A DNA stretch of 64,000 nt from Sphingobium xenophagum NBRC 107872 (GTDB lineage Bacteria > Pseudomonadota > Alphaproteobacteria > Sphingomonadales > Sphingomonadaceae): positions 124,001-188,000 of the forward strand of contig NZ_BARE01000001.1 of NCBI RefSeq assembly GCF_000367345.1, read 5' to 3'. A program made the position numbers and the translations under genes. Of this stretch, positions 1-64,000 are shown in pieces (position 1 is the stretch's first letter; each line of letters begins with the position of its first letter). The notes below the pieces were generated by a model that searched no databases, had not been told where the DNA came from, and saw only the letters and a list, made by a program, of their open reading frames with translations.

Positions 1-306
1 GGCAAGGATGCGGGCGATGATTTCCGCGATGGCAAGGTGACGCTGCCGGTGATCCTGGCCTATGCCCGTGGCAGCGATGAGGATCGCGCCTTCTGGAAGG
101 CGGCGATCGCGGGCCACAAGATCAGCGATGATGATCTGACCCACGCCACCGGCCTGCTGCGCCGCACCGGCGCGATCGCCGACACGCTCGCCCGCGCCCG
201 CCATTACGGCCAGCGCGCGATCGACGCGCTGGGCATGTTCGACAATGGCAAGGCCAAGGCCGCGCTGACCGAAGCCGTCGAATTTGCAACGATCCGCGCC
301 TATTGA
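1..306 (+). CDS. Polyprenyl (long-chain) diphosphate synthase, C-terminal part, cut by window start
   Basis: The frame is open from base 1 and ends at a TAA-type stop at 304-306, so only about the last 101 residues are present. Residues 6-10 read DDFRD, the second aspartate-rich motif of trans-prenyl diphosphate synthases, followed by GKVTLPVILAY, which is characteristic of the long-chain (octa- to decaprenyl) enzymes that make the ubiquinone side chain. The all-helical C-terminus ends normally. The family adds isopentenyl diphosphate to an allylic primer. Chain length cannot be read from this part, so no symbol is given. Confidence 0.9.
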   Translation, partial: GKDAGDDFRDGKVTLPVILAYARGSDEDRAFWKAAIAGHKISDDDLTHATGLLRRTGAIADTLARARHYGQRAIDALGMFDNGKAKAALTEAVEFATIRAY

Positions 307-383
307 GGATTTGGGCCCGCATTTCGTCTGACCAGCAAAGGCCGTTCGCCCTGTTTCGAAGGGTCATTCTCCTTAGAAAGTAT

Positions 384-410
384 CAGGCTCCGACAGGCTC
401 AGCCCGAACG
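384..410. repeat. Half of a sphingomonad palindromic repeat (type A)
   Basis: The stretch ending CAGGCTCAGCCCGAACG matches one arm of the larger inverted repeats at 10462-10537, 33433-33529 and 51697-51773. Only one arm is visible here. It lies just upstream of the TSUP gene. Confidence 0.6.
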
Positions 411-436
411 GGATGGGGTGGCGGGCCAAAGCACCC

Positions 437-1216
437 ATGATCCTGACCCCCGAAACCCTCGCCTTCCTGATGGCCGCCGCATTGACGGCGAGCTGTATCG
501 ACGCGATGGCGGGTGGCGGCGGGCTTATCACCCTGCCCGCGCTGATGGCCGCCGGCATTCCGCCGGTGCAGGCTGTCGCCACCAACAAGCTGCAAAGCTG
601 CTTTGGCACATTCGGCGCGTGCCTCGCCTATGCCCGGCGCGGGCATATGGACCTCAAAACCTACAAGGCGCCGGTGATCGCCGCCTTCATCGGCTCGGTC
701 GGCGGCGCATGGCTGCTCCAGCGGGTCGATCCGTCGATCCTGGCCGGGCTGATGCCTGCCTTGCTCATCACCATCGCCGCCTATTTCACCTTCTCTCCCA
801 AGCTGGGCGAGGCAGACCGGCACGCGCGCGTCGGCATTGCTGCGCTAAGCGGCCTGATCGGCGTCATCGGCTTTTACGACGGCTTTTTCGGTCCAGGCGC
901 GGGCGCTTTCTACACAACCATCTTTCTGGCGCTGGGCGGCCTGTCGATCCTGCGCGCCACCGCCCAGACCAAGGCCGCCAATTTCGCCAGCAATGTTGCA
1001 GGCCTGCTGACCATGGTGGCTGGCGGCCATGTGCTATGGGTCGCGGGCCTCACCATGGCGATCGGCAGTATCATCGGCGGGCAGGTGGGATCGCATCTGG
1101 CCATGCGCTTCGGCTCCAGGCTGATCAAGCCGCTGCTGATCATCATGTCGCTGGCGCTGACGACCAAGATGCTGATCGATCCGAAGAACCCGATTCACAT
1201 CTACCTGTTCGGCTGA
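437..1216 (+). CDS. TSUP family (TauE/SafE) membrane transporter
   Basis: A 259-aa very hydrophobic protein with about eight membrane segments. It has the family's duplicated layout: an N-terminal half with CIDAMAGGGGLITLPALM and a C-terminal half with GFYDGFFGPGAGAF, the two glycine-rich repeats of TauE/SafE/YfcA-type proteins. Members of the family are inner-membrane permeases for sulfite, sulfoacetate and related anions; the substrate here is unknown. I chose the ATG at 437 because the hydrophobic first helix starts there. An ATG at 413 in the same frame would add eight polar residues. The 3' end overlaps the convergent histidine kinase gene by 16 bp. Confidence 0.85.
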   Translation: MILTPETLAFLMAAALTASCIDAMAGGGGLITLPALMAAGIPPVQAVATNKLQSCFGTFGACLAYARRGHMDLKTYKAPVIAAFIGSVGGAWLLQRVDPSILAGLMPALLITIAAYFTFSPKLGEADRHARVGIAALSGLIGVIGFYDGFFGPGAGAFYTTIFLALGGLSILRATAQTKAANFASNVAGLLTMVAGGHVLWVAGLTMAIGSIIGGQVGSHLAMRFGSRLIKPLLIIMSLALTTKMLIDPKNPIHIYLFG

Positions 1217-2826
1217 TCGTCGGACTGGAGCAAGGCGGCGACCCGGCGGCGCAATTCCTCGACGGCGAAGGGCTTGGTCAGCACTTCCATGCCATGTTCG
1301 ATATGCCCGTGGTTCAGCACGGCATTTTCAGCATAACCCGTCACGAACAAGATGCGCAGGTCCGGCCGCAATGCCCGCGCCGCGTCGGCTACCTGCCGCC
1401 CGTTCAGCCCGCCCGGCAAGCCGACATCGGTAACCAGCAGGTCTATCCGCGCCGGTGATTCCAGCACCTTGAGGCCCGATGGCCCATCGCCCGCTTCGAC
1501 GCAGGCATAGCCAAGATCGGTCAGGGCATCGACCATCAGCATGCGAACCGATGGTTCATCGTCGATTACCAGCACCGTCTCGCCCGCTTCGGCTTCGGTG
1601 GCGGCGTCGGGCAGGGCCGGACTTTCCTCATCCTCTTCGCCGCGATGGCGCGGCAGATAGACGCACACCGTCGTCCCCTGTCCGATTTCGGAATAGAGGC
1701 GGACATGGCCGTGGCTCTGCCGGGCAAAGCCATAAACCATCGACAGGCCCAGCCCCGTCCCCTGCCCCATCGGCTTGGTGGTGAAGAAGGGATCGAACAC
1801 CCGGTCCAGAAGCGTCTTTTCAATGCCGGTCCCGGTATCGCTGACGGACACGGTAACATATTGGCCCGGCGTCAGCCCATGGTCGCGGGCGGTGCGATCG
1901 TCCAGCCATCGATTGGCGGTCTCGATGGTGATCTTGCCCCCGTCCGGCATGGCGTCGCGCGCATTGATGCACAGGTTGAGCAGCGCATTTTCCAGCTGGT
2001 TGGCATCGACCAGCGCAGGCCATAGCCCGCTCGCCGCGATCGTCTGCACCTCGATCTGCGGCCCCACGGTCCGGCGCACCAGTTCGGTAAAGTCGGTGAA
2101 CAGGCGGTTGATGACGGTTGGCTTGGGCGTCAGCGTCTGACGGCGGGAAAAGGCCAGCAGCCGGTGGGTCAGCGATGCGGCGCGCCGGGTCGCGCCCTGC
2201 CCGGCGGCCAGATAGCGTTCGACATCCGCCGTGCGCCCCTCGGCCAGACGCAGGCCGATCATTTCAAACGCGCCGGAAATCCCGGCCAGCAAATTGTTGA
2301 AATCATGGGCCAGGCCGCCGGTCAATTGCCCCACCGCCTCCATCTTCTGCGCCTGTCGCAGCGCGGCTTCCGCTTCCTCCCGCTCGGCCAGCGCCTGCGC
2401 GATCCGCGTCTCCAGCGTTTCGTTCAGCTGCCGCAACTCGGTTTCGATGCGAATGCGATGGGTCACATCCTTGAACAGAACCGCAACCTGCTTGTCCTCC
2501 AGCGCGCCGATGCGAAAGGAGGAAATGTCGAGATGGCGGCCGGTAGCGATCAGTTCGCGCTGGAAGTGGATCGGCTCGCCGGTGCGCAACACGCGGCCAT
2601 ATAGTTCCAGCCAGCCATCAGCCTCATCCGGGACCAGTTCACGCAATGTCTGGCCAACGACATTGGAAATGCCGGCATGGCGTTCATAGGCGGGGTTCGC
2701 CTCGATATGAATATAGTCGCTTAACGGTCCATGCGGCCCGTCGAAAAATTCGATGACGCAAAAGCCTTCGTCCATCGTTTCAAACAGCGTACGATAGCGT
2801 TCCGCATCTTCGGTAAATGCCGACAT
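1201..2826 (-). CDS. PAS-domain hybrid sensor histidine kinase
   Basis: 541 aa with no membrane segment, so probably cytoplasmic. Order: PAS-like sensor (about 10-125), short coiled coil (130-165), HisKA dimerisation domain with the phospho-accepting His174 in GLAHDFNNLL, HATPase with N-box (NLCINARDAM, 284-293) and G-boxes (TGTGIEK, GQGTGLGLS), then a C-terminal receiver domain with acidic pair DDE near 422 and phospho-acceptor Asp467 (LLVTDVGLPG). The architecture matches alphaproteobacterial PAS hybrid kinases whose output partner is encoded elsewhere. The ATG at 2826 puts MSAFTEDAERY at the start of the PAS domain; the frame runs further upstream but the extension looks non-coding. It is divergent from hrpB. 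Confidence 0.85.
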   Translation of the reverse strand: MSAFTEDAERYRTLFETMDEGFCVIEFFDGPHGPLSDYIHIEANPAYERHAGISNVVGQTLRELVPDEADGWLELYGRVLRTGEPIHFQRELIATGRHLDISSFRIGALEDKQVAVLFKDVTHRIRIETELRQLNETLETRIAQALAEREEAEAALRQAQKMEAVGQLTGGLAHDFNNLLAGISGAFEMIGLRLAEGRTADVERYLAAGQGATRRAASLTHRLLAFSRRQTLTPKPTVINRLFTDFTELVRRTVGPQIEVQTIAASGLWPALVDANQLENALLNLCINARDAMPDGGKITIETANRWLDDRTARDHGLTPGQYVTVSVSDTGTGIEKTLLDRVFDPFFTTKPMGQGTGLGLSMVYGFARQSHGHVRLYSEIGQGTTVCVYLPRHRGEEDEESPALPDAATEAEAGETVLVIDDEPSVRMLMVDALTDLGYACVEAGDGPSGLKVLESPARIDLLVTDVGLPGGLNGRQVADAARALRPDLRILFVTGYAENAVLNHGHIEHGMEVLTKPFAVEELRRRVAALLQSDDQPNR

Positions 2827-2974
2827 GCCCTGTTTATCCCCCGACCCATGCTCGCGCGCGCAAGGGCTATAATTTCTGCCTATCACGCAAACGCCTGAAA
2901 CAGCTAATCTTTCCCTCACCGCGCAATTTCCGTTCCACTTGCGATTTCGCGTCAATGGGGCAAGAGGAAGGGCC

Positions 2975-5518
2975 ATGAGCGCCCTGCCCATCCATGCCGT
3001 CCTGCCAGACCTGCTCGCTGCACTGCGCACCGGCAGCAATGCCGTGCTGGTCGCGCCGCCGGGGGCTGGCAAGACGACGGCGGTGGCGCCCGCGCTGCTG
3101 GACGAACTGTGGTGCAGCGGTCAGGTCTTGCTGCTTTCCCCCCGCCGTCTCGCCGCCCGCGCCGCTGCCGAACGGATTGCCGAAATGCTGGGCGAACAGC
3201 CGGGCGGCACGGTCGGCTATGCCACGCGGATGGACAGCAAAATGTCGGCGCGTACCCGTTTGCTGGTGCTGACGGAGGGCATTTTCGTCCGCCGGATTCA
3301 GGACGACCCCGAACTGACGGGCGTGTCGGCGGTGCTGTTCGACGAAGTGCATGAGCGTAGTCTGGACAGCGATTTCGGCCTCGCGCTGGCGCTCGACGCG
3401 CAGGAGGCGCTGCGCCCGGACCTGCGCATCGTGCCCATGTCCGCAACCCTCGACGGCGCGCGCTTCGCCGCCTTGCTGCGCGACGCACCGGTGATCGAGA
3501 GCGAAGGCCGCATCCAGCCGCTCGAACTGCGTCATATCGGCCGCCATGCCGAACGCAAGATCGAGGATGAGATGGCCGCCGCCATCCGCCGCGCCATCAG
3601 CGAGGAAGCGGAAGGCGACCTGCTCGCCTTCCTGCCGGGCGTGCGAGAGATTGAACGCACGGCGGAGCGGATCGACGGCGGCCCCTATGACGTGCATCTC
3701 CTGCACGGATCGCTTGATCCCGCCGCGCAGCGGGCCGCGATCCGGCCATCACGGTCGGGCGCGCGCAAGATCATATTGGCGACCAGCATCGCGGAAACCA
3801 GCCTGACCATCGACGGTGTGCGGATCGTCGTCGACAGCGGGCTGGCGCGGCGCCCCCGTTATGACCGGGCGGCGGGCGTCACCCGGCTGGTGACCGAACG
3901 GGCAAGCCAGGCGTCGGCGACCCAGCGTGCGGGCCGCGCCGCGCGGCAGCGGCCCGGCGTCGCCTATCGCCTGTGGGAAGCAGCCGCGAGCGCTGGCATG
4001 CCCCCCTTCGATCCGCCGGAGATATTGGAAAGCGACCTTTCCAGCCTGCTGCTCGACTGCGCACTGTGGGGCGTGAGCGATCCGGGGACGCTGCGCTGGC
4101 TCGATCCCCCGCCCGCCGCAGCCGTCGCCGAGGCGCGGACAAGGCTGACCGCGCTGGAGGCGCTGGATGGCGACGGTCGGATCACGCCCCATGGCAAGGC
4201 GCTGGCGAAACTGCCGCTCAGCCCGCGCATCGCGCATATGCTGGTGCGCGCAGCCGAAATGGGGCTGGCGCAGACAGCCGCCGACATTGCCGTGCTGCTG
4301 GGCGAACGCGGCATTGGCGGACAGGACACCGACCTTACGCTGCGCCTGCAACGCTGGCGGCGGGAGGGCGGCAAGCGGGCCGATGCTGGCCGCGCGCTGG
4401 CCAAGCGCTGGGCGGGTCTTGTGGCGACGCCCAACCATCTTGCTCCCCTCCCGCTTGCGGGAGGGGCCGGGGGAGGGTCTGTACCAGCTAATCTGGCGAC
4501 ACGCCCTCCCCTAACTCCTTCCGCAAGCGGGAGGGGGACAGTCAGCGCGACGGAAGCCACCGGCCTCTGCCTTGCGCTCGCCTTTCCCGATCGCGTGTCG
4601 AAACGCCGCTCCGCCGATGGCGCGGACTGGACCAGTGTGGGCGGGCGCGGTTTCCGGCTCGATCCCCTGTCGCCGCTCGCCCGCGAAGAATGGCTGGCGG
4701 TGGGAGAGGTGCAGGGCAGCGCGGCAGGCGCGCGCATCCTGTCCGCCGCGCCGATCGCCGAAGCGGACGTGCTGGCGCTGTTTCCGGACCGGATCATCAC
4801 GAGCCGCACCGTCCGCTTCCGCTCCGCCAATGGCGGGATAGAGGCGCTGCGCGAACGGCGGCTGGGCGCGGTACGCCTGTCGTCAGGCTCCGACGACAGG
4901 CCCGATCCGGCGGCGGTAGTGGCGGCGCTGCTGGACGGCGTGCGACAGGGTGGCCTAGATCTCCTTCCCTGGTCGGAGGCCGCACAGTCGCTGCGGATGC
5001 GCGCCGACTTTGCCGGGGTGGAGGCGCTGTGCGATGCCGCCCTGATCGCCAGCCTGGACGAATGGCTCCCGCTGCTGCTGGCGGGCAAGCGCCGCCTGTC
5101 GGACATCGACCGGTCGCACTTGTCGGGGGTGCTGGACGGCCTGATCGGGTGGGATGGCAAGCAGCAGGTGGACCGGCTCGCCCCGCCCGATTTCCGCTCT
5201 CCGGCAGGCAGCACCCATGCGATCGACTATATGGCCGATGGCGGCCCGCGCGTCGAATTGCGGGTACAGGCGCTCTACGGCCTTGCCGAGCATCCGACCG
5301 TGGGCAGCGCGCGCATCCCGCTCGTCCTGTCGCTCACCTCGCCCGCTGGCCGCCCGATCCAGACGACGCGCGACCTGCCCGGCTTCTGGGCGGGCAACTG
5401 GCGCGATGTGGCGAAGGAAATGCGCGGCCGCTACCCCCGGCACCCATGGCCCGACGATCCGACCGCCGCCCCGCCCACGCTGCGCACCAAGCGCGCCGAT
5501 GCCCGCACGCGCACTTGA
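2975..5518 (+). CDS. hrpB: ATP-dependent helicase HrpB
   Basis: 847 aa, close to the usual 820-840 for HrpB. It has Walker A APPGAGKTT (27-35), a DEVH box (123-126) in place of DEAH, SATLDG motif III, and motif VI region ATQRAGRAARQRPG, followed by helicase-associated and HrpB C-terminal domains. HrpB is a DEAH/RHA-type superfamily 2 helicase of unclear bacterial role. The ATG at 2975 is preceded by GAGGAAGG; an upstream in-frame ATG at 2939 lacks this site. Residues about 490-521 are encoded by a palindromic repeat (4443-4537) that reads through in frame and probably forms a Pro/Gly-rich loop between domains. Confidence 0.93.
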   Translation: MSALPIHAVLPDLLAALRTGSNAVLVAPPGAGKTTAVAPALLDELWCSGQVLLLSPRRLAARAAAERIAEMLGEQPGGTVGYATRMDSKMSARTRLLVLTEGIFVRRIQDDPELTGVSAVLFDEVHERSLDSDFGLALALDAQEALRPDLRIVPMSATLDGARFAALLRDAPVIESEGRIQPLELRHIGRHAERKIEDEMAAAIRRAISEEAEGDLLAFLPGVREIERTAERIDGGPYDVHLLHGSLDPAAQRAAIRPSRSGARKIILATSIAETSLTIDGVRIVVDSGLARRPRYDRAAGVTRLVTERASQASATQRAGRAARQRPGVAYRLWEAAASAGMPPFDPPEILESDLSSLLLDCALWGVSDPGTLRWLDPPPAAAVAEARTRLTALEALDGDGRITPHGKALAKLPLSPRIAHMLVRAAEMGLAQTAADIAVLLGERGIGGQDTDLTLRLQRWRREGGKRADAGRALAKRWAGLVATPNHLAPLPLAGGAGGGSVPANLATRPPLTPSASGRGTVSATEATGLCLALAFPDRVSKRRSADGADWTSVGGRGFRLDPLSPLAREEWLAVGEVQGSAAGARILSAAPIAEADVLALFPDRIITSRTVRFRSANGGIEALRERRLGAVRLSSGSDDRPDPAAVVAALLDGVRQGGLDLLPWSEAAQSLRMRADFAGVEALCDAALIASLDEWLPLLLAGKRRLSDIDRSHLSGVLDGLIGWDGKQQVDRLAPPDFRSPAGSTHAIDYMADGGPRVELRVQALYGLAEHPTVGSARIPLVLSLTSPAGRPIQTTRDLPGFWAGNWRDVAKEMRGRYPRHPWPDDPTAAPPTLRTKRADARTRT
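4443..4537. repeat. In-frame palindromic repeat (type C) inside hrpB
   Basis: Two inverted arms, each with its own small hairpin (CCCGCTTGCGGG and CCGCAAGCGGG) flanked by CTCCCC and GAGGGG runs, enclose a short centre. The same family occupies the intergenic gap at 14231-14330. Here it is translated as a Pro/Gly/Ser-rich segment without breaking the hrpB frame. Confidence 0.8.
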
Positions 5519-5573
5519 CTTCACGCCGGACGCTGGTGCAACGCAGCATGACGATTTACCGGAGTCTTTCGCG

Positions 5574-5852
5574 ATGAGCGCGCGCATTTACCAGATCCAG
5601 AAGAACGCCCTGCAATCGGGCAAGGCGCTGACCCATAAATGGGTGCTGGAATATGCACCGGCAGAAGCGAAGCAGGCCGATCCGCTGACCGGGTGGGCTG
5701 GCTCTGGCGACACGCAGCAGCAGCTCAAGCTCAGCTTCCCCTCGCAGGAAGCCGCCATCGCCTATGCGCAAAAGCAGGGCGTGCCCTACACCGTGATAGC
5801 GACACCCCCCAAGACGCTGAAATTGCAGGCCTACGCCGACAATTTCCGCTAA
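5574..5852 (+). CDS. ETC complex I subunit, NDUFS4-like
   Basis: 92 aa. The pattern ARIYQIQKNALQSGKA, then KWVLEY, then GWAGSGDTQQQLKLSF and QGVPYTVI matches the alphaproteobacterial and mitochondrial NDUFS4 (18-kDa) accessory subunit of respiratory complex I. It binds the peripheral arm of NADH:ubiquinone oxidoreductase and has no redox centre. Complex I core genes are not nearby, which is usual for this orphan subunit. Start ATG at 5574 follows a CCGGAG ribosome site. Confidence 0.88.
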   Translation: MSARIYQIQKNALQSGKALTHKWVLEYAPAEAKQADPLTGWAGSGDTQQQLKLSFPSQEAAIAYAQKQGVPYTVIATPPKTLKLQAYADNFR

Positions 5853-5971
5853 AGGCGCAAAAACACCGTGCAAATTCGGGCGCGATGCTGCCCGATTACC
5901 GCCTTATTCCCTTGCCATAGGGCAGGCCAAGGCGGCAAAAGCCGTGCTTTACGGAAAGACAGAAGCAAAAG

Positions 5972-6217
5972 ATGACGGATCGCACCGAAATTTTCGACAG
6001 CGTCGCCGCGCAGGTCGCCCCCTTCAACAAGAAGGGCGTCGCGCTGACCGAAACCACCACCTTTGCCGGCGATCTGGAATGGGACAGCCTGACGGTCATG
6101 GATTTTGTCGCCGCGATCGAGGATGAATTCGACATTCTGATCACCATGAACATGCAGGCGGAAATTGAGACGGTCGGCCAGCTGGTCGATGCCGTCGCGA
6201 AGCTGAAGGCCGCCTGA
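5972..6217 (+). CDS. Sphingolipid-associated acyl carrier protein
   Basis: 81 aa, the normal acyl carrier protein size. Ser39 in EWDSLTVMDFV is the predicted 4'-phosphopantetheine site. The protein is not the fatty acid synthase AcpP (which has a GADSLD motif). It resembles the divergent carrier protein encoded next to serine palmitoyltransferase in sphingomonads (AcpR type), which is thought to deliver acyl chains to that enzyme. It lies 111 bp upstream of spt on the same strand, separated by a palindromic repeat, so the pair may be co-transcribed. Confidence 0.88.
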   Translation: MTDRTEIFDSVAAQVAPFNKKGVALTETTTFAGDLEWDSLTVMDFVAAIEDEFDILITMNMQAEIETVGQLVDAVAKLKAA

Positions 6218-6223
6218 GTTTGT

Positions 6224-6306
6224 CGTCACCCCGGACTTGATCCGGGGTCCAGTGCGCCAGGCACTCCGCATGGAACCCTGGATGCCGGACCAGGTCCGGC
6301 ATGACG
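6224..6306. repeat. Intergenic palindromic repeat (type B)
   Basis: The left end begins CGTCACCCCGGACTTGATCC and the right end is GGACCAGGTCCGGCATGACG. The arms are inverted, each with an inner hairpin. It sits between acp and spt and could form a strong RNA structure in a joint transcript. Confidence 0.75.
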
Positions 6307-6328
6307 AATTGGGAAAGACAGAAGAGAT

Positions 6329-7555
6329 ATGACCGACACCGCCACTGAAACCCGCGACCTGCTGTCCAAATTCGATCCCCTGATCGCCGAGCGGCAAGCC
6401 CTGCTCGACACCGGCGTGCGCGATCCTTTCTCGATCGTGATGGATCAGGTGCTTTCGCCGACGCGCGCGATCATCAAGGGCAAGGAAACCATCCTGCTGG
6501 GCACCTATAACTATATGGGGATGACCTTCGACCCGGACGTGGTCGCGGCGGGCAAGAAAGCGCTGGACGAATTTGGCGCTGGCACGACCGGCAGCCGCGT
6601 CCTCAACGGCACCTATCAGGGCCATCGCGAAGTCGAGGACGCGCTCAAGGAATTTTACGGCACATCGTCCGCCATGGTCTTTTCGACCGGCTATCAGGCC
6701 AATCTGGGCATGATTTCGACGCTGGCCGGACGCGGCGACTATGTCGTGCTGGACGCTGACAGCCATGCGTCCATCTATGATGGCTGCTTCCTGGGCGACG
6801 CCGAAATCGTCCGCTTCCGCCATAATAGCGTCGAGGATCTGGACAAGCGCCTGGGCCGCCTGCCCGCCGATGCGCTCAAGCTGGTCGTGCTGGAAGGCGT
6901 CTATTCGATGCTGGGCGACATTGCCCCCCTGCCCGACATGGTGGCTGCGGTGCGCAAGCATCAAAATTGCATGATCCTGGTCGATGAAGCGCATGGCATG
7001 GGCTTTTTTGGTCCCAATGGCCGGGGCGTCTATGAGGAACAGGGCGTCGAAAAAGACGTGGATTTCGTCGTCGGCACCTTTTCCAAATCGGTCGGCACGG
7101 TCGGCGGCTTCTGCGTTTCCAACCATCCCAAGTTCGAAATCATGCGGCTGGTCTGCCGTCCCTATGTGTTCACCGCATCGCTGCCGCCCAGCGTGGTCGC
7201 GACCGCCGCGACCTCCATCCGCAAGCTGATGCATGCGGGCGAAAAGCGCGCCCACTTGTGGAAGAACAGCAAGCGGCTGCATCAGGGGTTGACCGACCTT
7301 GGCTTCACCCTGGGCACCACGACGCCGCAATCGGCGATCATCGCGGTGATCCTGACCGATCAGGCGCAGGCGGTGGCCATCTGGCAGACGCTGCTCGAAC
7401 TGGGCCTCTACGTCAACATGGCGCGCCCGCCCGCAACCCCGGCCGGCACTTTCCTGCTGCGCTGCTCGCTATGTGCCGATCATAGCGACGAACAGGTCGA
7501 ACAGATTATCGGCATGTTCAAGGCCGCGGGTCAGGCGACCGGCGCGATCGCCTGA
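6329..7555 (+). CDS. spt: Serine palmitoyltransferase
   Basis: 408 aa, a fold-type I PLP enzyme of the alpha-oxoamine synthase family. It closely resembles the well-studied soluble, homodimeric Sphingomonas paucimobilis enzyme along its whole length. Lys253 in GTFSKSVGT is the PLP-binding lysine; His146 (DADSHASIYD) and Asp219/His222 (VDEAH) are cofactor-site residues. It condenses L-serine with an acyl-thioester to give 3-ketodihydrosphingosine, the first step of sphingolipid synthesis. KNPxG-type features of 5-aminolevulinate synthase are absent and the C-terminal MARPPATPAGTFLLRCS is typical of bacterial Spt. The partner carrier protein is just upstream. Confidence 0.95.
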   Translation: MTDTATETRDLLSKFDPLIAERQALLDTGVRDPFSIVMDQVLSPTRAIIKGKETILLGTYNYMGMTFDPDVVAAGKKALDEFGAGTTGSRVLNGTYQGHREVEDALKEFYGTSSAMVFSTGYQANLGMISTLAGRGDYVVLDADSHASIYDGCFLGDAEIVRFRHNSVEDLDKRLGRLPADALKLVVLEGVYSMLGDIAPLPDMVAAVRKHQNCMILVDEAHGMGFFGPNGRGVYEEQGVEKDVDFVVGTFSKSVGTVGGFCVSNHPKFEIMRLVCRPYVFTASLPPSVVATAATSIRKLMHAGEKRAHLWKNSKRLHQGLTDLGFTLGTTTPQSAIIAVILTDQAQAVAIWQTLLELGLYVNMARPPATPAGTFLLRCSLCADHSDEQVEQIIGMFKAAGQATGAIA

Positions 7556-7616
7556 CCGGCACGCCGTTGATCAGCGCTGTTTCGCTGCTATGCTTGTTCC
7601 GCTAGTGTGACGAGTG

Positions 7617-9614
7617 ATGGCGGACAGCGACACTTTGGATCATGAAGGCAGCAGCTTGCGCGTTAAGGCACGACGCCTGCTGCCATTCCTGCTCGGCATC
7701 CTGCTGGTCGGGTCGCTCGGCGCTTTGCTCTATAGCGCCAGCAACGCCTCGCGCGATCATCAACTGGCGCTGGCCGAACAGCAGCGCAGTTTCGAGATCA
7801 TCGCGCTGGCCCGCGCGTTCGAGGCACAGACTGCGCGCGCGGAAGTGACGCTGGCCCGCTATGTCATTGGCCTCAACCCCGATACCGGCCGCCTGTTTCA
7901 GGACCAGTGGCGCACTGCTGGCGCGCAATTGAAGGCGCTGGCCTTTGCGACGCGCGGCACCGGATGGCAGCGCGGCAATGTGGAGGCGCTGCAACAAGCC
8001 TTCATGGCGCGCGGCAAGACACTGAACGAAATCGGCCTGCGCACCACCTACGACCAGAAGATGGCAGCGCTCGGTCGCTTTCACGAAGCGGGGACGTCGC
8101 GCGATCTGAAACGCATCACCGCGCTGCTCAACCGCGTCATAGAGGCGGAAAATCTGCGCCTGCGCGAACGCAGCCTTGCCGTGGCGCTCGCGGGGGACCG
8201 TACCGAATGGATGGGGCAGACCTCACGCCTGCTGGGGCTGGCGATGCTGGTATGTGTGCTGTTCGCCGCCTGGTTCGCCCATGTCGCCTATAGCGATCGC
8301 CGCAACGCGCGGCGACTGGCGGAGGCGGAGGCGGAGGCGGAACGGGCCGACCGGCTGGACCTGGCGGTGCGCGCACGCACGGCGGAACTGACCGATGCCT
8401 ATGAGCGGTTGCAACAGGAATCGATCGATCGCGCGGCGGCGGAGGAAAATCTGCGCCAGATGCACAAAATGGACGCGGTGGGTCAGCTGACCGGTGGTAT
8501 CGCCCATGATTTCAATAATATGCTGGCCGTTGTTGTCGGTGGACTGGAACTGGCGAAGCGCAATATCCGGCTAAAGCCGCAGGAAGCATCCCGTCATCTC
8601 GACAATGCGATGGAGGGGGCCAATCGCGCCTCCGCCCTCACGCGTCGCCTGCTTGCCTTTGCCCGGTCCGAACCATTGCTGCCCAGCGCAGTCGATCCCG
8701 ATGCGCTTGTGTCGGGCATGGCGGACCTTATCGACCGCACCATCGGCGACCAGATCACCGTGGCGCTCGCACCCAGGGCGCAGGGATGGCGCATCTTCGT
8801 TGACCAGCACCAGATGGAAAATGCGATCCTGAACCTGTGCGTCAATGCGCGCGACGCCATGGACGGGCGCGGGCGGCTGACCATCGGCACCAGCCAGACC
8901 GCGCTGGCGGCGGGTGAGGTCGGCGATTGCCAAGCGGGCGACTATGTCGTGCTGAGTGTCACTGATGATGGCTGCGGCATGAGCGCCGAGGTACTGGCGC
9001 GCGTGTTCGAGCCGTTTTTCACCACCAAGCCGGTCGGCAAGGGCACGGGTCTAGGCCTTAGCCAGATCTTCGGCTTCGTGCGCCAGTGCGAAGGCGAAAT
9101 CCGCATCGAGTCCGAACCGGGCAAGGGCACCAGCGTCCATGTCTACCTGCCCCGGCGGATGGGCGACGCGGCAGCCGATGCCAGCGAGGCCATATCCTCC
9201 CCGCACGACGCAACGCTTCATCCGCCCACCCGCATCCTGGTGGTGGAGGATGATCCGCGTGTGCTGAAACAGACCATGGCGGCGCTGGCGGAACTGGGGC
9301 ACCTGCCCATCGCCTGCGATCATCCGTCCAAGGCCGCAAAGCTGCTGTCCAATAATAGCGATATTGGCCTGATCATGAGCGACGTGCTGATGCCGGACCT
9401 GACCGGGCCGGAAATGATCCGCGCCCTGCCGCAGCAATATCGCCATCTGCCGGTGCTGTTCGTCACCGGCTATGCGGGCGACGCAACCGCCAGCGCCGAT
9501 TTTGCGGGCCATGAAGTACTGCGCAAACCCTATACGCTGATGTCGCTCGCCAATGCCCTGTCCGTCGCGCTCAGCGGATCGAACCAGAACGGAACAGTCG
9601 CGGCAGCAGAGTGA
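7617..9614 (+). CDS. Membrane hybrid sensor histidine kinase (CHASE3-like sensor)
   Basis: 665 aa. A first membrane helix (about 20-40) and a second (about 204-224) bracket a roughly 160-residue helical periplasmic region, the layout of CHASE3-type sensors. Then come a coiled coil (230-280), a HisKA domain with His297 in GGIAHDFNNML, an HATPase domain (NLCVNARDAM; GKGTGLGLS) and a receiver domain with DD near 545 and Asp589 (IMSDVLMPD). The catalytic part resembles the kinase at 1201-2826, suggesting shared ancestry. Start is ATG 7617, with GTG 7614 directly before it. The ribosome site is poor. The 3' end overlaps the convergent neighbour by 44 bp. Confidence 0.85.
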   Translation: MADSDTLDHEGSSLRVKARRLLPFLLGILLVGSLGALLYSASNASRDHQLALAEQQRSFEIIALARAFEAQTARAEVTLARYVIGLNPDTGRLFQDQWRTAGAQLKALAFATRGTGWQRGNVEALQQAFMARGKTLNEIGLRTTYDQKMAALGRFHEAGTSRDLKRITALLNRVIEAENLRLRERSLAVALAGDRTEWMGQTSRLLGLAMLVCVLFAAWFAHVAYSDRRNARRLAEAEAEAERADRLDLAVRARTAELTDAYERLQQESIDRAAAEENLRQMHKMDAVGQLTGGIAHDFNNMLAVVVGGLELAKRNIRLKPQEASRHLDNAMEGANRASALTRRLLAFARSEPLLPSAVDPDALVSGMADLIDRTIGDQITVALAPRAQGWRIFVDQHQMENAILNLCVNARDAMDGRGRLTIGTSQTALAAGEVGDCQAGDYVVLSVTDDGCGMSAEVLARVFEPFFTTKPVGKGTGLGLSQIFGFVRQCEGEIRIESEPGKGTSVHVYLPRRMGDAAADASEAISSPHDATLHPPTRILVVEDDPRVLKQTMAALAELGHLPIACDHPSKAAKLLSNNSDIGLIMSDVLMPDLTGPEMIRALPQQYRHLPVLFVTGYAGDATASADFAGHEVLRKPYTLMSLANALSVALSGSNQNGTVAAAE

Positions 9615-10446
9615 CCGCGCCCAGAAGCGGCCAGCGCCGCTGCCATGGCTTGATGACGATTGCCGTCCCGGCATGACGGTTGATTTTCCACGCCAGATAA
9701 TCGATCCCGCCCGCATAGGTGAAGCTCGCCTTGGCCAGTCGCACGACCGACAGCCACTTGCCCCGCCGCTGAAGCGCACGCCAGCGCTGCGCGGCCTGCT
9801 CCGGTGACCGGGGCAGGCCATCGGCCAGCGCCGCCTCGCCAAAACGGCGGTAGCGATCGGGGTCCGCATCAACGATGGACAGCGACCGCCCCTTGCGCTC
9901 CGCCCGCAACTCGGCCTGGTAGGTCAGGGTGAAGCCCGCCTTCCACAGGGACAGCGCATCCTGACCTTCCGCCATAGGCAGGGCCAGCGACAACAGGGTC
10001 GGCGCGGCTTGAGCCACCGCCGCGATGGCCCGCGCCCGCGCATCCTCATCTACCGCCCACAGCAATCGCGACGGCTGCGCAAAGCGCGCCCAGACCGACA
10101 CATTATCCGCCGCATGACTGCACAGCCGGGCGAAGTCCGCTTCGGACAACACCGCATATTTGGCGATCAAGCCACTATATTCAAACGGAAACACATTGGG
10201 CGGGATCAGCGCATTGGCCCGCGCCAGCCAGCTTTTGCCATATGCAGCGCGATAGTCCGACACGATCAGGTAGAAATCCAGCATCAGCCCGTCGAGATTG
10301 GCCTCCCGCAGGCAGGAGCCGTAGAATAGGACCGCGCGGGCCGCGTGCGGATGTTGCGCCGCGATCGCCCCGGCCATCGCCGCCGCACGCGGATCGGCGG
10401 GCTGGAGCATCTCGGCGGCGACAAGGGGAAGGAGTTGGCTGGACAT
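9571..10446 (-). CDS. Tam41-like nucleotidyltransferase (possible CDP-lipid synthase)
   Basis: 291 aa. The N-terminal half has the nucleotidyltransferase pattern FYGSCLRE (41-48) followed by MLDFYLIVSDY (55-65), and then LIAKYAVLSEADFARL. This order (FYGS, LDF, KY) is that of the mitochondrial phosphatidate cytidylyltransferase Tam41. Tam41 makes CDP-diacylglycerol from phosphatidate and CTP. The C-terminus carries a basic hydrophobic stretch (ASFTYAGGIDYLAWKINRH) that could associate with membranes. It is convergent with the membrane kinase gene. The family assignment is from motif reading only; substrate is inferred, and an unrelated lipid nucleotidyltransfer is possible. Confidence 0.65.
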   Translation of the reverse strand: MSSQLLPLVAAEMLQPADPRAAAMAGAIAAQHPHAARAVLFYGSCLREANLDGLMLDFYLIVSDYRAAYGKSWLARANALIPPNVFPFEYSGLIAKYAVLSEADFARLCSHAADNVSVWARFAQPSRLLWAVDEDARARAIAAVAQAAPTLLSLALPMAEGQDALSLWKAGFTLTYQAELRAERKGRSLSIVDADPDRYRRFGEAALADGLPRSPEQAAQRWRALQRRGKWLSVVRLAKASFTYAGGIDYLAWKINRHAGTAIVIKPWQRRWPLLGAVTLLPRLFRSGSIR

Positions 10447-10461
10447 TGCGCTCCCCTTATC

Positions 10462-10537
10462 CGTTCGGCCTGAACTTGTCGAAGGCCTGTTCCTGTTCGC
10501 GGGACTGTAAAGCGCTTCGACAGGCGCAGCGCGAACG
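10462..10537. repeat. Intergenic palindromic repeat (type A)
   Basis: Inverted arms at 10462-10487 (starts CGTTCGGCCTGAACTTGTCG) and 10512-10537 (ends GCGCAGCGCGAACG). It fills the gap between the Tam41-like gene and the methyltransferase. Confidence 0.75.
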
Positions 10538-10541
10538 AATT

Positions 10542-11177
10542 TCAGAAGTCCGCTCGCCTGAAAATCAGCGACAGATTGTTCGCCGGCATGTCCACCATCC
10601 TGTCGAGGCGCAACCCTTGCGCCTCCGCTGCGGTCACGACATCCTCCACCCGGCGCAGACCCCAGCGCTGGTCGCGGGCCTTGAGCGAAGCATCGAACGC
10701 CAGGTTGCTGGGCGCAGTTTCCACATCATCGCGTATATAGGGTCCGTACAGATAGAGCGGCCCACCCGGCGGCAGAACCCGCCCTGCCCCCTGCATCAAC
10801 CCCAACGTCGCGTCCCATGGGCTGATATGCACCATATTGATGCACAATATCGCATCGGCGTGGTCGACCGGCCAGTCTCCCGCCGCGTCCAGCCGGATCG
10901 GTTCATGCAGATTGGAAAGGTCCGCCTCCGCCCGCCATGCCGCGATGGAGGCCAGCGCAGCCATATCGGGATCGCTTGGCTGCCAATCGAGCGCGGGCAG
11001 CGCGGCGGCGAAATGGATGATATGTTCGCCGCTACCGCTCGCCACCTCCAGCACCAGACCGGATGGCGGCAAGGCATCGCGCAGGATGGTCAGGATGGCG
11101 TCCCTGTTCCGCAACGTCGCGGGGGCGTGGCGCTTCTGCGCCTCGCCGCCCGCTTCACCCGGAACCCAGGGCGTCAT
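10542..11177 (-). CDS. DUF938 / METTL26-type class I methyltransferase
   Basis: 211 aa. The SAM-binding motif I reads VLEVASGSGEHIIHFA, followed by LDWQPSD, both signatures of the DUF938 (METTL26-like) family. A later NMVHISPW replaces the usual motif IV. The family's substrate is unknown. The start ATG at 11177 overlaps the gcvPB stop as ATGA, so translation is probably coupled and the gene is the last member of the glycine cleavage operon. An upstream start (11210) would add residues encoded inside gcvPB and is less likely. Confidence 0.85.
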   Translation of the reverse strand: MTPWVPGEAGGEAQKRHAPATLRNRDAILTILRDALPPSGLVLEVASGSGEHIIHFAAALPALDWQPSDPDMAALASIAAWRAEADLSNLHEPIRLDAAGDWPVDHADAILCINMVHISPWDATLGLMQGAGRVLPPGGPLYLYGPYIRDDVETAPSNLAFDASLKARDQRWGLRRVEDVVTAAEAQGLRLDRMVDMPANNLSLIFRRADF

Positions 11178-12742
11178 TCCGCCGCCTGCGCCAGCGTCTG
11201 CGCTTCCCATGTCAGCACGGGCTTGCGCGCCGCCAGCGTTTCGTCGAGACGGCGGCGCGGCGCATGATAGGGCGCGCCCTTCAATGCCTCATCCCCTGCC
11301 TTGGCCCGCTGCGCCAGGCTGCGCAGCGCCATGATGAACTGGTCGAGGGCCGCCTTGCTTTCCGTCTCGGTCGGTTCGACCAGCATCGCGCCATGAACGA
11401 CCAGCGGAAAATACATGGTCATCGGGTGGAACCCCTCGTCAATCAGCCCCTTGGCGATGTCGAGCGTGGTAAAGCCATCGGCCAGCCCCTTGTCGCTGAA
11501 CAGCGCCTCATGCATGCAGGGGCCGCTGCCGCCGAACGGCGCGTCCAGCACGTCGTTCAGGCTACGCAGGATATAATTGGCGTTGAGGACCGCATCCTCC
11601 GCCACCTGCCGCAGGCCGTCCGCGCCGTGGCTCAGAATATAGGCCAGCGCGCGGGTGAACATCCCCATCTGACCGTGGAAAGCGACCATCCGCCCGAACG
11701 TGCCGGCATGATGATCCTCAGCCGATTCCTCCTCGATCAGGACGAAGCGATCGCCCTGCCTTTCGACGAAGGGCAAAGGCGCATAAGGGGCAAGCGCCTC
11801 CGACAGCACGACCGGGCCGGAACCGGGACCGCCCCCGCCATGGGGCGTGGAGAAGGTCTTGTGCAAATTGATGTGCATCGCATCGACGCCCAGATCGCCG
11901 GGGCGGACCCGGCCGACAATGGCGTTGAAATTCGCGCCATCGCAATAGACGAACGCGCCAGCCGCATGAACCGCGTCGGAAATCGTCTTGAGATCCCGCT
12001 CGAACAGGCCGCACGTATTGGGGTTGGTGATCATCACCGCCGCAACGTCCGGTCCCAGCCGCGCGGTCAGTGCCGCCAAATCGACACGGCCCTCCGGGGT
12101 CGCCGGAATATCCTCGACCTTATAGCCACAAAAGGCTGCCGTCGCAGGGTTTGTGCCATGCGCGCTTTCAGGTACCAGCACGACGCTGCGCGCGTCACCG
12201 CGCGCCTCCAGCGCCGAACGGATCGCCAGCAGGCCGCACAATTCGCCATGCGCCCCGGCCTTGGGCGACATCGCCACCGCATGCATCCCCGTCAGCGTCA
12301 CCAGCCATTCCGCCAGTTCATGGATCACCGCCAGCGCGCCCTGCACCGTCGATTGCGGAGCGAGCGGGTGGAGATCGGCAAAACCGGGCATCCGCGCGAC
12401 CTTTTCATTGAGGCGCGGATTATGCTTCATCGTGCAACTGCCGAGCGGAAACAGGCCAAGATCGATCGCATAATTCTGGCGGCTAAGGCGCGTATAATGC
12501 CGCACCGTTTCCTGTTCGGACAGGCCAGGCAAGCCGATCGCCCCACGCGCCAGTCCGCCAAGGCGGGTGGCAAGCTTGGGCGCGGGCGCGAAATCGACGC
12601 CGGTGGTATCGGTCGATCCAATCTCGAAGATCAACGCCTCTTCCAGCATCAGCGCGCGGTTTCCCGTCGCCGTGGCCGGGGCCATATGCGCGTCCTTGAC
12701 GGTGACGGGCGCGGTGGGACGGCCTTCCTTGAGCATGGTCAT
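11174..12742 (-). CDS. gcvPB: Glycine dehydrogenase (decarboxylating) subunit 2
   Basis: 522 aa, the C-terminal half of the P-protein in organisms with a split enzyme. The PLP lysine is Lys295 in HINLHKTFSTPHGGGGPGSG; LFPLGSCTMKHNPR (98-110) and SAHGTNPA (193-200) are family landmarks. With GcvPA it decarboxylates glycine and passes the aminomethyl group to lipoyl-GcvH. It is fourth in the riboswitch-controlled gcvT-gcvH-gcvPA-gcvPB operon. The gap to gcvPA holds a palindromic repeat. Confidence 0.96.
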   Translation of the reverse strand: MTMLKEGRPTAPVTVKDAHMAPATATGNRALMLEEALIFEIGSTDTTGVDFAPAPKLATRLGGLARGAIGLPGLSEQETVRHYTRLSRQNYAIDLGLFPLGSCTMKHNPRLNEKVARMPGFADLHPLAPQSTVQGALAVIHELAEWLVTLTGMHAVAMSPKAGAHGELCGLLAIRSALEARGDARSVVLVPESAHGTNPATAAFCGYKVEDIPATPEGRVDLAALTARLGPDVAAVMITNPNTCGLFERDLKTISDAVHAAGAFVYCDGANFNAIVGRVRPGDLGVDAMHINLHKTFSTPHGGGGPGSGPVVLSEALAPYAPLPFVERQGDRFVLIEEESAEDHHAGTFGRMVAFHGQMGMFTRALAYILSHGADGLRQVAEDAVLNANYILRSLNDVLDAPFGGSGPCMHEALFSDKGLADGFTTLDIAKGLIDEGFHPMTMYFPLVVHGAMLVEPTETESKAALDQFIMALRSLAQRAKAGDEALKGAPYHAPRRRLDETLAARKPVLTWEAQTLAQAAE

Positions 12743-12768
12743 GCGACACTCTCCTTGTTCGCGCCGTA

Positions 12769-12842
12769 TTCCCGCGAAGGCGGGAACCCAGTCCCGCCCT
12801 TGCGGGTAGCTGAACGGCCGGACTGGGCTACCGCCTTCGCGG
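12769..12842. repeat. Intergenic palindromic repeat (type B)
   Basis: Left arm ATTCCCGCGAAGGCGGGAAC followed by CCAGTC; right arm GGACTGGGCTACCGCCTTCG. It lies between gcvPA and gcvPB inside the operon and could affect relative expression or mRNA stability. Confidence 0.75.
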
Positions 12843-12863
12843 CAGCACTGAGGCTATGAACGG

Positions 12864-14222
12864 TCATGCCAGTTCCTCCTCCAGCGCCTGGGCCAGCGTT
12901 TCGATATCCTCCGCCGTCACCGTCTCGGTCACAGCGACGACCAACCCGTTGCCGACCGATGCGTGTTGCGGGAACAGACGGCCCAGCGACACGCCGGCCA
13001 GCACGCCCTTGTCGGCCAGGCTGCGCACCACGTCCCGCGCATCCTTCGTCAGGACCAGCGTGAATTCGTTGAAGAAGCTCTCATTGAGCAGCGTCACGCC
13101 CGGCACCTGCGCCAGACGATCCGCCGCCTGGCAGGCCAGCCCATGATTGAGCGCCGCCAGTTCACGCAACCCGCGCTCACCCAGCAGGGTCATGTGGATG
13201 CTGAACGCCAGCGCGCAAAGCCCTGAATTGGTGCAGATATTCGACGTCGCCTTCTCGCGCCGGATATGCTGTTCACGCGTGGAGAGCGTCAGCACGAAAC
13301 CGCGCTTGCCCGCCGCGTCCACCGTCTCGCCACACAGGCGGCCCGGCATCTGGCGGACATATTTCTGCTTGCAAGCGAAGAGGCCGAGATACGGCCCGCC
13401 AAATTGCAGCCCAACGCCGATCGACTGGCCCTCGCCCACGACGATGTCCGCGCCCATCTCGCCGGGCGGTACCAGCGCGCCCAGCGCCACCGGCTCGGTC
13501 ACCACGGCGACCAGCAGCGCACCGGCGGCATGGGCCGCGTCCGCCAGCGGGGTCAGGTCGGCAATGCGGCCCAAAATGTCGGGATATTGGACGACGACGC
13601 AGCTTGTATCCTTGTCGATGCCCGCGATCAGCGCGTTGATATCGGTGTCGGCGCTCAGGGTCGGCGCGTCATGCACCAACTGGTCGCCGGTGAATTTCGC
13701 CATCGTATTGGCGACCGACACATAATGGGGGTGCAGGCCCGACGACAAGATCGCCTTGCCCCGCTTGGTGATCCGCCGCGCCATGCCGATCGCTTCCCAG
13801 CAGGCGGTCGACCCGTCATACATGGATGCGTTCGCCACGTCGCAGCCCAGCAGGCGCGCTACCTGCGTCTGGAACTCGAACAATACCTGCAACGTCCCCT
13901 GCGCGATTTCCGGCTGATAGGGCGTGTAGGCGGTCAGAAACTCGCCACGTTGGATCAGATGATCGACGCTGGCCGGGACATGATGCCGATAGGCGCCCGC
14001 CCCAAGGAAAAAGGGCGCTTCCCCCGCCGACAGATTTTGCCGCGCCAGCTTGCTCATATGGCGTTCGACCGCCAGTTCGCTCGCATGATCAGGCAGGCCC
14101 GCGATCTTGGCGGACAGCCGGGCTTCGGCGGGCACATCGACGAACAGATCGTCGATCGACGCCGCGCCGACGACGGACAGCATGTCCGCGCGGTCAGTGT
14201 CGGTCAGGGGTAGGTAGCGCAT
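12864..14222 (-). CDS. gcvPA: Glycine dehydrogenase (decarboxylating) subunit 1
   Basis: 452 aa, the N-terminal half of the split P-protein. It shows [32 protein letters not shown] and [10 protein letters not shown], typical of GcvPA. It forms an alpha2-beta2 complex with GcvPB; this subunit lacks the PLP lysine. The ATG at 14222 follows an AGGAG site seven bases upstream. A longer frame to 14303 would translate the palindromic repeat and is rejected. Confidence 0.96.
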
Positions 14223-14230
14223 CAATTTCT

Positions 14231-14330
14231 CCTTCTCCCCTTCTGGGGAGGGGCCGGGGGTGGGCGCTGTCGGCTCGACGCGGCGCGTGAGGCAAGCCCC
14301 CACCCCAACCCCTCCCCTGAAGAGGAGGGG
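14231..14330. repeat. Intergenic palindromic repeat (type C)
   Basis: Left arm CCTTCTCCCCTTCTGGGGAG then GGGCCGGGGGTGGG (14231-14264); right arm from CCCCCACCCCAACCCCTCCC to GAGGAGGGG (14297-14330). It belongs to the same family as the repeat in hrpB and lies between gcvH and gcvPA. Confidence 0.75.
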
Positions 14331-14341
14331 CGATTAAAATA

Positions 14342-14713
14342 TCAAAGGCTGGCCACAAACTTCTTGTAGGCCGCTTCGGTCATCAGCCCTTCCAGCTCGG
14401 ACGGGTCGGTCATGCGCAACTTGAAGAACCAGCCATCTTCCTCCGCGTCGCTGTTGACCAGCGCGGGCTCATCCTCCAGCGCGCCATTGGTTTCGATCAC
14501 TTCGCCGGAAATCGGCGCATAGACGTCCGACGCGGCCTTGACCGATTCGACCACGGCGGCATCGTCGCCCTTGTCGAACGTGGTGCCTTCGGCGGGCAGT
14601 TCGACGAACACGATGTCGCCCAGCTGCTCCTGCGCATAGTCGGTAATGCCGACCGTGGCGATCTCGCCCTCGACATCGATCCATTCATGTTCGTCGGTGA
14701 AATAGCGGCTCAT
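14342..14713 (-). CDS. gcvH: Glycine cleavage system H protein
   Basis: 123 aa. Lys59 in [13 protein letters not shown] is the lipoylation site; FTDEHEWI at the N-terminus and GDIVFVELP are conserved. The lipoyl arm carries the aminomethyl intermediate between the P, T and L proteins. Start ATG 14713 is preceded by GGGGAGACAGACCC. It lies 29 bp downstream of gcvT. Confidence 0.96.
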
Positions 14714-14742
14714 GGGTCTGTCTCCCCTATCGGACAAAAAAT

Positions 14743-15894
14743 TCAGGCTTTGCGGCGATAATTGTGCGGCACAAACGGCATGGGCGCGACCTTTGCGCCG
14801 ATGCGCTTGCCGCGCACTTCAATTTCCAGCGCGGTGCCGATGGCGCTATGGGGCAGGCTGACCCAACCCATCGCAATCGGCGCACCCACGGTCGGGGCAA
14901 AACCGCCGGAGGTGACGTCGCCCACCTGCACATCGCCGACATAAATCTGCGCGCCCTCGCGCGCGGGCAGGCGACCCTCGATGGTCAGGCCCACGCGCTT
15001 TGCGCCCGGCCCGTCCGCCAGTTCCTTCATCACCCGGCCATGGCCGATGAAGCCGCCTTCCTCACGACGGCGCTTCGAAATCGCAAAGCCCAGATCAGCG
15101 CCGATGGTGCTGACCGCAGGGGTCAGGTCATGGCCATAGAGCGGCAACCCCGCCTCCAACCGCAAGGAATCGCGCGCGCCAAGGCCGATTGGTTTCACCT
15201 GCGGCAGGGCACACAAGGCGTCGGCAAAGGCGTTCGCTGCATCGGCGGGCAGGCTGATCTCGAACCCGTCCTCGCCGGTATAGCCCGACCGACTGATCCA
15301 CAGCGGCACCCCGTTCCACTCAAACGCGCCGCACTGCATGAAAGTCAGCTCGGCGGTCCCCGGCACCAGCACAGCCATCGCCTCGCCCGCTTCCGGCCCC
15401 TGCAACGCCAGCAGCGCCTGATCGGCCATATGGTTCATGATCACGGCATCGGGCAAATGCTCGATCATCCAGGCAATATCGTCATATTTGGTCGCGCCGT
15501 TCACGACCATGTAGATCGCCGCGTCATCGAACGCCCCATCGCCAAGGCGCGATACCATCAGGTCATCCAATATGCCGCCATCGCGATCCAGCAACATCGA
15601 ATAGCGCTGGCGAAAGGGCTTCAATCCCTTGATATCGCTGGGCAGCAACAGCTCCAGCGCTTCGTCCACGCCCTCACCCGAAAAGGTCAGTTGCCCCATA
15701 TGGCTGACGTCGAACAGGCCCGCATGTTCGCGGGTCCAGCCATGTTCGGCCATGATGCCATCATATTGGATCGGCATGTGATAACCGGCAAACCCCACCA
15801 TCCGCGCGCCGCGCGCGCGATGCCAGGCGTCGAGCGGCAAGGCCTCCAGCGGCAGGCTTTCTTCCAGCGTGGCGATATTGTCCGTGGCGGTCAT
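14743..15894 (-). CDS. gcvT: Aminomethyltransferase (glycine cleavage T protein)
   Basis: 383 aa. Family features include [20 protein letters not shown] near the N-terminus, LFDVSHMGQ, and [13 protein letters not shown] in the folate-binding domain. It transfers the methylene group from aminomethyl-lipoyl-GcvH to tetrahydrofolate and releases ammonia. It is the first gene of the operon. Start ATG 15894 follows GGAAAGG. The 66 bp between it and the riboswitch is where expression is probably controlled. Confidence 0.96.
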
Positions 15895-15960
15895 GAAACG
15901 ACCTTTCCGTAAGAGGGCACAGCGACGATCGACCCGGCCAACGGACCGCCTTTTCGTCAC

Positions 15961-16156
15961 CCCCTCTGTCACGGGAACCTGAGAGCTTTGACCGTCCTTT
16001 GCGGGAAACGGCTTACCCCTTCGGTGGGACAGGTTCCCCCATCCGCTTTCCAGAGCGTCTGCGCGTGATGCGGTCCTTTGGCCTGAGAGATTCCGGGGCG
16101 GTTGCTCCTTCGGCGACAGGCTTGGCCTGAAAGGCCGCCCATACTCTCCCGCATCA
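15961..16156 (-). promoter_or_regulatory. Tandem glycine riboswitch upstream of gcvT
   Basis: On the minus strand two glycine aptamers follow each other. Aptamer 1 (about 16155-16063) has GGGAGAG, GCCGAAGGAGCAA and TCTCTCAGGCCAAAGGAC. Aptamer 2 (about 16055-15964) has CTCTGG, CACCGAAGGGG, GCTCTCAGGT and closes with GACAGAG, which pairs with the opening CTCTGG. This matches the glycine riboswitch consensus. In this class glycine binding usually turns on the glycine cleavage genes. Confidence 0.95.
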
Positions 16157-16219
16157 TGCCCGGCGCCGAATCCTCAGCGCCGACGACATGATTTGCATTG
16201 CGTCAAACGCACCGGCGCG

Positions 16220-17374
16220 TCAATCCGCCACCGCCCCGAATATCTCGGCATGGCGTTTTTCGGCGTAGCGGTCGGTCATGCCCGCGATGAAATCGGCGAT
16301 GTGGCGGCTGCGGTCGGGTTCGCCGGTCACGCACTCATCGCGCCATTCACCCGGCATCAGCGCGGGATCGGCCTGATAGGCGGCGAACAGGTCGGTGACG
16401 ATCACCCTCGCCCGGTCGGCAGCGGCCAATTGTTCGGGATGATGATAGAGGCTGGCATACATGAAACGCTTCAGATCACGCTCTTGTGCCGCCAGTTCGG
16501 GCGAGAAGGCAACCAGCGTGCGGCCCAGCGCGCGCACATCCTCCACCGTCCGCACCCCCGATTCTGCGATATTGGCGCGGGTCGCGGCAATCAGGTCATT
16601 GGCCATCACGCCAATCTGTTCGCGCACCAGTTCGCGCAGCAGCCTGTCCTGCGCGACATCGGGATAGCGGGCCCGCACCCGGTCCCAACAGCGCGCCACG
16701 AACGGCACCTCCAGCAACTGCTCCAGCACCAGCAGCCCCGCGCGCAGCCCATCGTCAATGTCGTGATTGTCATAGGCGATATCGTCCGAAATCGCCGCCA
16801 GTTGCGCCTCCAGCGAGGCATGGCTGGTCAGGTCTAGCGGGAATAAAGCGTCGAGTTCGCGCATCGCCCAGCCGGGATTGCGGATCGGCCCATTATGCTT
16901 GGCCAGCCCCTCCAGCATTTCCCAGCTCAGATTGAGTCCCCGGAACCGCGGATAGGGACTTTCCAGCAGCATCAGCGTGCGCAGCGTATGGGCGTTATGA
17001 TCAAAGCCGCCATGCGCCTCCATCGCCGCCTCCAGCGCATCCTCGCCAGCATGGCCAAAGGGCGGATGGCCAATGTCGTGGGCCAGGCACAAAGCCTCGG
17101 TCAGATCCTCGTTCAGCCCCAGCGTCCGCGCGGTGGTGCGGCCGATCTGCGCAACCTCCAGACTGTGGGTCAGGCGGACGCGGAAATGATCGCCATCGGG
17201 CGACACAAAGACCTGCGTCTTGTGGCGCAGGCGGCGAAATGCGATCGAATGGATGATGCGATCCCGATCCCGCTGGAACATGTCGCGCGGGCCACGCACC
17301 TCGCCCCCCTCTTCGGGGTGGAGGCGGCCACGGCTGGCGGCGGGATGGCAGGCATAGGAAGCAAGGGTCGTCAT
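16220..17374 (-). CDS. dgt: dGTPase-like HD-domain deoxynucleoside triphosphohydrolase
   Basis: 384 aa. The HD metal site is visible: His70 ([11 protein letters not shown]), His99-Asp100 ([14 protein letters not shown]) and a later Asp in [21 protein letters not shown] is the nucleotide-site signature of the dGTPase-like family (type 2), which hydrolyses dNTPs to deoxynucleoside and triphosphate. Length is normal for the shorter family. It lies 11 bp after the TPR/SPOR gene and probably shares its transcript; the gcv riboswitch starts only about 60 bp downstream. Confidence 0.9.
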
Positions 17375-17385
17375 GGGACGCCCCT

Positions 17386-19239
17386 CTACTCGCCGCTCAG
17401 CCTTTCGACCACCTCTCCGGCATCACTTTGCCAGGCAAAAACATCTGCGCCCTTGCCCTTCAGCTTGGTTTCGAGCGTCCTGGCGCGGGTGAAGCTGGCG
17501 AAAGGACCGACGACCATACGATTGGTCCGGCCCCAACTGGCGATCCAGGCGCTTTGCGGGGCTAGCTCGTCATATTTCTTGCGCAGCGCCTTCAGCGTGA
17601 ATGCCAGCGCGCTCTTATTCGCGCCGGTCGCGATCTGAAGCCAGTTGCGTGACGGATTGTCGGCCAGGCGCTTCTTTTCCTCCGCCTCCTTCTTCGCCTT
17701 AGCATCGGCTTCCGCCTTGGCCTTGGCTGCGGCGGCTTTCTTCACCTTTTCGGCGGCGGCCAGACGCTCGGCGCGGCGCGCGGCCTGCATTTTCTCGATT
17801 TCGGCCAGATCGACGGCCGCGACGGTGGGTCGCCGTTCCGCGTCCGGCACATCGATGGCGCGGATGATGTCGGCCAGCGTGCGGGTCGCCTGTGGATCGG
17901 GCTGAGGCGGCGGCGCGGGCGGCGTGGGCTGCACAACAGGCGAAGCAGCGGGCGTCGATGCCGGTGCGGAAGCCTGGGCCAGCGCGGTGGCATTATTCGC
18001 TACCGTGGTCGCAGGCTGATTGGCGGCAGGCGCCGCGGTCCGCGGCGTGTCGAGCGATTCAAGACCGGGCGCTGGCGGTCCCTGCACCTGCGGCGTGGCG
18101 GCGGCAAGCTGCCGTGGCGGAGCAGACTGGGTCGGGGCCGGTGCGCCGGGCGTCGGCTGGACCATCTGCACCTGCGCCGGTGCCGGTGTCGGTGTCGGTT
18201 GGACGGTTTGCGGCGCAGGCTGCTGCAGGGTTGGCGCAGAACTCGGTGTGGGCGCTGGAGTCGGGGTGGGCGTCGGTGCCGGCGTCGGTTGAACCGTCGC
18301 CGTTCGCGGCGTTTCGGCCCGCGCCAGCCGCGTTGCTTCGCGGCGCTGGCGCTGCTGCTCAGCACGACGCGTGCGGCGATCCTGCGCCGGGCTGGTCGGG
18401 GCGGCCGCCACAGCGACCGGCGGTGGTGCCTTGGTTGCCACCGGCTGGCTGTAGCCGGGAGCCGGTGGCGTCGGCACGATCGCGGCGATGGTAGTGCCGA
18501 CCTGCGCCGGGAAATGCCCGAAATGAATCGCAGCAGCCTTCTGCGCTGGCGTCAGATAGGGCATTTTGCGCAGATAGGGCATCATCGCGGCGGCGAGCTG
18601 CGGCGGCATGGTCTGCTCGGCTATCTTCTGCGCTTCAGCCTGCCGGTTGTTCATCGCCAATATGAATACGCGCGATCGCCATGCCGCGCGATCGCTCTTG
18701 TAGAATAGCGGCTGCATGACCTTGTCCGACGCATCGATCTGCCCGGCTATCCCCAATGACGATGCATAGCGGCGAATCAGTTCCGCATCGTCGGGCGTGC
18801 GTTGCAGCGCCGCCTGATAATCGCGCTGCGCCCCCGCCTGATCCCCGGTCATGTCACGCGCCAGCCCGCGATCAGCCAGGATCGTGGCGTCGGGATAGCC
18901 CAGCCGCGCCGCCTGATCGAACAGGCGCAACGCTTCACCGGGATTTTGCAGCTTCAACATCACCCGCCCCAGCCCGGCCTTGATCCGGCCATTACCGCTG
19001 GCGATCGCATCGGCGCGGGCAAAAAAGCCGGTGGCGGCGCGCGGGTCGTCCAACGCCAGCGCAGCCTCCCCCGCGCCGATCAGCGCCGCCACATCGCGCG
19101 GATTGGTGGACAGACGGGCAAGGTAGCTGTTGAGGCCGGCCGCGTCGGGCGGACGGACCAGCTGCGATTGGTCAACCTGCGCGAATGCGCCGCCCGGAAG
19201 CATCAGCGCGGCAATTATCCAGGGAAGAGAGCGTTTCAC
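17386..19239 (-). CDS. Exported TPR protein with Pro/Ala-rich linker and C-terminal SPOR domain
   Basis: 617 aa. A signal peptide (1-20, cleavage after GGAFA) is followed by several TPR repeats (about 35-230), a roughly 200-residue Pro/Ala/Thr/Gln-rich linker, a Lys/Ala-rich helical stretch (about 495-530), and a SPOR fold at the C-terminus ([18 protein letters not shown] ... KGADVFAWQ). SPOR domains bind denuded septal peptidoglycan, and the location just after ftsZ supports a division role. The linker DNA is low-complexity (repeated Thr/Pro codons), so its length may vary between strains. No symbol is assigned. Confidence 0.8.
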
Positions 19240-19287
19240 ACCCGTGCCTTAACCGATGCCGCCATGAATGGGAAATGACCGCCAACG

Positions 19288-19328
19288 AAAAAGCGCGCCC
19301 GGTTGCCTTGTGGGACCGACGGCGCGCT
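19288..19328 (-). terminator. Rho-independent terminator after ftsZ
   Basis: On the minus strand AGCGCGCC (19328-19321) pairs with GGCGCGCT (19299-19292), and a run of five T follows (19292-19288). It lies 35 bp after the ftsZ stop and closes the dcw transcript. Confidence 0.85.
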
Positions 19329-19362
19329 TCTGGTGGAGCAGATGCCCCGGCAAGCGGATCGC

Positions 19363-20784
19363 TTACTGGTTGTTCTGGCGATTGAGGAAGCGCGGAATGT
19401 CCATCCCCGGCGCGCCTTCGTCGGCGGCTGGCGACTTTTCCGTGCCACGCGTCAGGCCCGCCATCCGCTCGAACAGGGTGCCGCCCGATGCGACACGCGG
19501 TGCGGGCTCTGCTGGCGGAGGTGGTGCTGCACTTTCCGCGCCGAGGACCAGTTCATCCTCTGCCGGGTCATCGTCCGAAAAGACAGCGACCGGGCGCGGC
19601 GCAGCGAACGGCGCGGGCGCGGCGGCTGCCACCGGCGCGGGGGCCGGCGCTTCGGGGACGTCCAGTTCCAGCGTTTCCGGTTCAGGTGCTGGCGCGGGAG
19701 CTGCCTGTGGCGCGGGCGCGGGTGCAGCGGCCTTGGGCGCTGCCGACTGGGGCACCGACACCGCAGGGCGGCTGGCAAAGCTGAAAGGCTGGGTCAGCGG
19801 CGCGGCATGATTGCCAACATCATTGTCGATGCCCGTCGCGACAACCGACACGCGAATCTTGCCATTCAGATTGTCGTTGAACGCGCTGCCCCAGATGATG
19901 TTCGCGTCCGGGTCCACCAGTTCGCGAATATGGTTGGCGGCTTCGTCCACTTCCATCAGGCGCATATCCTCGCCACCGACGATCGACACGATGACGCCCT
20001 TTGCCCCGCGCATCGACACGCCGTCGAGCAGCGGGTTGGCGATCGCCTTCTCCGCCGCCTGAAGCGCACGACCGTCGCCTTCGGCTTCGCCGGTGCCCAT
20101 CATCGCCTTGCCCATTTCGCCCATCACGGAACGCACGTCGGCAAAGTCGAGGTTGATGAGGCCGGGCATGACCATCAGGTCGGTGATGCCGCGCACACCC
20201 TGTTGCAGCACTTCGTCCGCCATCTGGAACGCTTCCTTGAAGGTCGTGTTCGGATTGGCGATCAGGAACAGATTCTGGTTGGGAATGACGATCAGCGTAT
20301 CGACATGCTTTTGCAGTTCGTCGATGCCCGATTCCGCCGACTTCATTCGGCGATTGCCTTCGAACGTGAACGGCTTGGTCACGACGCCAACGGTCAGGAT
20401 GCCGCGTTCGCGCGCCGCCTTGGCGATGACGGGGGCCGCCCCGGTGCCGGTACCGCCGCCCATACCGGCGGCGATGAAGCACATATGCGCGCCCTCCAGC
20501 GCCTGCTCGACCGACACGATCGTTTCTTCCGCAGCCGCCTTGCCGATTTCGGGACGCGATCCTGCGCCCAGACCCTCGGTGATTTGCGGGCCAAGTTGGA
20601 TGCGGCGTTCCGCTGGCGAGGCGTTGAGCGCCTGCGCATCCGTATTCGCCACGATGAAGTCCACGCCCTCGACATGGGCTGCAATCATGTTCGCGATGGC
20701 ATTGCCGCCCGCGCCGCCGACACCGATCACCGCGATACGCGGCTTCAGTTCATCCACATGCGGAGGGCTGATCTCAATGCTCAT
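19363..20784 (-). CDS. ftsZ: Cell division protein FtsZ
   Basis: 473 aa tubulin-like GTPase that forms the Z ring. The GTP-binding signature [13 protein letters not shown] is at 106-118, and the N-terminal [13 protein letters not shown] is conserved. After the GTPase core (about 1-320) comes a Pro/Ala-rich linker of about 130 residues typical of alphaproteobacteria, then the conserved tail DIPRFLNRQ, which binds FtsA. Start ATG 20784 follows GGGAGC; a frame extension to 20823 is unlikely. The 108-bp gap to ftsA may hold an extra promoter. No lpxC follows, unlike many proteobacteria. Confidence 0.97.
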
Positions 20785-20892
20785 ATATTCTGCTCCCTCA
20801 GCTTCCTCGTCAGGAAGCAACAACCGACATCAAATGTTAACACCAGAAACTGGAGTATTTCACCAGTTAATTTCGTCTTACTGTAAATTCGT

Positions 20893-22179
20893 TCAATAGT
20901 TGGTCTTTATCGCCCGCATCATCCGCTGCCACCACAAGGGCGCGCCCAGACGATGCACGGTTTGCGGCGCGGGCGCCATCGTGCGGAGATCAACCGGGTT
21001 GGAAGCGCCGTAAAGCGCCAGCCCCGCCAGCGTCGCGAAGGCCGGGCCACTATGCGCTTCGGGCATGGCGGACAAGCCCCTTGGCCTACCAATCCGCACC
21101 GCGCGGCCCAACGCGCCCTGCGCATAGTCGGCAATGCCCTTCATTTCTGCGCCGCCCCCGGTCAGCACCACCTGCCGCCCGGTGGGGGAATTGAATCCCA
21201 TGCCCGCCAGCGCGGCGTTCACTTCGGACATCAACTGATTGAGCCGTTCGCAGATGACGCCGACCAGCGCCGCGCGCGTGATCTTGCCCCCTTCCGCATT
21301 GGGACCGGCGCTTTGCCCCGGCAGGGCGACGTCACCATGAGGGGTTGCGATCTCGATCATCTCGCGGAAATCGCGGCGGTTCTGCATCGCCGAACCATAG
21401 AAGCATTTGATCCGCTCCGCCTGGCTGCGGCGAATGCCAAAGGCCGATGCAATATCGTCGGTAATGTCGGACGCCCCGATGGGAATGGAATGCAGGCCCA
21501 CCAACATTCCCCCGGCATAGAGCGACACATTGGTCACCCCTGCCCCCAACTCCACCAACGCCACGCCCAGATCGCGTTCTTCTTCGGACAGGCAAGCGAG
21601 GCCCGTCGCGATCGGCGATGCGACGATGGAATTGACGTTCAGATAGGCGCCACGCACGCACAGGTCCAGATTGGCAAGCGGCGCGCCGTCGGCCAGCACG
21701 ACATGAATATCCACGCCCAGCAGGTCCGCATGCATCCCGGCGGGTTTCTTGACCGGCACCTTGCCATTGATGGTGAAGCAGGTGGGTTGCGCATGCAGCA
21801 CCACGCGACCATCCGGGTCGATGCCCTGTTGCCCGGTCGTCAGCAAATCGTCGATATCGGCCTGCTCGATGCGATAGCCGCCCATGTCGCGCTCTACCGT
21901 CACGACATCGCTGACCAGGCTGCCGCCCGAAAAGCTGACCCACACATCCTCGATATTGGTGCCAGCGACCCGCTCGGCCTGCTCGATCGTTTCGCGCACC
22001 GCCAGTTCGGTGCGCTCCATGTCGGCGATGAAGCCGCGCCGCACGCCCCGGCTTTCGCGCTGGCCCGTGCCCAAAATCGCCAGTTCGCCGGTGTCGGTTC
22101 GCCCCGCGATCAGCGCAGACACTTTCCACGATCCGATGTCGATCGCGGTGATCAGCTTTTCGACCTTGGGCTGCGCCAT
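20893..22179 (-). CDS. ftsA: Cell division protein FtsA
   Basis: 428 aa actin-like ATPase that tethers FtsZ to the membrane. AIDIGSWKVSALI (phosphate 1), LVELGAGVTNVSLY (phosphate 2) and VVLTGGGAEMKGI (adenosine motif) are present, as is the 1C-domain region after about residue 85. The C-terminal WWQRMMRAIKTNY is an amphipathic, basic membrane-targeting helix. It starts 5 bp after the ftsQ stop, with GGAAGG upstream. Confidence 0.96.
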   Translation of the reverse strand: MAQPKVEKLITAIDIGSWKVSALIAGRTDTGELAILGTGQRESRGVRRGFIADMERTELAVRETIEQAERVAGTNIEDVWVSFSGGSLVSDVVTVERDMGGYRIEQADIDDLLTTGQQGIDPDGRVVLHAQPTCFTINGKVPVKKPAGMHADLLGVDIHVVLADGAPLANLDLCVRGAYLNVNSIVASPIATGLACLSEEERDLGVALVELGAGVTNVSLYAGGMLVGLHSIPIGASDITDDIASAFGIRRSQAERIKCFYGSAMQNRRDFREMIEIATPHGDVALPGQSAGPNAEGGKITRAALVGVICERLNQLMSEVNAALAGMGFNSPTGRQVVLTGGGAEMKGIADYAQGALGRAVRIGRPRGLSAMPEAHSGPAFATLAGLALYGASNPVDLRTMAPAPQTVHRLGAPLWWQRMMRAIKTNY

Positions 22180-22184
22180 GGGGC

Positions 22185-23129
22185 TTAGCCTTCCTCGCCC
22201 AACGGCGCGGCGCTGGCCGCGGTGTCGGCCGCATCGACCGGCCGTTCCTCGACCTTGCCCTGCGGCAGCCGCAGGACGAACCGGTCAGGATCGCGCATGT
22301 CGAATTTCACGATACCCCGGCCCAATAGCCGGTTGACCCCGTCCATCCGTGCGAAATTGACCAGGGCGGCTGCGGAAACCTTGTCCCCTTCGGGCAATAA
22401 CAGCGTCTCGCCCGACTGGAAGCGCAAATCCCAGCGGCGATTGCCGACCCAGGTGGCACCCGCCAGCATCGGCTTGAGCGCCGGGGCATTTTCCATCAGC
22501 CGATTAAGCCCTGCCGTCTGGCGATTGGCGTTGGGGCCGACCACCAGCGGCAGGTCCGGCATGGCGCTGGCCGACACGGGTTGCAGCACCACGCCCGCCA
22601 CGTCGATCAGGTGCAACTGCCCGCCATGCTGCCACACCGCCACCGGATCGCGTTCGACAATGTCGACCACCAGCGTATCGGGCAGGCGGCGGGAAATGCG
22701 CGCATCCTTGACCCAGCCCAGTTTCAGCATGTCGGCGCGAACCTTGGGCAGATCGAGCGAGAGCATCGAACGATCCACCTGCCCCAGCGCGATATTATAG
22801 ACCGGCAGTTCGTCCATTCGCTCGACGCCGCGCACCTCGACCTTGTCGACCTCGAAACCCGCGCGCGCCGCGATCAGCGCGGCCTGTTGCTGCACCATGG
22901 CGGGCAGGCCGAAGAAAATCGCGAACCCGATCAGGATCGCGGCGAAAATGCCCACGATCGTCCAGCTCGCCATGCGTTGCAGCGTGGCTTCGCTGACAGG
23001 CAGCGCCTCGATCAGTCGATCGAGCGAGGACTGGCGCTTGAGCGTCCGGCCGCGACCGCCCTTGGTCGCCCTGCCCTTCGCGCTGCTCAGCCGCGCCGTG
23101 CCCCCGCGCCTGATCCGTGCTTCAGCCAT
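22185..23129 (-). CDS. ftsQ: Cell division protein FtsQ
   Basis: 314 aa bitopic membrane protein. A basic cytoplasmic N-terminus (1-50) precedes one membrane helix (about 56-75, WTIVGIFAAILIGFAIFFGL), then a POTRA domain (VDKVEVRGVERMDELPVY) and the FtsQ/DivIB domain with RRLPDTLVVDIVERDPVAVW. It links early and late divisome proteins through FtsB/FtsL. The start overlaps ddl by 8 bp. An upstream ATG at 23183 lies deeper in ddl and is less likely. Confidence 0.92.
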   Translation of the reverse strand: MAEARIRRGGTARLSSAKGRATKGGRGRTLKRQSSLDRLIEALPVSEATLQRMASWTIVGIFAAILIGFAIFFGLPAMVQQQAALIAARAGFEVDKVEVRGVERMDELPVYNIALGQVDRSMLSLDLPKVRADMLKLGWVKDARISRRLPDTLVVDIVERDPVAVWQHGGQLHLIDVAGVVLQPVSASAMPDLPLVVGPNANRQTAGLNRLMENAPALKPMLAGATWVGNRRWDLRFQSGETLLLPEGDKVSAAALVNFARMDGVNRLLGRGIVKFDMRDPDRFVLRLPQGKVEERPVDAADTAASAAPLGEEG

Positions 23130-24087
23130 GTTTCGCTCCCGCCCTGTCCGGCATCCGGGCACCTGCCAGTGCTTCCTCGACAATAGTCTCTACCAGCGTG
23201 GCATAGTCAATGCCCAGCTTCGCCGCCTGTTCGGGAACCAGGCTCAGCGGCGTCATGCCCGGCTGGGTATTGACCTCCAGGAGGAACAGCCCCTCGACGC
23301 CGCGTTCATCGTCCCAGCGAAAATCGGACCGCGATGCCCCCTTGCACCCCAGCAACTGGTGCGACCGCAACGCCAACGCCTTGCACGCCTGCGTAATCTC
23401 GTCGGGAATGTCGGCGGGGCAGACATGTTCTGTCATGCCATCGGTATATTTGGCGTCGAAATCATAAAAGCCGCTCTTGGGCCGCAACTCCGTCACCAGC
23501 AGCGCTTCGTCGCCCAGTACGGCGGTGGTCAGTTCACGCCCGCGAATATAGGGTTCGGCCAGCAATTCGGGGAAATCCTGCCATGGCCCCACACTGTCGC
23601 GCGCGATGGGGTTGCCATAATTGCCCTCCGCCGTGACGATGGCGACGCCGACCGAACTGCCTTCATTGACAGGCTTCAATACATAGGGACGCGGCAGCGG
23701 ATCGCCTTCGAACAGGCTCTCGCTCTGCACGATATGGCCGCCGGGCATGGGGATGCCGTGCGGCACCAGTGCCTGTTTGGTCAGCTGCTTGTCGATCGCG
23801 ATGACAGAAGTGGCCAGGCCCGAATGGGTGTAGGTCAGCCCCATCAGGTCCATCATCCCCTGCACCGTGCCATCCTCGCCCGGCACGCCATGCAGCGCGT
23901 TGAACACGACGTCGGCTTTTGTTTCCGCCAACCGCGCCGCGACATCACGGTCCATATCGATCCGCGTGACTCGATGCCCACGCGATTCCAGCGCCTTGGC
24001 GACGCCCTCCCCGCTCATGAGGGAAACAGGCCGCTCCGCCGACCAGCCGCCCATCAGGACGGCGACATGAAGCGGTTTGAGAGTCAA
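23122..24087 (-). CDS. ddl: D-alanine--D-alanine ligase
   Basis: 321 aa ATP-grasp enzyme, near the usual 300-320 of DdlB. HVAVLMGGWSAERPVSLMSG is the N-terminal signature; ALHGVPGEDGTVQGMMDLMG and LLEVNTQPGMTPLSLVPEQA are the substrate and metal regions. It makes the D-Ala-D-Ala dipeptide for MurF. The start is a TTG at 24087 that overlaps the stop of the DUF4262 gene as TTGA, so initiation probably depends on coupling to that unusual upstream gene. Confidence 0.94.
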   Translation of the reverse strand: MTLKPLHVAVLMGGWSAERPVSLMSGEGVAKALESRGHRVTRIDMDRDVAARLAETKADVVFNALHGVPGEDGTVQGMMDLMGLTYTHSGLATSVIAIDKQLTKQALVPHGIPMPGGHIVQSESLFEGDPLPRPYVLKPVNEGSSVGVAIVTAEGNYGNPIARDSVGPWQDFPELLAEPYIRGRELTTAVLGDEALLVTELRPKSGFYDFDAKYTDGMTEHVCPADIPDEITQACKALALRSHQLLGCKGASRSDFRWDDERGVEGLFLLEVNTQPGMTPLSLVPEQAAKLGIDYATLVETIVEEALAGARMPDRAGAKHG

Positions 24088-24575
24088 TGGAGTATCCCCG
24101 AATAGAGTTGAGGTTGGTCTTCAAGGAGTTCAGCGGGCGCGCCCGCGTCCCAAGGCCAAAGTCCCTCATAAGCCCACACCAACTGATAAGCTGCGTCGAG
24201 CGGCTTTCCAGTGCGCAAATTATGATACCAGAGCGCCGAATTGAGATATTCCGGGGTCAAATGCTGCTTGTCCACCGAGCGGGCGATGCAAGTCACGTCA
24301 TAATCTTCAAACAGGCCTTCGACGCTTTGCCCATCAAACAGTGTTAAGCCAGCTTCGCATTGCCGATGGGTTTCGTTGACAGCAAACACGCCCATTTGTG
24401 AGGGAAGCCCGAGAATGATGACTTCCGGCTGATGGACGCTTTCCCAAAAGCCCACCGAATAAGCAAAGGACTTTGCATCATCCTCTGGATCAAAAACCGA
24501 CACAACTTGGCATCCCTCATCGCGGACGTTCGCGATGATCCGCATTTCATAATCTGTAAGGGAGCGGTCACTCAC
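24084..24575 (-). CDS. DUF4262 domain protein inserted in the dcw cluster
   Basis: About 163 aa. The centre (CQVVSVFDPEDDAKSFAYSV, then GFWESVHQPEVIILGLP) is the DUF4262 pattern; no enzyme motif or membrane segment is apparent and the function is unknown. The likely start is a GTG at 24575 overlapping the murB stop as GTGA; the stop overlaps the ddl TTG start. An ATG at 24605 would add ten residues. The base composition is visibly richer in A and T than the flanking mur genes, which suggests acquisition. DUF4262 is not a normal dcw member. Confidence 0.8.
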   Translation of the reverse strand: MSDRSLTDYEMRIIANVRDEGCQVVSVFDPEDDAKSFAYSVGFWESVHQPEVIILGLPSQMGVFAVNETHRQCEAGLTLFDGQSVEGLFEDYDVTCIARSVDKQHLTPEYLNSALWYHNLRTGKPLDAAYQLVWAYEGLWPWDAGAPAELLEDQPQLYSGILH

Positions 24576-25486
24576 TTCACCAACCCCACCCGCTGTATTT
24601 CCCATTCCAGCTCCACGCCGCTCTTGTCCTTTACCCGCCGCCGCACTTCCTCGCCCAGCGCTTCGATGTCGGTGCTGGTCGCCTCGCCCAGGTTGAGCAG
24701 GAAATTGGTATGCTTCTCGCTCACCTGCGCGCCGCCCAGTTGCAGCCCGCGACAGCCCGCTTCGTCGACCAAAGCCCAGGCCTTGTGCCCATCCGGGTTC
24801 TTGAAGGTCGATCCGCCGGTCTTGCTACGCAGCGGCTGGCTTTCCTCGCGCGCGGCGGCGATGCGGTCCATTTCGGCCTGGATCGCGGCGGGTTCGCCCG
24901 GTTCGCCCCGGAACGTCGCGCTGACCACGATCGCACCGTCGGTCAGGTTCGAATGGCGATAGGTGTAATGAAGATCGCGGTTGAGCAACGTCACTTGCTC
25001 GCCCGACCGCAACACCACCTGGCATTCCACCAATATGTCGCGGGTCTCACGCCCGTAGGCGCCGCCATTCATCCGCACGAAACCGCCGACCGTGCCGGGG
25101 ATCGAGCGGAGAAATTCAAGCCCCGCAATGCCCGCATCCCGCGCGGTCGATGACACCAATATACCCGACGCGCCGCCGCCACAGGTGAGCGTCACCTCGT
25201 CCAGTCGCTCGACCTTTGCAAACGGCTTGCCCAACCGCACCACCACGCCCGGCACCCCGCCATCACGGACGATAAGGTTGGAGCCGAGGCCGAGCGCCAT
25301 GACCGGCACATCGGGGTCCAGCATCGCCAGGAAATCCGACAGGTCATCGGCATCTTTCGGCTCGAACAGCCATTGCGCCGCGCCGCCCGCCTTGAACCAG
25401 ACGAGCGGGGCCAGCGGCGCATCCGCCTTCAAACTGCCGCGCACGGGCGGAAGGGCAATCGTGGCCGTCAACCGCGCATGCCCCAC
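24572..25486 (-). CDS. murB: UDP-N-acetylenolpyruvoylglucosamine reductase
   Basis: About 304 aa, the size of type II MurB. FAD site residues are in GLGSNLIVRDGGVPGVVV; IPGTVGGFVRMNGGAYGRE and the catalytic serine region GGSTFKNPDGHKAW are conserved. It reduces the enolpyruvyl group to make UDP-MurNAc, using NADPH. No ATG lies near the true start. I chose the GTG at 25486; a TTG at 25471, overlapping the stop of the small gene upstream as TTGA, is nearly as good. The open frame to 25822 overlaps murC and is not coding. Confidence 0.92.
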   Translation of the reverse strand: MGHARLTATIALPPVRGSLKADAPLAPLVWFKAGGAAQWLFEPKDADDLSDFLAMLDPDVPVMALGLGSNLIVRDGGVPGVVVRLGKPFAKVERLDEVTLTCGGGASGILVSSTARDAGIAGLEFLRSIPGTVGGFVRMNGGAYGRETRDILVECQVVLRSGEQVTLLNRDLHYTYRHSNLTDGAIVVSATFRGEPGEPAAIQAEMDRIAAAREESQPLRSKTGGSTFKNPDGHKAWALVDEAGCRGLQLGGAQVSEKHTNFLLNLGEATSTDIEALGEEVRRRVKDKSGVELEWEIQRVGLVK

Positions 25487-25665
25487 AACTTCATCCAGCT
25501 TTTCATCGCCGTCAGCCCCGCCTCGCCCGCCTGATTGGCGGCCATGCCTGCCTTGGCATTTTCCTGCGCCGCCTGCACCATGTCGCGCGCGGCCTCCACG
25601 CCCTGCATCTGTACGTCGATCATGCGCTTCTGCATTTCCAGTCCAACCGCGAACAGTTCGAACAT
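25468..25665 (-). CDS. Small helical protein of unknown function between murC and murB
   Basis: 65 aa starting at ATG 25665, which shares one base with the murC stop (TGATG) and so is probably coupled. The protein is predicted helical and amphipathic, with repeated MQ, AA and QA patterns (EMQKRMIDVQMQGVEAARDM) and a C-terminal KSWMKLWGM. It resembles short phasin-like coils only loosely. I do not recognise a family. The tight spacing and absence of stop codons support a real gene. Its 3' end overlaps murB by about 19 bp if GTG 25486 is the murB start. Confidence 0.65.
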   Translation of the reverse strand: MFELFAVGLEMQKRMIDVQMQGVEAARDMVQAAQENAKAGMAANQAGEAGLTAMKSWMKLWGMRG

Positions 25666-27092
25666 CAGGCCGACTCCTTGACCTTGGCGGAAACGGCAGC
25701 GGCCAGTCCCGCCGCCCATTTGGTGATGTCGCCAGCACCCAGGCAGATGACCATATCGTCCGCCTGAATGTCGGCGGCCAGCGCCGTCGCCAGCGCATCG
25801 GCGTCCGCGATGGTGGAAGCATTGCGATGCCCCCGCCGCTTCAGCCCCGCGACCAGCGCCGCGCTGTCCACGCCCTCGATCGGCTGTTCGCCAGCGGTAT
25901 AGACGGGCGCGGCATAGACGATGTCGGCATCGTTGAACGCCTGCTGAAAATCATCCATCAGGTCGCGCAACCGGGTGAAGCGATGCGGCTGGACGACGGC
26001 GATGACCCGTCCCTGCGCGCCTTCGCGGGCGGCAGCCAGCACGGCTTTGATCTCGACCGGGTGATGGCCATAATCGTCGATCACGGTGGCGACGCCGCCA
26101 TCGACGGCGATCTCGCCGACCTTGGTAAAGCGCCGCTTCACCCCCCCGAACTTGGCAAAACCCGTCTGGATCGTCGCATCGTCGATCCCCATGTGCAGCG
26201 CCACGCCGATCGCCGCCATGGCGTTCAGCACATTATGGCGACCGGGCATCGGCATCTCGATCCCCTCGATCTTGCGCGTCGACCCGTCCCGTTCGCGGAT
26301 CTGCACGTCGAAGCGGTTGCCGCCGGGAAAGCTCACCACATTGTCGCCGCGAATATCCGCCTGCGCGGAAAAGCCGTAAGTGACGATCCGCCGATCCTGC
26401 ACGCGCGGCAAAATCGCCTGCACTTCGGGATGGTCGAGACAGAGCAACGCCGCGCCATAGAAAGGCACATTGCCGACAAACTCGACAAACGCATCCTTCA
26501 CCCGGTCGAAACTGCCATAATGATCGAGATGTTCGGGATCGATATTGGTGACGACCGCAATCGTGCCGTCGAGCCGCAGGAAACTGCCGTCGCTCTCGTC
26601 GGCCTCCACCACCATCCAGTCGCTATTGCCCAGCCGCGCGTTGGAGCCATAGCTGTTGATGATGCCGCCATTGATGACGGTCGGGTCCACCCCGCCTGCG
26701 TCCAACAACGCCGCGACCATCGACGTCGTCGTGGTCTTGCCATGCGTCCCCGCCACGGCCACGGTGGATTTGAGCCGCATCAGTTCGGCCAGCATCTCCG
26801 CGCGGCGGATCACCGGCACGCGCGTTTCCAGCGCCAGTTCGACCTCCGGGTTGCCGCGCTTGATCGCGGTGGACGTCACCACCACGGCGGCATCGCCCAG
26901 ATTTTCCGCCTTGTGGCCGATCATCACGCGAATGCCCTTGGCCCGCAGCCCTTCGACCACATAGCCTTCGGCCACATCGCTGCCCTGCACATCATAGCCC
27001 AGATTGTGCATCACCTCGGCAATGCCCGACATGCCGATGCCGCCAATGCCGATGAAATGGATCGTGCCGATGTCCGTGCCGACACCCTTCAT
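25665..27092 (-). CDS. murC: UDP-N-acetylmuramate--L-alanine ligase
   Basis: 475 aa Mur ligase. The N-terminal UDP-binding motif is [16 protein letters not shown] (11-26), the ATP P-loop is GTHGKTTT (115-122), and later [14 protein letters not shown] and [10 protein letters not shown] are family landmarks. It adds L-alanine to UDP-MurNAc in the cytoplasm. It is separated from murG by a palindromic repeat. Confidence 0.96.
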
Positions 27093-27114
27093 GCGATAAT
27101 CTCCGAAACAATGC

Positions 27115-27202
27115 CGTCATCCCAGCGAAGGCTGGGATCTCTCTTTTCTTCAAGAGCGACGGAGAAAGAAGAAGTGGGATGCCAGCGTTCGCTGGCATGA
27201 CG
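27115..27202. repeat. Intergenic palindromic repeat (type B)
   Basis: CGTCATCCCAGCGAAGGCTG at the left and CCAGCGTTCGCTGGCATGAC at the right form inverted ends. It lies between murG and murC, one of the few non-coding gaps in the cluster. Confidence 0.75.
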
Positions 27203-27216
27203 GAAGAGGGAAGCCA

Positions 27217-28383
27217 TCAAGCAGGAACCCCCGCCAGGTTGAGCGACGTCGGCGTCGGCCCGACCCGCACCGCATCATTGACGATCGGCGCATGGCCGAT
27301 GCTTTCCAGCAGGTCCGCCATGTCCCGCGCCGCATTGGGACGGCCACAGCCGCGCGCGCGCTTTGCGGCATTTTGCAAAGCGCCCGGCTCCATCGCCATC
27401 TTCTGCATCTGCTTGGCCAGTTCCACTGCGGTAAAGCGCGCCTGCGGAATGGTGCGCGCACCGCCTGCCTCGGTCATTTCACGGGCATTGGCGGTCTGGT
27501 GATCGTCCATCGCGCTTGGCAACGGCACCAGTATCGCAGGCCGCCCGGCGCAGGTCAGTTCCGCCAGCGTCGACGCGCCAGCACGCGCGATCACCAGATG
27601 CGACCAGCCCAATTTCTCCGGCACATCGTTGAAATAGGTGGCAAGGTCGGCGGGAATCTCCATCTCCGCATAGGTTTTGCGTACCCGCTCAATATCCTCG
27701 GCCCGGCATTGCTGCGTCACCTGCAAGCGGCGGCGCAGCGCGACCGGCAGCATCGACAGCCCTTCCGGCACGACGCTCGACAGAATCGACGCGCCCTGGC
27801 TACCGCCGATCACCAGCACCCGGAACACGCTCTCTTCGGTCAGCGCCGGGAAATCCTCCTCGCGCAACTGCTTCACTTCCTCGCGCACCGGATTGCCGAT
27901 CAAATGCACCTTGGCGGCATATTTTTCCTTCAGCCGCTCGACCCCCGGATAGGCGGTCGCAATCGCATCGACACGACCCGCCACCAGCCGGTTGACGCGA
28001 CCAAGCACCGCATTCTGTTCATGCACGGCGGTCGGCACGCCATCGGCCAGCGCGGCGAGCAGAGCCGGCATCGCCGGATAGCCACCAAAGCCGACGACGG
28101 CGGTGGGGCGGAACGTCTCATTGAGCCGCCGCGCCATCGCCCGGCCTGCCAGTATCGCCTTCAATGCGCCCGGCCAGCTTTTGGGATTCTTGGTCATGCG
28201 CCCGGCAGGCAACACATGAACCTGCGCCTTGTCGAAAATGCCGGGGATCTTCGCCCCCCGCTCATCGGTGACCAGCGCGACATGATGGCCGCGCGCCATC
28301 AGTTCCTCGGCCACGGCATGCGCTGGAATCATATGACCGCCCGTCCCGCCGGCAGCGAGGACGAAGTGACGGGAAATGCTCAT
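27217..28383 (-). CDS. murG: UDP-GlcNAc:undecaprenyl-PP-MurNAc-pentapeptide GlcNAc transferase
   Basis: 388 aa GT28 glycosyltransferase. Glycine-rich loops AAGGTGGH (10-17), GFGGYPAMPALLAA and IGGSQGA are present, as are HEQNAVLGRVNR and RAGASTLAEL. It makes lipid II from lipid I at the inner face of the membrane. The ATG at 28383 overlaps the ftsW stop as ATGA; the upstream extension of the frame lies inside ftsW. Confidence 0.96.
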   Translation of the reverse strand: MSISRHFVLAAGGTGGHMIPAHAVAEELMARGHHVALVTDERGAKIPGIFDKAQVHVLPAGRMTKNPKSWPGALKAILAGRAMARRLNETFRPTAVVGFGGYPAMPALLAALADGVPTAVHEQNAVLGRVNRLVAGRVDAIATAYPGVERLKEKYAAKVHLIGNPVREEVKQLREEDFPALTEESVFRVLVIGGSQGASILSSVVPEGLSMLPVALRRRLQVTQQCRAEDIERVRKTYAEMEIPADLATYFNDVPEKLGWSHLVIARAGASTLAELTCAGRPAILVPLPSAMDDHQTANAREMTEAGGARTIPQARFTAVELAKQMQKMAMEPGALQNAAKRARGCGRPNAARDMADLLESIGHAPIVNDAVRVGPTPTSLNLAGVPA

Positions 28384-29582
28384 CGACCACTCCATTTGAC
28401 GACCGTATGCCGACCCATGAAGGGGTTGCGTCGCGTGAAGGCGAGCAACAGGCCGACGCCGATGCAAAGCGCCAGCATAGAGGAGCCGCCATAGCTGATA
28501 AAGGGCAGCGTCATCCCCTTTGACGGAAATATCTGCGCATTGACGCCCATATTGATGATCGCCTGCAATCCGAACTGCGTCGTCAGCCCCGCCGCCGCCA
28601 AAATGGTGAAACTATCCTCCTCGTCCAGCAGGCGCAGCAGCACCCGCACGACGACGGCCAGATAGACCAGAGCGATGGCGATACAGGCCAGCAGCCCGAA
28701 CTCTTCCCCGATCACCGAAAAGATATAGTCGGTATGCGCTTCGGGCAGGCGGAACTTGTGCTGCCCGCCGCCCGGTCCCACGCCGGTAAAGCCGCCATGG
28801 GTGATGGTGCGGAAGGCCAGGTCCGTCTGATCCGGCCCGGCGCTATGATCGACGCCGATCCCCAGAAAGTCATTGATCCGCTGGCGGCCATTTTCATAGA
28901 ACATGTAGACCGCGACCAGCCCAGCCAGCCCCATGCCGCCCAGCGCCGCTATCCAGCGCATCGGCAGGCCCGACAGCAGCAGCAGGCAGCCCCAGCAAGC
29001 CAGGAAAATGACGGTCTGGCCAAAATCGGGCTGACGCATCAGGATCGCCGCGATCAGCAACGTCATCGCGCCGGTCAGCGGGATCACCGGCAATGTCGCA
29101 TCCTTGCCGCGCAGCGACAGCAGCCAGGCCAGCGTCACGACATAGACGGGTTTCAGAAACTCCGACGGCTGAAAGCGAAATCCAGGCAGGTCGATCCAGC
29201 GCTTCGCCCCGTTCACCGTGCTGCCCAGCAACGGCACGAACAACAGCATGATAAAGAAAAAGACGCACAGAAAGGTCGCCAGCCGCCGCGCCTGCGGTCG
29301 GGGCAGCATGGATATGACCAGCATGATCGGCAGGCCGATGCCGACCCACACAAGCTGGCGGTACAAATAGTTGAGCGGGTTGACCGCAACCTGCGCGGTC
29401 GACCGGTCGATCGCCGCCACCGGCGATGCCGCCGCGACCGCCACCAGACCGATCGCCATCAGCGCGACGATCAGCGACAGAAGGACGCGGTCGATTTCCC
29501 AGAACCAGATGGCGAGCGCGGTGCGTTCGCGCGGCACGGTGCGGGTGCGAAACCCCTTCACCAGTTCGCCTGCCCTAGACAT
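28380..29582 (-). CDS. ftsW: Septal peptidoglycan glycosyltransferase FtsW
   Basis: 400 aa SEDS-family polytopic protein with about ten membrane segments. GAKRWIDLPGFRFQPSEF contains the conserved catalytic-loop region; HTDYIFSVIGEEFG and LPFISYGGSSMLA are SEDS signatures. With FtsI it polymerises septal glycan strands. It lies 38 bp after murD and overlaps murG. Confidence 0.96.
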   Translation of the reverse strand: MSRAGELVKGFRTRTVPRERTALAIWFWEIDRVLLSLIVALMAIGLVAVAAASPVAAIDRSTAQVAVNPLNYLYRQLVWVGIGLPIMLVISMLPRPQARRLATFLCVFFFIMLLFVPLLGSTVNGAKRWIDLPGFRFQPSEFLKPVYVVTLAWLLSLRGKDATLPVIPLTGAMTLLIAAILMRQPDFGQTVIFLACWGCLLLLSGLPMRWIAALGGMGLAGLVAVYMFYENGRQRINDFLGIGVDHSAGPDQTDLAFRTITHGGFTGVGPGGGQHKFRLPEAHTDYIFSVIGEEFGLLACIAIALVYLAVVVRVLLRLLDEEDSFTILAAAGLTTQFGLQAIINMGVNAQIFPSKGMTLPFISYGGSSMLALCIGVGLLLAFTRRNPFMGRHTVVKWSGR

Positions 29583-29620
29583 GTGCCCCGTCCCTTCCCT
29601 GTTCGGCCCGTGCCATCACC

Positions 29621-30958
29621 CTATTCCAGCGCCCCGACCGCCGCGACAAAAGCATCGCCGCGCGCCTCGAAATCGCGAAACTGGTCGAAACTGGCGCAGG
29701 CGGGCGACAGCAGCACCACGTCGCCGGGCTGCGCGATCCGCGCGGCACGGCGCACCGCGGCGCTTAGCATCTCGCTATCGTCCACCGCCATAGACCCGCG
29801 CAGCAGGTCAGCGAACATATGCCCCGCCTCACCGATGGTATAAGCATGGGCGACATTGCCGAAATGCGGCACGCACTCGTCCAGATTATCCGACTTGGCC
29901 ACCCCGCCCAATATCCAGTGGATACGCGGCCGTCCATCGACCGGCGGCCATGCGGCGAGCGCAGGCGCGGTCGAAGCCGCATTGGTCGCCTTGCTGTCAT
30001 TGACGTAGAGAACGCCGTTGCGCGTGCCGACCGCCTGCATCCGGTGCGGGAGGCTGGCGTAGCTGATCAGCGCATTGGCGATGGTCGCCTCATCAATGCC
30101 CAGCGCTTTGGCCACAGCAATTGCGACAGCGGCGTTTTGCGCATTATGCGGGCCTTGCAGGGCTGGCCACGTCAGTTGGGCGACGGGATCAATGTCGCTC
30201 GACCCAACCGCTTTCACGTCGTCCCCACGCCCGCTTTCGCGGGAATGACGGAGGTTTTGAGCAATCGCCCGGCTCGGTTCATCTTCCGTCGCGATCACCG
30301 CGACATGATCCGCCGACTGCATCGCAAACAGCCGCGCCTTGCTCGCCACATAGCCCTCAAACCCGTCATAGCGATCGAGATGATCAGGCGTGATGTTGAG
30401 CAGCACCGCCACATCGCAGTCCAGGCTATGCGTCAGGTCGATCTGGTAACTCGACAGTTCCAGCACATAGACGCCCGGCCCCTTCAGGTTCGGCTCCAGC
30501 GGCGGTTGGCCCAGGATCGGCAGGCCGATATTGCCGCCCATCACCGTCGGATAACCGGCCTGCGCGATGATATGGTGGATCAGCGCCGTGGTGGTCGACT
30601 TGCCGTTGGTGCCGGTGATGCCGACCACCTTGTGCGGCGGCAGCGTCGGGCGGGCAAGCGCGAACAGTTCGATGTCACCGATGATCGGCACGCCAGCCAG
30701 CTTCGCGCGCATGGTAATGGGATGGCGATTGAGCGGCACGCCCGGCGACACGACGATGCCATCAAAGCCGCTAAGGTCGATCTCCATCGGATCACCCAGT
30801 TCCGCCTTGCCCGCGACCGCCGCACGCGCTTCCTCGCGCCCGTCCCACGCCACGACCCGCGCGCCGCTGGCCGACAGGCAATTGACGGTGGCCAGGCCAG
30901 ACCGCGCCAGCCCCAGCACCGCATAGGTCTTGCCAGCAAAGGCGTCCGAAACGATCAT
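29621..30958 (-). CDS. murD: UDP-N-acetylmuramoylalanine--D-glutamate ligase
   Basis: 445 aa Mur ligase. The ATP loop is [14 protein letters not shown]; later [11 protein letters not shown] and [11 protein letters not shown] are MurD landmarks. It adds D-glutamate to UDP-MurNAc-L-Ala. A short stretch reading [12 protein letters not shown] is encoded by a half palindromic repeat (30218-30251) that stays in frame between the central and C-terminal parts. The start overlaps the mraY stop as ATGA. Confidence 0.95.
30218..30251. repeat. In-frame half palindromic repeat (type B) inside murD
   Basis: Read on the minus strand it is CCGTCATTCCCGCGAAAGCG followed by GGCGTGGGGACGAC, the same arm as in the intergenic type B copies. 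It encodes an inserted [13 protein letters not shown] segment in MurD without a frame change. Confidence 0.75.
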
Positions 30959-32028
30959 CGCAGCTTCAACGTCGCAAGGCCGGCCAGCGCTAGGATGAAG
31001 GCGATGATCCAGAAACGGATCACCACGGTCGGCTCGGCCCAGCCCAGTTGCTCGAAATGATGATGGATCGGCGCCATCTTGAACACCCGCTTGCCGGTGC
31101 GCTTGTAGAAGAACACCTGGATGATGACGCTCATCGCTTCCACCACGAACAGCCCGCCAATGATGCCCAGCACGATTTCATGATGCGCAGTCACCGCGAT
31201 CACGCCGATCGTCCCGCCCAGCGCAAGGCTGCCGGTATCGCCCATGAATACAGCCGCTGGCGGCGCGTTGAACCACAGAAAGGCCAGCCCCGCGCCAATG
31301 ATCGCCCCGCAAAGGATCGTCAGATTGCCCGCGCCCGGCACATGCGGGATGCCCAGATATTCGGCAAAATCCGCGCGCCCCACCAGATAGACGATCAGCA
31401 TGAAGGCCAGGCAGGCGATGATCACCGGCATGGTCGCGAGGCCGTCAAGCCCGTCGGTCAGGTTCACCGCATTGCCGAACGCCACGATCACGAAGGCTGC
31501 AAACAGGAAATAGAACGGCCCCAGTTCGATCGCCGGGCCATTGTAGAAAGGCACGTAAAGCGCGGTATTGCCGTGCTGCGACACGATCAGCCAGGCGGCA
31601 AAGCCAGCGATCAGAAATTCGAACAACAACCGCGCCTTGCCCGACAGCCCCTTGTGGCTGGCCTTGGTCACCTTGTCATAATCGTCCAGAAAACCGATCG
31701 CGCCGAAACCCAGCGTCACGAACAGACAGGCCCAGACATAGATGGAACTCAGGTCCATCCACAACAGGACCGACGCCACCATGGAGGTCAGGATCATCAG
31801 CCCGCCCATCGTCGGCGTGCCGCGCTTGGCCAGATGGGTCTGCGGCCCGTCGGTGCGGATCGGCTGCCCCTTGCCCTGCCGCACGCGCAGCCAGCCAATG
31901 AATTTGGGGCCGATCAGCAGGCCGATGAACAGCGCGGTAAAGATCGCCGCGCCCGCGCGGAAACTCAGGTAACGGATCAGGTTGAACCCACCCGCAAAAT
32001 CCATGGTCTGGGCAAGCCAGTAGAGCAT
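30955..32028 (-). CDS. mraY: Phospho-N-acetylmuramoyl-pentapeptide transferase
   Basis: 357 aa polytopic membrane enzyme with about ten helices. [27 protein letters not shown] with its Asp pair, [13 protein letters not shown] and [13 protein letters not shown] are MraY signatures. It links UDP-MurNAc-pentapeptide to undecaprenyl phosphate, giving lipid I. The start shares a base with the murF stop (TAATG) and the stop overlaps murD. Confidence 0.97.
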
Positions 32029-33419
32029 TAGTTGGTCTCTCCGTCGCGGGCGGGTTCGCCAAGCGCCGCGACAAGGCGGGACAGCCCGATGCCGTTGGAG
32101 CCCTTGACGAGGACAGCATCGCCCGCGCGTATCTCGGTGGTCAAAAGGGTGGTGGCGCTGGCCGTGTCGGGAACGTGCACATAGGCGATGCTGCCGTCCA
32201 GCGCATCGGCCAGCGGCGCCATTTCCGCGCCGACCAGGATGGCATAGTCGACCTGCCCCGCCTCCAGCGGCCCGGCCAGATCGGCGTGCAACTCAGCGCT
32301 GCGCGCGCCCAGTTCGCGCATCCCGCCCAGCACGGCAATGCGACGGTCTGCCTGCTCGCGCCCCAATTGCTTGAGCGTTGCGGCCATGGACAGCGGGTTG
32401 GCGTTATAGCTTTCGTCGATCAGCAGCGCCTCTCCGCCCGCAACCGGCACTATGCGCCGCTCGCCGCGGCCCGGCAGGCCCGGCATTTCCGCGAGCGCCA
32501 GCCCGGCCGCCGCCAGATCACCGCCAACAGCCGACACCGCCGCCAACACCGCCAGCGCATTGGACACCCAATGATCGCCCGGCGCTGCGACAGTGAAGCA
32601 GAGTTCCGCGTCAGGCAGCTTCGCCGTCACCAGCGTCCCGCCGCCCGGCGCCGCTACGGCCTCGCGCGCATGAACGTCCGCGTCGGCGCTCATGCCAAAG
32701 GTCAGGATATTGGCGGCGTGCCGTTCCGCCCTGTTGTAGAGCAGCGCCACATGCGGACTGTCATAGGGGATGATCGCGGTGCCGCCCGGCTCCAATCCTT
32801 CGAAAATCTCCGCCTTGGCCTCGGCAATCTTCGCCTCAGTGCCGAAATATTCGATATGGGCGGGCGCAATGGCGGTGACGATCGCGACATGGGGGCGCAC
32901 CTGCCGGGTCAGCGCCGCCAGTTCGCCCGCATGGTTCATCCCCATTTCGAACACGCCAAAGGCGGTATCGCGCGGCATCCGCGCCAGACTCAGCGGCACG
33001 CCGACATGATTGTTATAGCTCTTGACGGAGCGGTGCACCTGCCCCGGATGGGCGCGATCCAGCGCCTGAAACAGCGCTTCCTTCGTGCCGGTCTTGCCAA
33101 CCGACCCGGTGACGCCGATCACCTTGCCGCCCATCCGCTTGCGCGATGCCCGGCCCAATGCTTCGAGCGCTGCGGCACTGTCCTTCACCAATATGTGCGG
33201 GTGATCGACCGCTTCGCTGACGATCGCCCCTGCCGCACCTTGGGCAAAGGCCTTGCCGATGAATTTGTGCCCGTCGGTCGCCTCGCCCTTCATCGCGACG
33301 AACAGGTCGCCGCCGGTCACTTCGCGGCTGTCGAACGCGACGCCTGAAACGGCAAACGGCGCCGACGCGGCGCCGCCCGTTGCCTCGGCGATCTCGGCAG
33401 AGGTCCACAGGTCCGCCAT
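32028..33419 (-). CDS. murF: UDP-N-acetylmuramoyl-tripeptide--D-alanyl-D-alanine ligase
   Basis: 463 aa Mur ligase. The ATP loop is [32 protein letters not shown] and [15 protein letters not shown] are MurF-specific. It adds D-Ala-D-Ala made by Ddl. The ATG at 33419 gives [16 protein letters not shown]; a longer frame to 33464 would read into the upstream palindromic repeat. Confidence 0.96.
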
Positions 33420-33432
33420 CAATCGCCCCCAC

Positions 33433-33529
33433 CGTTCGGGCTGAGCGAAGTCGAAGCCCTCCACTGAGCGGAGCGAAGTCGCCTCCCTATCGGTCGGCCG
33501 AGCCCTTCGACTTCGCTCAGGGCGAGCGG
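33433..33529. repeat. Intergenic palindromic repeat (type A)
   Basis: Arms at 33433-33459 (CGTTCGGGCTGAGCGAAGTC and on) and 33502-33529 (CTTCGACTTCGCTCAGGGCG and on) are inverted copies. It fills the murE-murF gap. Confidence 0.8.
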
Positions 33530-33543
33530 AATTGAGAACCGCA

Positions 33544-34989
33544 TCAACCCGCGCACTCCCGCGCCACGGTCACATCGTCGAAAGGCAGCACCCGGTCGCC
33601 GATAATCTGGCCCTGCTCATGCCCCTTGCCCGCCAGCAGCACGATGTCATCCGCGCCCGCCTGCGCAATCGCCGCCGCAATCGCCGCGCGCCGCCCGCCA
33701 ATTTCCTCTGCGCCAGTAGCACCCGCCATCACGGCGGCACGGATCGCGGATGGCTCCTCCGACCGTGGATTATCGTCCGTCACGATCACATGATCGGCCA
33801 GCTGTGCCGCCACCTGCCCCATCAAGGGCCGCTTGCCCGCATCGCGATCCCCGCCCGCGCCGAACAGCACGATCAGCTTGCCCTTGGTATGCGGCCGCAG
33901 CGCCTCGATCGCGGCGCGCAGGCCGTCGGGCGTATGGGCATAATCGACATAGACCGGGGCGCCCGCCTTGCTGATGACCGCGCGCTCCAGCCGCCCGCGC
34001 ACCGGCTGAACCCGGCCCAGCAACTCCAGCACCTTCGCCACGTCCCCGCCAGTCGCAATCACCAGGCCCGCCGCCGTCAGCGCATTGGCCGCCTGATAGG
34101 CACCGATCAGCGGCAGATTGACCTTATATGTCTTGCCGTCCGCCTCAATGCCCAGCGTCTGTCCCAATTGCGTCGGCGTGCGCGTGACGAGCCGCAGCGC
34201 TTCGCCTTTCTCGCCAACGCTCAACAGGCGCAGGCCGCGCGCGGCCACCCGCGCAATCACCTTGTCCGACCAGGCATCGTCCGCCCACACCACCGCCGCG
34301 CCATCCGACGCCACGACTTCATCGAACAACCGCATCTTCGCGTCGAAATAGCTGTCCATGTCGCCATGATAGTCGAGATGGTCGCGCGACAGGTTGGTGA
34401 AGCCGCCCGCTAGCACCGGCAGCCCTTCGGTACGATATTGCGCCAGCCCGTGGCTCGACGCCTCGAACGCGGCATGGGTAACGCCTTCGCGGCGCAGGCC
34501 CGACATGTTCGACAGGAAAGTGACGATGTCCGGCGTGGTCAGCCCCGTCGACACCTGATCCACCGATGTCGTGACGCCCAGCGTGCCGATCGACGCGGCA
34601 TGATGGCCCATCATCCGCCACAATTGCCGGGTCAGTTCGACCGTGCTGGTCTTGCCGTTCGTGCCGGTGACGGCAACCGTCACATCGGGAAAGGGCGCGA
34701 AATAGCGTGCGGCAAGCTGCGCGAACAGGCGGCGCGGATTGGCGTGCGCGATATGGATCGCGCCTTCGACCCTGGCTTCTGGCCGCGCGACGACCGCGAT
34801 CGCCCCCGCCTTCACCGCGTCGGCAATATAATCCTCGCCATTGACGCGCAGCCCCTGAAAGGCGCCGAACACCGTGCCGGGCGCAACCTTGCGATTGTCG
34901 ATGGCAAAGCCGGTGACATTGGCGTCCAGCACCGCTCCGGCGCTCACAGCCGCGTCCAGCCCGTCGATCAGCCCGGCAAGGCGCGTCAT
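33544..34989 (-). CDS. murE: UDP-N-acetylmuramoyl-tripeptide synthetase (diaminopimelate-adding)
   Basis: 481 aa Mur ligase. The ATP loop is VTGTNGKTSTVELTRQ; YFDAKMRLF, VDYAHTPDGL and TDDNPRSEEP are present. The DNPR motif is the mark of enzymes that add meso-diaminopimelate rather than lysine. The ATG at 34989 overlaps the ftsI stop as ATGA. Confidence 0.96.
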   Translation of the reverse strand: MTRLAGLIDGLDAAVSAGAVLDANVTGFAIDNRKVAPGTVFGAFQGLRVNGEDYIADAVKAGAIAVVARPEARVEGAIHIAHANPRRLFAQLAARYFAPFPDVTVAVTGTNGKTSTVELTRQLWRMMGHHAASIGTLGVTTSVDQVSTGLTTPDIVTFLSNMSGLRREGVTHAAFEASSHGLAQYRTEGLPVLAGGFTNLSRDHLDYHGDMDSYFDAKMRLFDEVVASDGAAVVWADDAWSDKVIARVAARGLRLLSVGEKGEALRLVTRTPTQLGQTLGIEADGKTYKVNLPLIGAYQAANALTAAGLVIATGGDVAKVLELLGRVQPVRGRLERAVISKAGAPVYVDYAHTPDGLRAAIEALRPHTKGKLIVLFGAGGDRDAGKRPLMGQVAAQLADHVIVTDDNPRSEEPSAIRAAVMAGATGAEEIGGRRAAIAAAIAQAGADDIVLLAGKGHEQGQIIGDRVLPFDDVTVARECAG

Positions 34990-36692
34990 TCGGCTTCCCC
35001 CTTGGGTTTCCACAGCAATGGCGTCAGGTCCGAAATATCGACGTCGCGGCGCTCGTCGGGCATCACGCCCAGCATCGGCCCGGTACGTTCGATCACCCGC
35101 TTGACCACCGGCGCAGCGGTCCAGGCGGCGGTGCGCAGGCCGATCGCGCTGGTCGCGCCATCCATCATGGTCAGGACGACATAGCGCGGATTATCCATCG
35201 GGAAAGCAGCAGCAAATGTCGTCACCAGCGAACTCTTATTATAGCGACCATCCTCAGGTTTCTCGGCGGAACCTGTCTTGCCGCCCACCCGGAACCCCGT
35301 GGCGTCGGCGCTACGCCCTGTACCCGCCGCAACGATCAATCGCAACAGCTGGCGCATCCGCGCGCTGGTGGCGGCGGAAAAGACGCGCTGCCCGACCGGC
35401 GCTTCGCCGGGCTTCAACTTGCGCAGCGTCGCGGGGCGATACATGCCGCCATTGACCAGCGCGGCATAGGCGCTGGCCAGATGCAGCGGCGTTACCGCAA
35501 TGCCATGGCCATAGGATACGGTCATGGTGGTGATCCGTCCCCAATTGCTCGGCCAGATCGTCCCGGCCCGCTCCTTCAGTTCGATCGGCGCGCGCTGGTC
35601 GAATTTGAGCGTGCGGAAAATCTGCTGCATCGGCGCAGCGCCCATTTCATCGGCAATCCGCGCGGTCGCGATGTTGGAGCTGTGGACCAGCGTTTCAGGC
35701 ACGTTGATCCAGCGTCCCAGCGAATGATCGTCCTTGATGCGGAACCCGCCGATGGAGATCGGCGCGGTCGCGTCATAACGCTTGCTCATCGACGTCACGA
35801 TGCCATGGTCCATGGCCGCCCCGATCGAGATCGGCTTGAAGGTCGATCCCAGTTCGTAACGGGCCTGCACCATCCGGTTGCACAGCGGTGACTCGCTGCA
35901 CGATTTGCCCGCATAATTTTGCAGCTTGTTGGGATCGAACACGGGGATGGAGGCCATGGCGATCACTTCGCCCGTATTGGCGTCCAATATGATGCCGCCC
36001 GCACCCTTGGCATGTTGCGCGACCATCTGGGCGTAAAGCTCGCTTTCCAGCGCGCCCTGCACCCGGCTGTCGATGGAAATGGCAAAGGGCTGGCCGCGCA
36101 GCGCCGCATCGGTCAGCCGATCGTTGAACGCAGCCTCCACGCCCATGCCCCCGACCCCGTCGGCATTGGGCGCAAAGCCCAGCACATGCGCGGCAAGCGT
36201 GCGCTGCGGGTAGAGCCGCTCCTTCTCGCGCGGGAATTCGATGCCGATTTCGCCCAGCGCATTCACCGCCGCCACCTGCTCAGGCAAGGCCCGGCGACGC
36301 AGATAGGCCCAGCCACGGCCGGTCAACTTCTTGTAAAAGACCGCCTCGGCCTCATCGGGAAAAATCTCGTGCAGCTTGCGCGCCAGTTCGGCCGGTTCGC
36401 CGATCAGCTTGGACGGGCGCACCGCCACCGAATAGGCGTCCATCGTCCGCGCCAGCGGTACGCCGTTGCGATCGACTATGTCGGCGCGGGCCGGCAGGAA
36501 CGCCGACAGGGCGTCGTCGCCCGTTCCGCTGTGCGCGAACACGCCGACCCACAGCAGCCGGCCAACCAGCACCATCGTCACCGCCATGAACAGGATCAGC
36601 AGCAGCATCAGCCGGTGATGTGCAATGGCGGTCAGGCTGACCCGTTGCCGCCCCGCCCGCGCCACACCCGGCTGAACGATGATCGTCGCCAT
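34986..36692 (-). CDS. ftsI: Septal transpeptidase, penicillin-binding protein FtsI
   Basis: 568 aa class B penicillin-binding protein. An N-terminal membrane anchor (about 28-48) precedes the pedestal domain and the transpeptidase domain with the three active-site motifs STFK (Ser283-Lys286), SSN (338-340) and KTG (472-474). It cross-links septal peptidoglycan with FtsW. It starts one base after the ftsL stop. Confidence 0.96.
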   Translation of the reverse strand: MATIIVQPGVARAGRQRVSLTAIAHHRLMLLLILFMAVTMVLVGRLLWVGVFAHSGTGDDALSAFLPARADIVDRNGVPLARTMDAYSVAVRPSKLIGEPAELARKLHEIFPDEAEAVFYKKLTGRGWAYLRRRALPEQVAAVNALGEIGIEFPREKERLYPQRTLAAHVLGFAPNADGVGGMGVEAAFNDRLTDAALRGQPFAISIDSRVQGALESELYAQMVAQHAKGAGGIILDANTGEVIAMASIPVFDPNKLQNYAGKSCSESPLCNRMVQARYELGSTFKPISIGAAMDHGIVTSMSKRYDATAPISIGGFRIKDDHSLGRWINVPETLVHSSNIATARIADEMGAAPMQQIFRTLKFDQRAPIELKERAGTIWPSNWGRITTMTVSYGHGIAVTPLHLASAYAALVNGGMYRPATLRKLKPGEAPVGQRVFSAATSARMRQLLRLIVAAGTGRSADATGFRVGGKTGSAEKPEDGRYNKSSLVTTFAAAFPMDNPRYVVLTMMDGATSAIGLRTAAWTAAPVVKRVIERTGPMLGVMPDERRDVDISDLTPLLWKPKGEAE

Positions 36693-36693
36693 A

Positions 36694-37344
36694 TCAGCGC
36701 GCTCCCTTCTTGCGCTCGCGCGCCGCCGTCGCGCTCAGTTCGCCCAGCGTATTGTCGTCCAGCAGCTTGGCGTCCAGCATCGCCATGCGCTCCGCCTTGC
36801 GCGCCACCGGATTGGGCCTCGACACATCGGCGTCGACCTTCGCCTGCACCGCAGGCGTGCGCGGCGCGGGCTTGGCCAGTTTCTCGACATTGTCGGCGGC
36901 GTGCGCCTCGCGAATCACGGCGATGTCGCTACGGATCTGGGTGGCGGCGGGGCTGGCGGGCGCCGCCTGCGGGGCGGATGGCAGGTCAGCGGGGGTTTCC
37001 ACCATCGCCACCATCACCGGCGGCGCGACATAGTCCGGCCCGTTGGGCTGCACCCCGTCCAGTTGCGCCAGCGCGCGTTCGCCCGCCAGATATTGGCCAG
37101 CGGTCGGCGTGCCGTACATGAAATCATGCTGGTTCCAGCTTTCCAGCTGCCGCATCGACGCGCGCGCGCTGAATTCCGTCTCCAGATAGCGAATATCCCC
37201 CTTCGCCCGCGCAATCTGCATCCGCACCTGCATCAATTCGTTGCGCTCGGTCGCGACCTTGAGCGATACCAGATAGGCGCCCAGCGCGCCCAGCGCGACC
37301 AGCAATACCCAGATCAGGCTCTGCAACCTTTTGACGGCGATCAT
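36694..37344 (-). CDS. ftsL: FtsL-like divisome protein with extended C-terminus
   Basis: 216 aa. One membrane helix (about 9-28) is followed by a leucine-zipper-like coiled coil (about 30-70, [20 protein letters not shown]), the FtsL layout. The remaining roughly 140 residues are Pro/Ala-rich and not part of classical FtsL, which is near 100 aa in many bacteria. Identity rests mainly on position between rsmH and ftsI and on topology, since FtsL sequences are poorly conserved. The start overlaps the rsmH stop as ATGA. Confidence 0.78.
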
Positions 37345-38309
37345 GCGCGGGGACTCCCGGAGGACGAAACAGGGGCAGATGTACGCACGGCACTGCGCAG
37401 CGTGGCTGATCGGGCGCGGGGGTTGCGCGCCAGTTCAGCATCACCCGCGCGCACCGCCTTGGCGGGCTTGGCAAAGGTCGGCGCATCGGCGGCACGCTTT
37501 TCGGGCATGTGCCGCGACCAGCCGCCTTCCCCGCCGCTGCGGTTGCGCAGGAACTGCTTGACGATGCGGTCCTCCAGGCTGTGGAAGCTGACGATGGCCA
37601 GACGCCCGCCTTCCTCCAGCAGCGCCTCGGCCGCCTCCAGCGCGCGCTCCAGCTCCTCCAGTTCGCGGTTCACATGGATGCGGATCGCCTGAAAGGCGCG
37701 GGTTGCAGGGTCTTTCTTGTCATGCGGCTTGTGGCCCAGAGCGCGGCGGATGACATGGGCCAGCTGCCCGGTCCGCTCCAGCGGACGCGCCTCGACAATC
37801 GCGCGGGCGACGCGGCGCGAACGTGGCTCCTCGCCATAGCGGTAGAGGATGTTGGCGATCTCCTCTTCCGGCGCATTGTTCAGAAAATCGGCCGCGCTCA
37901 TCCCGTCCTGGCTCATGGTCATGAGCAGGGGGCCATCGGACTGGAAGGAAAAGCCACGGTCGGCCCGGTCCAGCTGCATCGAGGATACGCCAATGTCGAG
38001 CGTGATGCCCGACACCTTGTCGATCCCGCGTTCCGCCAGCAATTCCGCCATGCGCGAAAATTCGCCCGCGATCAGCGTGATGCCATGCGCATCAGCAACC
38101 GCCTGGCCTTCGCGGATCGCATCGGGGTCGCGATCCAGCGCATAGACCGTCGCCCCTGCCTTCGCCATGGCGCGCGAATAGCCGCCCGCGCCGAACGTGC
38201 CATCCACATGAATCTCGCCAGGGGTGATGGCAAGAGCATGGAGCACTTCGTCGAGCAGCACGGGGATGTGCGGGGCGGTATCAGCGTCAGACAGGCTCAC
38301 TTGCCGCAC
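37341..38309 (-). CDS. rsmH: 16S rRNA (cytosine1402-N4)-methyltransferase
   Basis: 322 aa. [13 protein letters not shown] at the N-terminus, the SAM loop [27 protein letters not shown] and [13 protein letters not shown] are RsmH (MraW) signatures. It methylates C1402 of 16S rRNA. The 5' end overlaps mraZ by 13 bp, as expected for the second dcw gene. Confidence 0.96.
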
Positions 38310-38794
38310 TCCGCTGCGCGCGCGTCGAGCCAGCGCTTCACCTTGTTGCGGATCAGCGCCGGGCGATCGGGGCTTTCCACAAGAGCTTCGGGCTTCCAGA
38401 TCTGGAAATAGCGGCCCACGCCATAGAAAAACGCCACGTCGGTGATGCCCGCTTCTTCCTTGATATCGGGGTGGAGGAAGAAGCGACCGCCATCATCGAA
38501 ATTGACGTCCTCGATCGTGCCGAGGCGATTTTCGCGTTCCAGATCGCCGTTGAAGGGCCGGTTCGCCTCGCGCGCCAGCCGTTCCAGTTCAGCGACTTCA
38601 TCGAACAGGAAACGCTTGTGGGACAGGCCAAAGCCGGTGGCGCAGCCATTGTCCATGTGGACGGACAGGCACAGGCGATTTTCATCGCCGCTCGCCTGGC
38701 GAACCAGCTTGCGCATCTCCAGGGGCAACACGAAACGGCCCTTGCCGTCCGCGACGCTGAACGCGTTGCCCGAATAGAGAATGACATCCGACAC
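38297..38794 (-). CDS. mraZ: Transcriptional regulator MraZ
   Basis: 165 aa with two AbrB/SpoVT-like halves: [13 protein letters not shown] (about 18-30) and [16 protein letters not shown] (about 100-117). MraZ binds repeats near its own promoter and controls the dcw cluster. The start is a GTG at 38794; no ATG is available in frame before the first domain. The start region (38779-38801) is duplicated upstream at 38851-38873. Confidence 0.9.
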
Positions 38795-39034
38795 GCTGGA
38801 AATTCGCCCCTTTCATGCGGGGCACAGGCCACCCGTCGCCGGAATCACTGGAATGACATCCGGCACGCAGGAATCGCCAACACCTGATTAACCCCAATTG
38901 CTGATTACCTACCAAGCAAGGGGCCAACTGAAAAGGGAAAAGTCGGGAGAAAGTGGGCTGAGCTGTTAGAAAATGGGTCTAACGGATTTTCCTCGGCTTT
39001 TCCAGCATATTTTCATGATTTGTTCTCATTCTCC
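38795..39034 (-). promoter_or_regulatory. Leader and probable promoter region of the dcw cluster
   Basis: 240 bp with no long gene. It holds a near copy (21 of 23 bases) of the mraZ start region at 38851-38873, which opens a 17-codon reading frame GTG 38866 to TGA 38813 in the same frame as mraZ. Further upstream GTTAGA and TCTAAC form a short palindrome at 38965-38983 around a TGGG. I could not place a -35/-10 pair with confidence. Confidence 0.5.
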
Positions 39035-40234
39035 TCATTGTTCAACTCGCTGTTCAGTCCGGCGGAACAGCACCATTCCCAGGATCGCCCATCCCGTCCC
39101 AAAGATCAGCGCCCAGCGTAGCCCTGTCACCACGTCGCCAGCCTCGCGAAACCAGTACCGCCCTTGTGCAATCGAAACACCCAGCCAATGCCCGACCAAT
39201 GCGGGCGTATCCGCCGCCCAGGCGCGCGGATCGAGCGGACTGGCCGGATCGGCGAGCCAAAGCCGGTCGTCGATCAGGTCGGCATCGCCCACCAGTACGA
39301 CGCGCCCCTGCCCGATCCGGCAGCGCATGATTGCGCCGTGCGGCGGGACGCAGCCCGGCTGCCTCCCCGTAAATGCCTGCGTCCCGGACAGGGTGACAAG
39401 CCGCCCATCATCCAGAAAGTGGCGCGTCTCCGCCTCGTCCAGCACGCCCGGCTCAACGCCCCAATGCGCCAGCAGCGGGCCTAGCAGACTGACCGATGGC
39501 GCGCGCCGACGGTCGCCGGGCGGCAGCGCGGTCGGCCAGCGCAACAGCGGATCGGCCAGCACCAGCGCCGTGCCGCCTGCCCGTACCCAGGCGTCGATGG
39601 CTACCAGTTGCTCCGCCGTCATCGCGCGCGGCTGGGCCAACAGCAAGGCGCGCGCGCCCGATCCGGCCAATGCGCGCGGATCATCCAGCGGACGCACGGT
39701 GAAGCGCGTTCGCAGCACAGTGATGATCGGCGCGTCGGCGCGCGACCCTTCGGCCCAGAATAGCGGCAGCGCCGTGATCACCGCCAGCACGGGCCGGTCG
39801 GCCACAGCCGTCAACGGTTGCGACGGACCGCGCCAGGTCAGCAACCCGGCCAGCACAAGCAGCCCGACCGCGATCAATCTTGTCCCGCCTTCGCGCAGCC
39901 CGCGACTGCCGAACCCGGCCAGCAGCGTCATAAGCAGCAATCCCACAGCCGCCCAAAGATCGGGCGGACGCGCCGCGGCTATCGTGCAGAAAATCAGTGC
40001 CGCCCCGGTCGCGCCGATCGCGATCCATAGCAACCACCGCCACAGATTTTTCGCCAGCAACTGCCCCATCAGCGCCACCATCAGCGCAGCGGGCAAGGCC
40101 CATGTCCATGGATCGGCCTGCCCGCCCGATCGCCAGGCGCGCGCCAACCCCGCCACCAACGCCGCAACAACGGGCAGAAACAGAGTCAGAAAGATCGTCA
40201 GGCGGCGCGGCACCTTCACCCGCCCATCATTCAA
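39035..40234 (-). CDS. DUF4350-type membrane protein
   Basis: 399 aa. Four or five membrane helices at the N-terminus (about 10-140) and one at the C-terminus (about 370-390) surround a soluble domain. LLLAQPRAMTAEQLVAIDAW, AGGTALVLADPL and GRVVLVGDADLIDDRLW match DUF4350, a glutamine-amidotransferase-like fold seen in putative ABC transport or gliding-type systems. Molecular role is unknown. The start overlaps the small upstream gene as ATGA, making a three-gene unit with the cysteine synthase. Confidence 0.75.
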   Translation of the reverse strand: MNDGRVKVPRRLTIFLTLFLPVVAALVAGLARAWRSGGQADPWTWALPAALMVALMGQLLAKNLWRWLLWIAIGATGAALIFCTIAAARPPDLWAAVGLLLMTLLAGFGSRGLREGGTRLIAVGLLVLAGLLTWRGPSQPLTAVADRPVLAVITALPLFWAEGSRADAPIITVLRTRFTVRPLDDPRALAGSGARALLLAQPRAMTAEQLVAIDAWVRAGGTALVLADPLLRWPTALPPGDRRRAPSVSLLGPLLAHWGVEPGVLDEAETRHFLDDGRLVTLSGTQAFTGRQPGCVPPHGAIMRCRIGQGRVVLVGDADLIDDRLWLADPASPLDPRAWAADTPALVGHWLGVSIAQGRYWFREAGDVVTGLRWALIFGTGWAILGMVLFRRTEQRVEQ

Positions 40235-40605
40235 CGCGGCTGCGGATCGCGGTCCATCGGCTTGCGCAGATTGGGATCGGGCTGAAGATCGGGCACGACC
40301 GGCGCCTGATCGGGCACCACCGGCGCCTGCTCCGGCGCGGGCTGCACGCCCAGTTCAGCGAGCGGATCCTTGGGCGACACGACATTGGTGGGGGCAGTGG
40401 ACAATGTCGGCACCACTGGCGGCGGCAGCGCGGCATCGTCCTTGCGCGCCTTGTCGATGACGATATTGGCCAGACCCACCAGCAACACGACACCTGCCAG
40501 ACCGGTCAGCCCGATCTGAACGCGCTGCAACCCTTCCAGTCGGCGGGGTGTTTCGGCCATGCCTGCGCTCATTTGTACATCGCCGCGACCCGTGTCGGCG
40601 CTCAT
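40231..40605 (-). CDS. Single-pass membrane protein of unknown function
   Basis: 124 aa. One membrane helix (about 32-50, GLTGLAGVVLLVGLANIVI) separates a short polar N-terminus from a proline-rich tail that contains two near-identical segments (APVVPDQ, APVVPDL). I recognise no domain. It overlaps cysK upstream and the DUF4350 gene downstream by four bases each, so it is probably co-translated with both. The first ATG is used; Met12 or Met16 are alternatives. Confidence 0.65.
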   Translation of the reverse strand: MSADTGRGDVQMSAGMAETPRRLEGLQRVQIGLTGLAGVVLLVGLANIVIDKARKDDAALPPPVVPTLSTAPTNVVSPKDPLAELGVQPAPEQAPVVPDQAPVVPDLQPDPNLRKPMDRDPQPR

Positions 40606-41597
40606 GCAGTCTGCGCCAGCCAGGGAAAGACCGTCAAGCCCTTAGATTCCAGCCATTGCCGGTTGTATAGCGTCGACAGATAGCGAAAGCCTGTATCGCA
40701 CAGGATCGTCGCGATCCGCTTCCCCGGCCCCAACTGCCGCGCCAGCGCCACCGCGCCCGCGACGTTGATGCCTGACGAAAGGCCCAGGCACAGCCCTTCC
40801 TCCGCCAGCAGGCGACGGACCCACTCCAGCCCTTCCTCGTCGGAAATGCGGAACTGCGTGTCGATCGGCGCGCCTTCCAGATTGGCGGTGATCCGGCCCT
40901 GCCCGATCCCTTCGGCAACGGAGCTACCCTCCGCCTTCAGTTCGCCACAGGCATAATATTGATACAGGGCCGCGCCGTGCGGATCGCTCAGCGCAATGGT
41001 GATGGCCTCATCCTTGGCTTTGAGGCCCAGGCCCACGCCCGCAATCGTGCCGCCCGTGCCCGCAGCGCAGGTAAAGCCGTCGATCCGGCCTTCCATCTGG
41101 GTCCAGATTTCCTCGGCAGTGCCGACGATGTGCGCCTTGCGATTGGCGATATTGTCGAACTGGTTGGCCCAGATCGCGCCTTCCGTCTCCTCCGCCAGCC
41201 GGCGCGAGGTGTGGACGAAATGCCCCGGATTGGAATAGGGCGCCGCGGGCACCGTCACCAGTTCCGCCCCCAGCGCGCGCAACGTGTCCATCTTCTCGCG
41301 GCTCTGGGTTTCGGGCATGACGATGATCGTCTTGTACCCCTTGGCATTGGCGACCAGCGCCAGGCCGATGCCGGTATTACCCGCCGTCCCTTCGACGATG
41401 GTGCCGCCGGGCTTCAGCAACCCCCTCTCCTCGGCATCATTGACGATGAACAGCGCAGCCCGGTCCTTCACCGACGCGCCGGGATTGGCAAATTCGCACT
41501 TGGCGAAAATATCGCAGCCCGTCGCAGCGGAGGGACCGGCAAGGCGCACCATCGGCGTATTGCCGATCAGCGCGAGACTATTGGATTGTAGCAGCAT
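40602..41597 (-). CDS. cysK: Cysteine synthase (O-acetylserine sulfhydrylase family)
   Basis: 331 aa fold-type II PLP enzyme. Lys44 in NPGASVKDRAA binds PLP; EGTAGNTGIGLALV is the substrate loop and CAAGTGGTIAGVG the phosphate loop. It makes cysteine from O-acetylserine and sulfide. The TAGNTG in place of TSGNTG and the insert before LPGK-like C-terminus place it nearer the alphaproteobacterial CysK-like branch than E. coli CysK, so a related activity is possible. The ATG at 41597 is chosen; a start at 41633 adds 12 unusual residues. Confidence 0.87.
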   Translation of the reverse strand: MLLQSNSLALIGNTPMVRLAGPSAATGCDIFAKCEFANPGASVKDRAALFIVNDAEERGLLKPGGTIVEGTAGNTGIGLALVANAKGYKTIIVMPETQSREKMDTLRALGAELVTVPAAPYSNPGHFVHTSRRLAEETEGAIWANQFDNIANRKAHIVGTAEEIWTQMEGRIDGFTCAAGTGGTIAGVGLGLKAKDEAITIALSDPHGAALYQYYACGELKAEGSSVAEGIGQGRITANLEGAPIDTQFRISDEEGLEWVRRLLAEEGLCLGLSSGINVAGAVALARQLGPGKRIATILCDTGFRYLSTLYNRQWLESKGLTVFPWLAQTA

Positions 41598-41754
41598 GAC
41601 GCACGCATAGCGGACCCCATACGCCTTTGCCAAGCAAGGGAATGATGCGCGGTCAAAAGAGGCGATTTCACCGCCGCGTTAACCCCTGCCCCTCACCCTG
41701 TCCCAACACGGCACAGGGCGGAATCGGGGGAGGAAGTGGAAAGGAAATGCGTCT

Positions 41755-42759
41755 ATGGGCGGCATGGGCGACGGCGGGTCGCCGCACATGAAGGATCTGG
41801 ACATGGGCGCGATCGGGTGGAAGGGACGCAGCGGCATCGTCGCCCTTGTCCTTGCCGCGCTCGTCGCACCGCGCTTCATCACCGCCGCCCCGCTCGACAT
41901 GCTCGACGGGCAGCAGGCCCATGACGACCCGGCCGAAGAGGCCGCCGCCAACTTCCCCGGCTCCGCCTTCTTCTTTGCAGAAGGCGCTTTCGATCCCGTT
42001 CCCGGCGCGCAGACGGTACAGAGTGAGCATGTCATGGGGCTGGACGAGGTGAAGGCCGCGCCCGCCGCCATCTTTCGCGGCATGACGGGCCTCGACAGCT
42101 ATCGCGCGCTCAACTGCCTGACTTCCGCCATCTATTATGAGGCAGGCAACGAACCGGACGATGGCCAGCGGGCCGTCGCACAGGTCGTGCTCAACCGCGT
42201 ACGCAGCCAGCTCTGGCCCAATACGGTGTGCGGCGTCGTCTATGAAGGCTCCGAACGCACCGACTATAAATGCCAGTTCACCTTCAGCTGTGACGGCGCG
42301 ATGGCGCGTCTGCCTGCCGCTGCCCAATGGGTACGCGCGCGGCGGGTCGCGCAGGACGCGCTGGCGGGCCGCGTCTACGCCCCGGTCGGCCTCGCGACCC
42401 ATTATCACACGCTGGCGGTCCGCCCCGCCTGGTCGTCCAGCCTGCACCCGGTCGCGGTGATCGGCGCGCATATCTTTTATCGCAATCCCGGCTTCAACGG
42501 CACATTGGCGGCTTTCCGCACCCCCTATCTGGGGCGGGAAACCATATCCGGTCCAGCGCGCCGGGTCTGGCCGACCAAGCCGGTCGCGCCCGTGGAAGCG
42601 TTCGCCGTGCCCGCACCTGTCGGCAACGCAACCGCCGCGAACCCATCTACGGGCTGGATCGCGCCTGTCGCCCATCCTGCGCCATCCGCTCGCGAAGACA
42701 GCCTGCCGGAATCCACTATCCGTCCCGAATATCGCAACAGCGGTCGCCCGATCGTCTGA
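41755..42759 (+). CDS. SleB-type cell wall hydrolase (Hydrolase_2)
   Basis: 334 aa. A hydrophobic N-terminal segment (about 27-45) acts as signal or anchor. The catalytic domain spans about 110-240: CLTSAIYYEAGNEPDDGQRA carries the conserved Glu of the SleB/CwlJ family, followed by AQVVLNRVRSQLWPNTVCGV and CQFTFSCDG. Such enzymes cut peptidoglycan as lytic transglycosylases or amidases. The C-terminal 90 residues are low-complexity. It is divergent from cysK across 157 bp. A start at 41788 (MKDLDMGAI) is possible. Confidence 0.85.
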   Translation: MGGMGDGGSPHMKDLDMGAIGWKGRSGIVALVLAALVAPRFITAAPLDMLDGQQAHDDPAEEAAANFPGSAFFFAEGAFDPVPGAQTVQSEHVMGLDEVKAAPAAIFRGMTGLDSYRALNCLTSAIYYEAGNEPDDGQRAVAQVVLNRVRSQLWPNTVCGVVYEGSERTDYKCQFTFSCDGAMARLPAAAQWVRARRVAQDALAGRVYAPVGLATHYHTLAVRPAWSSSLHPVAVIGAHIFYRNPGFNGTLAAFRTPYLGRETISGPARRVWPTKPVAPVEAFAVPAPVGNATAANPSTGWIAPVAHPAPSAREDSLPESTIRPEYRNSGRPIV

Positions 42760-42847
42760 GCAGCGCCAACTTTTTTCAGGTTAACGCGCGCTGCACCAGC
42801 CAAATGTCTGGAATTGCGCGGGATTAAAAAATGCAATTTTCCGGGCA

Positions 42848-42981
42848 GTGCGGGAACCGATCCGCACCATTGCGGGTTCTTCACTTCGGATAGCAAATCT
42901 TTTGCCCCCCGCTCTTGCTATCCACATAATATGAGCCCGGAACGCCTCCCCCCCCCGACGCGTTCCGGGCTCAGATTTTTT
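42848..42981 (+). ncRNA. Candidate small RNA with C-rich (anti-Shine-Dalgarno) hairpin loops
   Basis: Three hairpins follow one another in the 349-bp gap between the SleB-type gene and the lipoprotein gene. Hairpin 1 pairs GTGCGG (42848) with CCGCAC. Hairpin 2 pairs GGATAGCAA (42888-42896) with TTGCTATCC (42915-42923) around a loop containing CCCCCC. Hairpin 3 pairs GAGCCCGGAACG (42933-42944) with CGTTCCGGGCTC (42961-42972) around a loop beginning CCTCCCCCCCCC, then six T from 42976, a strong terminator. C-rich loops able to bind ribosome sites are a mark of alphaproteobacterial small RNAs. The 5' end is not defined. Confidence 0.6.
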
Positions 42982-43108
42982 GGGCGACCTTCCTGTTGAA
43001 ATCATTAAATTTTTGATGGTCGGAACGCTTGTGTAAGAAGCGGGTTCTGTTCCTCGTCACCAACATGGCTCACCCCATATGGTCGCATGTTTCTCAAGGA
43101 GAGTTTCG

Positions 43109-43237
43109 ATGACGAAAAAGATCCTCGCAGCCTTGCTGCTCACTGGTTCGCTGATGGTCGCCGCCTGCAACACCGTCGAAGGCGCTGGCCGCGACGTGCA
43201 GAGCGCGGGCGAAGCCGTGGAGAAGGCGGCGGATTGA
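43109..43237 (+). CDS. Entericidin-like small lipoprotein
   Basis: 42 aa. A basic start MTKK, a hydrophobic stretch, and lipobox VAAC with Cys19 are followed by NTVEGAGRDVQSAGEAVEKA, the entericidin A/B pattern. Entericidins are tiny envelope lipoproteins; in E. coli they form an antidote/toxin pair, but single copies in alphaproteobacteria have no proven role. AAGGAGAG lies seven bases before the ATG. A terminator follows. Confidence 0.88.
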   Translation: MTKKILAALLLTGSLMVAACNTVEGAGRDVQSAGEAVEKAAD

Positions 43238-43275
43238 TCGCCGCCAGCAATACGACTACCCAACTCCCCTAGCAT

Positions 43276-43307
43276 CGGCCCGCCCCTTAAAAGGCGGGCC
43301 GCTTTTT
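43276..43307 (+). terminator. Rho-independent terminator after the entericidin-like gene
   Basis: CGGCCCGCC (43276-43284) pairs perfectly with GGCGGGCCG (43293-43301) across an eight-base loop, followed by CTTTTT. It ends just before the convergent tatC stop. Confidence 0.9.
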
Positions 43308-43309
43308 GT

Positions 43310-44089
43310 TCAGGTCGACGCTTCCTCGACCTCTTGCATATTGGCCTGCCGTCGGTCGGTGAACCAGATCGCCACGATGGTGATTTCGTACAGCAGCAAC
43401 AGCGGAATCGCGAGCATCAGCTGCGACACGACGTCGGGCGGCGTCAGCACAGCAGCCAGGATGAAGGCCGCGACGATCATGTAGCGGCGCAGGCTGATCA
43501 GCTGCGCGCGGCTGACGAAACCGGCCCGGTTGAGCAGCATCAGCAGCACCGGCATCAGGAAACTGATCCCGAACGCCAGAATGAACTGCATCACCAGCCC
43601 CAGATAGGCGTCGGCGCTTGGCAAAGCCTCGACCTGCAAACCGCTGCTGTCGCCCTGAAATTCCAGAAAGAAATGGAAGGCGGTCGGCATCACCACGAAA
43701 TAGGCAAGGCTCGCGCCCATCGCGAACAGAAAGGGCGTCGCCAGGATGAAGGGCAGCAAAGCCTTCTTCTCCTTGGCATAGAGGCCCGGCGCGACGAACG
43801 CCCATAGCTGGTTGGCGATGATCGGGAAGGACAGGCAAAAGGCCCCGAAAAAGGCGATCTTCACCTGCACGAAAAAGGCTTCGTACAGCTTGGTATAGAC
43901 CAGCTTGCCGCCGCCATCGCCAAAGGCTTCCTTGAGCGGATGGACCAGGATCGCGAACAGTTCGGCGGAAAAATAGAAGCAGAGCGCGCCGGTCAGCGCC
44001 AGCGCATAGACGCATTTCAACAAACGGCCACGCAACTCGATCAGATGGTCGAGCAAGGGCGCCTTGCTATCATCAATATCGCCGATCAT
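43310..44089 (-). CDS. tatC: Sec-independent protein translocase TatC
   Basis: 259 aa with six membrane helices. PLLDHLIELRGRLLKCV at the N-terminus and FIVAPGLY-like AFVAPGLYAKEKKALLPFI are the TatC signatures that read twin-arginine signals. With TatA and TatB it exports folded proteins. The ATG overlaps the tatB stop as ATGA. Confidence 0.96.
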   Translation of the reverse strand: MIGDIDDSKAPLLDHLIELRGRLLKCVYALALTGALCFYFSAELFAILVHPLKEAFGDGGGKLVYTKLYEAFFVQVKIAFFGAFCLSFPIIANQLWAFVAPGLYAKEKKALLPFILATPFLFAMGASLAYFVVMPTAFHFFLEFQGDSSGLQVEALPSADAYLGLVMQFILAFGISFLMPVLLMLLNRAGFVSRAQLISLRRYMIVAAFILAAVLTPPDVVSQLMLAIPLLLLYEITIVAIWFTDRRQANMQEVEEAST

Positions 44090-44493
44090 GCCGCCGACCC
44101 GCTCTTCTGGTCAGCAGCCGCTTCCCCGGCCAGATAGGGGGGCGCATCGGCCGGCGGCGCCACGGGCGCGGATTCCGCTACGAAGGGCGGCGGCCCGTCC
44201 GGCGCGGCCTCAACATCCGGCGGCGGCAGCGCCTCCATGGCTGGAGCGGCAACCTCTGGCGGATGCTCTTCCATGATCCGCTTGTTCTGCGCGGCCCACT
44301 TCTTTTCCAGTTCCTCCAGCTCGACCTCTCGCACCATGGCGTCGAGGCCAGTGCGGAAATGGCGCGCCATGCCCTGCGCCTTGCCGAAGATCTGACCCAC
44401 TTTATAAAGCGCGCGCGGCAAATCCTTCGGCCCGATCACGATCACCGCAACGATGACGATCAGCAGGAACTCGGTCGAATCGATACCAAACAT
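44086..44493 (-). CDS. tatB: Sec-independent protein translocase TatB
   Basis: 135 aa. MFGIDSTEFLLIVIVAVIVI is the short N-terminal helix with the conserved Glu8, followed by GPKDLPRALY and an amphipathic helix. A Pro/Ala-rich tail follows. TatB forms the substrate receptor with TatC. It is 32 bp downstream of tatA. Confidence 0.94.
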   Translation of the reverse strand: MFGIDSTEFLLIVIVAVIVIGPKDLPRALYKVGQIFGKAQGMARHFRTGLDAMVREVELEELEKKWAAQNKRIMEEHPPEVAAPAMEALPPPDVEAAPDGPPPFVAESAPVAPPADAPPYLAGEAAADQKSGSAA

Positions 44494-44525
44494 GCGTGGC
44501 TACCCTACCACCCGGCGCTTGAACG

Positions 44526-44777
44526 TCAGGCCTTGGTCTTTTCTTCGGTAGCGCCGGTCGCCGTCGTCCCCGCATCCTGTTCAGGCACGCGATGACCCTC
44601 CAGCCGGGTCGCGGGCTTGGCCGGGGCGACATCGTCGTCATCGTCCGCCATGCCCTTCTTGAAGCTCTTGATGCCCTTGGCCACGTCACCCATCAGGCCG
44701 GAAATCCGGCCGCCACCGAACAGCAGCATGACGACCAGGAGCACGATCACCCAGTGCATCAGCGAGAAGGAACCCAT
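44526..44777 (-). CDS. tatA: Sec-independent protein translocase TatA
   Basis: 83 aa. One N-terminal helix ([20 protein letters not shown]) is followed by the hinge and the amphipathic helix [17 protein letters not shown], with the FGxG-like hinge typical of TatA. It oligomerises to form the translocation path. It starts the tatABC unit 27 bp after scpB. Confidence 0.95.
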
Positions 44778-44804
44778 TTCAAATACTCCTGTAAGGCAAC
44801 CTAT

Positions 44805-45398
44805 CTAGGCCACATCATCGTCATTTTCCAGAACGGATTGCCCGCCCAGACCCTCCAGCGCCAAATCGACCGGATCAAGCAGCCCGGCCGCACGCAGATC
44901 GTCGATACCGGGCAAGTCCCGGCGGCTGCTAAGCCCGAAATGTGACAGAAAATCTACGGTCGTCGCATAGATGAGCGGTCGTCCCGGCACCTCGCGCCGT
45001 CCGGCGGGACGCACCCAGCCTGCCTCCATCAGCACGTCCAGCGTTCCCTTGGCCACCTGAACGCCCCTTATCGCCTCTATCTCGGCGCGGCTGACCGGCT
45101 CATGATAGGCGATGATCGCCAGCGTCTCCATCGCCGCGCGCGACAATTTGCGCGCCTCATCCTTCTCGCGCCGCAATATATGCGCCAGATCCGCCGCCGT
45201 CTGGAAATGCCAGCGCCCGCCCCGCTCCACCAGGTTGATGCCGCGCCCGGCATAATCGTCCGCCAATTGCCGGAGCGCCGCCGCCAGATCGCCCGCCTCG
45301 CCGACATGCAGCCTCAATTCCGCAAGCGTCAGCGGCGCTTCGGCGACGAACAGCGCCGCCTCCACCGCGCGCACATAATCGTCGGGTTCCCCCTTCAT
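44805..45398 (-). CDS. scpB: Segregation and condensation protein B
   Basis: 197 aa with two winged-helix domains. VEAALFVAEAPLTLAEL at the N-terminus, RAAMETLAIIAYHEPVSRAEIEAIRGV in the middle and RPLIYATTVDFLSHFGLSS near the end are ScpB landmarks. It binds ScpA and the SMC complex in chromosome segregation. The start overlaps scpA as ATGA. Confidence 0.95.
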   Translation of the reverse strand: MKGEPDDYVRAVEAALFVAEAPLTLAELRLHVGEAGDLAAALRQLADDYAGRGINLVERGGRWHFQTAADLAHILRREKDEARKLSRAAMETLAIIAYHEPVSRAEIEAIRGVQVAKGTLDVLMEAGWVRPAGRREVPGRPLIYATTVDFLSHFGLSSRRDLPGIDDLRAAGLLDPVDLALEGLGGQSVLENDDDVA

Positions 45399-46189
45399 GC
45401 CCCCGCCTCCATGTCCGGCACCCCGGCGCGCAGAAAAATGGGCTGGAAAATCCCGTCCTGCTGGATTTCCAGCCGCCCCTGCCGGGCCAGTTCCAATGCC
45501 GCGACAAAGCTGCTGGCCAGCGCCGACTTTGCCTTGGCATTGTCCAGCCCGGCGGGCAGAAACGCCTCCAGCCGCGTCCAGTCAATCGCCGCGCCGACCA
45601 GCGCACCGACCCGCTGGATCGCCTCGTCCAGCGTCATCACTGGCCGCACCGCGATGGTGTGCACCATGGGCTGTGTTCGGGCGCGGATTTGCCCATAGGA
45701 TTGGATGAGGTCGTAAAGGCTTGCCTGCCATTTGGCCTTGCGCACCAGCCGCAGCCCTTCGGGATTGCGCCGCACGAACACGTCGCGTCCAATCCGGTCG
45801 CGCGCCATCAGCCGCGCCGCCGCATCGCGCATCGCATGCAGCCGTTGCAGCCGCAATTGCAAGCGCAGGGCCAACTCTTCGGGGCTGGGATCGGCCTGCT
45901 CCTGACGCGGCAGCAGCAGCGCGGATTTGAGATAGGCCAGCCACGCTGCCATCACCAGATAATCTGCGGCCAGTTCCAGCTTCACCTGCTGCGCGCCGTC
46001 GATGAACTTCAGATATTGTTCGGTCAGCGCCAGAATCGAAATCTCGCGCAAATCCACCTTCTGCGACCGCGCCAGCGTCAGCAGCAAGTCCAGCGGCCCT
46101 TCCCACGCATCGAAACTGACGGTCAGCGTGTCGGGGCTGGGAATGGCGGGGGCAATGAACAGGTCGTCCACGTCTAGTCCCTCCGGCAT
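45395..46189 (-). CDS. scpA: Segregation and condensation protein A
   Basis: 264 aa kleisin. FDAWEGPLDLLLTLARSQKV (about 26-45) is the N-terminal signature; YLVMAAWLAYLKSALLLP and a C-terminal winged helix follow. It bridges SMC heads and binds ScpB. It starts at ATG 46189, after a gap that holds a long palindromic repeat downstream of nagZ. Confidence 0.95.
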   Translation of the reverse strand: MPEGLDVDDLFIAPAIPSPDTLTVSFDAWEGPLDLLLTLARSQKVDLREISILALTEQYLKFIDGAQQVKLELAADYLVMAAWLAYLKSALLLPRQEQADPSPEELALRLQLRLQRLHAMRDAAARLMARDRIGRDVFVRRNPEGLRLVRKAKWQASLYDLIQSYGQIRARTQPMVHTIAVRPVMTLDEAIQRVGALVGAAIDWTRLEAFLPAGLDNAKAKSALASSFVAALELARQGRLEIQQDGIFQPIFLRAGVPDMEAGA

Positions 46190-46229
46190 GGGCCAGGATT
46201 ATGGCATATGAAACGGCCCTCTGCTTCAC

Positions 46230-46320
46230 CGTCATCCTGAACTTGTTTCAGCATCCATTTTTCCAGCTCACACAGTTGCTCGTGACGAGAAATGGATGCT
46301 GAAACAAATTCAGCATGACG
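46230..46320. repeat. Long palindromic repeat (type B-like)
   Basis: CGTCATCCTGAACTTGTTTC and CAGCATCCATTT (46230-46261) face their inverse (46290-46320, ending CAAATTCAGCATGACG). The stem is about 30 bp and nearly perfect. It lies in the 199-bp nagZ-scpA gap, which otherwise shows no gene. Confidence 0.85.
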
Positions 46321-46388
46321 TTGGAGGGATGACCGAAGGTCATGCGCAATGGTCGTCGCCCTATGGGGGGCATTTTCGAGTTCGCTCG

Positions 46389-47402
46389 TCAAGCCGCCAC
46401 CAACCCCAGCAAACTGTCCCGCGTCGCCAGCAATTCCGCTAGTTCCGGCTGATCGCCATCACGCTCGACCGACCCCATCGCCCGGTCGAGCCGCGCGCGT
46501 CCCGCGTCCGTTATCTCCGGCAACTGGTCGGCAATGCCCAGCATATCGTCCATCCGCCCCCAGCAGTTGAGCGCCAGATCGCACCCTGCCGCGACCACGC
46601 CCGCCGCCAGATCGGGGATGCCGCCCTGCAACGCCTTCATATCCAGATCGTCGGACATGAGCAGCCCGTCAAAGCCGATCCTCGCGCGGATAACATCCTC
46701 GATCACGGTCGGCGACAGGCTGGCGGGGCGCTGCGCGTCCCAGGCGGTGTAAACCACATGCGCGGTCATCCCCATCGGCGCGTCCCGCAACCGCTCGAAC
46801 GGTTGCAGATCGCTCGCCAGCGTATCGGCATCCGCACGCACCACCGGCAATTCCAGATGGCTGTCCACCAGTGCCCGGCCATGGCCCGGCATATGCTTGA
46901 CGATGCCGACCACCCCGCCATCGGCCAGCCCTTCGAGAGTCGCCCGCCCCAGCGCGGCGACCCGCATCGGCTCGGCGCCCAGGGTGCGATCGCCCATGAT
47001 GTCGCTTGCCCCATCCTGCCGCACGTCCAGCAACGGCAGCGCATCGACGGTAATGCCGACCTCCGCCAGCGTCAGCGCGATCGCGCGGGCATTGGCGCGC
47101 GCCGCGGCAATCGCGCTGGACGGCGCGACGTCATAAAGCCGGTCGAACACCGCTCCCGCCGGAAAGGCAGGCCAGACCGGCGGCTGCATCCGCGCCACCC
47201 GCCCCCCTTCCTGATCGATCATGATCAGCAGGTCGTCGCGGCCATGCAGCGCCCGCAAATCGTCGGTCAGCGCACGCAGCTGCGCCCGATCGATGATGTT
47301 GCGCCGGAACAGGATATAGCCGGCCGGTTGTGAATCCGCGAAAAAAGCGCGTTCGTCAGGGGTCAGTGTTGCGCCGGACAGGCCGAAGATCACGGGTTTC
47401 AT
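46389..47402 (-). CDS. nagZ: Beta-N-acetylhexosaminidase
   Basis: 337 aa GH3 enzyme. KHMPGHGRALVDSHLELP contains the NagZ signature with the catalytic His, and DDLDMKALQ holds the nucleophilic Asp. LLIMIDQEGGRVARMQPPVW is also conserved. It removes GlcNAc from anhydro-muropeptides in cell wall recycling in the cytoplasm. It lies between a SPOR-gene region and scpA. Confidence 0.94.
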   Translation of the reverse strand: MKPVIFGLSGATLTPDERAFFADSQPAGYILFRRNIIDRAQLRALTDDLRALHGRDDLLIMIDQEGGRVARMQPPVWPAFPAGAVFDRLYDVAPSSAIAAARANARAIALTLAEVGITVDALPLLDVRQDGASDIMGDRTLGAEPMRVAALGRATLEGLADGGVVGIVKHMPGHGRALVDSHLELPVVRADADTLASDLQPFERLRDAPMGMTAHVVYTAWDAQRPASLSPTVIEDVIRARIGFDGLLMSDDLDMKALQGGIPDLAAGVVAAGCDLALNCWGRMDDMLGIADQLPEITDAGRARLDRAMGSVERDGDQPELAELLATRDSLLGLVAA

Positions 47403-47459
47403 GCGGCAGATGGTAGCGCCAAGTCCCGCCCCTGTCGAAGGCGAATTGATGATCCGCGA

Positions 47460-48515
47460 TCAGGCTGGCGCAACCGCCGCAGACCTTTCCGCGTCCATCA
47501 TCGCCTGCAACATGCGCCGACCCTCCACTGCGTTGCGATCGGTCTTGATCAGCAGTTCGTCGGGATTTTCGCCGACGATCGCCAGCATCTTCTCAATCTC
47601 TTCAGTGGCGAACTTGTCCTCCTCCAGCACGGGCTTCAGATAATCGAACATGAAATCCATGCCCGCCACATCCTCGGACGCCATGGCGAAGAAATAGATG
47701 CAGCTATGCGGCGTCGCCGGCGTAACGGCATGATAGACCCGGCTCGTCACGATCATCTCGCCGGGATGTTCGGGGTGGTCCTGCGGATAGGCCATGTCGC
47801 CTATCCCGGCATGAAAGCCCGGCAGGTAGAAATCCATCCCCGTCACCCGGTCGATCTTGCCCGCATAGCGCCCGGTCGCCGCCATCACGGCAGGCGCGTC
47901 GGCATTACGGATATATCGGCGGCAACTCAGAAATCCGGGGCGCTTGACCAGTTCTTCAGGCGCCTGCGCATTTTCCACCGTGCCGATGCTGTTGGCGTGG
48001 AGGAAGGCGAGATGGGACAGGTCGAGCAGATTGTCGTTGAGCAACTGGTAGCGCCCTTGCACCTCCTGCACATAAAAGGGCCGCGCCGTCATGCCCGCCG
48101 CAGTCACCCCGATCTCTTCCAGATCGGGCAGCAGCGCGACATCGGCCTTGTCCGCGTCCCCCATCCATATCCACGCCCACAGGCCATGCTCGACCAATGG
48201 ATAGGTCGGGATCTTGTAGGCGCGCGGCACGACATCCTGCGATGGAATATCGACGCACCGGCCATCCGCGCCAAAGGCGATGCCATGATAGCCACAGACG
48301 ATCGCATCGCCCTTCAGACAGCTTTTGCCCAGGGGGAAATGTCGGTGCGGACAGCGCCCGCCGACCGCAACCGCCTCGCCATCTTCCTTGCGATACAGGA
48401 CGACCGGCTGGTTCAGGATCGTCCGCGCCAGCAGATCACGGCCCAGTTCGTTGCGAAACGCGGCAACATACCAGCCATTGCGAACGGCAAACGACCCTTC
48501 CCGAAATGGGTACAT
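47460..48515 (-). CDS. Rieske non-heme iron oxygenase, large subunit (VanA-like)
   Basis: 351 aa. The Rieske cluster ligands are Cys55-x-His57 (CPHRHFPLG) and Cys74-x2-His77 (CGYHGIAF). The mononuclear iron site is NDNLLDLSHLAFLH with His168 and His173. This is the pattern of monomeric or homo-oligomeric oxygenases such as vanillate O-demethylase. The aromatic substrate is unknown and no reductase is adjacent. I use ATG 48515 because GGGAGAG lies just before it; ATG 48533 is the alternative. It is probably controlled by the TetR gene and twin palindromes just upstream. Confidence 0.87.
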   Translation of the reverse strand: MYPFREGSFAVRNGWYVAAFRNELGRDLLARTILNQPVVLYRKEDGEAVAVGGRCPHRHFPLGKSCLKGDAIVCGYHGIAFGADGRCVDIPSQDVVPRAYKIPTYPLVEHGLWAWIWMGDADKADVALLPDLEEIGVTAAGMTARPFYVQEVQGRYQLLNDNLLDLSHLAFLHANSIGTVENAQAPEELVKRPGFLSCRRYIRNADAPAVMAATGRYAGKIDRVTGMDFYLPGFHAGIGDMAYPQDHPEHPGEMIVTSRVYHAVTPATPHSCIYFFAMASEDVAGMDFMFDYLKPVLEEDKFATEEIEKMLAIVGENPDELLIKTDRNAVEGRRMLQAMMDAERSAAVAPA

Positions 48516-48578
48516 GGCATCTCTCCCTGACAAAGGCCGGCATCCTCGTCTGTCGCGATTGGTGCCGGACCAGTTAAA

Positions 48579-48605
48579 CTAACAATGTTAGTCTAACACT
48601 GTTAG
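48579..48605. promoter_or_regulatory. Twin 13-bp palindromes, probable TetR operator
   Basis: CTAACAATGTTAG (48579-48591) and CTAACACTGTTAG (48593-48605) are adjacent palindromes spaced 14 bp centre to centre. They overlap the last codons and stop of the tetR gene and lie about 64 bp upstream of the oxygenase start. Confidence 0.8.
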
Positions 48606-49150
48606 GGAACAGGATCAAGGCCATGGATCAGCGCGTCCAACCCCTCGGCAAAGGCGGTGTCGATGGGCAATTGGGATTGGAGATAGGCCGCGTTCGGTCC
48701 TTGCGCGAATGTCGTCCAGCCAGTGACCAGCGCCTGCACCGACGCCTGCATCATCATGGCGCGCTCCGGTTCCAGCCCCAGCGCAATCAGGGGCGCGCTG
48801 GTCGCATCCTGCATCGCTTTGAGCACCTCGACCGGCTGCCCCGCCCCCAGGATCAAGCGCCCCGCGTCGCGCGTCGCATTCTGCGCCTGCCACAGCGCCT
48901 TGCCGAACGCGCGCAACCAGTCGCGCCAGTCGGCACAGGCCGGAATTTTCGACAGGCAATCTGCAAAGATGCTTTCGGCCAGCAGCGCCAGCAACATATT
49001 CTTGTCGGCGACATGCCAGTAGAGCGAGGGCGCTTTGACATCCAGCCGCGCCGCGACCTTGCGCAGGCTCAACTGGTCCAGCCCCTGTTCGTTCAGCACA
49101 TGAAGCGCCGCCGCCGCGATCGCGGCGCGGGTCAGTTTCCGTTCGGTCAT
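48602..49150 (-). CDS. TetR-family transcriptional regulator
   Basis: 182 aa. The N-terminal helix-turn-helix is GLDQLSLRKVAARLDVKAPSLYWHVADK (about 19-46), the classic TetR class pattern with YWHV recognition helix end. A ligand-binding helical domain follows. It sits directly upstream of the Rieske oxygenase on the same strand and its stop codon lies inside the twin palindromes, so it probably represses the oxygenase and perhaps responds to its substrate. Confidence 0.88.
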   Translation of the reverse strand: MTERKLTRAAIAAAALHVLNEQGLDQLSLRKVAARLDVKAPSLYWHVADKNMLLALLAESIFADCLSKIPACADWRDWLRAFGKALWQAQNATRDAGRLILGAGQPVEVLKAMQDATSAPLIALGLEPERAMMMQASVQALVTGWTTFAQGPNAAYLQSQLPIDTAFAEGLDALIHGLDPVP

Positions 49151-49199
49151 GCCCTTCCTTCGAACAGCATGACGCCTATGTCCATCGTAACGCGAAGGC

Positions 49200-49922
49200 T
49201 CAGTTCACCACCATGCAGCTTTCGCCCGCCACCTTCAGCTTGCCGCAGATCAGGCTGGCCTGCCCGCCAGCACTCGCACGCAGGCGATAGACGGTGCTGC
49301 CGCCAACTTCCGCCGGTTCGACGGTCATGGCGAGCGGGGCGAGATAGGCAAAGCGCTTGGACAATCTGGTCCAGGCATCCTTTGCGCCGGACGCGCTGCC
49401 ATAGGCGCCCAGCTGAATCAGCGCGCCGCCGCTGGCCGCCTTGGGCGCCACGGTCGCGCGATCGCTGGTTTCGTCGGCGACGCGCGCGGTCACGCTCTGT
49501 GCGGGCTTGGCCGGGACGGCCGGCTTGGTCCCGGTGGGCGCGGGCGCGGTCTTGGTGATCGGTGCTTCGGGGACGCGGCTGGCGTCAATCCGTCCATCAC
49601 GCGGCACGCCCTCGCTTGCCGCAAAGCTCGCATCGCCCTCACCGTCGAATTTCTTCGCGTCAGCCTCATTGGCGGCGATCTTGTAATTGTCCGCGGGCGC
49701 CTCGATCAGTTGGCCCTCACCCGCAGCGCCGGGACCATTGCGGTTCTGCAACCACCATATCCCGGCCACCACGACACCGATCAGCGCGAGACCGAGCAGG
49801 ATCAGGCTCAGCAGCCGCAGTGGCGAGATGCTGTTGTCGTCCTCGTCATCGACCGCAGGCTCCAGCCAGGGCAGCCGGTCCTCATCGTCAAAATCCAGCC
49901 GGCCTCGTGCATAATCGCCCAT
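49200..49922 (-). CDS. Membrane-anchored SPOR-domain protein
   Basis: 240 aa. An acidic cytoplasmic start (1-32) precedes one membrane helix (about 34-55), a Pro/Ala-rich periplasmic linker, and a C-terminal SPOR domain (GALIQLGAYGSASGAKDAWTR ... YRLRASAGGQASLICGKLKV). SPOR domains bind glycan strands lacking stem peptides at septa, which suggests a division-site function. It lies 21 bp after argS and is probably co-transcribed with it. Confidence 0.85.
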   Translation of the reverse strand: MGDYARGRLDFDDEDRLPWLEPAVDDEDDNSISPLRLLSLILLGLALIGVVVAGIWWLQNRNGPGAAGEGQLIEAPADNYKIAANEADAKKFDGEGDASFAASEGVPRDGRIDASRVPEAPITKTAPAPTGTKPAVPAKPAQSVTARVADETSDRATVAPKAASGGALIQLGAYGSASGAKDAWTRLSKRFAYLAPLAMTVEPAEVGGSTVYRLRASAGGQASLICGKLKVAGESCMVVN

Positions 49923-49943
49923 CGTCCGAAACTCCGCCCGCCT

Positions 49944-51671
49944 TTAGTTCAGCTCAGTCAATGCCGCCACGCCCATCAGCGCAAGGCCATTGCGGATAAT
50001 CTGCCCTATTCCACGGCTCAGGAAAAGCCGCGACGACGTAACGGCCGGATCGTCGGCCAGAATGACGCGCGCGCGCGGATCATCATTGCCCATATTCCAC
50101 CAGCCGTGAAAGGCCGAAGCCAGATCATTGAGATAGAAGGCAATTCTATGCGGTTCGCGGGTCAGCGCCGCGCCTTCGACCACACGGGGGAACTGCGCCG
50201 CGAGCTTGACGAGGCCCAGCTCCGCCGTCCCAAGAAGGGACAGGTCCGGGGCAGGCAGTTCGATCCCCGCCTCTTCCGCCCGCCGTCCCAGCGATGAAAT
50301 GCGGGCATGGGCATATTGGACGTAAAAGACCGGATTGTCTTTCGACGCCTCGACCACCTTGGCAAAGTCGAAGTCCATCTGCGCATCGGCCTTGCGCGTC
50401 AGCATGGTGAAGCGAACGACATCCTTGCCCACTTCCCGCACGACATCGGCCAGCGTCACGAAATTGCCCGCGCGCTTGGACATTTTCACCGGCTCGCCAT
50501 CGCGCAACAGCCGCACCATCTGGATAAGCTTCACGTCGAAACGCGCCTTGCCCTCCGTCAGCGCCGCGACCGCCGCCTGGATACGCTTGACCGTCCCGGC
50601 ATGGTCCGCCCCCCATATGTCGATCAGCTGATCGGCGCTCTGGGCCTTCTGATAATGATAGGCCATGTCGGCGCCGAAATAGGTCCAGCTGCCGTTGGAC
50701 TTCTTGATCGGCCGGTCCTGATCGTCGCCGAATTTGGTCGATCGGAACAGCGGCAGCACCACCGGCTCCCAGTCATCGGGCAATTCGCCCTTGGGCGCTT
50801 CCAGCACCCCGTCATAGACCAGATCATGCGCCCGCAGCCAGGCTTCGGCCTCGTCAGGCTTGCCCGCCGCCTGCAATTCGGCCTCGGACGCGAAAATGTC
50901 GTGATGGATGCCCAACAGCGCCAGATCGGCGCGGATCATGTCCATCATCTTTGCGACGGCAAAGCTGCGGAACGTGACCAGCCAGTCGGCTTCCGGCGCC
51001 TTCAAAAAGCGGTCGCCATATTCAGCGGCCAGCGCCTGCCCAACCGGCACCAGATAATCGCCAGGGTAAAGACCCTCAGGAATCTCGCCCACATCCTCGC
51101 CCAGCGCCTGCGCGTAGCGCAGATGCACCGATCGGGCGAGGACATCCACCTGCCCGCCAGCGTCATTGATATAATATTCGCGGATCACCTTGTGCCCGGC
51201 ATATTCCAGCAGGGTGGCGAGCGCGTCACCCACCACGGCGCCCCGGCAATGCCCCATATGCATGGGGCCGGTCGGATTGGCGGAAACATATTCGACATTG
51301 ACCGTGACACCTTGCCCGATGTCGGACCGGCCATAATCGTCGCCCTCTTCCGCCATAACGGAAAGCTCCGAGCGCCATGTCGCGTCGGTCAGGGTCAGGT
51401 TGATGAAGCCCGGCCCGGCGATCGACGCGCTCTCGACCTCGGCCAGCCCCTCCAGCTTGCCGACAATCGCCTCGGCCAGCGCGCGCGGGTTCGTCCCCGC
51501 CGGCTTGGCCAGCACCATCGCGGCATTGGTCGCCAGATCGCCATGGCTGGCGTCACGCGGCGGCTCGACCGTCACCGGCTTGCGATTGAGGCCGGCAGGC
51601 AGGACGCCGTCGGCTTCCAATATGTCCAGCACAGTGTCGAGATGGGCGGTGAAACGGGTATAGAGGGACAC
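49944..51671 (-). CDS. argS: Arginine--tRNA ligase
   Basis: 575 aa class I synthetase, normal length. The HIGH-type motif is in [15 protein letters not shown], and the KMSKS-type motif is [12 protein letters not shown]. The N-terminal tRNA D-loop recognition domain and the C-terminal DALR anticodon domain ([14 protein letters not shown] ... [20 protein letters not shown]) are present. It charges tRNA-Arg. Confidence 0.96.
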
Positions 51672-51696
51672 GAGACGAAACTTTCTACAAGTCCCG

Positions 51697-51773
51697 TTCG
51701 CCCTGAGCCTGTCGAAGGGCTGCTCTTGTCTTCAAGAAGTGCAAGGCTTCGACTTGTCTCAGCCCGAACGGAT
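51697..51773. repeat. Intergenic palindromic repeat (type A)
   Basis: Arms CGTTCGCCCTGAGCCTGTCG (51697 on) and TTCGACTTGTCTCAGCCCGA (to 51773) are inverted. It fills the gap upstream of argS. Confidence 0.8.
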
Positions 51774-51786
51774 GATGGGCTGGCCG

Positions 51787-52404
51787 TTAACGCGTGGCGT
51801 TATATTGGAGCTGGTCCTGGGTCAGGTTGAACCCCACGAGCAGCTCGAAACTGGTTCGTTGCAGCGCCGCCTTGACCTCTGGCTGGGCAAAGGGATCGAT
51901 CGCGGCATCCGCGTCGCCCGCCTTGCGCTTCTGCGTGATCTTGGCCTGGATGTCGGCAGGCAGCGTTGCCGATGCCTTGTCGACATAGGAACCCGCCTTC
52001 GCCTGCGCGCTGGCGCGATATTCGCCCGCAGCAAAGTTCAGCGTCACCTGGCCGACCCGCTTGGCGATCACGCTGTTGCCGCCACGCACCACGGCGGAAA
52101 AATAGGGCAGCGTCACTTGCCGAGCCACGCTGGCGTCGCTGCGCCGGGCGTTCACGGTGAAGCTCGCTTCGGTATAGAATTGCGCCCCATCGGCGCAGGT
52201 CGAGCGCAGATTGGTAATGTCGGCCACCACGTCGATCGCGGAAGCATCGCGGCTCTGGGCCGGATTGAACAGGGTGATGTCGCCGGTATAGGCCGGGACG
52301 GCCGCCGTCGGGCAGGCAGAGCGCACAGCGACGATACCGCCGGATGCGTCGATTTCACCCCGGCGCGAACAGCCCGCCAGGGCCAGGGCCAGCATGCCGG
52401 TCAC
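51787..52404 (-). CDS. Putative lipoprotein of unknown function
   Basis: About 205 aa. The N-terminus has a hydrophobic stretch ending in lipobox ALAGC, and the mature part is polar with a segment [21 protein letters not shown] and a probable beta-rich fold ([26 protein letters not shown]). No known domain is recognised. The start is unclear: GTG 52404 gives a short signal peptide, a CTG at 52419 a better one with an Arg, and ATG 52395 is too short. The long open frame running further to 54324 is antisense to ispH and thrB and is not coding. Confidence 0.65.
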
Positions 52405-52578
52405 AACGACACGGTTCAGGGCAGTATGAGGCAGGCAGATGTTCCTTGGCACAGGCAGAAATTCCTTGGCATGGCCCGTCGGCCAGAAGCTTTGCGCTTC
52501 CTTATCCATCCCCCGCCCCTCGCGCAACCGCAAGGAAGCGGCTTTCCTCCCGGCCCACATTCGCCTAAGCGCAAAGCC

Positions 52579-53538
52579 ATGACCGACAGCGCCGCCGCCC
52601 GCCCGCCCATGACCCTTCTGATCGCCGCACCGCGCGGTTTCTGCGCCGGGGTCGACCGCGCCATCATCATCGTCGAACGGGCGATCGAAACCTATGGCGC
52701 GCCGGTCTATGTCCGCCATGAAATCGTCCATAACAAATATGTGGTGGACAGCCTGAAGGCGAAGGGCGCGATCTTCGTAGAGGAACTGGACCAGGTGCCC
52801 GACGGCGTGCCGGTCGTCTTTTCCGCCCATGGCGTGCCCAAGGCCGTCCCTGCCAAGGCGGAGGAACGCGGCCTTTCCTATCTCGACGCCACCTGCCCGC
52901 TGGTCAGCAAGGTTCATCGCCAGGCCGAACGGCAGGTCAAGGATGGCCGCCACATCCTGTTCATCGGGCATAAGGGGCATCCCGAAGTCATCGGCACGTT
53001 CGGCCAGGTGCCGGACGGCACCATGACCCTGATCGAAACGGTCGAGGACGCGCAGGCCTTTACCCCCGCCGACCCCGCCAATCTTGCCTTCCTGACCCAG
53101 ACCACCCTGTCGGTCGATGATACAGCCGCGATCGTCGCCACCCTGCAAGAGCGCTTTCCAGCGATCGTCGCGCCCAAGGGCGAGGATATTTGCTACGCCA
53201 CATCCAACCGCCAGACAGCGGTGAAGGCGATCGCCGCGCGTTGCGAAGCGCTCTATGTCATCGGCGCGCCCAACAGTTCCAATTCCCTGCGACTGGTCGA
53301 AGTCGCCGAACGCGAAGGCACGCCAGCCCGCCTGATCCAGCGCGCCGACGACATCGATTTTGGCTGGCTGGACGGCGTTACCACGCTGGGCCTGACCGCC
53401 GGGGCATCCGCACCCGAAATATTGGTGCGCGAAGTGGTCGATGCGATCGCCAGCCGCTTCACCGTGACCGAGGAACAGGTTGAAACCGCGCGTGAGACCA
53501 TCGCTTTCAAGCTGCCACGCGGGCTGGAGACCGTCTGA
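52579..53538 (+). CDS. ispH: 4-hydroxy-3-methylbut-2-enyl diphosphate reductase
   Basis: 319 aa. The three cysteines that bind the iron-sulfur cluster are Cys22 ([12 protein letters not shown]), Cys106 ([11 protein letters not shown]) and Cys205 ([12 protein letters not shown]). [20 protein letters not shown] and [13 protein letters not shown] are conserved. It performs the last step of the MEP isoprenoid pathway. Start 52579 is used; ATG 52609 ([11 protein letters not shown]) is equally plausible. thrB follows after three bases. Confidence 0.95.
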
Positions 53539-53541
53539 ATC

Positions 53542-54519
53542 ATGGCCGTCTATACCCATGTTCCCGCCGAAGAGATTGACGCCTTCCTCAGCCGCTATGA
53601 CGCAGGCCGCCTCGTATCCGCCAAGGGGATCGCCGAAGGGGTGGAAAACAGCAATTATCTGCTGGAGACCACCGGCCATGATGGCTCTGGCCACCGCTAT
53701 ATCCTCACGCTCTATGAAAAGCGGGTGGATGAGGCCGACCTGCCCTTCTTCATGGACCTGCTCGATCATCTGGGCGCGCGCGGCTGCCTTGTCCCGCGCT
53801 TCATCGCCGATCGCGACGGTCAGCGGCTCCAGACCTTGTCGGGCCGCCCCGCCTGCCTCATTGAATTTCTGACCGGCATTTCGCTGACCGAACCGACCCC
53901 GGAACAGGCGCGCGCGACCGGCGCGGCACTGGGCGAGTTGCACCGCGCGGCAGAGGGCTTCCCGCTCGAACGGCGCAACACGCTGGACCTTGCCGGATGG
54001 CATGATCTGGCGGCCCGTTGCGGTGAGGATTTCGACCAGATCGCCCCCGGCCTTGCCGCCCGCGTCCGCGACGAACTCGCCTTTCTCGACGCACACTGGC
54101 CCGCCGACCTGCCCCGCAGCGTCATCCATGCGGACCTGTTCCCCGACAATGTGCTGATGCTGGGCGACAGGGTGACGGGCCTGATCGATTTTTATTTCAG
54201 CTGCACCGACATTCGCGCCTATGATCTGGCCATCGCCCACAGCGCCTGGGTGTTCAGCCATGACGGCGGCAGCTTCTTTGCTGATCGCGCGGCGGCGCTT
54301 GGCGCTGGCTATGACTTGGCCCATGGCCTGACCGACGCAGAGCGCGCGGCCTTCCCCATATTGTGCCGGGGTGCATCGCTGCGCTTCCTGCTGACCCGCG
54401 CCTATGACTGGATCAACACGCCGCCCGATGCGCTGGTGACTCGCAAGGACCCGCTCGCCTATCTGCGCCGCCTCGATTTCTACGCCAGCGCCAATCCAGC
54501 GGAATTATTGGGCGCATGA
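53542..54519 (+). CDS. thrB: Homoserine kinase (APH-type ThrB)
   Basis: 325 aa of the aminoglycoside-phosphotransferase fold, the ThrB type used by alphaproteobacteria rather than the GHMP type. [19 protein letters not shown] begins the protein; the Brenner motif is [13 protein letters not shown] and the metal motif is [20 protein letters not shown] is the glycine-loop region. It phosphorylates homoserine in threonine synthesis. Confidence 0.94.
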
Positions 54520-54541
54520 GAGCAGCAGACAAAAGCAACCT

Positions 54542-54620
54542 GTTCCCGCACAGTCGGGAACCCGGTTCCATGCCTGCCTATCCTGGCGGCGCGAACGGGC
54601 TCCCGCCTGTGCAGGAGCAC
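54542..54620. repeat. Intergenic palindromic repeat (type B variant)
   Basis: GTTCCCGCACAGTCGGGAAC at the left and GGCTCCCGCCTGTGCAGGAG at the right form imperfect inverted ends with inner hairpins. It occupies the thrB-rnhA gap. Confidence 0.65.
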
Positions 54621-54625
54621 GCAGC

Positions 54626-55075
54626 ATGAGCACTGACCTGCCTATCGTCGACATCTTCACCGACGGCGCGTGCAAGGGCAATCCGGGTCCGGGCGGCTGG
54701 GGCGCGGTGCTGCGGTTTGGCGACACGGAAAAGGAAATGTCGGGCGGCGAAGCACTCACCACCAACAACCGCATGGAGATGATGGCCGCGGTAGAGGCGC
54801 TCAATGCGCTCAAGAAGCCGTGCCGCGTCACCCTTCATACCGACAGCAAATATGTGATGGACGGCATCACCAAATGGGTGTTCGGCTGGCAGAAGAAGGG
54901 TTGGCGCACCGCCGACAACAAGCCGGTCAAGAATGTCGAAATCTGGCAGGCTCTGGTCAAGGCCGCCGCCCCGCATCAAATGACCTGGAAATGGGTCAAG
55001 GGTCATGCCGGCCACCCCGAAAATGAACGCGCCGACCGTCTGGCCAGCGCTGCGGCCGACAGTTTTCGCCGTTAG
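54626..55075 (+). CDS. rnhA: Ribonuclease HI
   Basis: 149 aa. The DEDD metal residues are Asp13 ([17 protein letters not shown]), Glu51 (NNRMEMMA), an Asp in LHTDSKYV and one in ENERADRLA. It degrades RNA in RNA-DNA hybrids. [15 protein letters not shown] is conserved. The window also carries rnhB. Confidence 0.96.
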
Positions 55076-55148
55076 AGACACGCCCGAAGCAACAGCGTAT
55101 CTTGCCAGACGCATCGCCAGACCCCAAAGCGGGCCTTCGGGGGAAGAA

Positions 55149-55838
55149 ATGACAGAAAAGCCAGTAAACCGTAAGGGAATTTCAAAGGCACGCGCGCGCT
55201 TCATTCGCGAAAGCGCGGACGTGCGGCGACAGGCGCTGATCGAAGCGACCGCGCGGTGCCTTGCCGAAAAAGGTGTCGCTGGCACGTCCGTTCGCGCCAT
55301 CTGCGCGCGCGCGGGTGTTTCGTCTGGCCTGCTCACCCATTATTTCGACGGCGTCGACGCCCTCATCCTCGCCACCTATGAGGATGTCGGCGTGCGTGTG
55401 TCCGCCGCGCTGGAACAGGCGGTCGAGGAAGCGGGCGACGATCCGCGCGACCAGCTCCGCGCCTGCCTTCAGGCCAATTTCCGCGCGCCCATCCTTGATC
55501 CCGATCTGCTCGCGACCTGGACCGCTTTCTGGAGCCTGGTCCGGACCGACCCCGGCATCGCCGCCATCCATGCCGATGTCTACCGGCGCACCCGCGCCCA
55601 GCTCGAAGCGCTGCTGCGCGCGATCGTGCCGGAAATGCCGCAGGACCGCGCCCGCCTGGCGGCGATCAGCCTGACTGCTCTGGTCGATGGGCTGTGGCTC
55701 GAAATCTGCCTCGATCCCACCACCTTTTCCGCCGAGGAAGCCCAGGCCATGGTCGAGCGCGCGATGATGCTCGCGCTGGGGCAATGGCGGGGCGACGCAG
55801 GGCGCGGTGACTGGATCGATCAATCAGATAAGCCGTGA
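55149..55838 (+). CDS. BetI-like TetR-family regulator
   Basis: 229 aa. The helix-turn-helix region is [27 protein letters not shown], with the GLLTHYF recognition helix typical of BetI-like repressors. The ligand domain resembles BetI C-terminal domains ([30 protein letters not shown]). No betaine genes are nearby, so its target is unknown. ATG 55149 follows GGGGGAAGAA; upstream extension of the frame runs into rnhA. Confidence 0.85.
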
Positions 55839-55944
55839 TCGTTTTTCTCACTCTCCAAGTCCGATAAAACCAATTTCCCTCGACTCAGCCGCTACCCTAC
55901 ATGGGGTCGGCAACAGCAACCCCTCAGAAGGAACTGACAAGCCC

Positions 55945-56508
55945 ATGGCTCTCATCAACACCACCATCAAGCCGTTCGCCGCGACCGCCTACAAGGAAGG
56001 CAAGTTCGTCGACGTCACCGACGCGGACGTGAAGGGCAAGTGGGCGATCTTCTTCTTCTACCCCGCCGACTTCACCTTCGTCTGCCCGACCGAACTGGAA
56101 GACCTGGCCGGCATCTACCCGACCCTCCAGTCGCTCAACGTCGAAGTCTATTCGGTATCGACCGACACGCATTTCAGCCACAAGGCATGGCACGACACGT
56201 CGCCCGCCATCGGCAAGATCAACTATTACATGCTGGGCGACCAGTCGGGCACGATCACCAATAATTTCGACGTGATGCGCCCCGGCGTTGGTCTGGCTGA
56301 CCGCGCGACCTTCCTGGTCGATCCCGAAGGCGTGATCCAGTTCATGGAAATCACGTCCGAAGGCGTGGGCCGCAACGCGACCGAACTGCTGCGCAAGGTG
56401 AAGGCCGCGCAATATGTCGCCGCGCACCCCGGTGAAGTCTGCCCGGCCAAGTGGGAAGAAGGCGAAGAAACCCTCGCCCCCTCGCTCGACCTGGTCGGCA
56501 AGATCTAA
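55945..56508 (+). CDS. ahpC: Alkyl hydroperoxide reductase C (2-Cys peroxiredoxin)
   Basis: 187 aa. The peroxidatic Cys47 is in [13 protein letters not shown] and the resolving Cys166 in [10 protein letters not shown], as in E. coli AhpC. It reduces H2O2 and organic peroxides and is normally recycled by AhpF, whose gene follows but is broken here. Start ATG 55945 is preceded by AGAAGGAAC. Sequence is fully intact. Confidence 0.97.
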
Positions 56509-56536
56509 ATTATCGCTCCCCTAGCGGGTCGCAAAG

Positions 56537-56572
56537 TGGCTCGGAGTGGAACCTCTCCTCCGCTCCGGGCCA
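56537..56572 (+). other. Hairpin between ahpC and ahpF
   Basis: TGGCTCGGAG pairs with CTCCGGGCCA (one G-T pair), but only ATTATTG follows, so it is at most a weak terminator. It may act as an attenuator or stabilise the ahpC 3' end. Confidence 0.5.
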
Positions 56573-56600
56573 TTATTGTATCTAACGTAAGGATTATTCC

Positions 56601-57350
56601 ATGCTCGACGCCACCCTGACGCAGCAGCTCAAGGCCTATCTGGTCAACATCCGTGAGCCTATCGAACTCGTCGCCTCTCTGGGTGACGACGCCAAATCGC
56701 GCGAACTCAATGACCTGCTCAATGAAATCGCCGCCCTGTCCGACAAGGTCAGCGTGACCACCGGCGCTGACAAGCGCGTCCCCAGCTTCATGATCCGCCG
56801 CGTGGGCACCGACATCGGCGTCCGGTTCGCGGGGATTCCGATGGGCCATGAGTTCACGTCGCTGGTCCTCGCCCTCCTCCAGGTCGGCGGCCACCCGTCA
56901 AAGGCCGCGCAGGATTTGATCGAACAGGTCAAGGGGCTGGACGGCGACTTTGCCTTTGAAACCTATTTCTCCCTGTCCTGCCAGAATTGCCCGGACGTGG
57001 TGCAGGCTTTGAACCTGATGAGCGTCCTCAACCCCCGCATCAGCCACGTCGCCATCGACGGCGCGCTGTTCAAGGCGGAGGTGGACGAGCGCAAGGTGAT
57101 GGCCGTGCCCACCATCTTCCTGAACGGCGAACCCTTTGGGTCGGGCCGCATGGAACTGGAGCAGATCGTTGCCAAAATCGACAGCGGCGCGGCCACCCGC
57201 GCGGCGGAAAAGATCAAGCGCCAGGACCCGTTCGAGGTGCTGATCGTCGGCGGCGGGCCTGCCGGGGCGGCGGCGGCCATCTATGCCGCGCGCAAGGGCA
57301 TCCGCACCGGCGTTGCCGCCGAACGCTTCGGCGGTCAGGTGGACTTGTAA
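56601..57350 (+). pseudogene. ahpF: ahpF 5' part, interrupted by an insertion sequence
   Basis: The first 246 codons of alkyl hydroperoxide reductase F are normal: thioredoxin-like N-terminal domain with redox pair Cys127/Cys130 (LSCQNCPD), then the FAD-binding loop [19 protein letters not shown]. After codon 246 (base 57338) the frame passes into the IS3-family element, adds a few residues and stops at 57348-57350. The fragment lacks the C-terminal CPHC redox pair and the NADH domain, so it cannot transfer electrons from NADH. Confidence 0.95.
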
Positions 57351-57370
57351 CGGATTTGCGCCGGTCACCT
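57340..57370. repeat. Left inverted repeat of the IS3-family element
   Basis: 31 bases matching the right end 58538-58568 inverted, with differences at two positions. The outer three bases are TGG. Confidence 0.95.
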
Positions 57371-57404
57371 GAGCGATTAGAGCTCGCAACAGGAGACCGA
57401 CGAG

Positions 57405-57677
57405 ATGATCAAGCACACAGAAGAGTTCAAGCAGGAGGCGGTGCGGATTGCACTGACCAGCGGGTTACCCCGCGACAGGGTTGCATCGGATTTGGGGATA
57501 GGGAAGTCGACGCTGGGCAAATGGGTGTCACAGTATCGGCCATCTGACCTGGTGGCAGCGCCGCAGGCAGATCTGGCGCGTGAGAATGAACGCCTTCGTC
57601 TTGAGAACCGTGTGCTGCGGGAGGAGAGGGAAGTGCTAAAAAAGGCCACGCAGTTCTTCGCGAGCCAAAGGCCGTGA
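57405..57677 (+). CDS. IS3-family transposase OrfA
   Basis: 90 aa. FKQEAVRIALTSGLPRDRVA with GIGKSTLGKWV is the helix-turn-helix that binds the terminal repeats; LARENERLRLENRVLREERE is the leucine-zipper dimerisation region. OrfA alone often acts as repressor. AAAAAAG at 57638-57644 near the 3' end is a typical site for -1 frameshifting into orfB, producing the OrfAB transposase. Confidence 0.93.
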   Translation: MIKHTEEFKQEAVRIALTSGLPRDRVASDLGIGKSTLGKWVSQYRPSDLVAAPQADLARENERLRLENRVLREEREVLKKATQFFASQRP

Positions 57678-58531
57678 AGTTCGCTTTTGTGCATAGCTGG
57701 CGGCATCGTTGGCCCGTTGAACTGCTCTGCCGTGTCATGGATGTCAGTGAACGCGGCTATCGTTCCTGGCGCTCGCGCCCGATTAGCAGGCGGGAGCGGA
57801 CAGATATGAAAGTGCTGGCCCATATCCGGGAACAGTACAGGCTGAGCCTTGGCAGCTACGGCCGTCCTCGCATGACGATGGAGTTGAAGGAGGTGGGGCT
57901 CGATGTTGGCGAGCGCCGGGTCGGGCGCCTGATGAAGATCAACGGGATCAAGCCAGTCCGCACGCGCAAGCACAAGGTTACGACTGATAGCCACCATCGC
58001 CTGGGTGTCGCAGCGAACTGGCTGGACGGCGATTTTGCCGCAGATGCGCCCAACCGTAAATGGGCCGGCGACATCACATATATCTGGACATCCGAAGGCT
58101 GGCTCTACCTCGCCGTCATCCTGGACCTGCATAGCCGCCGCGTCGTGGGCTGGGCTGTCAGTGACAGGATGAAGAAGGACCTGGCGATCAGGGCGCTGGA
58201 TATGGCGGTGCGCCTGCGCCAGCCTCCGGAAGGCTGCCTTTTCCATTCGGATCGCGGCAGCCAATATTGCTCTTACGACTATCAGAAAAAGCTGCAGGCC
58301 TATGGCCTGCGTCCATCGATGAGCGGCAAGGGAAATTGCTACGACAATGCGTCCGTCGAGACGTTCTTCAAATCCCTGAAGGCCGAACTCATCTGGCGGC
58401 AGAGCTGGCCAACGCGGCGACAAGCAGAGGCTGCCATCTTCCAGTACATCAATGGGTTCTACAACACCCGCCGTCGCCATTCATATCTGGGCGGCATTAG
58501 CCCGCTCGCGTTCGAAGCCAAGGTGGCATAA
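57674..58531 (+). CDS. IS3-family transposase OrfB (catalytic DDE part)
   Basis: 285 aa, in the -1 frame relative to orfA and open back to the slippery site, so the active product is probably an OrfAB fusion. The integrase core has the DDE residues in AGDITYIWT, FHSDRGSQYCS and NASVETFFKSLKAE, and the end FYNTRRRHSYLGGISP is typical of the IS3 group. As an independent start the GTG at 57674 overlaps the orfA stop as GTGA. Confidence 0.94.
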   Translation: MKFAFVHSWRHRWPVELLCRVMDVSERGYRSWRSRPISRRERTDMKVLAHIREQYRLSLGSYGRPRMTMELKEVGLDVGERRVGRLMKINGIKPVRTRKHKVTTDSHHRLGVAANWLDGDFAADAPNRKWAGDITYIWTSEGWLYLAVILDLHSRRVVGWAVSDRMKKDLAIRALDMAVRLRQPPEGCLFHSDRGSQYCSYDYQKKLQAYGLRPSMSGKGNCYDNASVETFFKSLKAELIWRQSWPTRRQAEAAIFQYINGFYNTRRRHSYLGGISPLAFEAKVA

Positions 58532-58537
58532 TGAGGT

Positions 58538-58568
58538 AGGTGACCGGCACAAAACCGTTACAAGTCCA
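58538..58568. repeat. Right inverted repeat of the IS3-family element
   Basis: Mirror of 57340-57370 with two mismatches. It is followed by the second copy of the AGG target duplication. Confidence 0.95.
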
Positions 58569-58570
58569 AG

Positions 58571-59413
58571 GTGCTCGACACGATGGACATCGAAAATTTC
58601 ATCTCCGTGTCGCGCACCGAAGGGCCAAAGCTCGCTTCCGCGCTCGAAGCCCATGTGAAGGATTATGACGTCGAGATCATGAACCTGCAAAAGGCGACGA
58701 AGCTGATCCCCGCCCGCACCGAAGGCGGCTATCATGAGGTTGTGCTGGAAAACGGCGCGTCGCTCAAAGGCCGCACCCTCATCCTCTCCACCGGCGCGCG
58801 CTGGCGGCAGATGGGCGTGCCGGGCGAGGACGAGTATCGCAACAAGGGCGTGGCCTATTGCCCCCATTGCGACGGCCCCCTGTTCAAGGGCAAGCGCGTC
58901 GCGGTGATCGGCGGCGGCAATAGCGGCGTCGAAGCCGCGATCGACCTGGCGGGCATCGTCGCCCATGTGACGCTGATCGAATTTGACAGCCAGCTGCGCG
59001 CCGACGCGGTGCTGCAACGCAAGCTCGCCAGCCTGCCCAACGTCAAGATCATCACATCGGCGCTGACCAGCGAGGTCGACGGCAATGGCGATCGCGTCAC
59101 CGGCCTGTCCTACAAGGACCGCAACAGCGGCGAGGAACATGACATCGAACTGGAAGGCATCTTCGTCCAGATCGGTCTGGTCCCCAACACCGAATGGCTG
59201 AAAGACACGGTCGCCCTTTCACCCCGCGGCGAAATAGAAATCGACGCCCGCGGCGAAACCAGCGTGCCGGGCATCTTCGCGGCAGGCGACTGCACGACCG
59301 TGCCCTACAAGCAGATCGTCATCGCCATGGGCGCAGGCTCCACGGCGGGCCTGTCAGCCTTCGACTATCTGATCCGCCTGCCCGCCAGCGAAGAAGCCGC
59401 GCAGGCGGCGTGA
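58571..59413 (+). pseudogene. ahpF: ahpF 3' part, separated from its 5' end by an insertion sequence
   Basis: 280 codons that continue AhpF exactly after removal of the element and one AGG (246 + 280 = about 526 aa, close to the 521 of E. coli AhpF). It contains the second redox pair CPHC (97/100 of this part), NADH loop [11 protein letters not shown] and the closing FAD motif [20 protein letters not shown] at 58571 and an ATG in codon 5 could start a fragment resembling a thioredoxin-reductase core lacking its first FAD loop. Otherwise it is not expressed as AhpF. Confidence 0.93.
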
Positions 59414-59447
59414 CGAGGTAAGTCCGACAGCGAGTTGGACATATATG

Positions 59448-59483
59448 AAGCGGCCGATCCGGGGACGGGTCGGCCGCTTTTTT
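59448..59483 (+). terminator. Rho-independent terminator after the ahpCF locus
   Basis: AAGCGGCCGA (59448-59457) pairs with TCGGCCGCTT (59470-59479) and is followed by a run of T up to 59483. It ends the ahp transcript before the convergent DUF4062 gene. Confidence 0.92.
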
Positions 59484-59566
59484 GGGGTGGGGAATGGCAG
59501 AATTGCGCCATTTGTAGCCGCCCAGTGGCTCATTTTAATTTCCCGAAAGTAGTCGTTCTTTGAACT

Positions 59567-60901
59567 TCAGGCGTTACCATTTGCTTTGACGGGAGACGGC
59601 CTAGACTTAAGGCCGAGCCGGTGCGCTTTTCCAATCACCGAATTCCTGCTCATGTCACCTATCGCTTCCGCAATCTGCGACGCCGTCTTGCCATCCGACC
59701 ACATCGTACGCAGCAAGTCGATACGGTCATCTGTCCATTTGCTTGCTACCTCAGAGGAAAGAGTTCCCTCTACTTCGTCTATCATTGCATCCGTCCGAGC
59801 CTGTTCAGGTTGGAATGGCCGATTGTAATGCTGAACGATGCTTAGCGTTGTAACGCCGACGTCGGATACGCCTTGCAGTACCGCAACCTTAGTCTCCTTC
59901 TCCAACTGCGAAAATTCAGCCCACTCGACCGCGAACGCCTCAAAACGCCGGTCCGGAACGCGGACGCGAAGATACGTGTCGTCATTTAGGATGAGCACGG
60001 TCCTGGGAAATCCGCTGCCACCGCCTTCAACCGCTTGGACCACCTCTGTAACTCCGAAATCGGCCAGAAGATCATTAAACGATCCTCGGTAGTCGGCGAT
60101 ATCCAGCGATTGAGTATAGTGACGCATAGCGATGACGAAGTCGACAACGCGCCTATACTTGATGACAGCGCGCGCCGCATCTCGAACGGTGCCAGCGCTA
60201 ATTGTTTGCAACATAGCGGCCTTCAGATCTTGGATCTGCTCAATGATCGCATCTGCCCTCCGTCCCTCCGACTTTTTTGCCCGAGAATCCCTTAGCAGCA
60301 TTTGAAACAGCCCGGACCACTGCTTGACCAGATGGGCTTCGATCTCACCATAATTGCTATAGGGCGTCAAAGCATTGTTGGATGACAAGTGAGTGAGGAA
60401 CGTTATGAACTCGAAGATATACTTCGACGTCTCCGGTTTCTGTATCGAAGCGTAGGAAATCCTGTCGGCGAAATCCTCGTCTTTGTTTTTTGTGTAGGTA
60501 TGATGGTCGGCGTAGACTTTCGCGTCCACGAACGTAAAGATGGGGATGCCGAGGTCCATAGCGCGAAGGGCTTCAAGCTGAGTGATCGAGTATTTCACTC
60601 CGTCGCTTGCCGATCCATCTCCTGTCAGTTTGGATGAGACGTTCCCGGCATCGAGCTCGGAGAGTGCCTCGGGCACAGCGGTCCCGCCGAAGCGCGAACC
60701 GATCAGGAGTACTACCATGTCAGCGTTCTGAACTTCCGCGATGCAACTGGAATGGGTGTGCTTGGCGGGATCGTAAAGAACGTCAGAATAATCGCTCATC
60801 ACTGGATCGTAGCCCATACGTATCAACAACGCTCTGATCTGTTCCCGATGCGACCCCAAATCGATGCACGTTGACGATACAAATACCCTAAGTGCTGGCA
60901 C
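59567..60901 (-). CDS. DUF4062 protein with C-terminal GcrA-like DNA-binding domain
   Basis: 444 aa from GTG 60901. Residues 4-130 are DUF4062: RVFVSSTCIDLGSHREQI, then VVLLIGSRFGG and SITQLEALRAMDLGIPIFTFV. A helical middle (about 195-290) and an unknown segment (about 300-385) follow. Residues 389-437 read WTDDRIDLLRTMWSDGKTAS, QIAEAIGDMSRNSVIGKAHR, LGLKSRPSP, closely matching the N-terminal DNA-binding domain of the cell-cycle regulator GcrA. GTG 60901 is chosen because TAGGGAAAACA precedes it and DUF4062 begins at once; GTG 61075 would add 58 atypical residues with no ribosome site. The gene is richer in A and T than its neighbours and stands alone, suggesting acquisition. Function unknown. 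Confidence 0.8.
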   Translation of the reverse strand: MPALRVFVSSTCIDLGSHREQIRALLIRMGYDPVMSDYSDVLYDPAKHTHSSCIAEVQNADMVVLLIGSRFGGTAVPEALSELDAGNVSSKLTGDGSASDGVKYSITQLEALRAMDLGIPIFTFVDAKVYADHHTYTKNKDEDFADRISYASIQKPETSKYIFEFITFLTHLSSNNALTPYSNYGEIEAHLVKQWSGLFQMLLRDSRAKKSEGRRADAIIEQIQDLKAAMLQTISAGTVRDAARAVIKYRRVVDFVIAMRHYTQSLDIADYRGSFNDLLADFGVTEVVQAVEGGGSGFPRTVLILNDDTYLRVRVPDRRFEAFAVEWAEFSQLEKETKVAVLQGVSDVGVTTLSIVQHYNRPFQPEQARTDAMIDEVEGTLSSEVASKWTDDRIDLLRTMWSDGKTASQIAEAIGDMSRNSVIGKAHRLGLKSRPSPVKANGNA

Positions 60902-61212
60902 TGTTTTCCCTAGCTTCTCTCGAATCTTCCTCGATGCTAGTGCCCGAAGGTTAAAGTAGCAACGGCGACGCCCTTTGCTCGATATAGACCGATTTAAGCG
61001 ATTGGTAACTTCGGTGAGGAATCGACTTTCACCGAATGATATAAACGATCGAGTCTGGCCGGGATGAAGCGACACGAACGACAGCTATGCGCCGCCCCTG
61101 CTCCGAACCCGACATTCCGCTATCGGCCAAAATGGAACGGGAAGAGAGCGACCAGCTGCCCCACCAAATCATTGGCGGGCAGCTGAATCAGGCTAAACGA
61201 TGCCAAGCAGCG
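60902..61212. other. Gap between the DUF4062 and VOC genes
   Basis: 311 bp on which I see no firm gene. It contains the first copy of an imperfect direct repeat (61080-61132) and, if the upstream start is used, 174 bp of the DUF4062-protein frame. Confidence 0.5.
61080..61132. repeat. Direct repeat flanking the VOC gene, copy 1
   Basis: ACAGCTATGCGCC then, 31 bases in, GACATTCCGCTATCGGCCAA. Copy 2 at 61812-61864 has GCAGCTATCGCC and GACATTCTGCAATCGGCCAA in the same order and spacing. Confidence 0.65.
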
Positions 61213-61611
61213 TCATTTGGGGAAGTGGATGCCGCATAGCTTGTTTCCATCTGGATCGCGGAAGTACGCGAGTACGATCGTACCCATAGACGCTGTTTCG
61301 CGAGGACCGGGCGCTACCTCGATCGACATGCCACCATTGGCAACTGCAGCATCATGAAACTGCTTCACCTGCTCTGACGAATTGCATGAAAAAGCAATGG
61401 TGCTGCCGTTCGCGACAGTTGCCGGTTCGTCATTGATCGGCTGGGTGACAATGAAATTGGCCCCATTCCCGCTGTTGTAGATCAGGCGCGTGTGGCCACT
61501 GTCGGCCACGTTGATCGTCGCCTCCCCAACTCCGAGGGTACCAAGCACCGTGTCGTAAAAGCGCTTCGCCCGGTCGATGTCGTTCGACCCCACCATCGTG
61601 TGAAAAAGCAT
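61213..61611 (-). CDS. VOC (glyoxalase/bleomycin resistance-like) family protein
   Basis: 132 aa. It starts MLFHTMVGSNDIDRAKRFYD and ends AYFRDPDGNKLCGIHF, the two beta-alpha-beta-beta-beta module signatures of the vicinal oxygen chelate superfamily. His4 and Glu-type ligands cannot be fully assigned. Substrate unknown; similar small proteins are often annotated as glyoxalases. AGGAG lies seven bases before ATG 61611. It is flanked by imperfect direct repeats. Confidence 0.85.
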   Translation of the reverse strand: MLFHTMVGSNDIDRAKRFYDTVLGTLGVGEATINVADSGHTRLIYNSGNGANFIVTQPINDEPATVANGSTIAFSCNSSEQVKQFHDAAVANGGMSIEVAPGPRETASMGTIVLAYFRDPDGNKLCGIHFPK

Positions 61612-61811
61612 GCATCTTCTCCTACTTGGGCCACGCCATGATTGAACACTGCCCGCGCTCGGCCATAGCAGGATCGAACGCGCGGTCACGCTTGAATCGT
61701 TGGGCTGACGTTGGCATGCTCGAATCGATAGGGACAGAAGTCGCACCTTGGCCGATGGGCGACAGGCAGCCATTTCCGCCCATGATCGTGTCGCCTGCCC
61801 CAAACAGGACC

Positions 61812-61864
61812 GGCAGCTATCGCCTCCTTCCCACCAGGGAGCTGACATTCTGCAATCGGCCAAT
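61812..61864. repeat. Direct repeat flanking the VOC gene, copy 2
   Basis: Counterpart of 61080-61132, same orientation, about 730 bp away. Conserved core GACATTCTGCAATCGGCCAA. Confidence 0.65.
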
Positions 61865-61874
61865 CCCCGCCCCC

Positions 61875-62522
61875 TCACCGCCGACCCCAGACCCCGAATA
61901 TATCCGGGTCGATCTCCAGCAACGGCACCCGCGTCGCCGCGCCCGTCCGCATATCCCCTCCGCCCATGCCGCCCTCCATCCCGAACGTCACCACGCTGCT
62001 CCCCTTGTCGCCCAGCACCAGCGGGTCGAGCAGGATCGCGGCGTTCAGACGGTTGGTGGTCACCTGCGTCAGCGTGCCGATCTGTGTCAGGGCGAAGAGT
62101 TGCCGGGCGAAGGCATAGGGCAGACGGATGCAGCCATGGCTGGCGGGGTAGCCGGGATTATGCCCGGCATGGAGCGCTATGCCGTCCCAGGTCAGCCGCT
62201 GCATGAAGGGCATGGGCGCATTGCTGTAGAGGTTGGAGCGGTGCCACTGGCGCTTTTGCAGGATGGGGAAGCTGCCGGTGGGGGTGCGGTGGCCCTTCGT
62301 TCCCGTGGACACGCTGGCCGCGCCGATCAGCCGGTCGCCGCGATAGACATGGACGCGCTGCCGTTCCAAGCTGATGATCAGGTAGAGCGGCCCACTGGCG
62401 GCGGCATCATCGGCCCAACGATACGCCCCCGGCGCCAGCGGCAGGTCGGCCAGTTCCGCCCGCGCGGACGGCATGCCCAGGATCAGACAGCATGACAGGA
62501 CGAACAACCGGGCGAAAAGCAT
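61875..62522 (-). CDS. L,D-transpeptidase (YkuD domain)
   Basis: 215 aa. A signal peptide (1-22, ending PSARA) leads to a YkuD domain. The active-site motif HAGHNPGYPASHGCIRL has His118, His129 and nucleophile Cys131. LIISLERQRVHVYRG and STGTKGHRTPTGSFPI are conserved. Such enzymes form 3-3 cross-links or attach proteins to peptidoglycan in the periplasm. Confidence 0.93.
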   Translation of the reverse strand: MLFARLFVLSCCLILGMPSARAELADLPLAPGAYRWADDAAASGPLYLIISLERQRVHVYRGDRLIGAASVSTGTKGHRTPTGSFPILQKRQWHRSNLYSNAPMPFMQRLTWDGIALHAGHNPGYPASHGCIRLPYAFARQLFALTQIGTLTQVTTNRLNAAILLDPLVLGDKGSSVVTFGMEGGMGGGDMRTGAATRVPLLEIDPDIFGVWGRR

Positions 62523-62623
62523 AAGCCTTTCTTAACCATATGCCAGCGTCGCGCCAGAGGGGGACGCTGCGCTTTGCCGCATTGGTCCCGACTTGGGACA
62601 GGGGAGAGAACGGCGTTCCCCGG

Positions 62624-62678
62624 TCGTTTCGAGTCCTTCGACTGCCCGCCTGCGGCAGACGCTCTGGGCTCGAAACGA
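62624..62678. repeat. Intergenic palindromic repeat with TCGTTTCGAG arms
   Basis: TCGTTTCGAG (62624-62633) and CTCGAAACGA (62669-62678) form a perfect 10-bp stem around an inner imperfect hairpin. It lies upstream of the L,D-transpeptidase gene and just after the rnhB stop. Confidence 0.7.
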
Positions 62679-62703
62679 ACGGAGCTTGTGTGGGACAATG
62701 CCC

Positions 62704-63303
62704 TTAAATCAGCAGCATCTGCGCCACGGGGGCAAAGCTGCGCCGGTGCAGCGGCGTTGGCCCATGGGTGCGCAGCGCGGCGAGATGCTGCGCGCTGCCA
62801 TAGCCCTTGTTGCTTTCCCAGCCATAATGGGGATGGATGACGGCCGCCTCTCGCATCATCCGGTCCCGCGCTTCCTTGGCCAATATGGAGGCCGCGGCGA
62901 TCGACAGGCATCGCGCGTCGCCGCCCACGACCGGGGTGGCCGGCCAGCGCCAGTCGGGCACGCGGTTGCCATCGACCAGGACATGCTGGCAATCGCGCCC
63001 CAGCGCATCGACCGCGCGGGTCATGGCCAGCATCGTCGCCCATAATATGTTGATCCGGTCGATCTCCTCGACACTGGCGACGCCCAGCCCCCAGCACAGC
63101 GCCCGCGCCTTGATCTCCGCCTCCAGCGTGGCGCGGCGCCTCGCCGACAATGCCTTGCTGTCGTCCAGCCCCTCCGGGCAATCCTCCGCCCGCAAAATCA
63201 CCGCCGCCGCGACCACCGGCCCGGCGAGCGGCCCCCTGCCCGCTTCATCCACCCCGGCGACCAGCCCCGGATGGTGGCGCAGTTCATAGGCGAAATCAGG
63301 CAC
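62704..63303 (-). CDS. rnhB: Ribonuclease HII
   Basis: 199 aa. Asp19/Glu20 in VAGVDEAGRGPLAGPVV, Asp in GLDDSKALS and HVLVDGNR are the RNase HII metal site. SIAAASILAKEARDR is conserved. It removes ribonucleotides from DNA. I use GTG 63303, eight bases inside the thiD 3' end; ATG 63345 or 63354 would enlarge the overlap with thiD. Confidence 0.92.
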   Translation of the reverse strand: MPDFAYELRHHPGLVAGVDEAGRGPLAGPVVAAAVILRAEDCPEGLDDSKALSARRRATLEAEIKARALCWGLGVASVEEIDRINILWATMLAMTRAVDALGRDCQHVLVDGNRVPDWRWPATPVVGGDARCLSIAAASILAKEARDRMMREAAVIHPHYGWESNKGYGSAQHLAALRTHGPTPLHRRSFAPVAQMLLI

Positions 63304-64000
63304 GGAAGGGCGCTTCGAACCCGCGCGGCGCGCCCATCGGCCCATGCCCGCCACCCAGCCCCGGCGCGATCGTCAGCGCCGCGCGCACATAGGCCCGCGC
63401 CCGCGCGATCGCACCCGGCAGCGCCATCCCCTGCCCCAGCCCGGTCGCGATCGCGCTGGCCAGGGTGCAGCCGGTGCCATGGGTGTGCGGCGTGTCGATG
63501 CGCGGATCGGTCCAGTCGGTGACCAGCCCGTCGGGACCAAGCAGCCGGTCGACCAGCACCGGGCCGACGCCATGCCCGCCCTTGGCCAAAACATGCGTGC
63601 CAAAGCGGGCGGCAACCCGCTCCCCGCCCAGCGCCAGAAGTTCGGGAATATTGGGCGTCACCAGCGTGGCGATCGCCATCAGTTTCTCGAACGCCGCGAT
63701 CGTTTCCGCATCGGCCAGCACCGACCCGCTGGTCGCCACCATGACCGGATCAAAGACGATCGGCACATCGCGCAAACCCGTCAGCAGATCGGCCACCGCC
63801 ATCGCCGTTTCCGCCGAGCCAATCATGCCGATCTTCACCGCATCGACGCCAATGTCGCTGATGCAACTGCGCATCTGCGCCAGCACCATGTCGGCGGGCA
63901 CCGGATGCACGCCCTGCACCCCCAGCGTATTTTGCGCCGTGATCGCGGTGATCGCGGTCATGGCGAAGCCGCCCAGCATCGTCACGGCCTTCAGATCCGC
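63296..64000 (-). CDS. thiD: Hydroxymethylpyrimidine/phosphomethylpyrimidine kinase, 5' end outside window
   Basis: The frame is open to base 64000 and lacks the N-terminal substrate motif, so about 25 residues are missing. ADLKAVTMLGGFAMTAITAI is the typical continuation of the ThiD GGAGIQADLKA region. VFDPVMVATSG, LVTPNIPELLAL, HVLAKGGHG and HTHGTGCTLASAIA (catalytic Cys and anion hole) are ribokinase-fold ThiD features. It phosphorylates HMP and HMP-P in thiamine synthesis. The rnhB gene starts within its 3' end. Confidence 0.93.
   Translation of the reverse strand, partial: ADLKAVTMLGGFAMTAITAITAQNTLGVQGVHPVPADMVLAQMRSCISDIGVDAVKIGMIGSAETAMAVADLLTGLRDVPIVFDPVMVATSGSVLADAETIAAFEKLMAIATLVTPNIPELLALGGERVAARFGTHVLAKGGHGVGPVLVDRLLGPDGLVTDWTDPRIDTPHTHGTGCTLASAIATGLGQGMALPGAIARARAYVRAALTIAPGLGGGHGPMGAPRGFEAPFRA

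Follow-up and report, generated by a model that had tools for sequence, protein, structure and literature searches.

A Sphingobium protein that joins a TIR-like DUF4062 domain to the DNA-binding domain of GcrA and may act as an anti-phage NADase

In the 64,000-nucleotide stretch of Sphingobium xenophagum DNA analysed here (the window), one gene encodes both a DUF4062 domain and the DNA-binding domain of GcrA, and the fusion is genuine. The gene lies at 59567..60901 on the minus strand, as do all of its parts described below, starts with GTG and encodes a protein of 444 amino acids in which a TIR-like DUF4062 domain is followed by a long helix, then an auxiliary domain and last the GcrA DNA-binding domain. 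Our preferred explanation, to which we give a probability of about 0.6, is that the product is a Swarozyc-like anti-phage suicide NADase whose GcrA-type domain docks on GANTC sites that CcrM has methylated in the host's DNA. Our literature searches found no paper describing the combination of DUF4062 with GcrA, and neither GcrA nor methylation is mentioned in the main text of the bioRxiv preprint of May 2026 that describes DUF4062 NADases (PMC13174449). Two of the homologues, P0010 and P0022, already carry names with both domains in one database source.

The initial annotation, made from the letters of the sequence, had proposed a DUF4062 pattern at the N-terminus and a GcrA-like DNA-binding segment at the C-terminus, and considered that the two parts might be separate genes joined by a sequencing error. 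Domain searches of both ends found DUF4062 (PF13271, 57.9 bits against a cut-off of 24.7, E=1.2e-15, profile positions 1-72 of 82) and GcrA (PF07750, E=1.8e-15, profile positions 2-53 of 155), each above its Pfam cut-off. The open frame spans 61075 to the stop at 59567, and the start chosen earlier, the GTG at 60901, is correct because most aligned fused homologues begin at that position (M-P/A-x-LRVFVSSTC). A protein search, which scored only the 7998 candidates with the most shared words, gave 748 matches; Pfam assigns the GcrA label to 36 of the best 120 listed, P0002, the protein of the window, being counted in both figures, and the same domain order is found in listed homologues down to 44-46% identity. 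Since this order recurs in so many proteins, the single frame is not the result of a sequencing join.

The DUF4062 domain (residues 1-180, 60362..60901) has a TIR-like fold. According to the preprint, DUF4062 proteins are TIR-like NADases, the active members that were characterised hydrolyse NAD+, and one of them, KpSwz (Swarozyc), protects E. coli from phage by NAD+ depletion in a manner that needs both residue E97 and an auxiliary domain and that is activated by the phage portal (PMC13174449). The same source reports that NAD+ hydrolysis was absent in three of the four human DUF4062 proteins tested, so the presence of the domain alone is no proof of activity (PMC13174449). In the S. xenophagum protein the putative catalytic glutamate is Glu110 (codon at 60572..60574), which lies in the motif S-x-T-Q-x-E and, in the AlphaFold2 model, within a helix at residues 106-117. 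It is invariant in all 45 aligned proteins and was also kept in 33 of 33 loci examined; these came from 50 that were fetched, the other 17 being excluded as longer, broken or very divergent frames or as a duplicate, and a later set of 31 sequences excluded L044, L047 and L067 as well. Conservation, rather than a residue-level superposition on E97 of KpSwz, is what makes Glu110 the likely catalytic residue.

The resemblance to Swarozyc (KpSwz; PDB 10wc, 11cq, 11cv) extends beyond the head, as both proteins have an N-terminal TIR-like DUF4062 domain with a conserved glutamate, a helix after it and a further C-terminal domain, and both are encoded by one gene and are patchily spread. KpSwz (10wc) was also the only bacterial DUF4062 chain that we found in the PDB by profile, as a weak match (E=0.28). 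In contrast to KpSwz, the protein described here carries an additional GcrA DNA-binding domain, and its auxiliary domain has no detectable sequence similarity to the HTH/winged, portal-binding one of KpSwz (no match to 10wc at E<=10). By analogy, the two may share the same NADase chemistry. The DUF4062 domain of the initial annotation thus stands, whereas the link to STAND-type NTPases is not supported: no NACHT or NB-ARC Pfam match was obtained at E<=1, the middle of the protein is modelled as a domain of about 150 residues, and DUF4062 is itself TIR-like, its active members hydrolysing NAD+ (PMC13174449).

The AlphaFold2 model places a long helix at residues 184-232 (60206..60352), where Swarozyc has its stalk, and it is followed by the auxiliary, putative sensor region (residues 233-384, 59750..60205), in proteins that carry the label PF26934. 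Fold searches against a structure library extending to 2026-04-08 gave no clear match for the auxiliary region among the entries listed, which did not include KpSwz. This conserved middle domain is more likely to be the infection sensor than the GcrA part, since this core recurs across several phyla in relatives that end without GcrA. Just ahead of the GcrA part is a variable stretch (residues 365-386, 59744..59809) with a dN/dS of 0.41 in the one gene pair compared.

GcrA is an alphaproteobacterial cell-cycle regulator that reads CcrM methylation. Residues 1-45 of GcrA are reported to recognise methylated promoter DNA and residues 108-173 to bind sigma (PMC7403470). The GcrA-type domain of the fusion protein (residues 388-439, 59585..59740) corresponds to the DNA-binding half: its predicted structure superimposes on that of GcrA on methylated DNA (5yiv) with an rmsd of 0.5 A and a TMt of 0.95, with 57% identity over 44 residues to the Caulobacter protein, and both PDB sequence matches are GcrA (E=2.6e-12 and 1e-11). 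The NCBIfam GcrA profile (NF050816) was matched at E=2.2e-16 and, with 60.6 bits, falls short of the 280 that a full-length match requires, as coverage is limited to the first third of the profile (positions 2-54 of 173). By the coverage of both the Pfam and the NCBIfam profiles, the sigma70-interacting half is absent, so that this part of the protein amounts to GcrA's DNA-binding half. The domain is also C-terminal here, whereas it is N-terminal in GcrA. The genome encodes a full-length GcrA of its own (L001), which is 69% identical in the DNA-binding domain and carries the helix motif SRNAVIGKAHRL; this motif occurs in 27 of the 36 fused proteins, and the window's copy has SRNSVIGKAHRL. After the domain the fusion protein continues with the host-like residues SRPSPVKAN, and a pattern match found similar SRPSPVK-like residues in seven other proteins. 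As these residues lie past the domain, they suggest that the start of a sphingomonad gcrA gene was captured. The GcrA DNA-binding module also occurs at the end of another protein, since an unrelated protein of 489 amino acids in a relative (G004, L113:864-2333) ends in the same domain (E=1.4e-15) and has no DUF4062 match.

The relatives bear on the history of the fusion. Adding by hand P0033, whose GcrA segment is degenerate and lacks the Pfam label, gives 37 fused proteins among the 120 listed; the remaining 83 have the PF26934-labelled core, at 42-53% identity, and end without GcrA (for example P0057 from Klebsiella aerogenes and P0100 from Vibrio cholerae). These share the TIR-like and auxiliary parts, with Glu110 kept where aligned, but have in place of the GcrA domain an acidic or neutral tail or, in eight cases, a basic one. 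In a FastTree phylogeny of the 120 listed proteins built on 360 columns of the core, with the GcrA part excluded, all 37 fused proteins form one clade (support 0.995), and the fusion therefore apparently had a single origin. With midpoint rooting the sister of this clade is a group of ten proteins (group support 0.70), eight of which have basic C-terminal tails (defined by a net charge of +3 or more in 45 residues), and the other 73 proteins have acidic or neutral tails. It appears, then, that the fusion arose once and that proteins of the neighbouring branch carry another kind of positively charged tail. The eight basic-tailed proteins (P0040, P0041, P0042, P0044, P0045, P0046, P0048 and P0050) have a net charge of +4 to +15 over 45 residues at a place where the tails of the other unfused proteins are mostly acidic, perhaps a second way of binding nucleic acid.

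An alignment of 34 fused proteins shows the GcrA part to be one of the well-conserved regions. Comparison of the window's gene with L023 gave dN/dS values of 0.044 for the TIR-like part, 0.021 for the stalk, 0.077 for the auxiliary part, 0.405 for the 22 codons before GcrA and 0.105 for GcrA itself; these are rough values from one gene pair (84% identity) with dS above 1 in all parts except the 22-codon stretch. Constraint thus seems to act on the GcrA part and much less on the stretch ahead of it, and the fusion is apparently old and kept by selection. One DUF4062 branch would accordingly have acquired the DNA-binding domain of a reader of CcrM methylation in what looks like a single, lasting event, and this raises the question of whether host epigenetic marks position or gate an abortive-infection enzyme.

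Candidate machinery for such marks is encoded in the same genome, which has, besides the full-length GcrA, a methylase with N6_N4_Mtase plus RAMA architecture, taken here for CcrM, and a second N6_N4 methylase match. GANTC is rare in the window (60 observed against 211 expected from base composition), and the only place in the 64 kb with four sites within 400 bp lies upstream of the fusion gene (60922..61189; sites at 60922, 61019, 61051 and 61185). The Poisson estimate for four sites in one 400 bp stretch is 0.0006, a value that carries no correction for scanning the window. Upstream of the fused copy in L023 there are three GANTC sites that, by eye, do not align with those of the window, and 3.4% of the windows of that contig reach three; upstream of the fused copies in L024 and L025 there are none. 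Autoregulation through the upstream cluster is therefore suggested for the window's copy and not for the family.

If the protein works as KpSwz does, oligomers would hold its TIR-like head inactive until a phage component reached the auxiliary domain, whereupon the heads would rearrange, NAD+ would be hydrolysed and the infected cell would be halted. The several GcrA copies of an oligomer could bind clustered GANTC sites avidly, and the cluster upstream of the gene would most plausibly be one of their targets. Such avid binding would tether the protein to host DNA and likely hold down expression of its own gene, so that little of a lethal enzyme is present before infection. DUF4062 NADases are presented in the 2026 preprint as anti-phage executioners with a sensor that reads the portal (PMC13174449).

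An alternative that shares the executioner part makes the GcrA part the sensor, which would detect infection on DNA and not through a phage protein by reading the GANTC methylation state of incoming or replicating phage DNA and releasing the NADase. The GcrA part largely retains the fold and the helix residues of a domain whose structure was solved on methylated DNA, the genome has both GcrA and a CcrM-like methylase, and GcrA-like proteins are described as phage-encoded too (PMC3556154). The core occurs without GcrA, and with the same putative catalytic glutamate, in several phyla, however, which makes it probable that the core is triggered independently of that part, and we regard the GcrA part as an unlikely sensor. 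Sensing of methylation by the GcrA part is possible, but autoregulation or tethering would fit equally. Similarly unlikely is a methylation-gated suicide enzyme, silent on fully methylated GANTC in the host chromosome, that under-methylated or differently methylated phage DNA would shift and fire to destroy NAD+; if true, it would be an epigenetic self/non-self immune sensor built from GcrA.

The apparent purifying selection on the DNA-binding domain and the upstream GANTC cluster could also be expected if the protein regulated transcription, with the TIR-like part sensing or hydrolysing a nucleotide and the GcrA part controlling target genes. This is improbable given the missing sigma70-interacting half, the patchy distribution and the defence or phage genes (counted with no control set) that neighbour some members of the core family. 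We give little weight to an effector that resembles the DNPH1 and deoxyribosyltransferase enzymes: it would hydrolyse not NAD+ but another nucleotide or a deoxynucleotide, the phage would run short of DNA precursors, and the GcrA part would dock the effector on DNA. The GcrA part could finally be a decoy that catches a phage protein targeting GcrA or displaces a phage-encoded GcrA. Plant TIR receptors offer known cases of decoy domains, and phage homologues of GcrA are on record (PMC3556154). A protein decoy would not obviously need the DNA-facing helix, which is well kept, and we hold this reading to be very doubtful.

A docked suicide NADase remains our preferred reading, and the suggestion in the initial annotation that the protein could be a defence factor has gained from the relation of DUF4062 to anti-phage NADases (PMC13174449), which makes defence the likeliest role. 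None of the PADLOC models matched the fusion protein itself at E<=1. Among its fused relatives, those of L023, L024 and L025 have other genes around them, one adjoining an integrase, and unfused relatives lie beside brxA/brxB (L058) or a type I restriction enzyme (L037). A scan of neighbours at 27 loci covered 99 of 104 ORFs (five doubtful frames of L023 and L024 were dropped), 20 of the 99 being from five viral contigs. Compared with PADLOC, 47 families matched, 25 of which were listed, and of ten that were rechecked four matched; terminase and repressor-type families were present among the 99 ORFs, for which there was no control set.

The core is rare among relatives: matches at E<=1e-20 were found in 3 of 397 family, 2 of 396 order and 1 of 385 class genomes, in samples that overlap, and no genome in them other than its own has a full-length core. 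Partial matches in two genomes (G150 and G454) have 35-36% identity over about residues 4-234. In a search of 100 genomes that included its own, 97 matched, apart from its own gene nearly all through GcrA-type segments, and one (G011) additionally had a distant DUF4062 match.

This patchy distribution agrees with the earlier idea of an accessory islet. The islet (59494..61873) holds two genes between ahpF and ykuD, the fusion gene itself and a small one of the glyoxalase family, and its borders are those of a break in the alignment with a relative (G020), which ends at 59493 and restarts at 61874. The fusion gene was rightly described as AT-rich, with a GC content of 0.53 against 0.60-0.71 in the other 2-kb steps of the window outside the region. 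The insertion sequence described earlier as lying beside the gene is not at the islet's edge; it lies at 57405-58531, 1.0 kb away and inside the ahpF-like gene. That gene (56601-59413), with a thioredoxin-like front and a pyridine nucleotide-disulphide oxidoreductase back, is split by this IS3-type element and is a single frame in relatives such as G014 (L107). The gap between ahpF and ykuD is a variable spot in the genus: the two genes are adjacent in G012, where the gap is empty, and differing genes fill it in at least five further genomes (G020, G002, G014, G019 and G022). The glyoxalase-family gene unit (61129-61862) is found at a different place in G014 (L091) with 94% identity, suggesting that it moves as a unit. 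A sequence of about 115 bp with imperfect inverted ends (61749-61864) has many copies in relatives and one in the genome studied here, where part of its end is repeated at 61109-61130.
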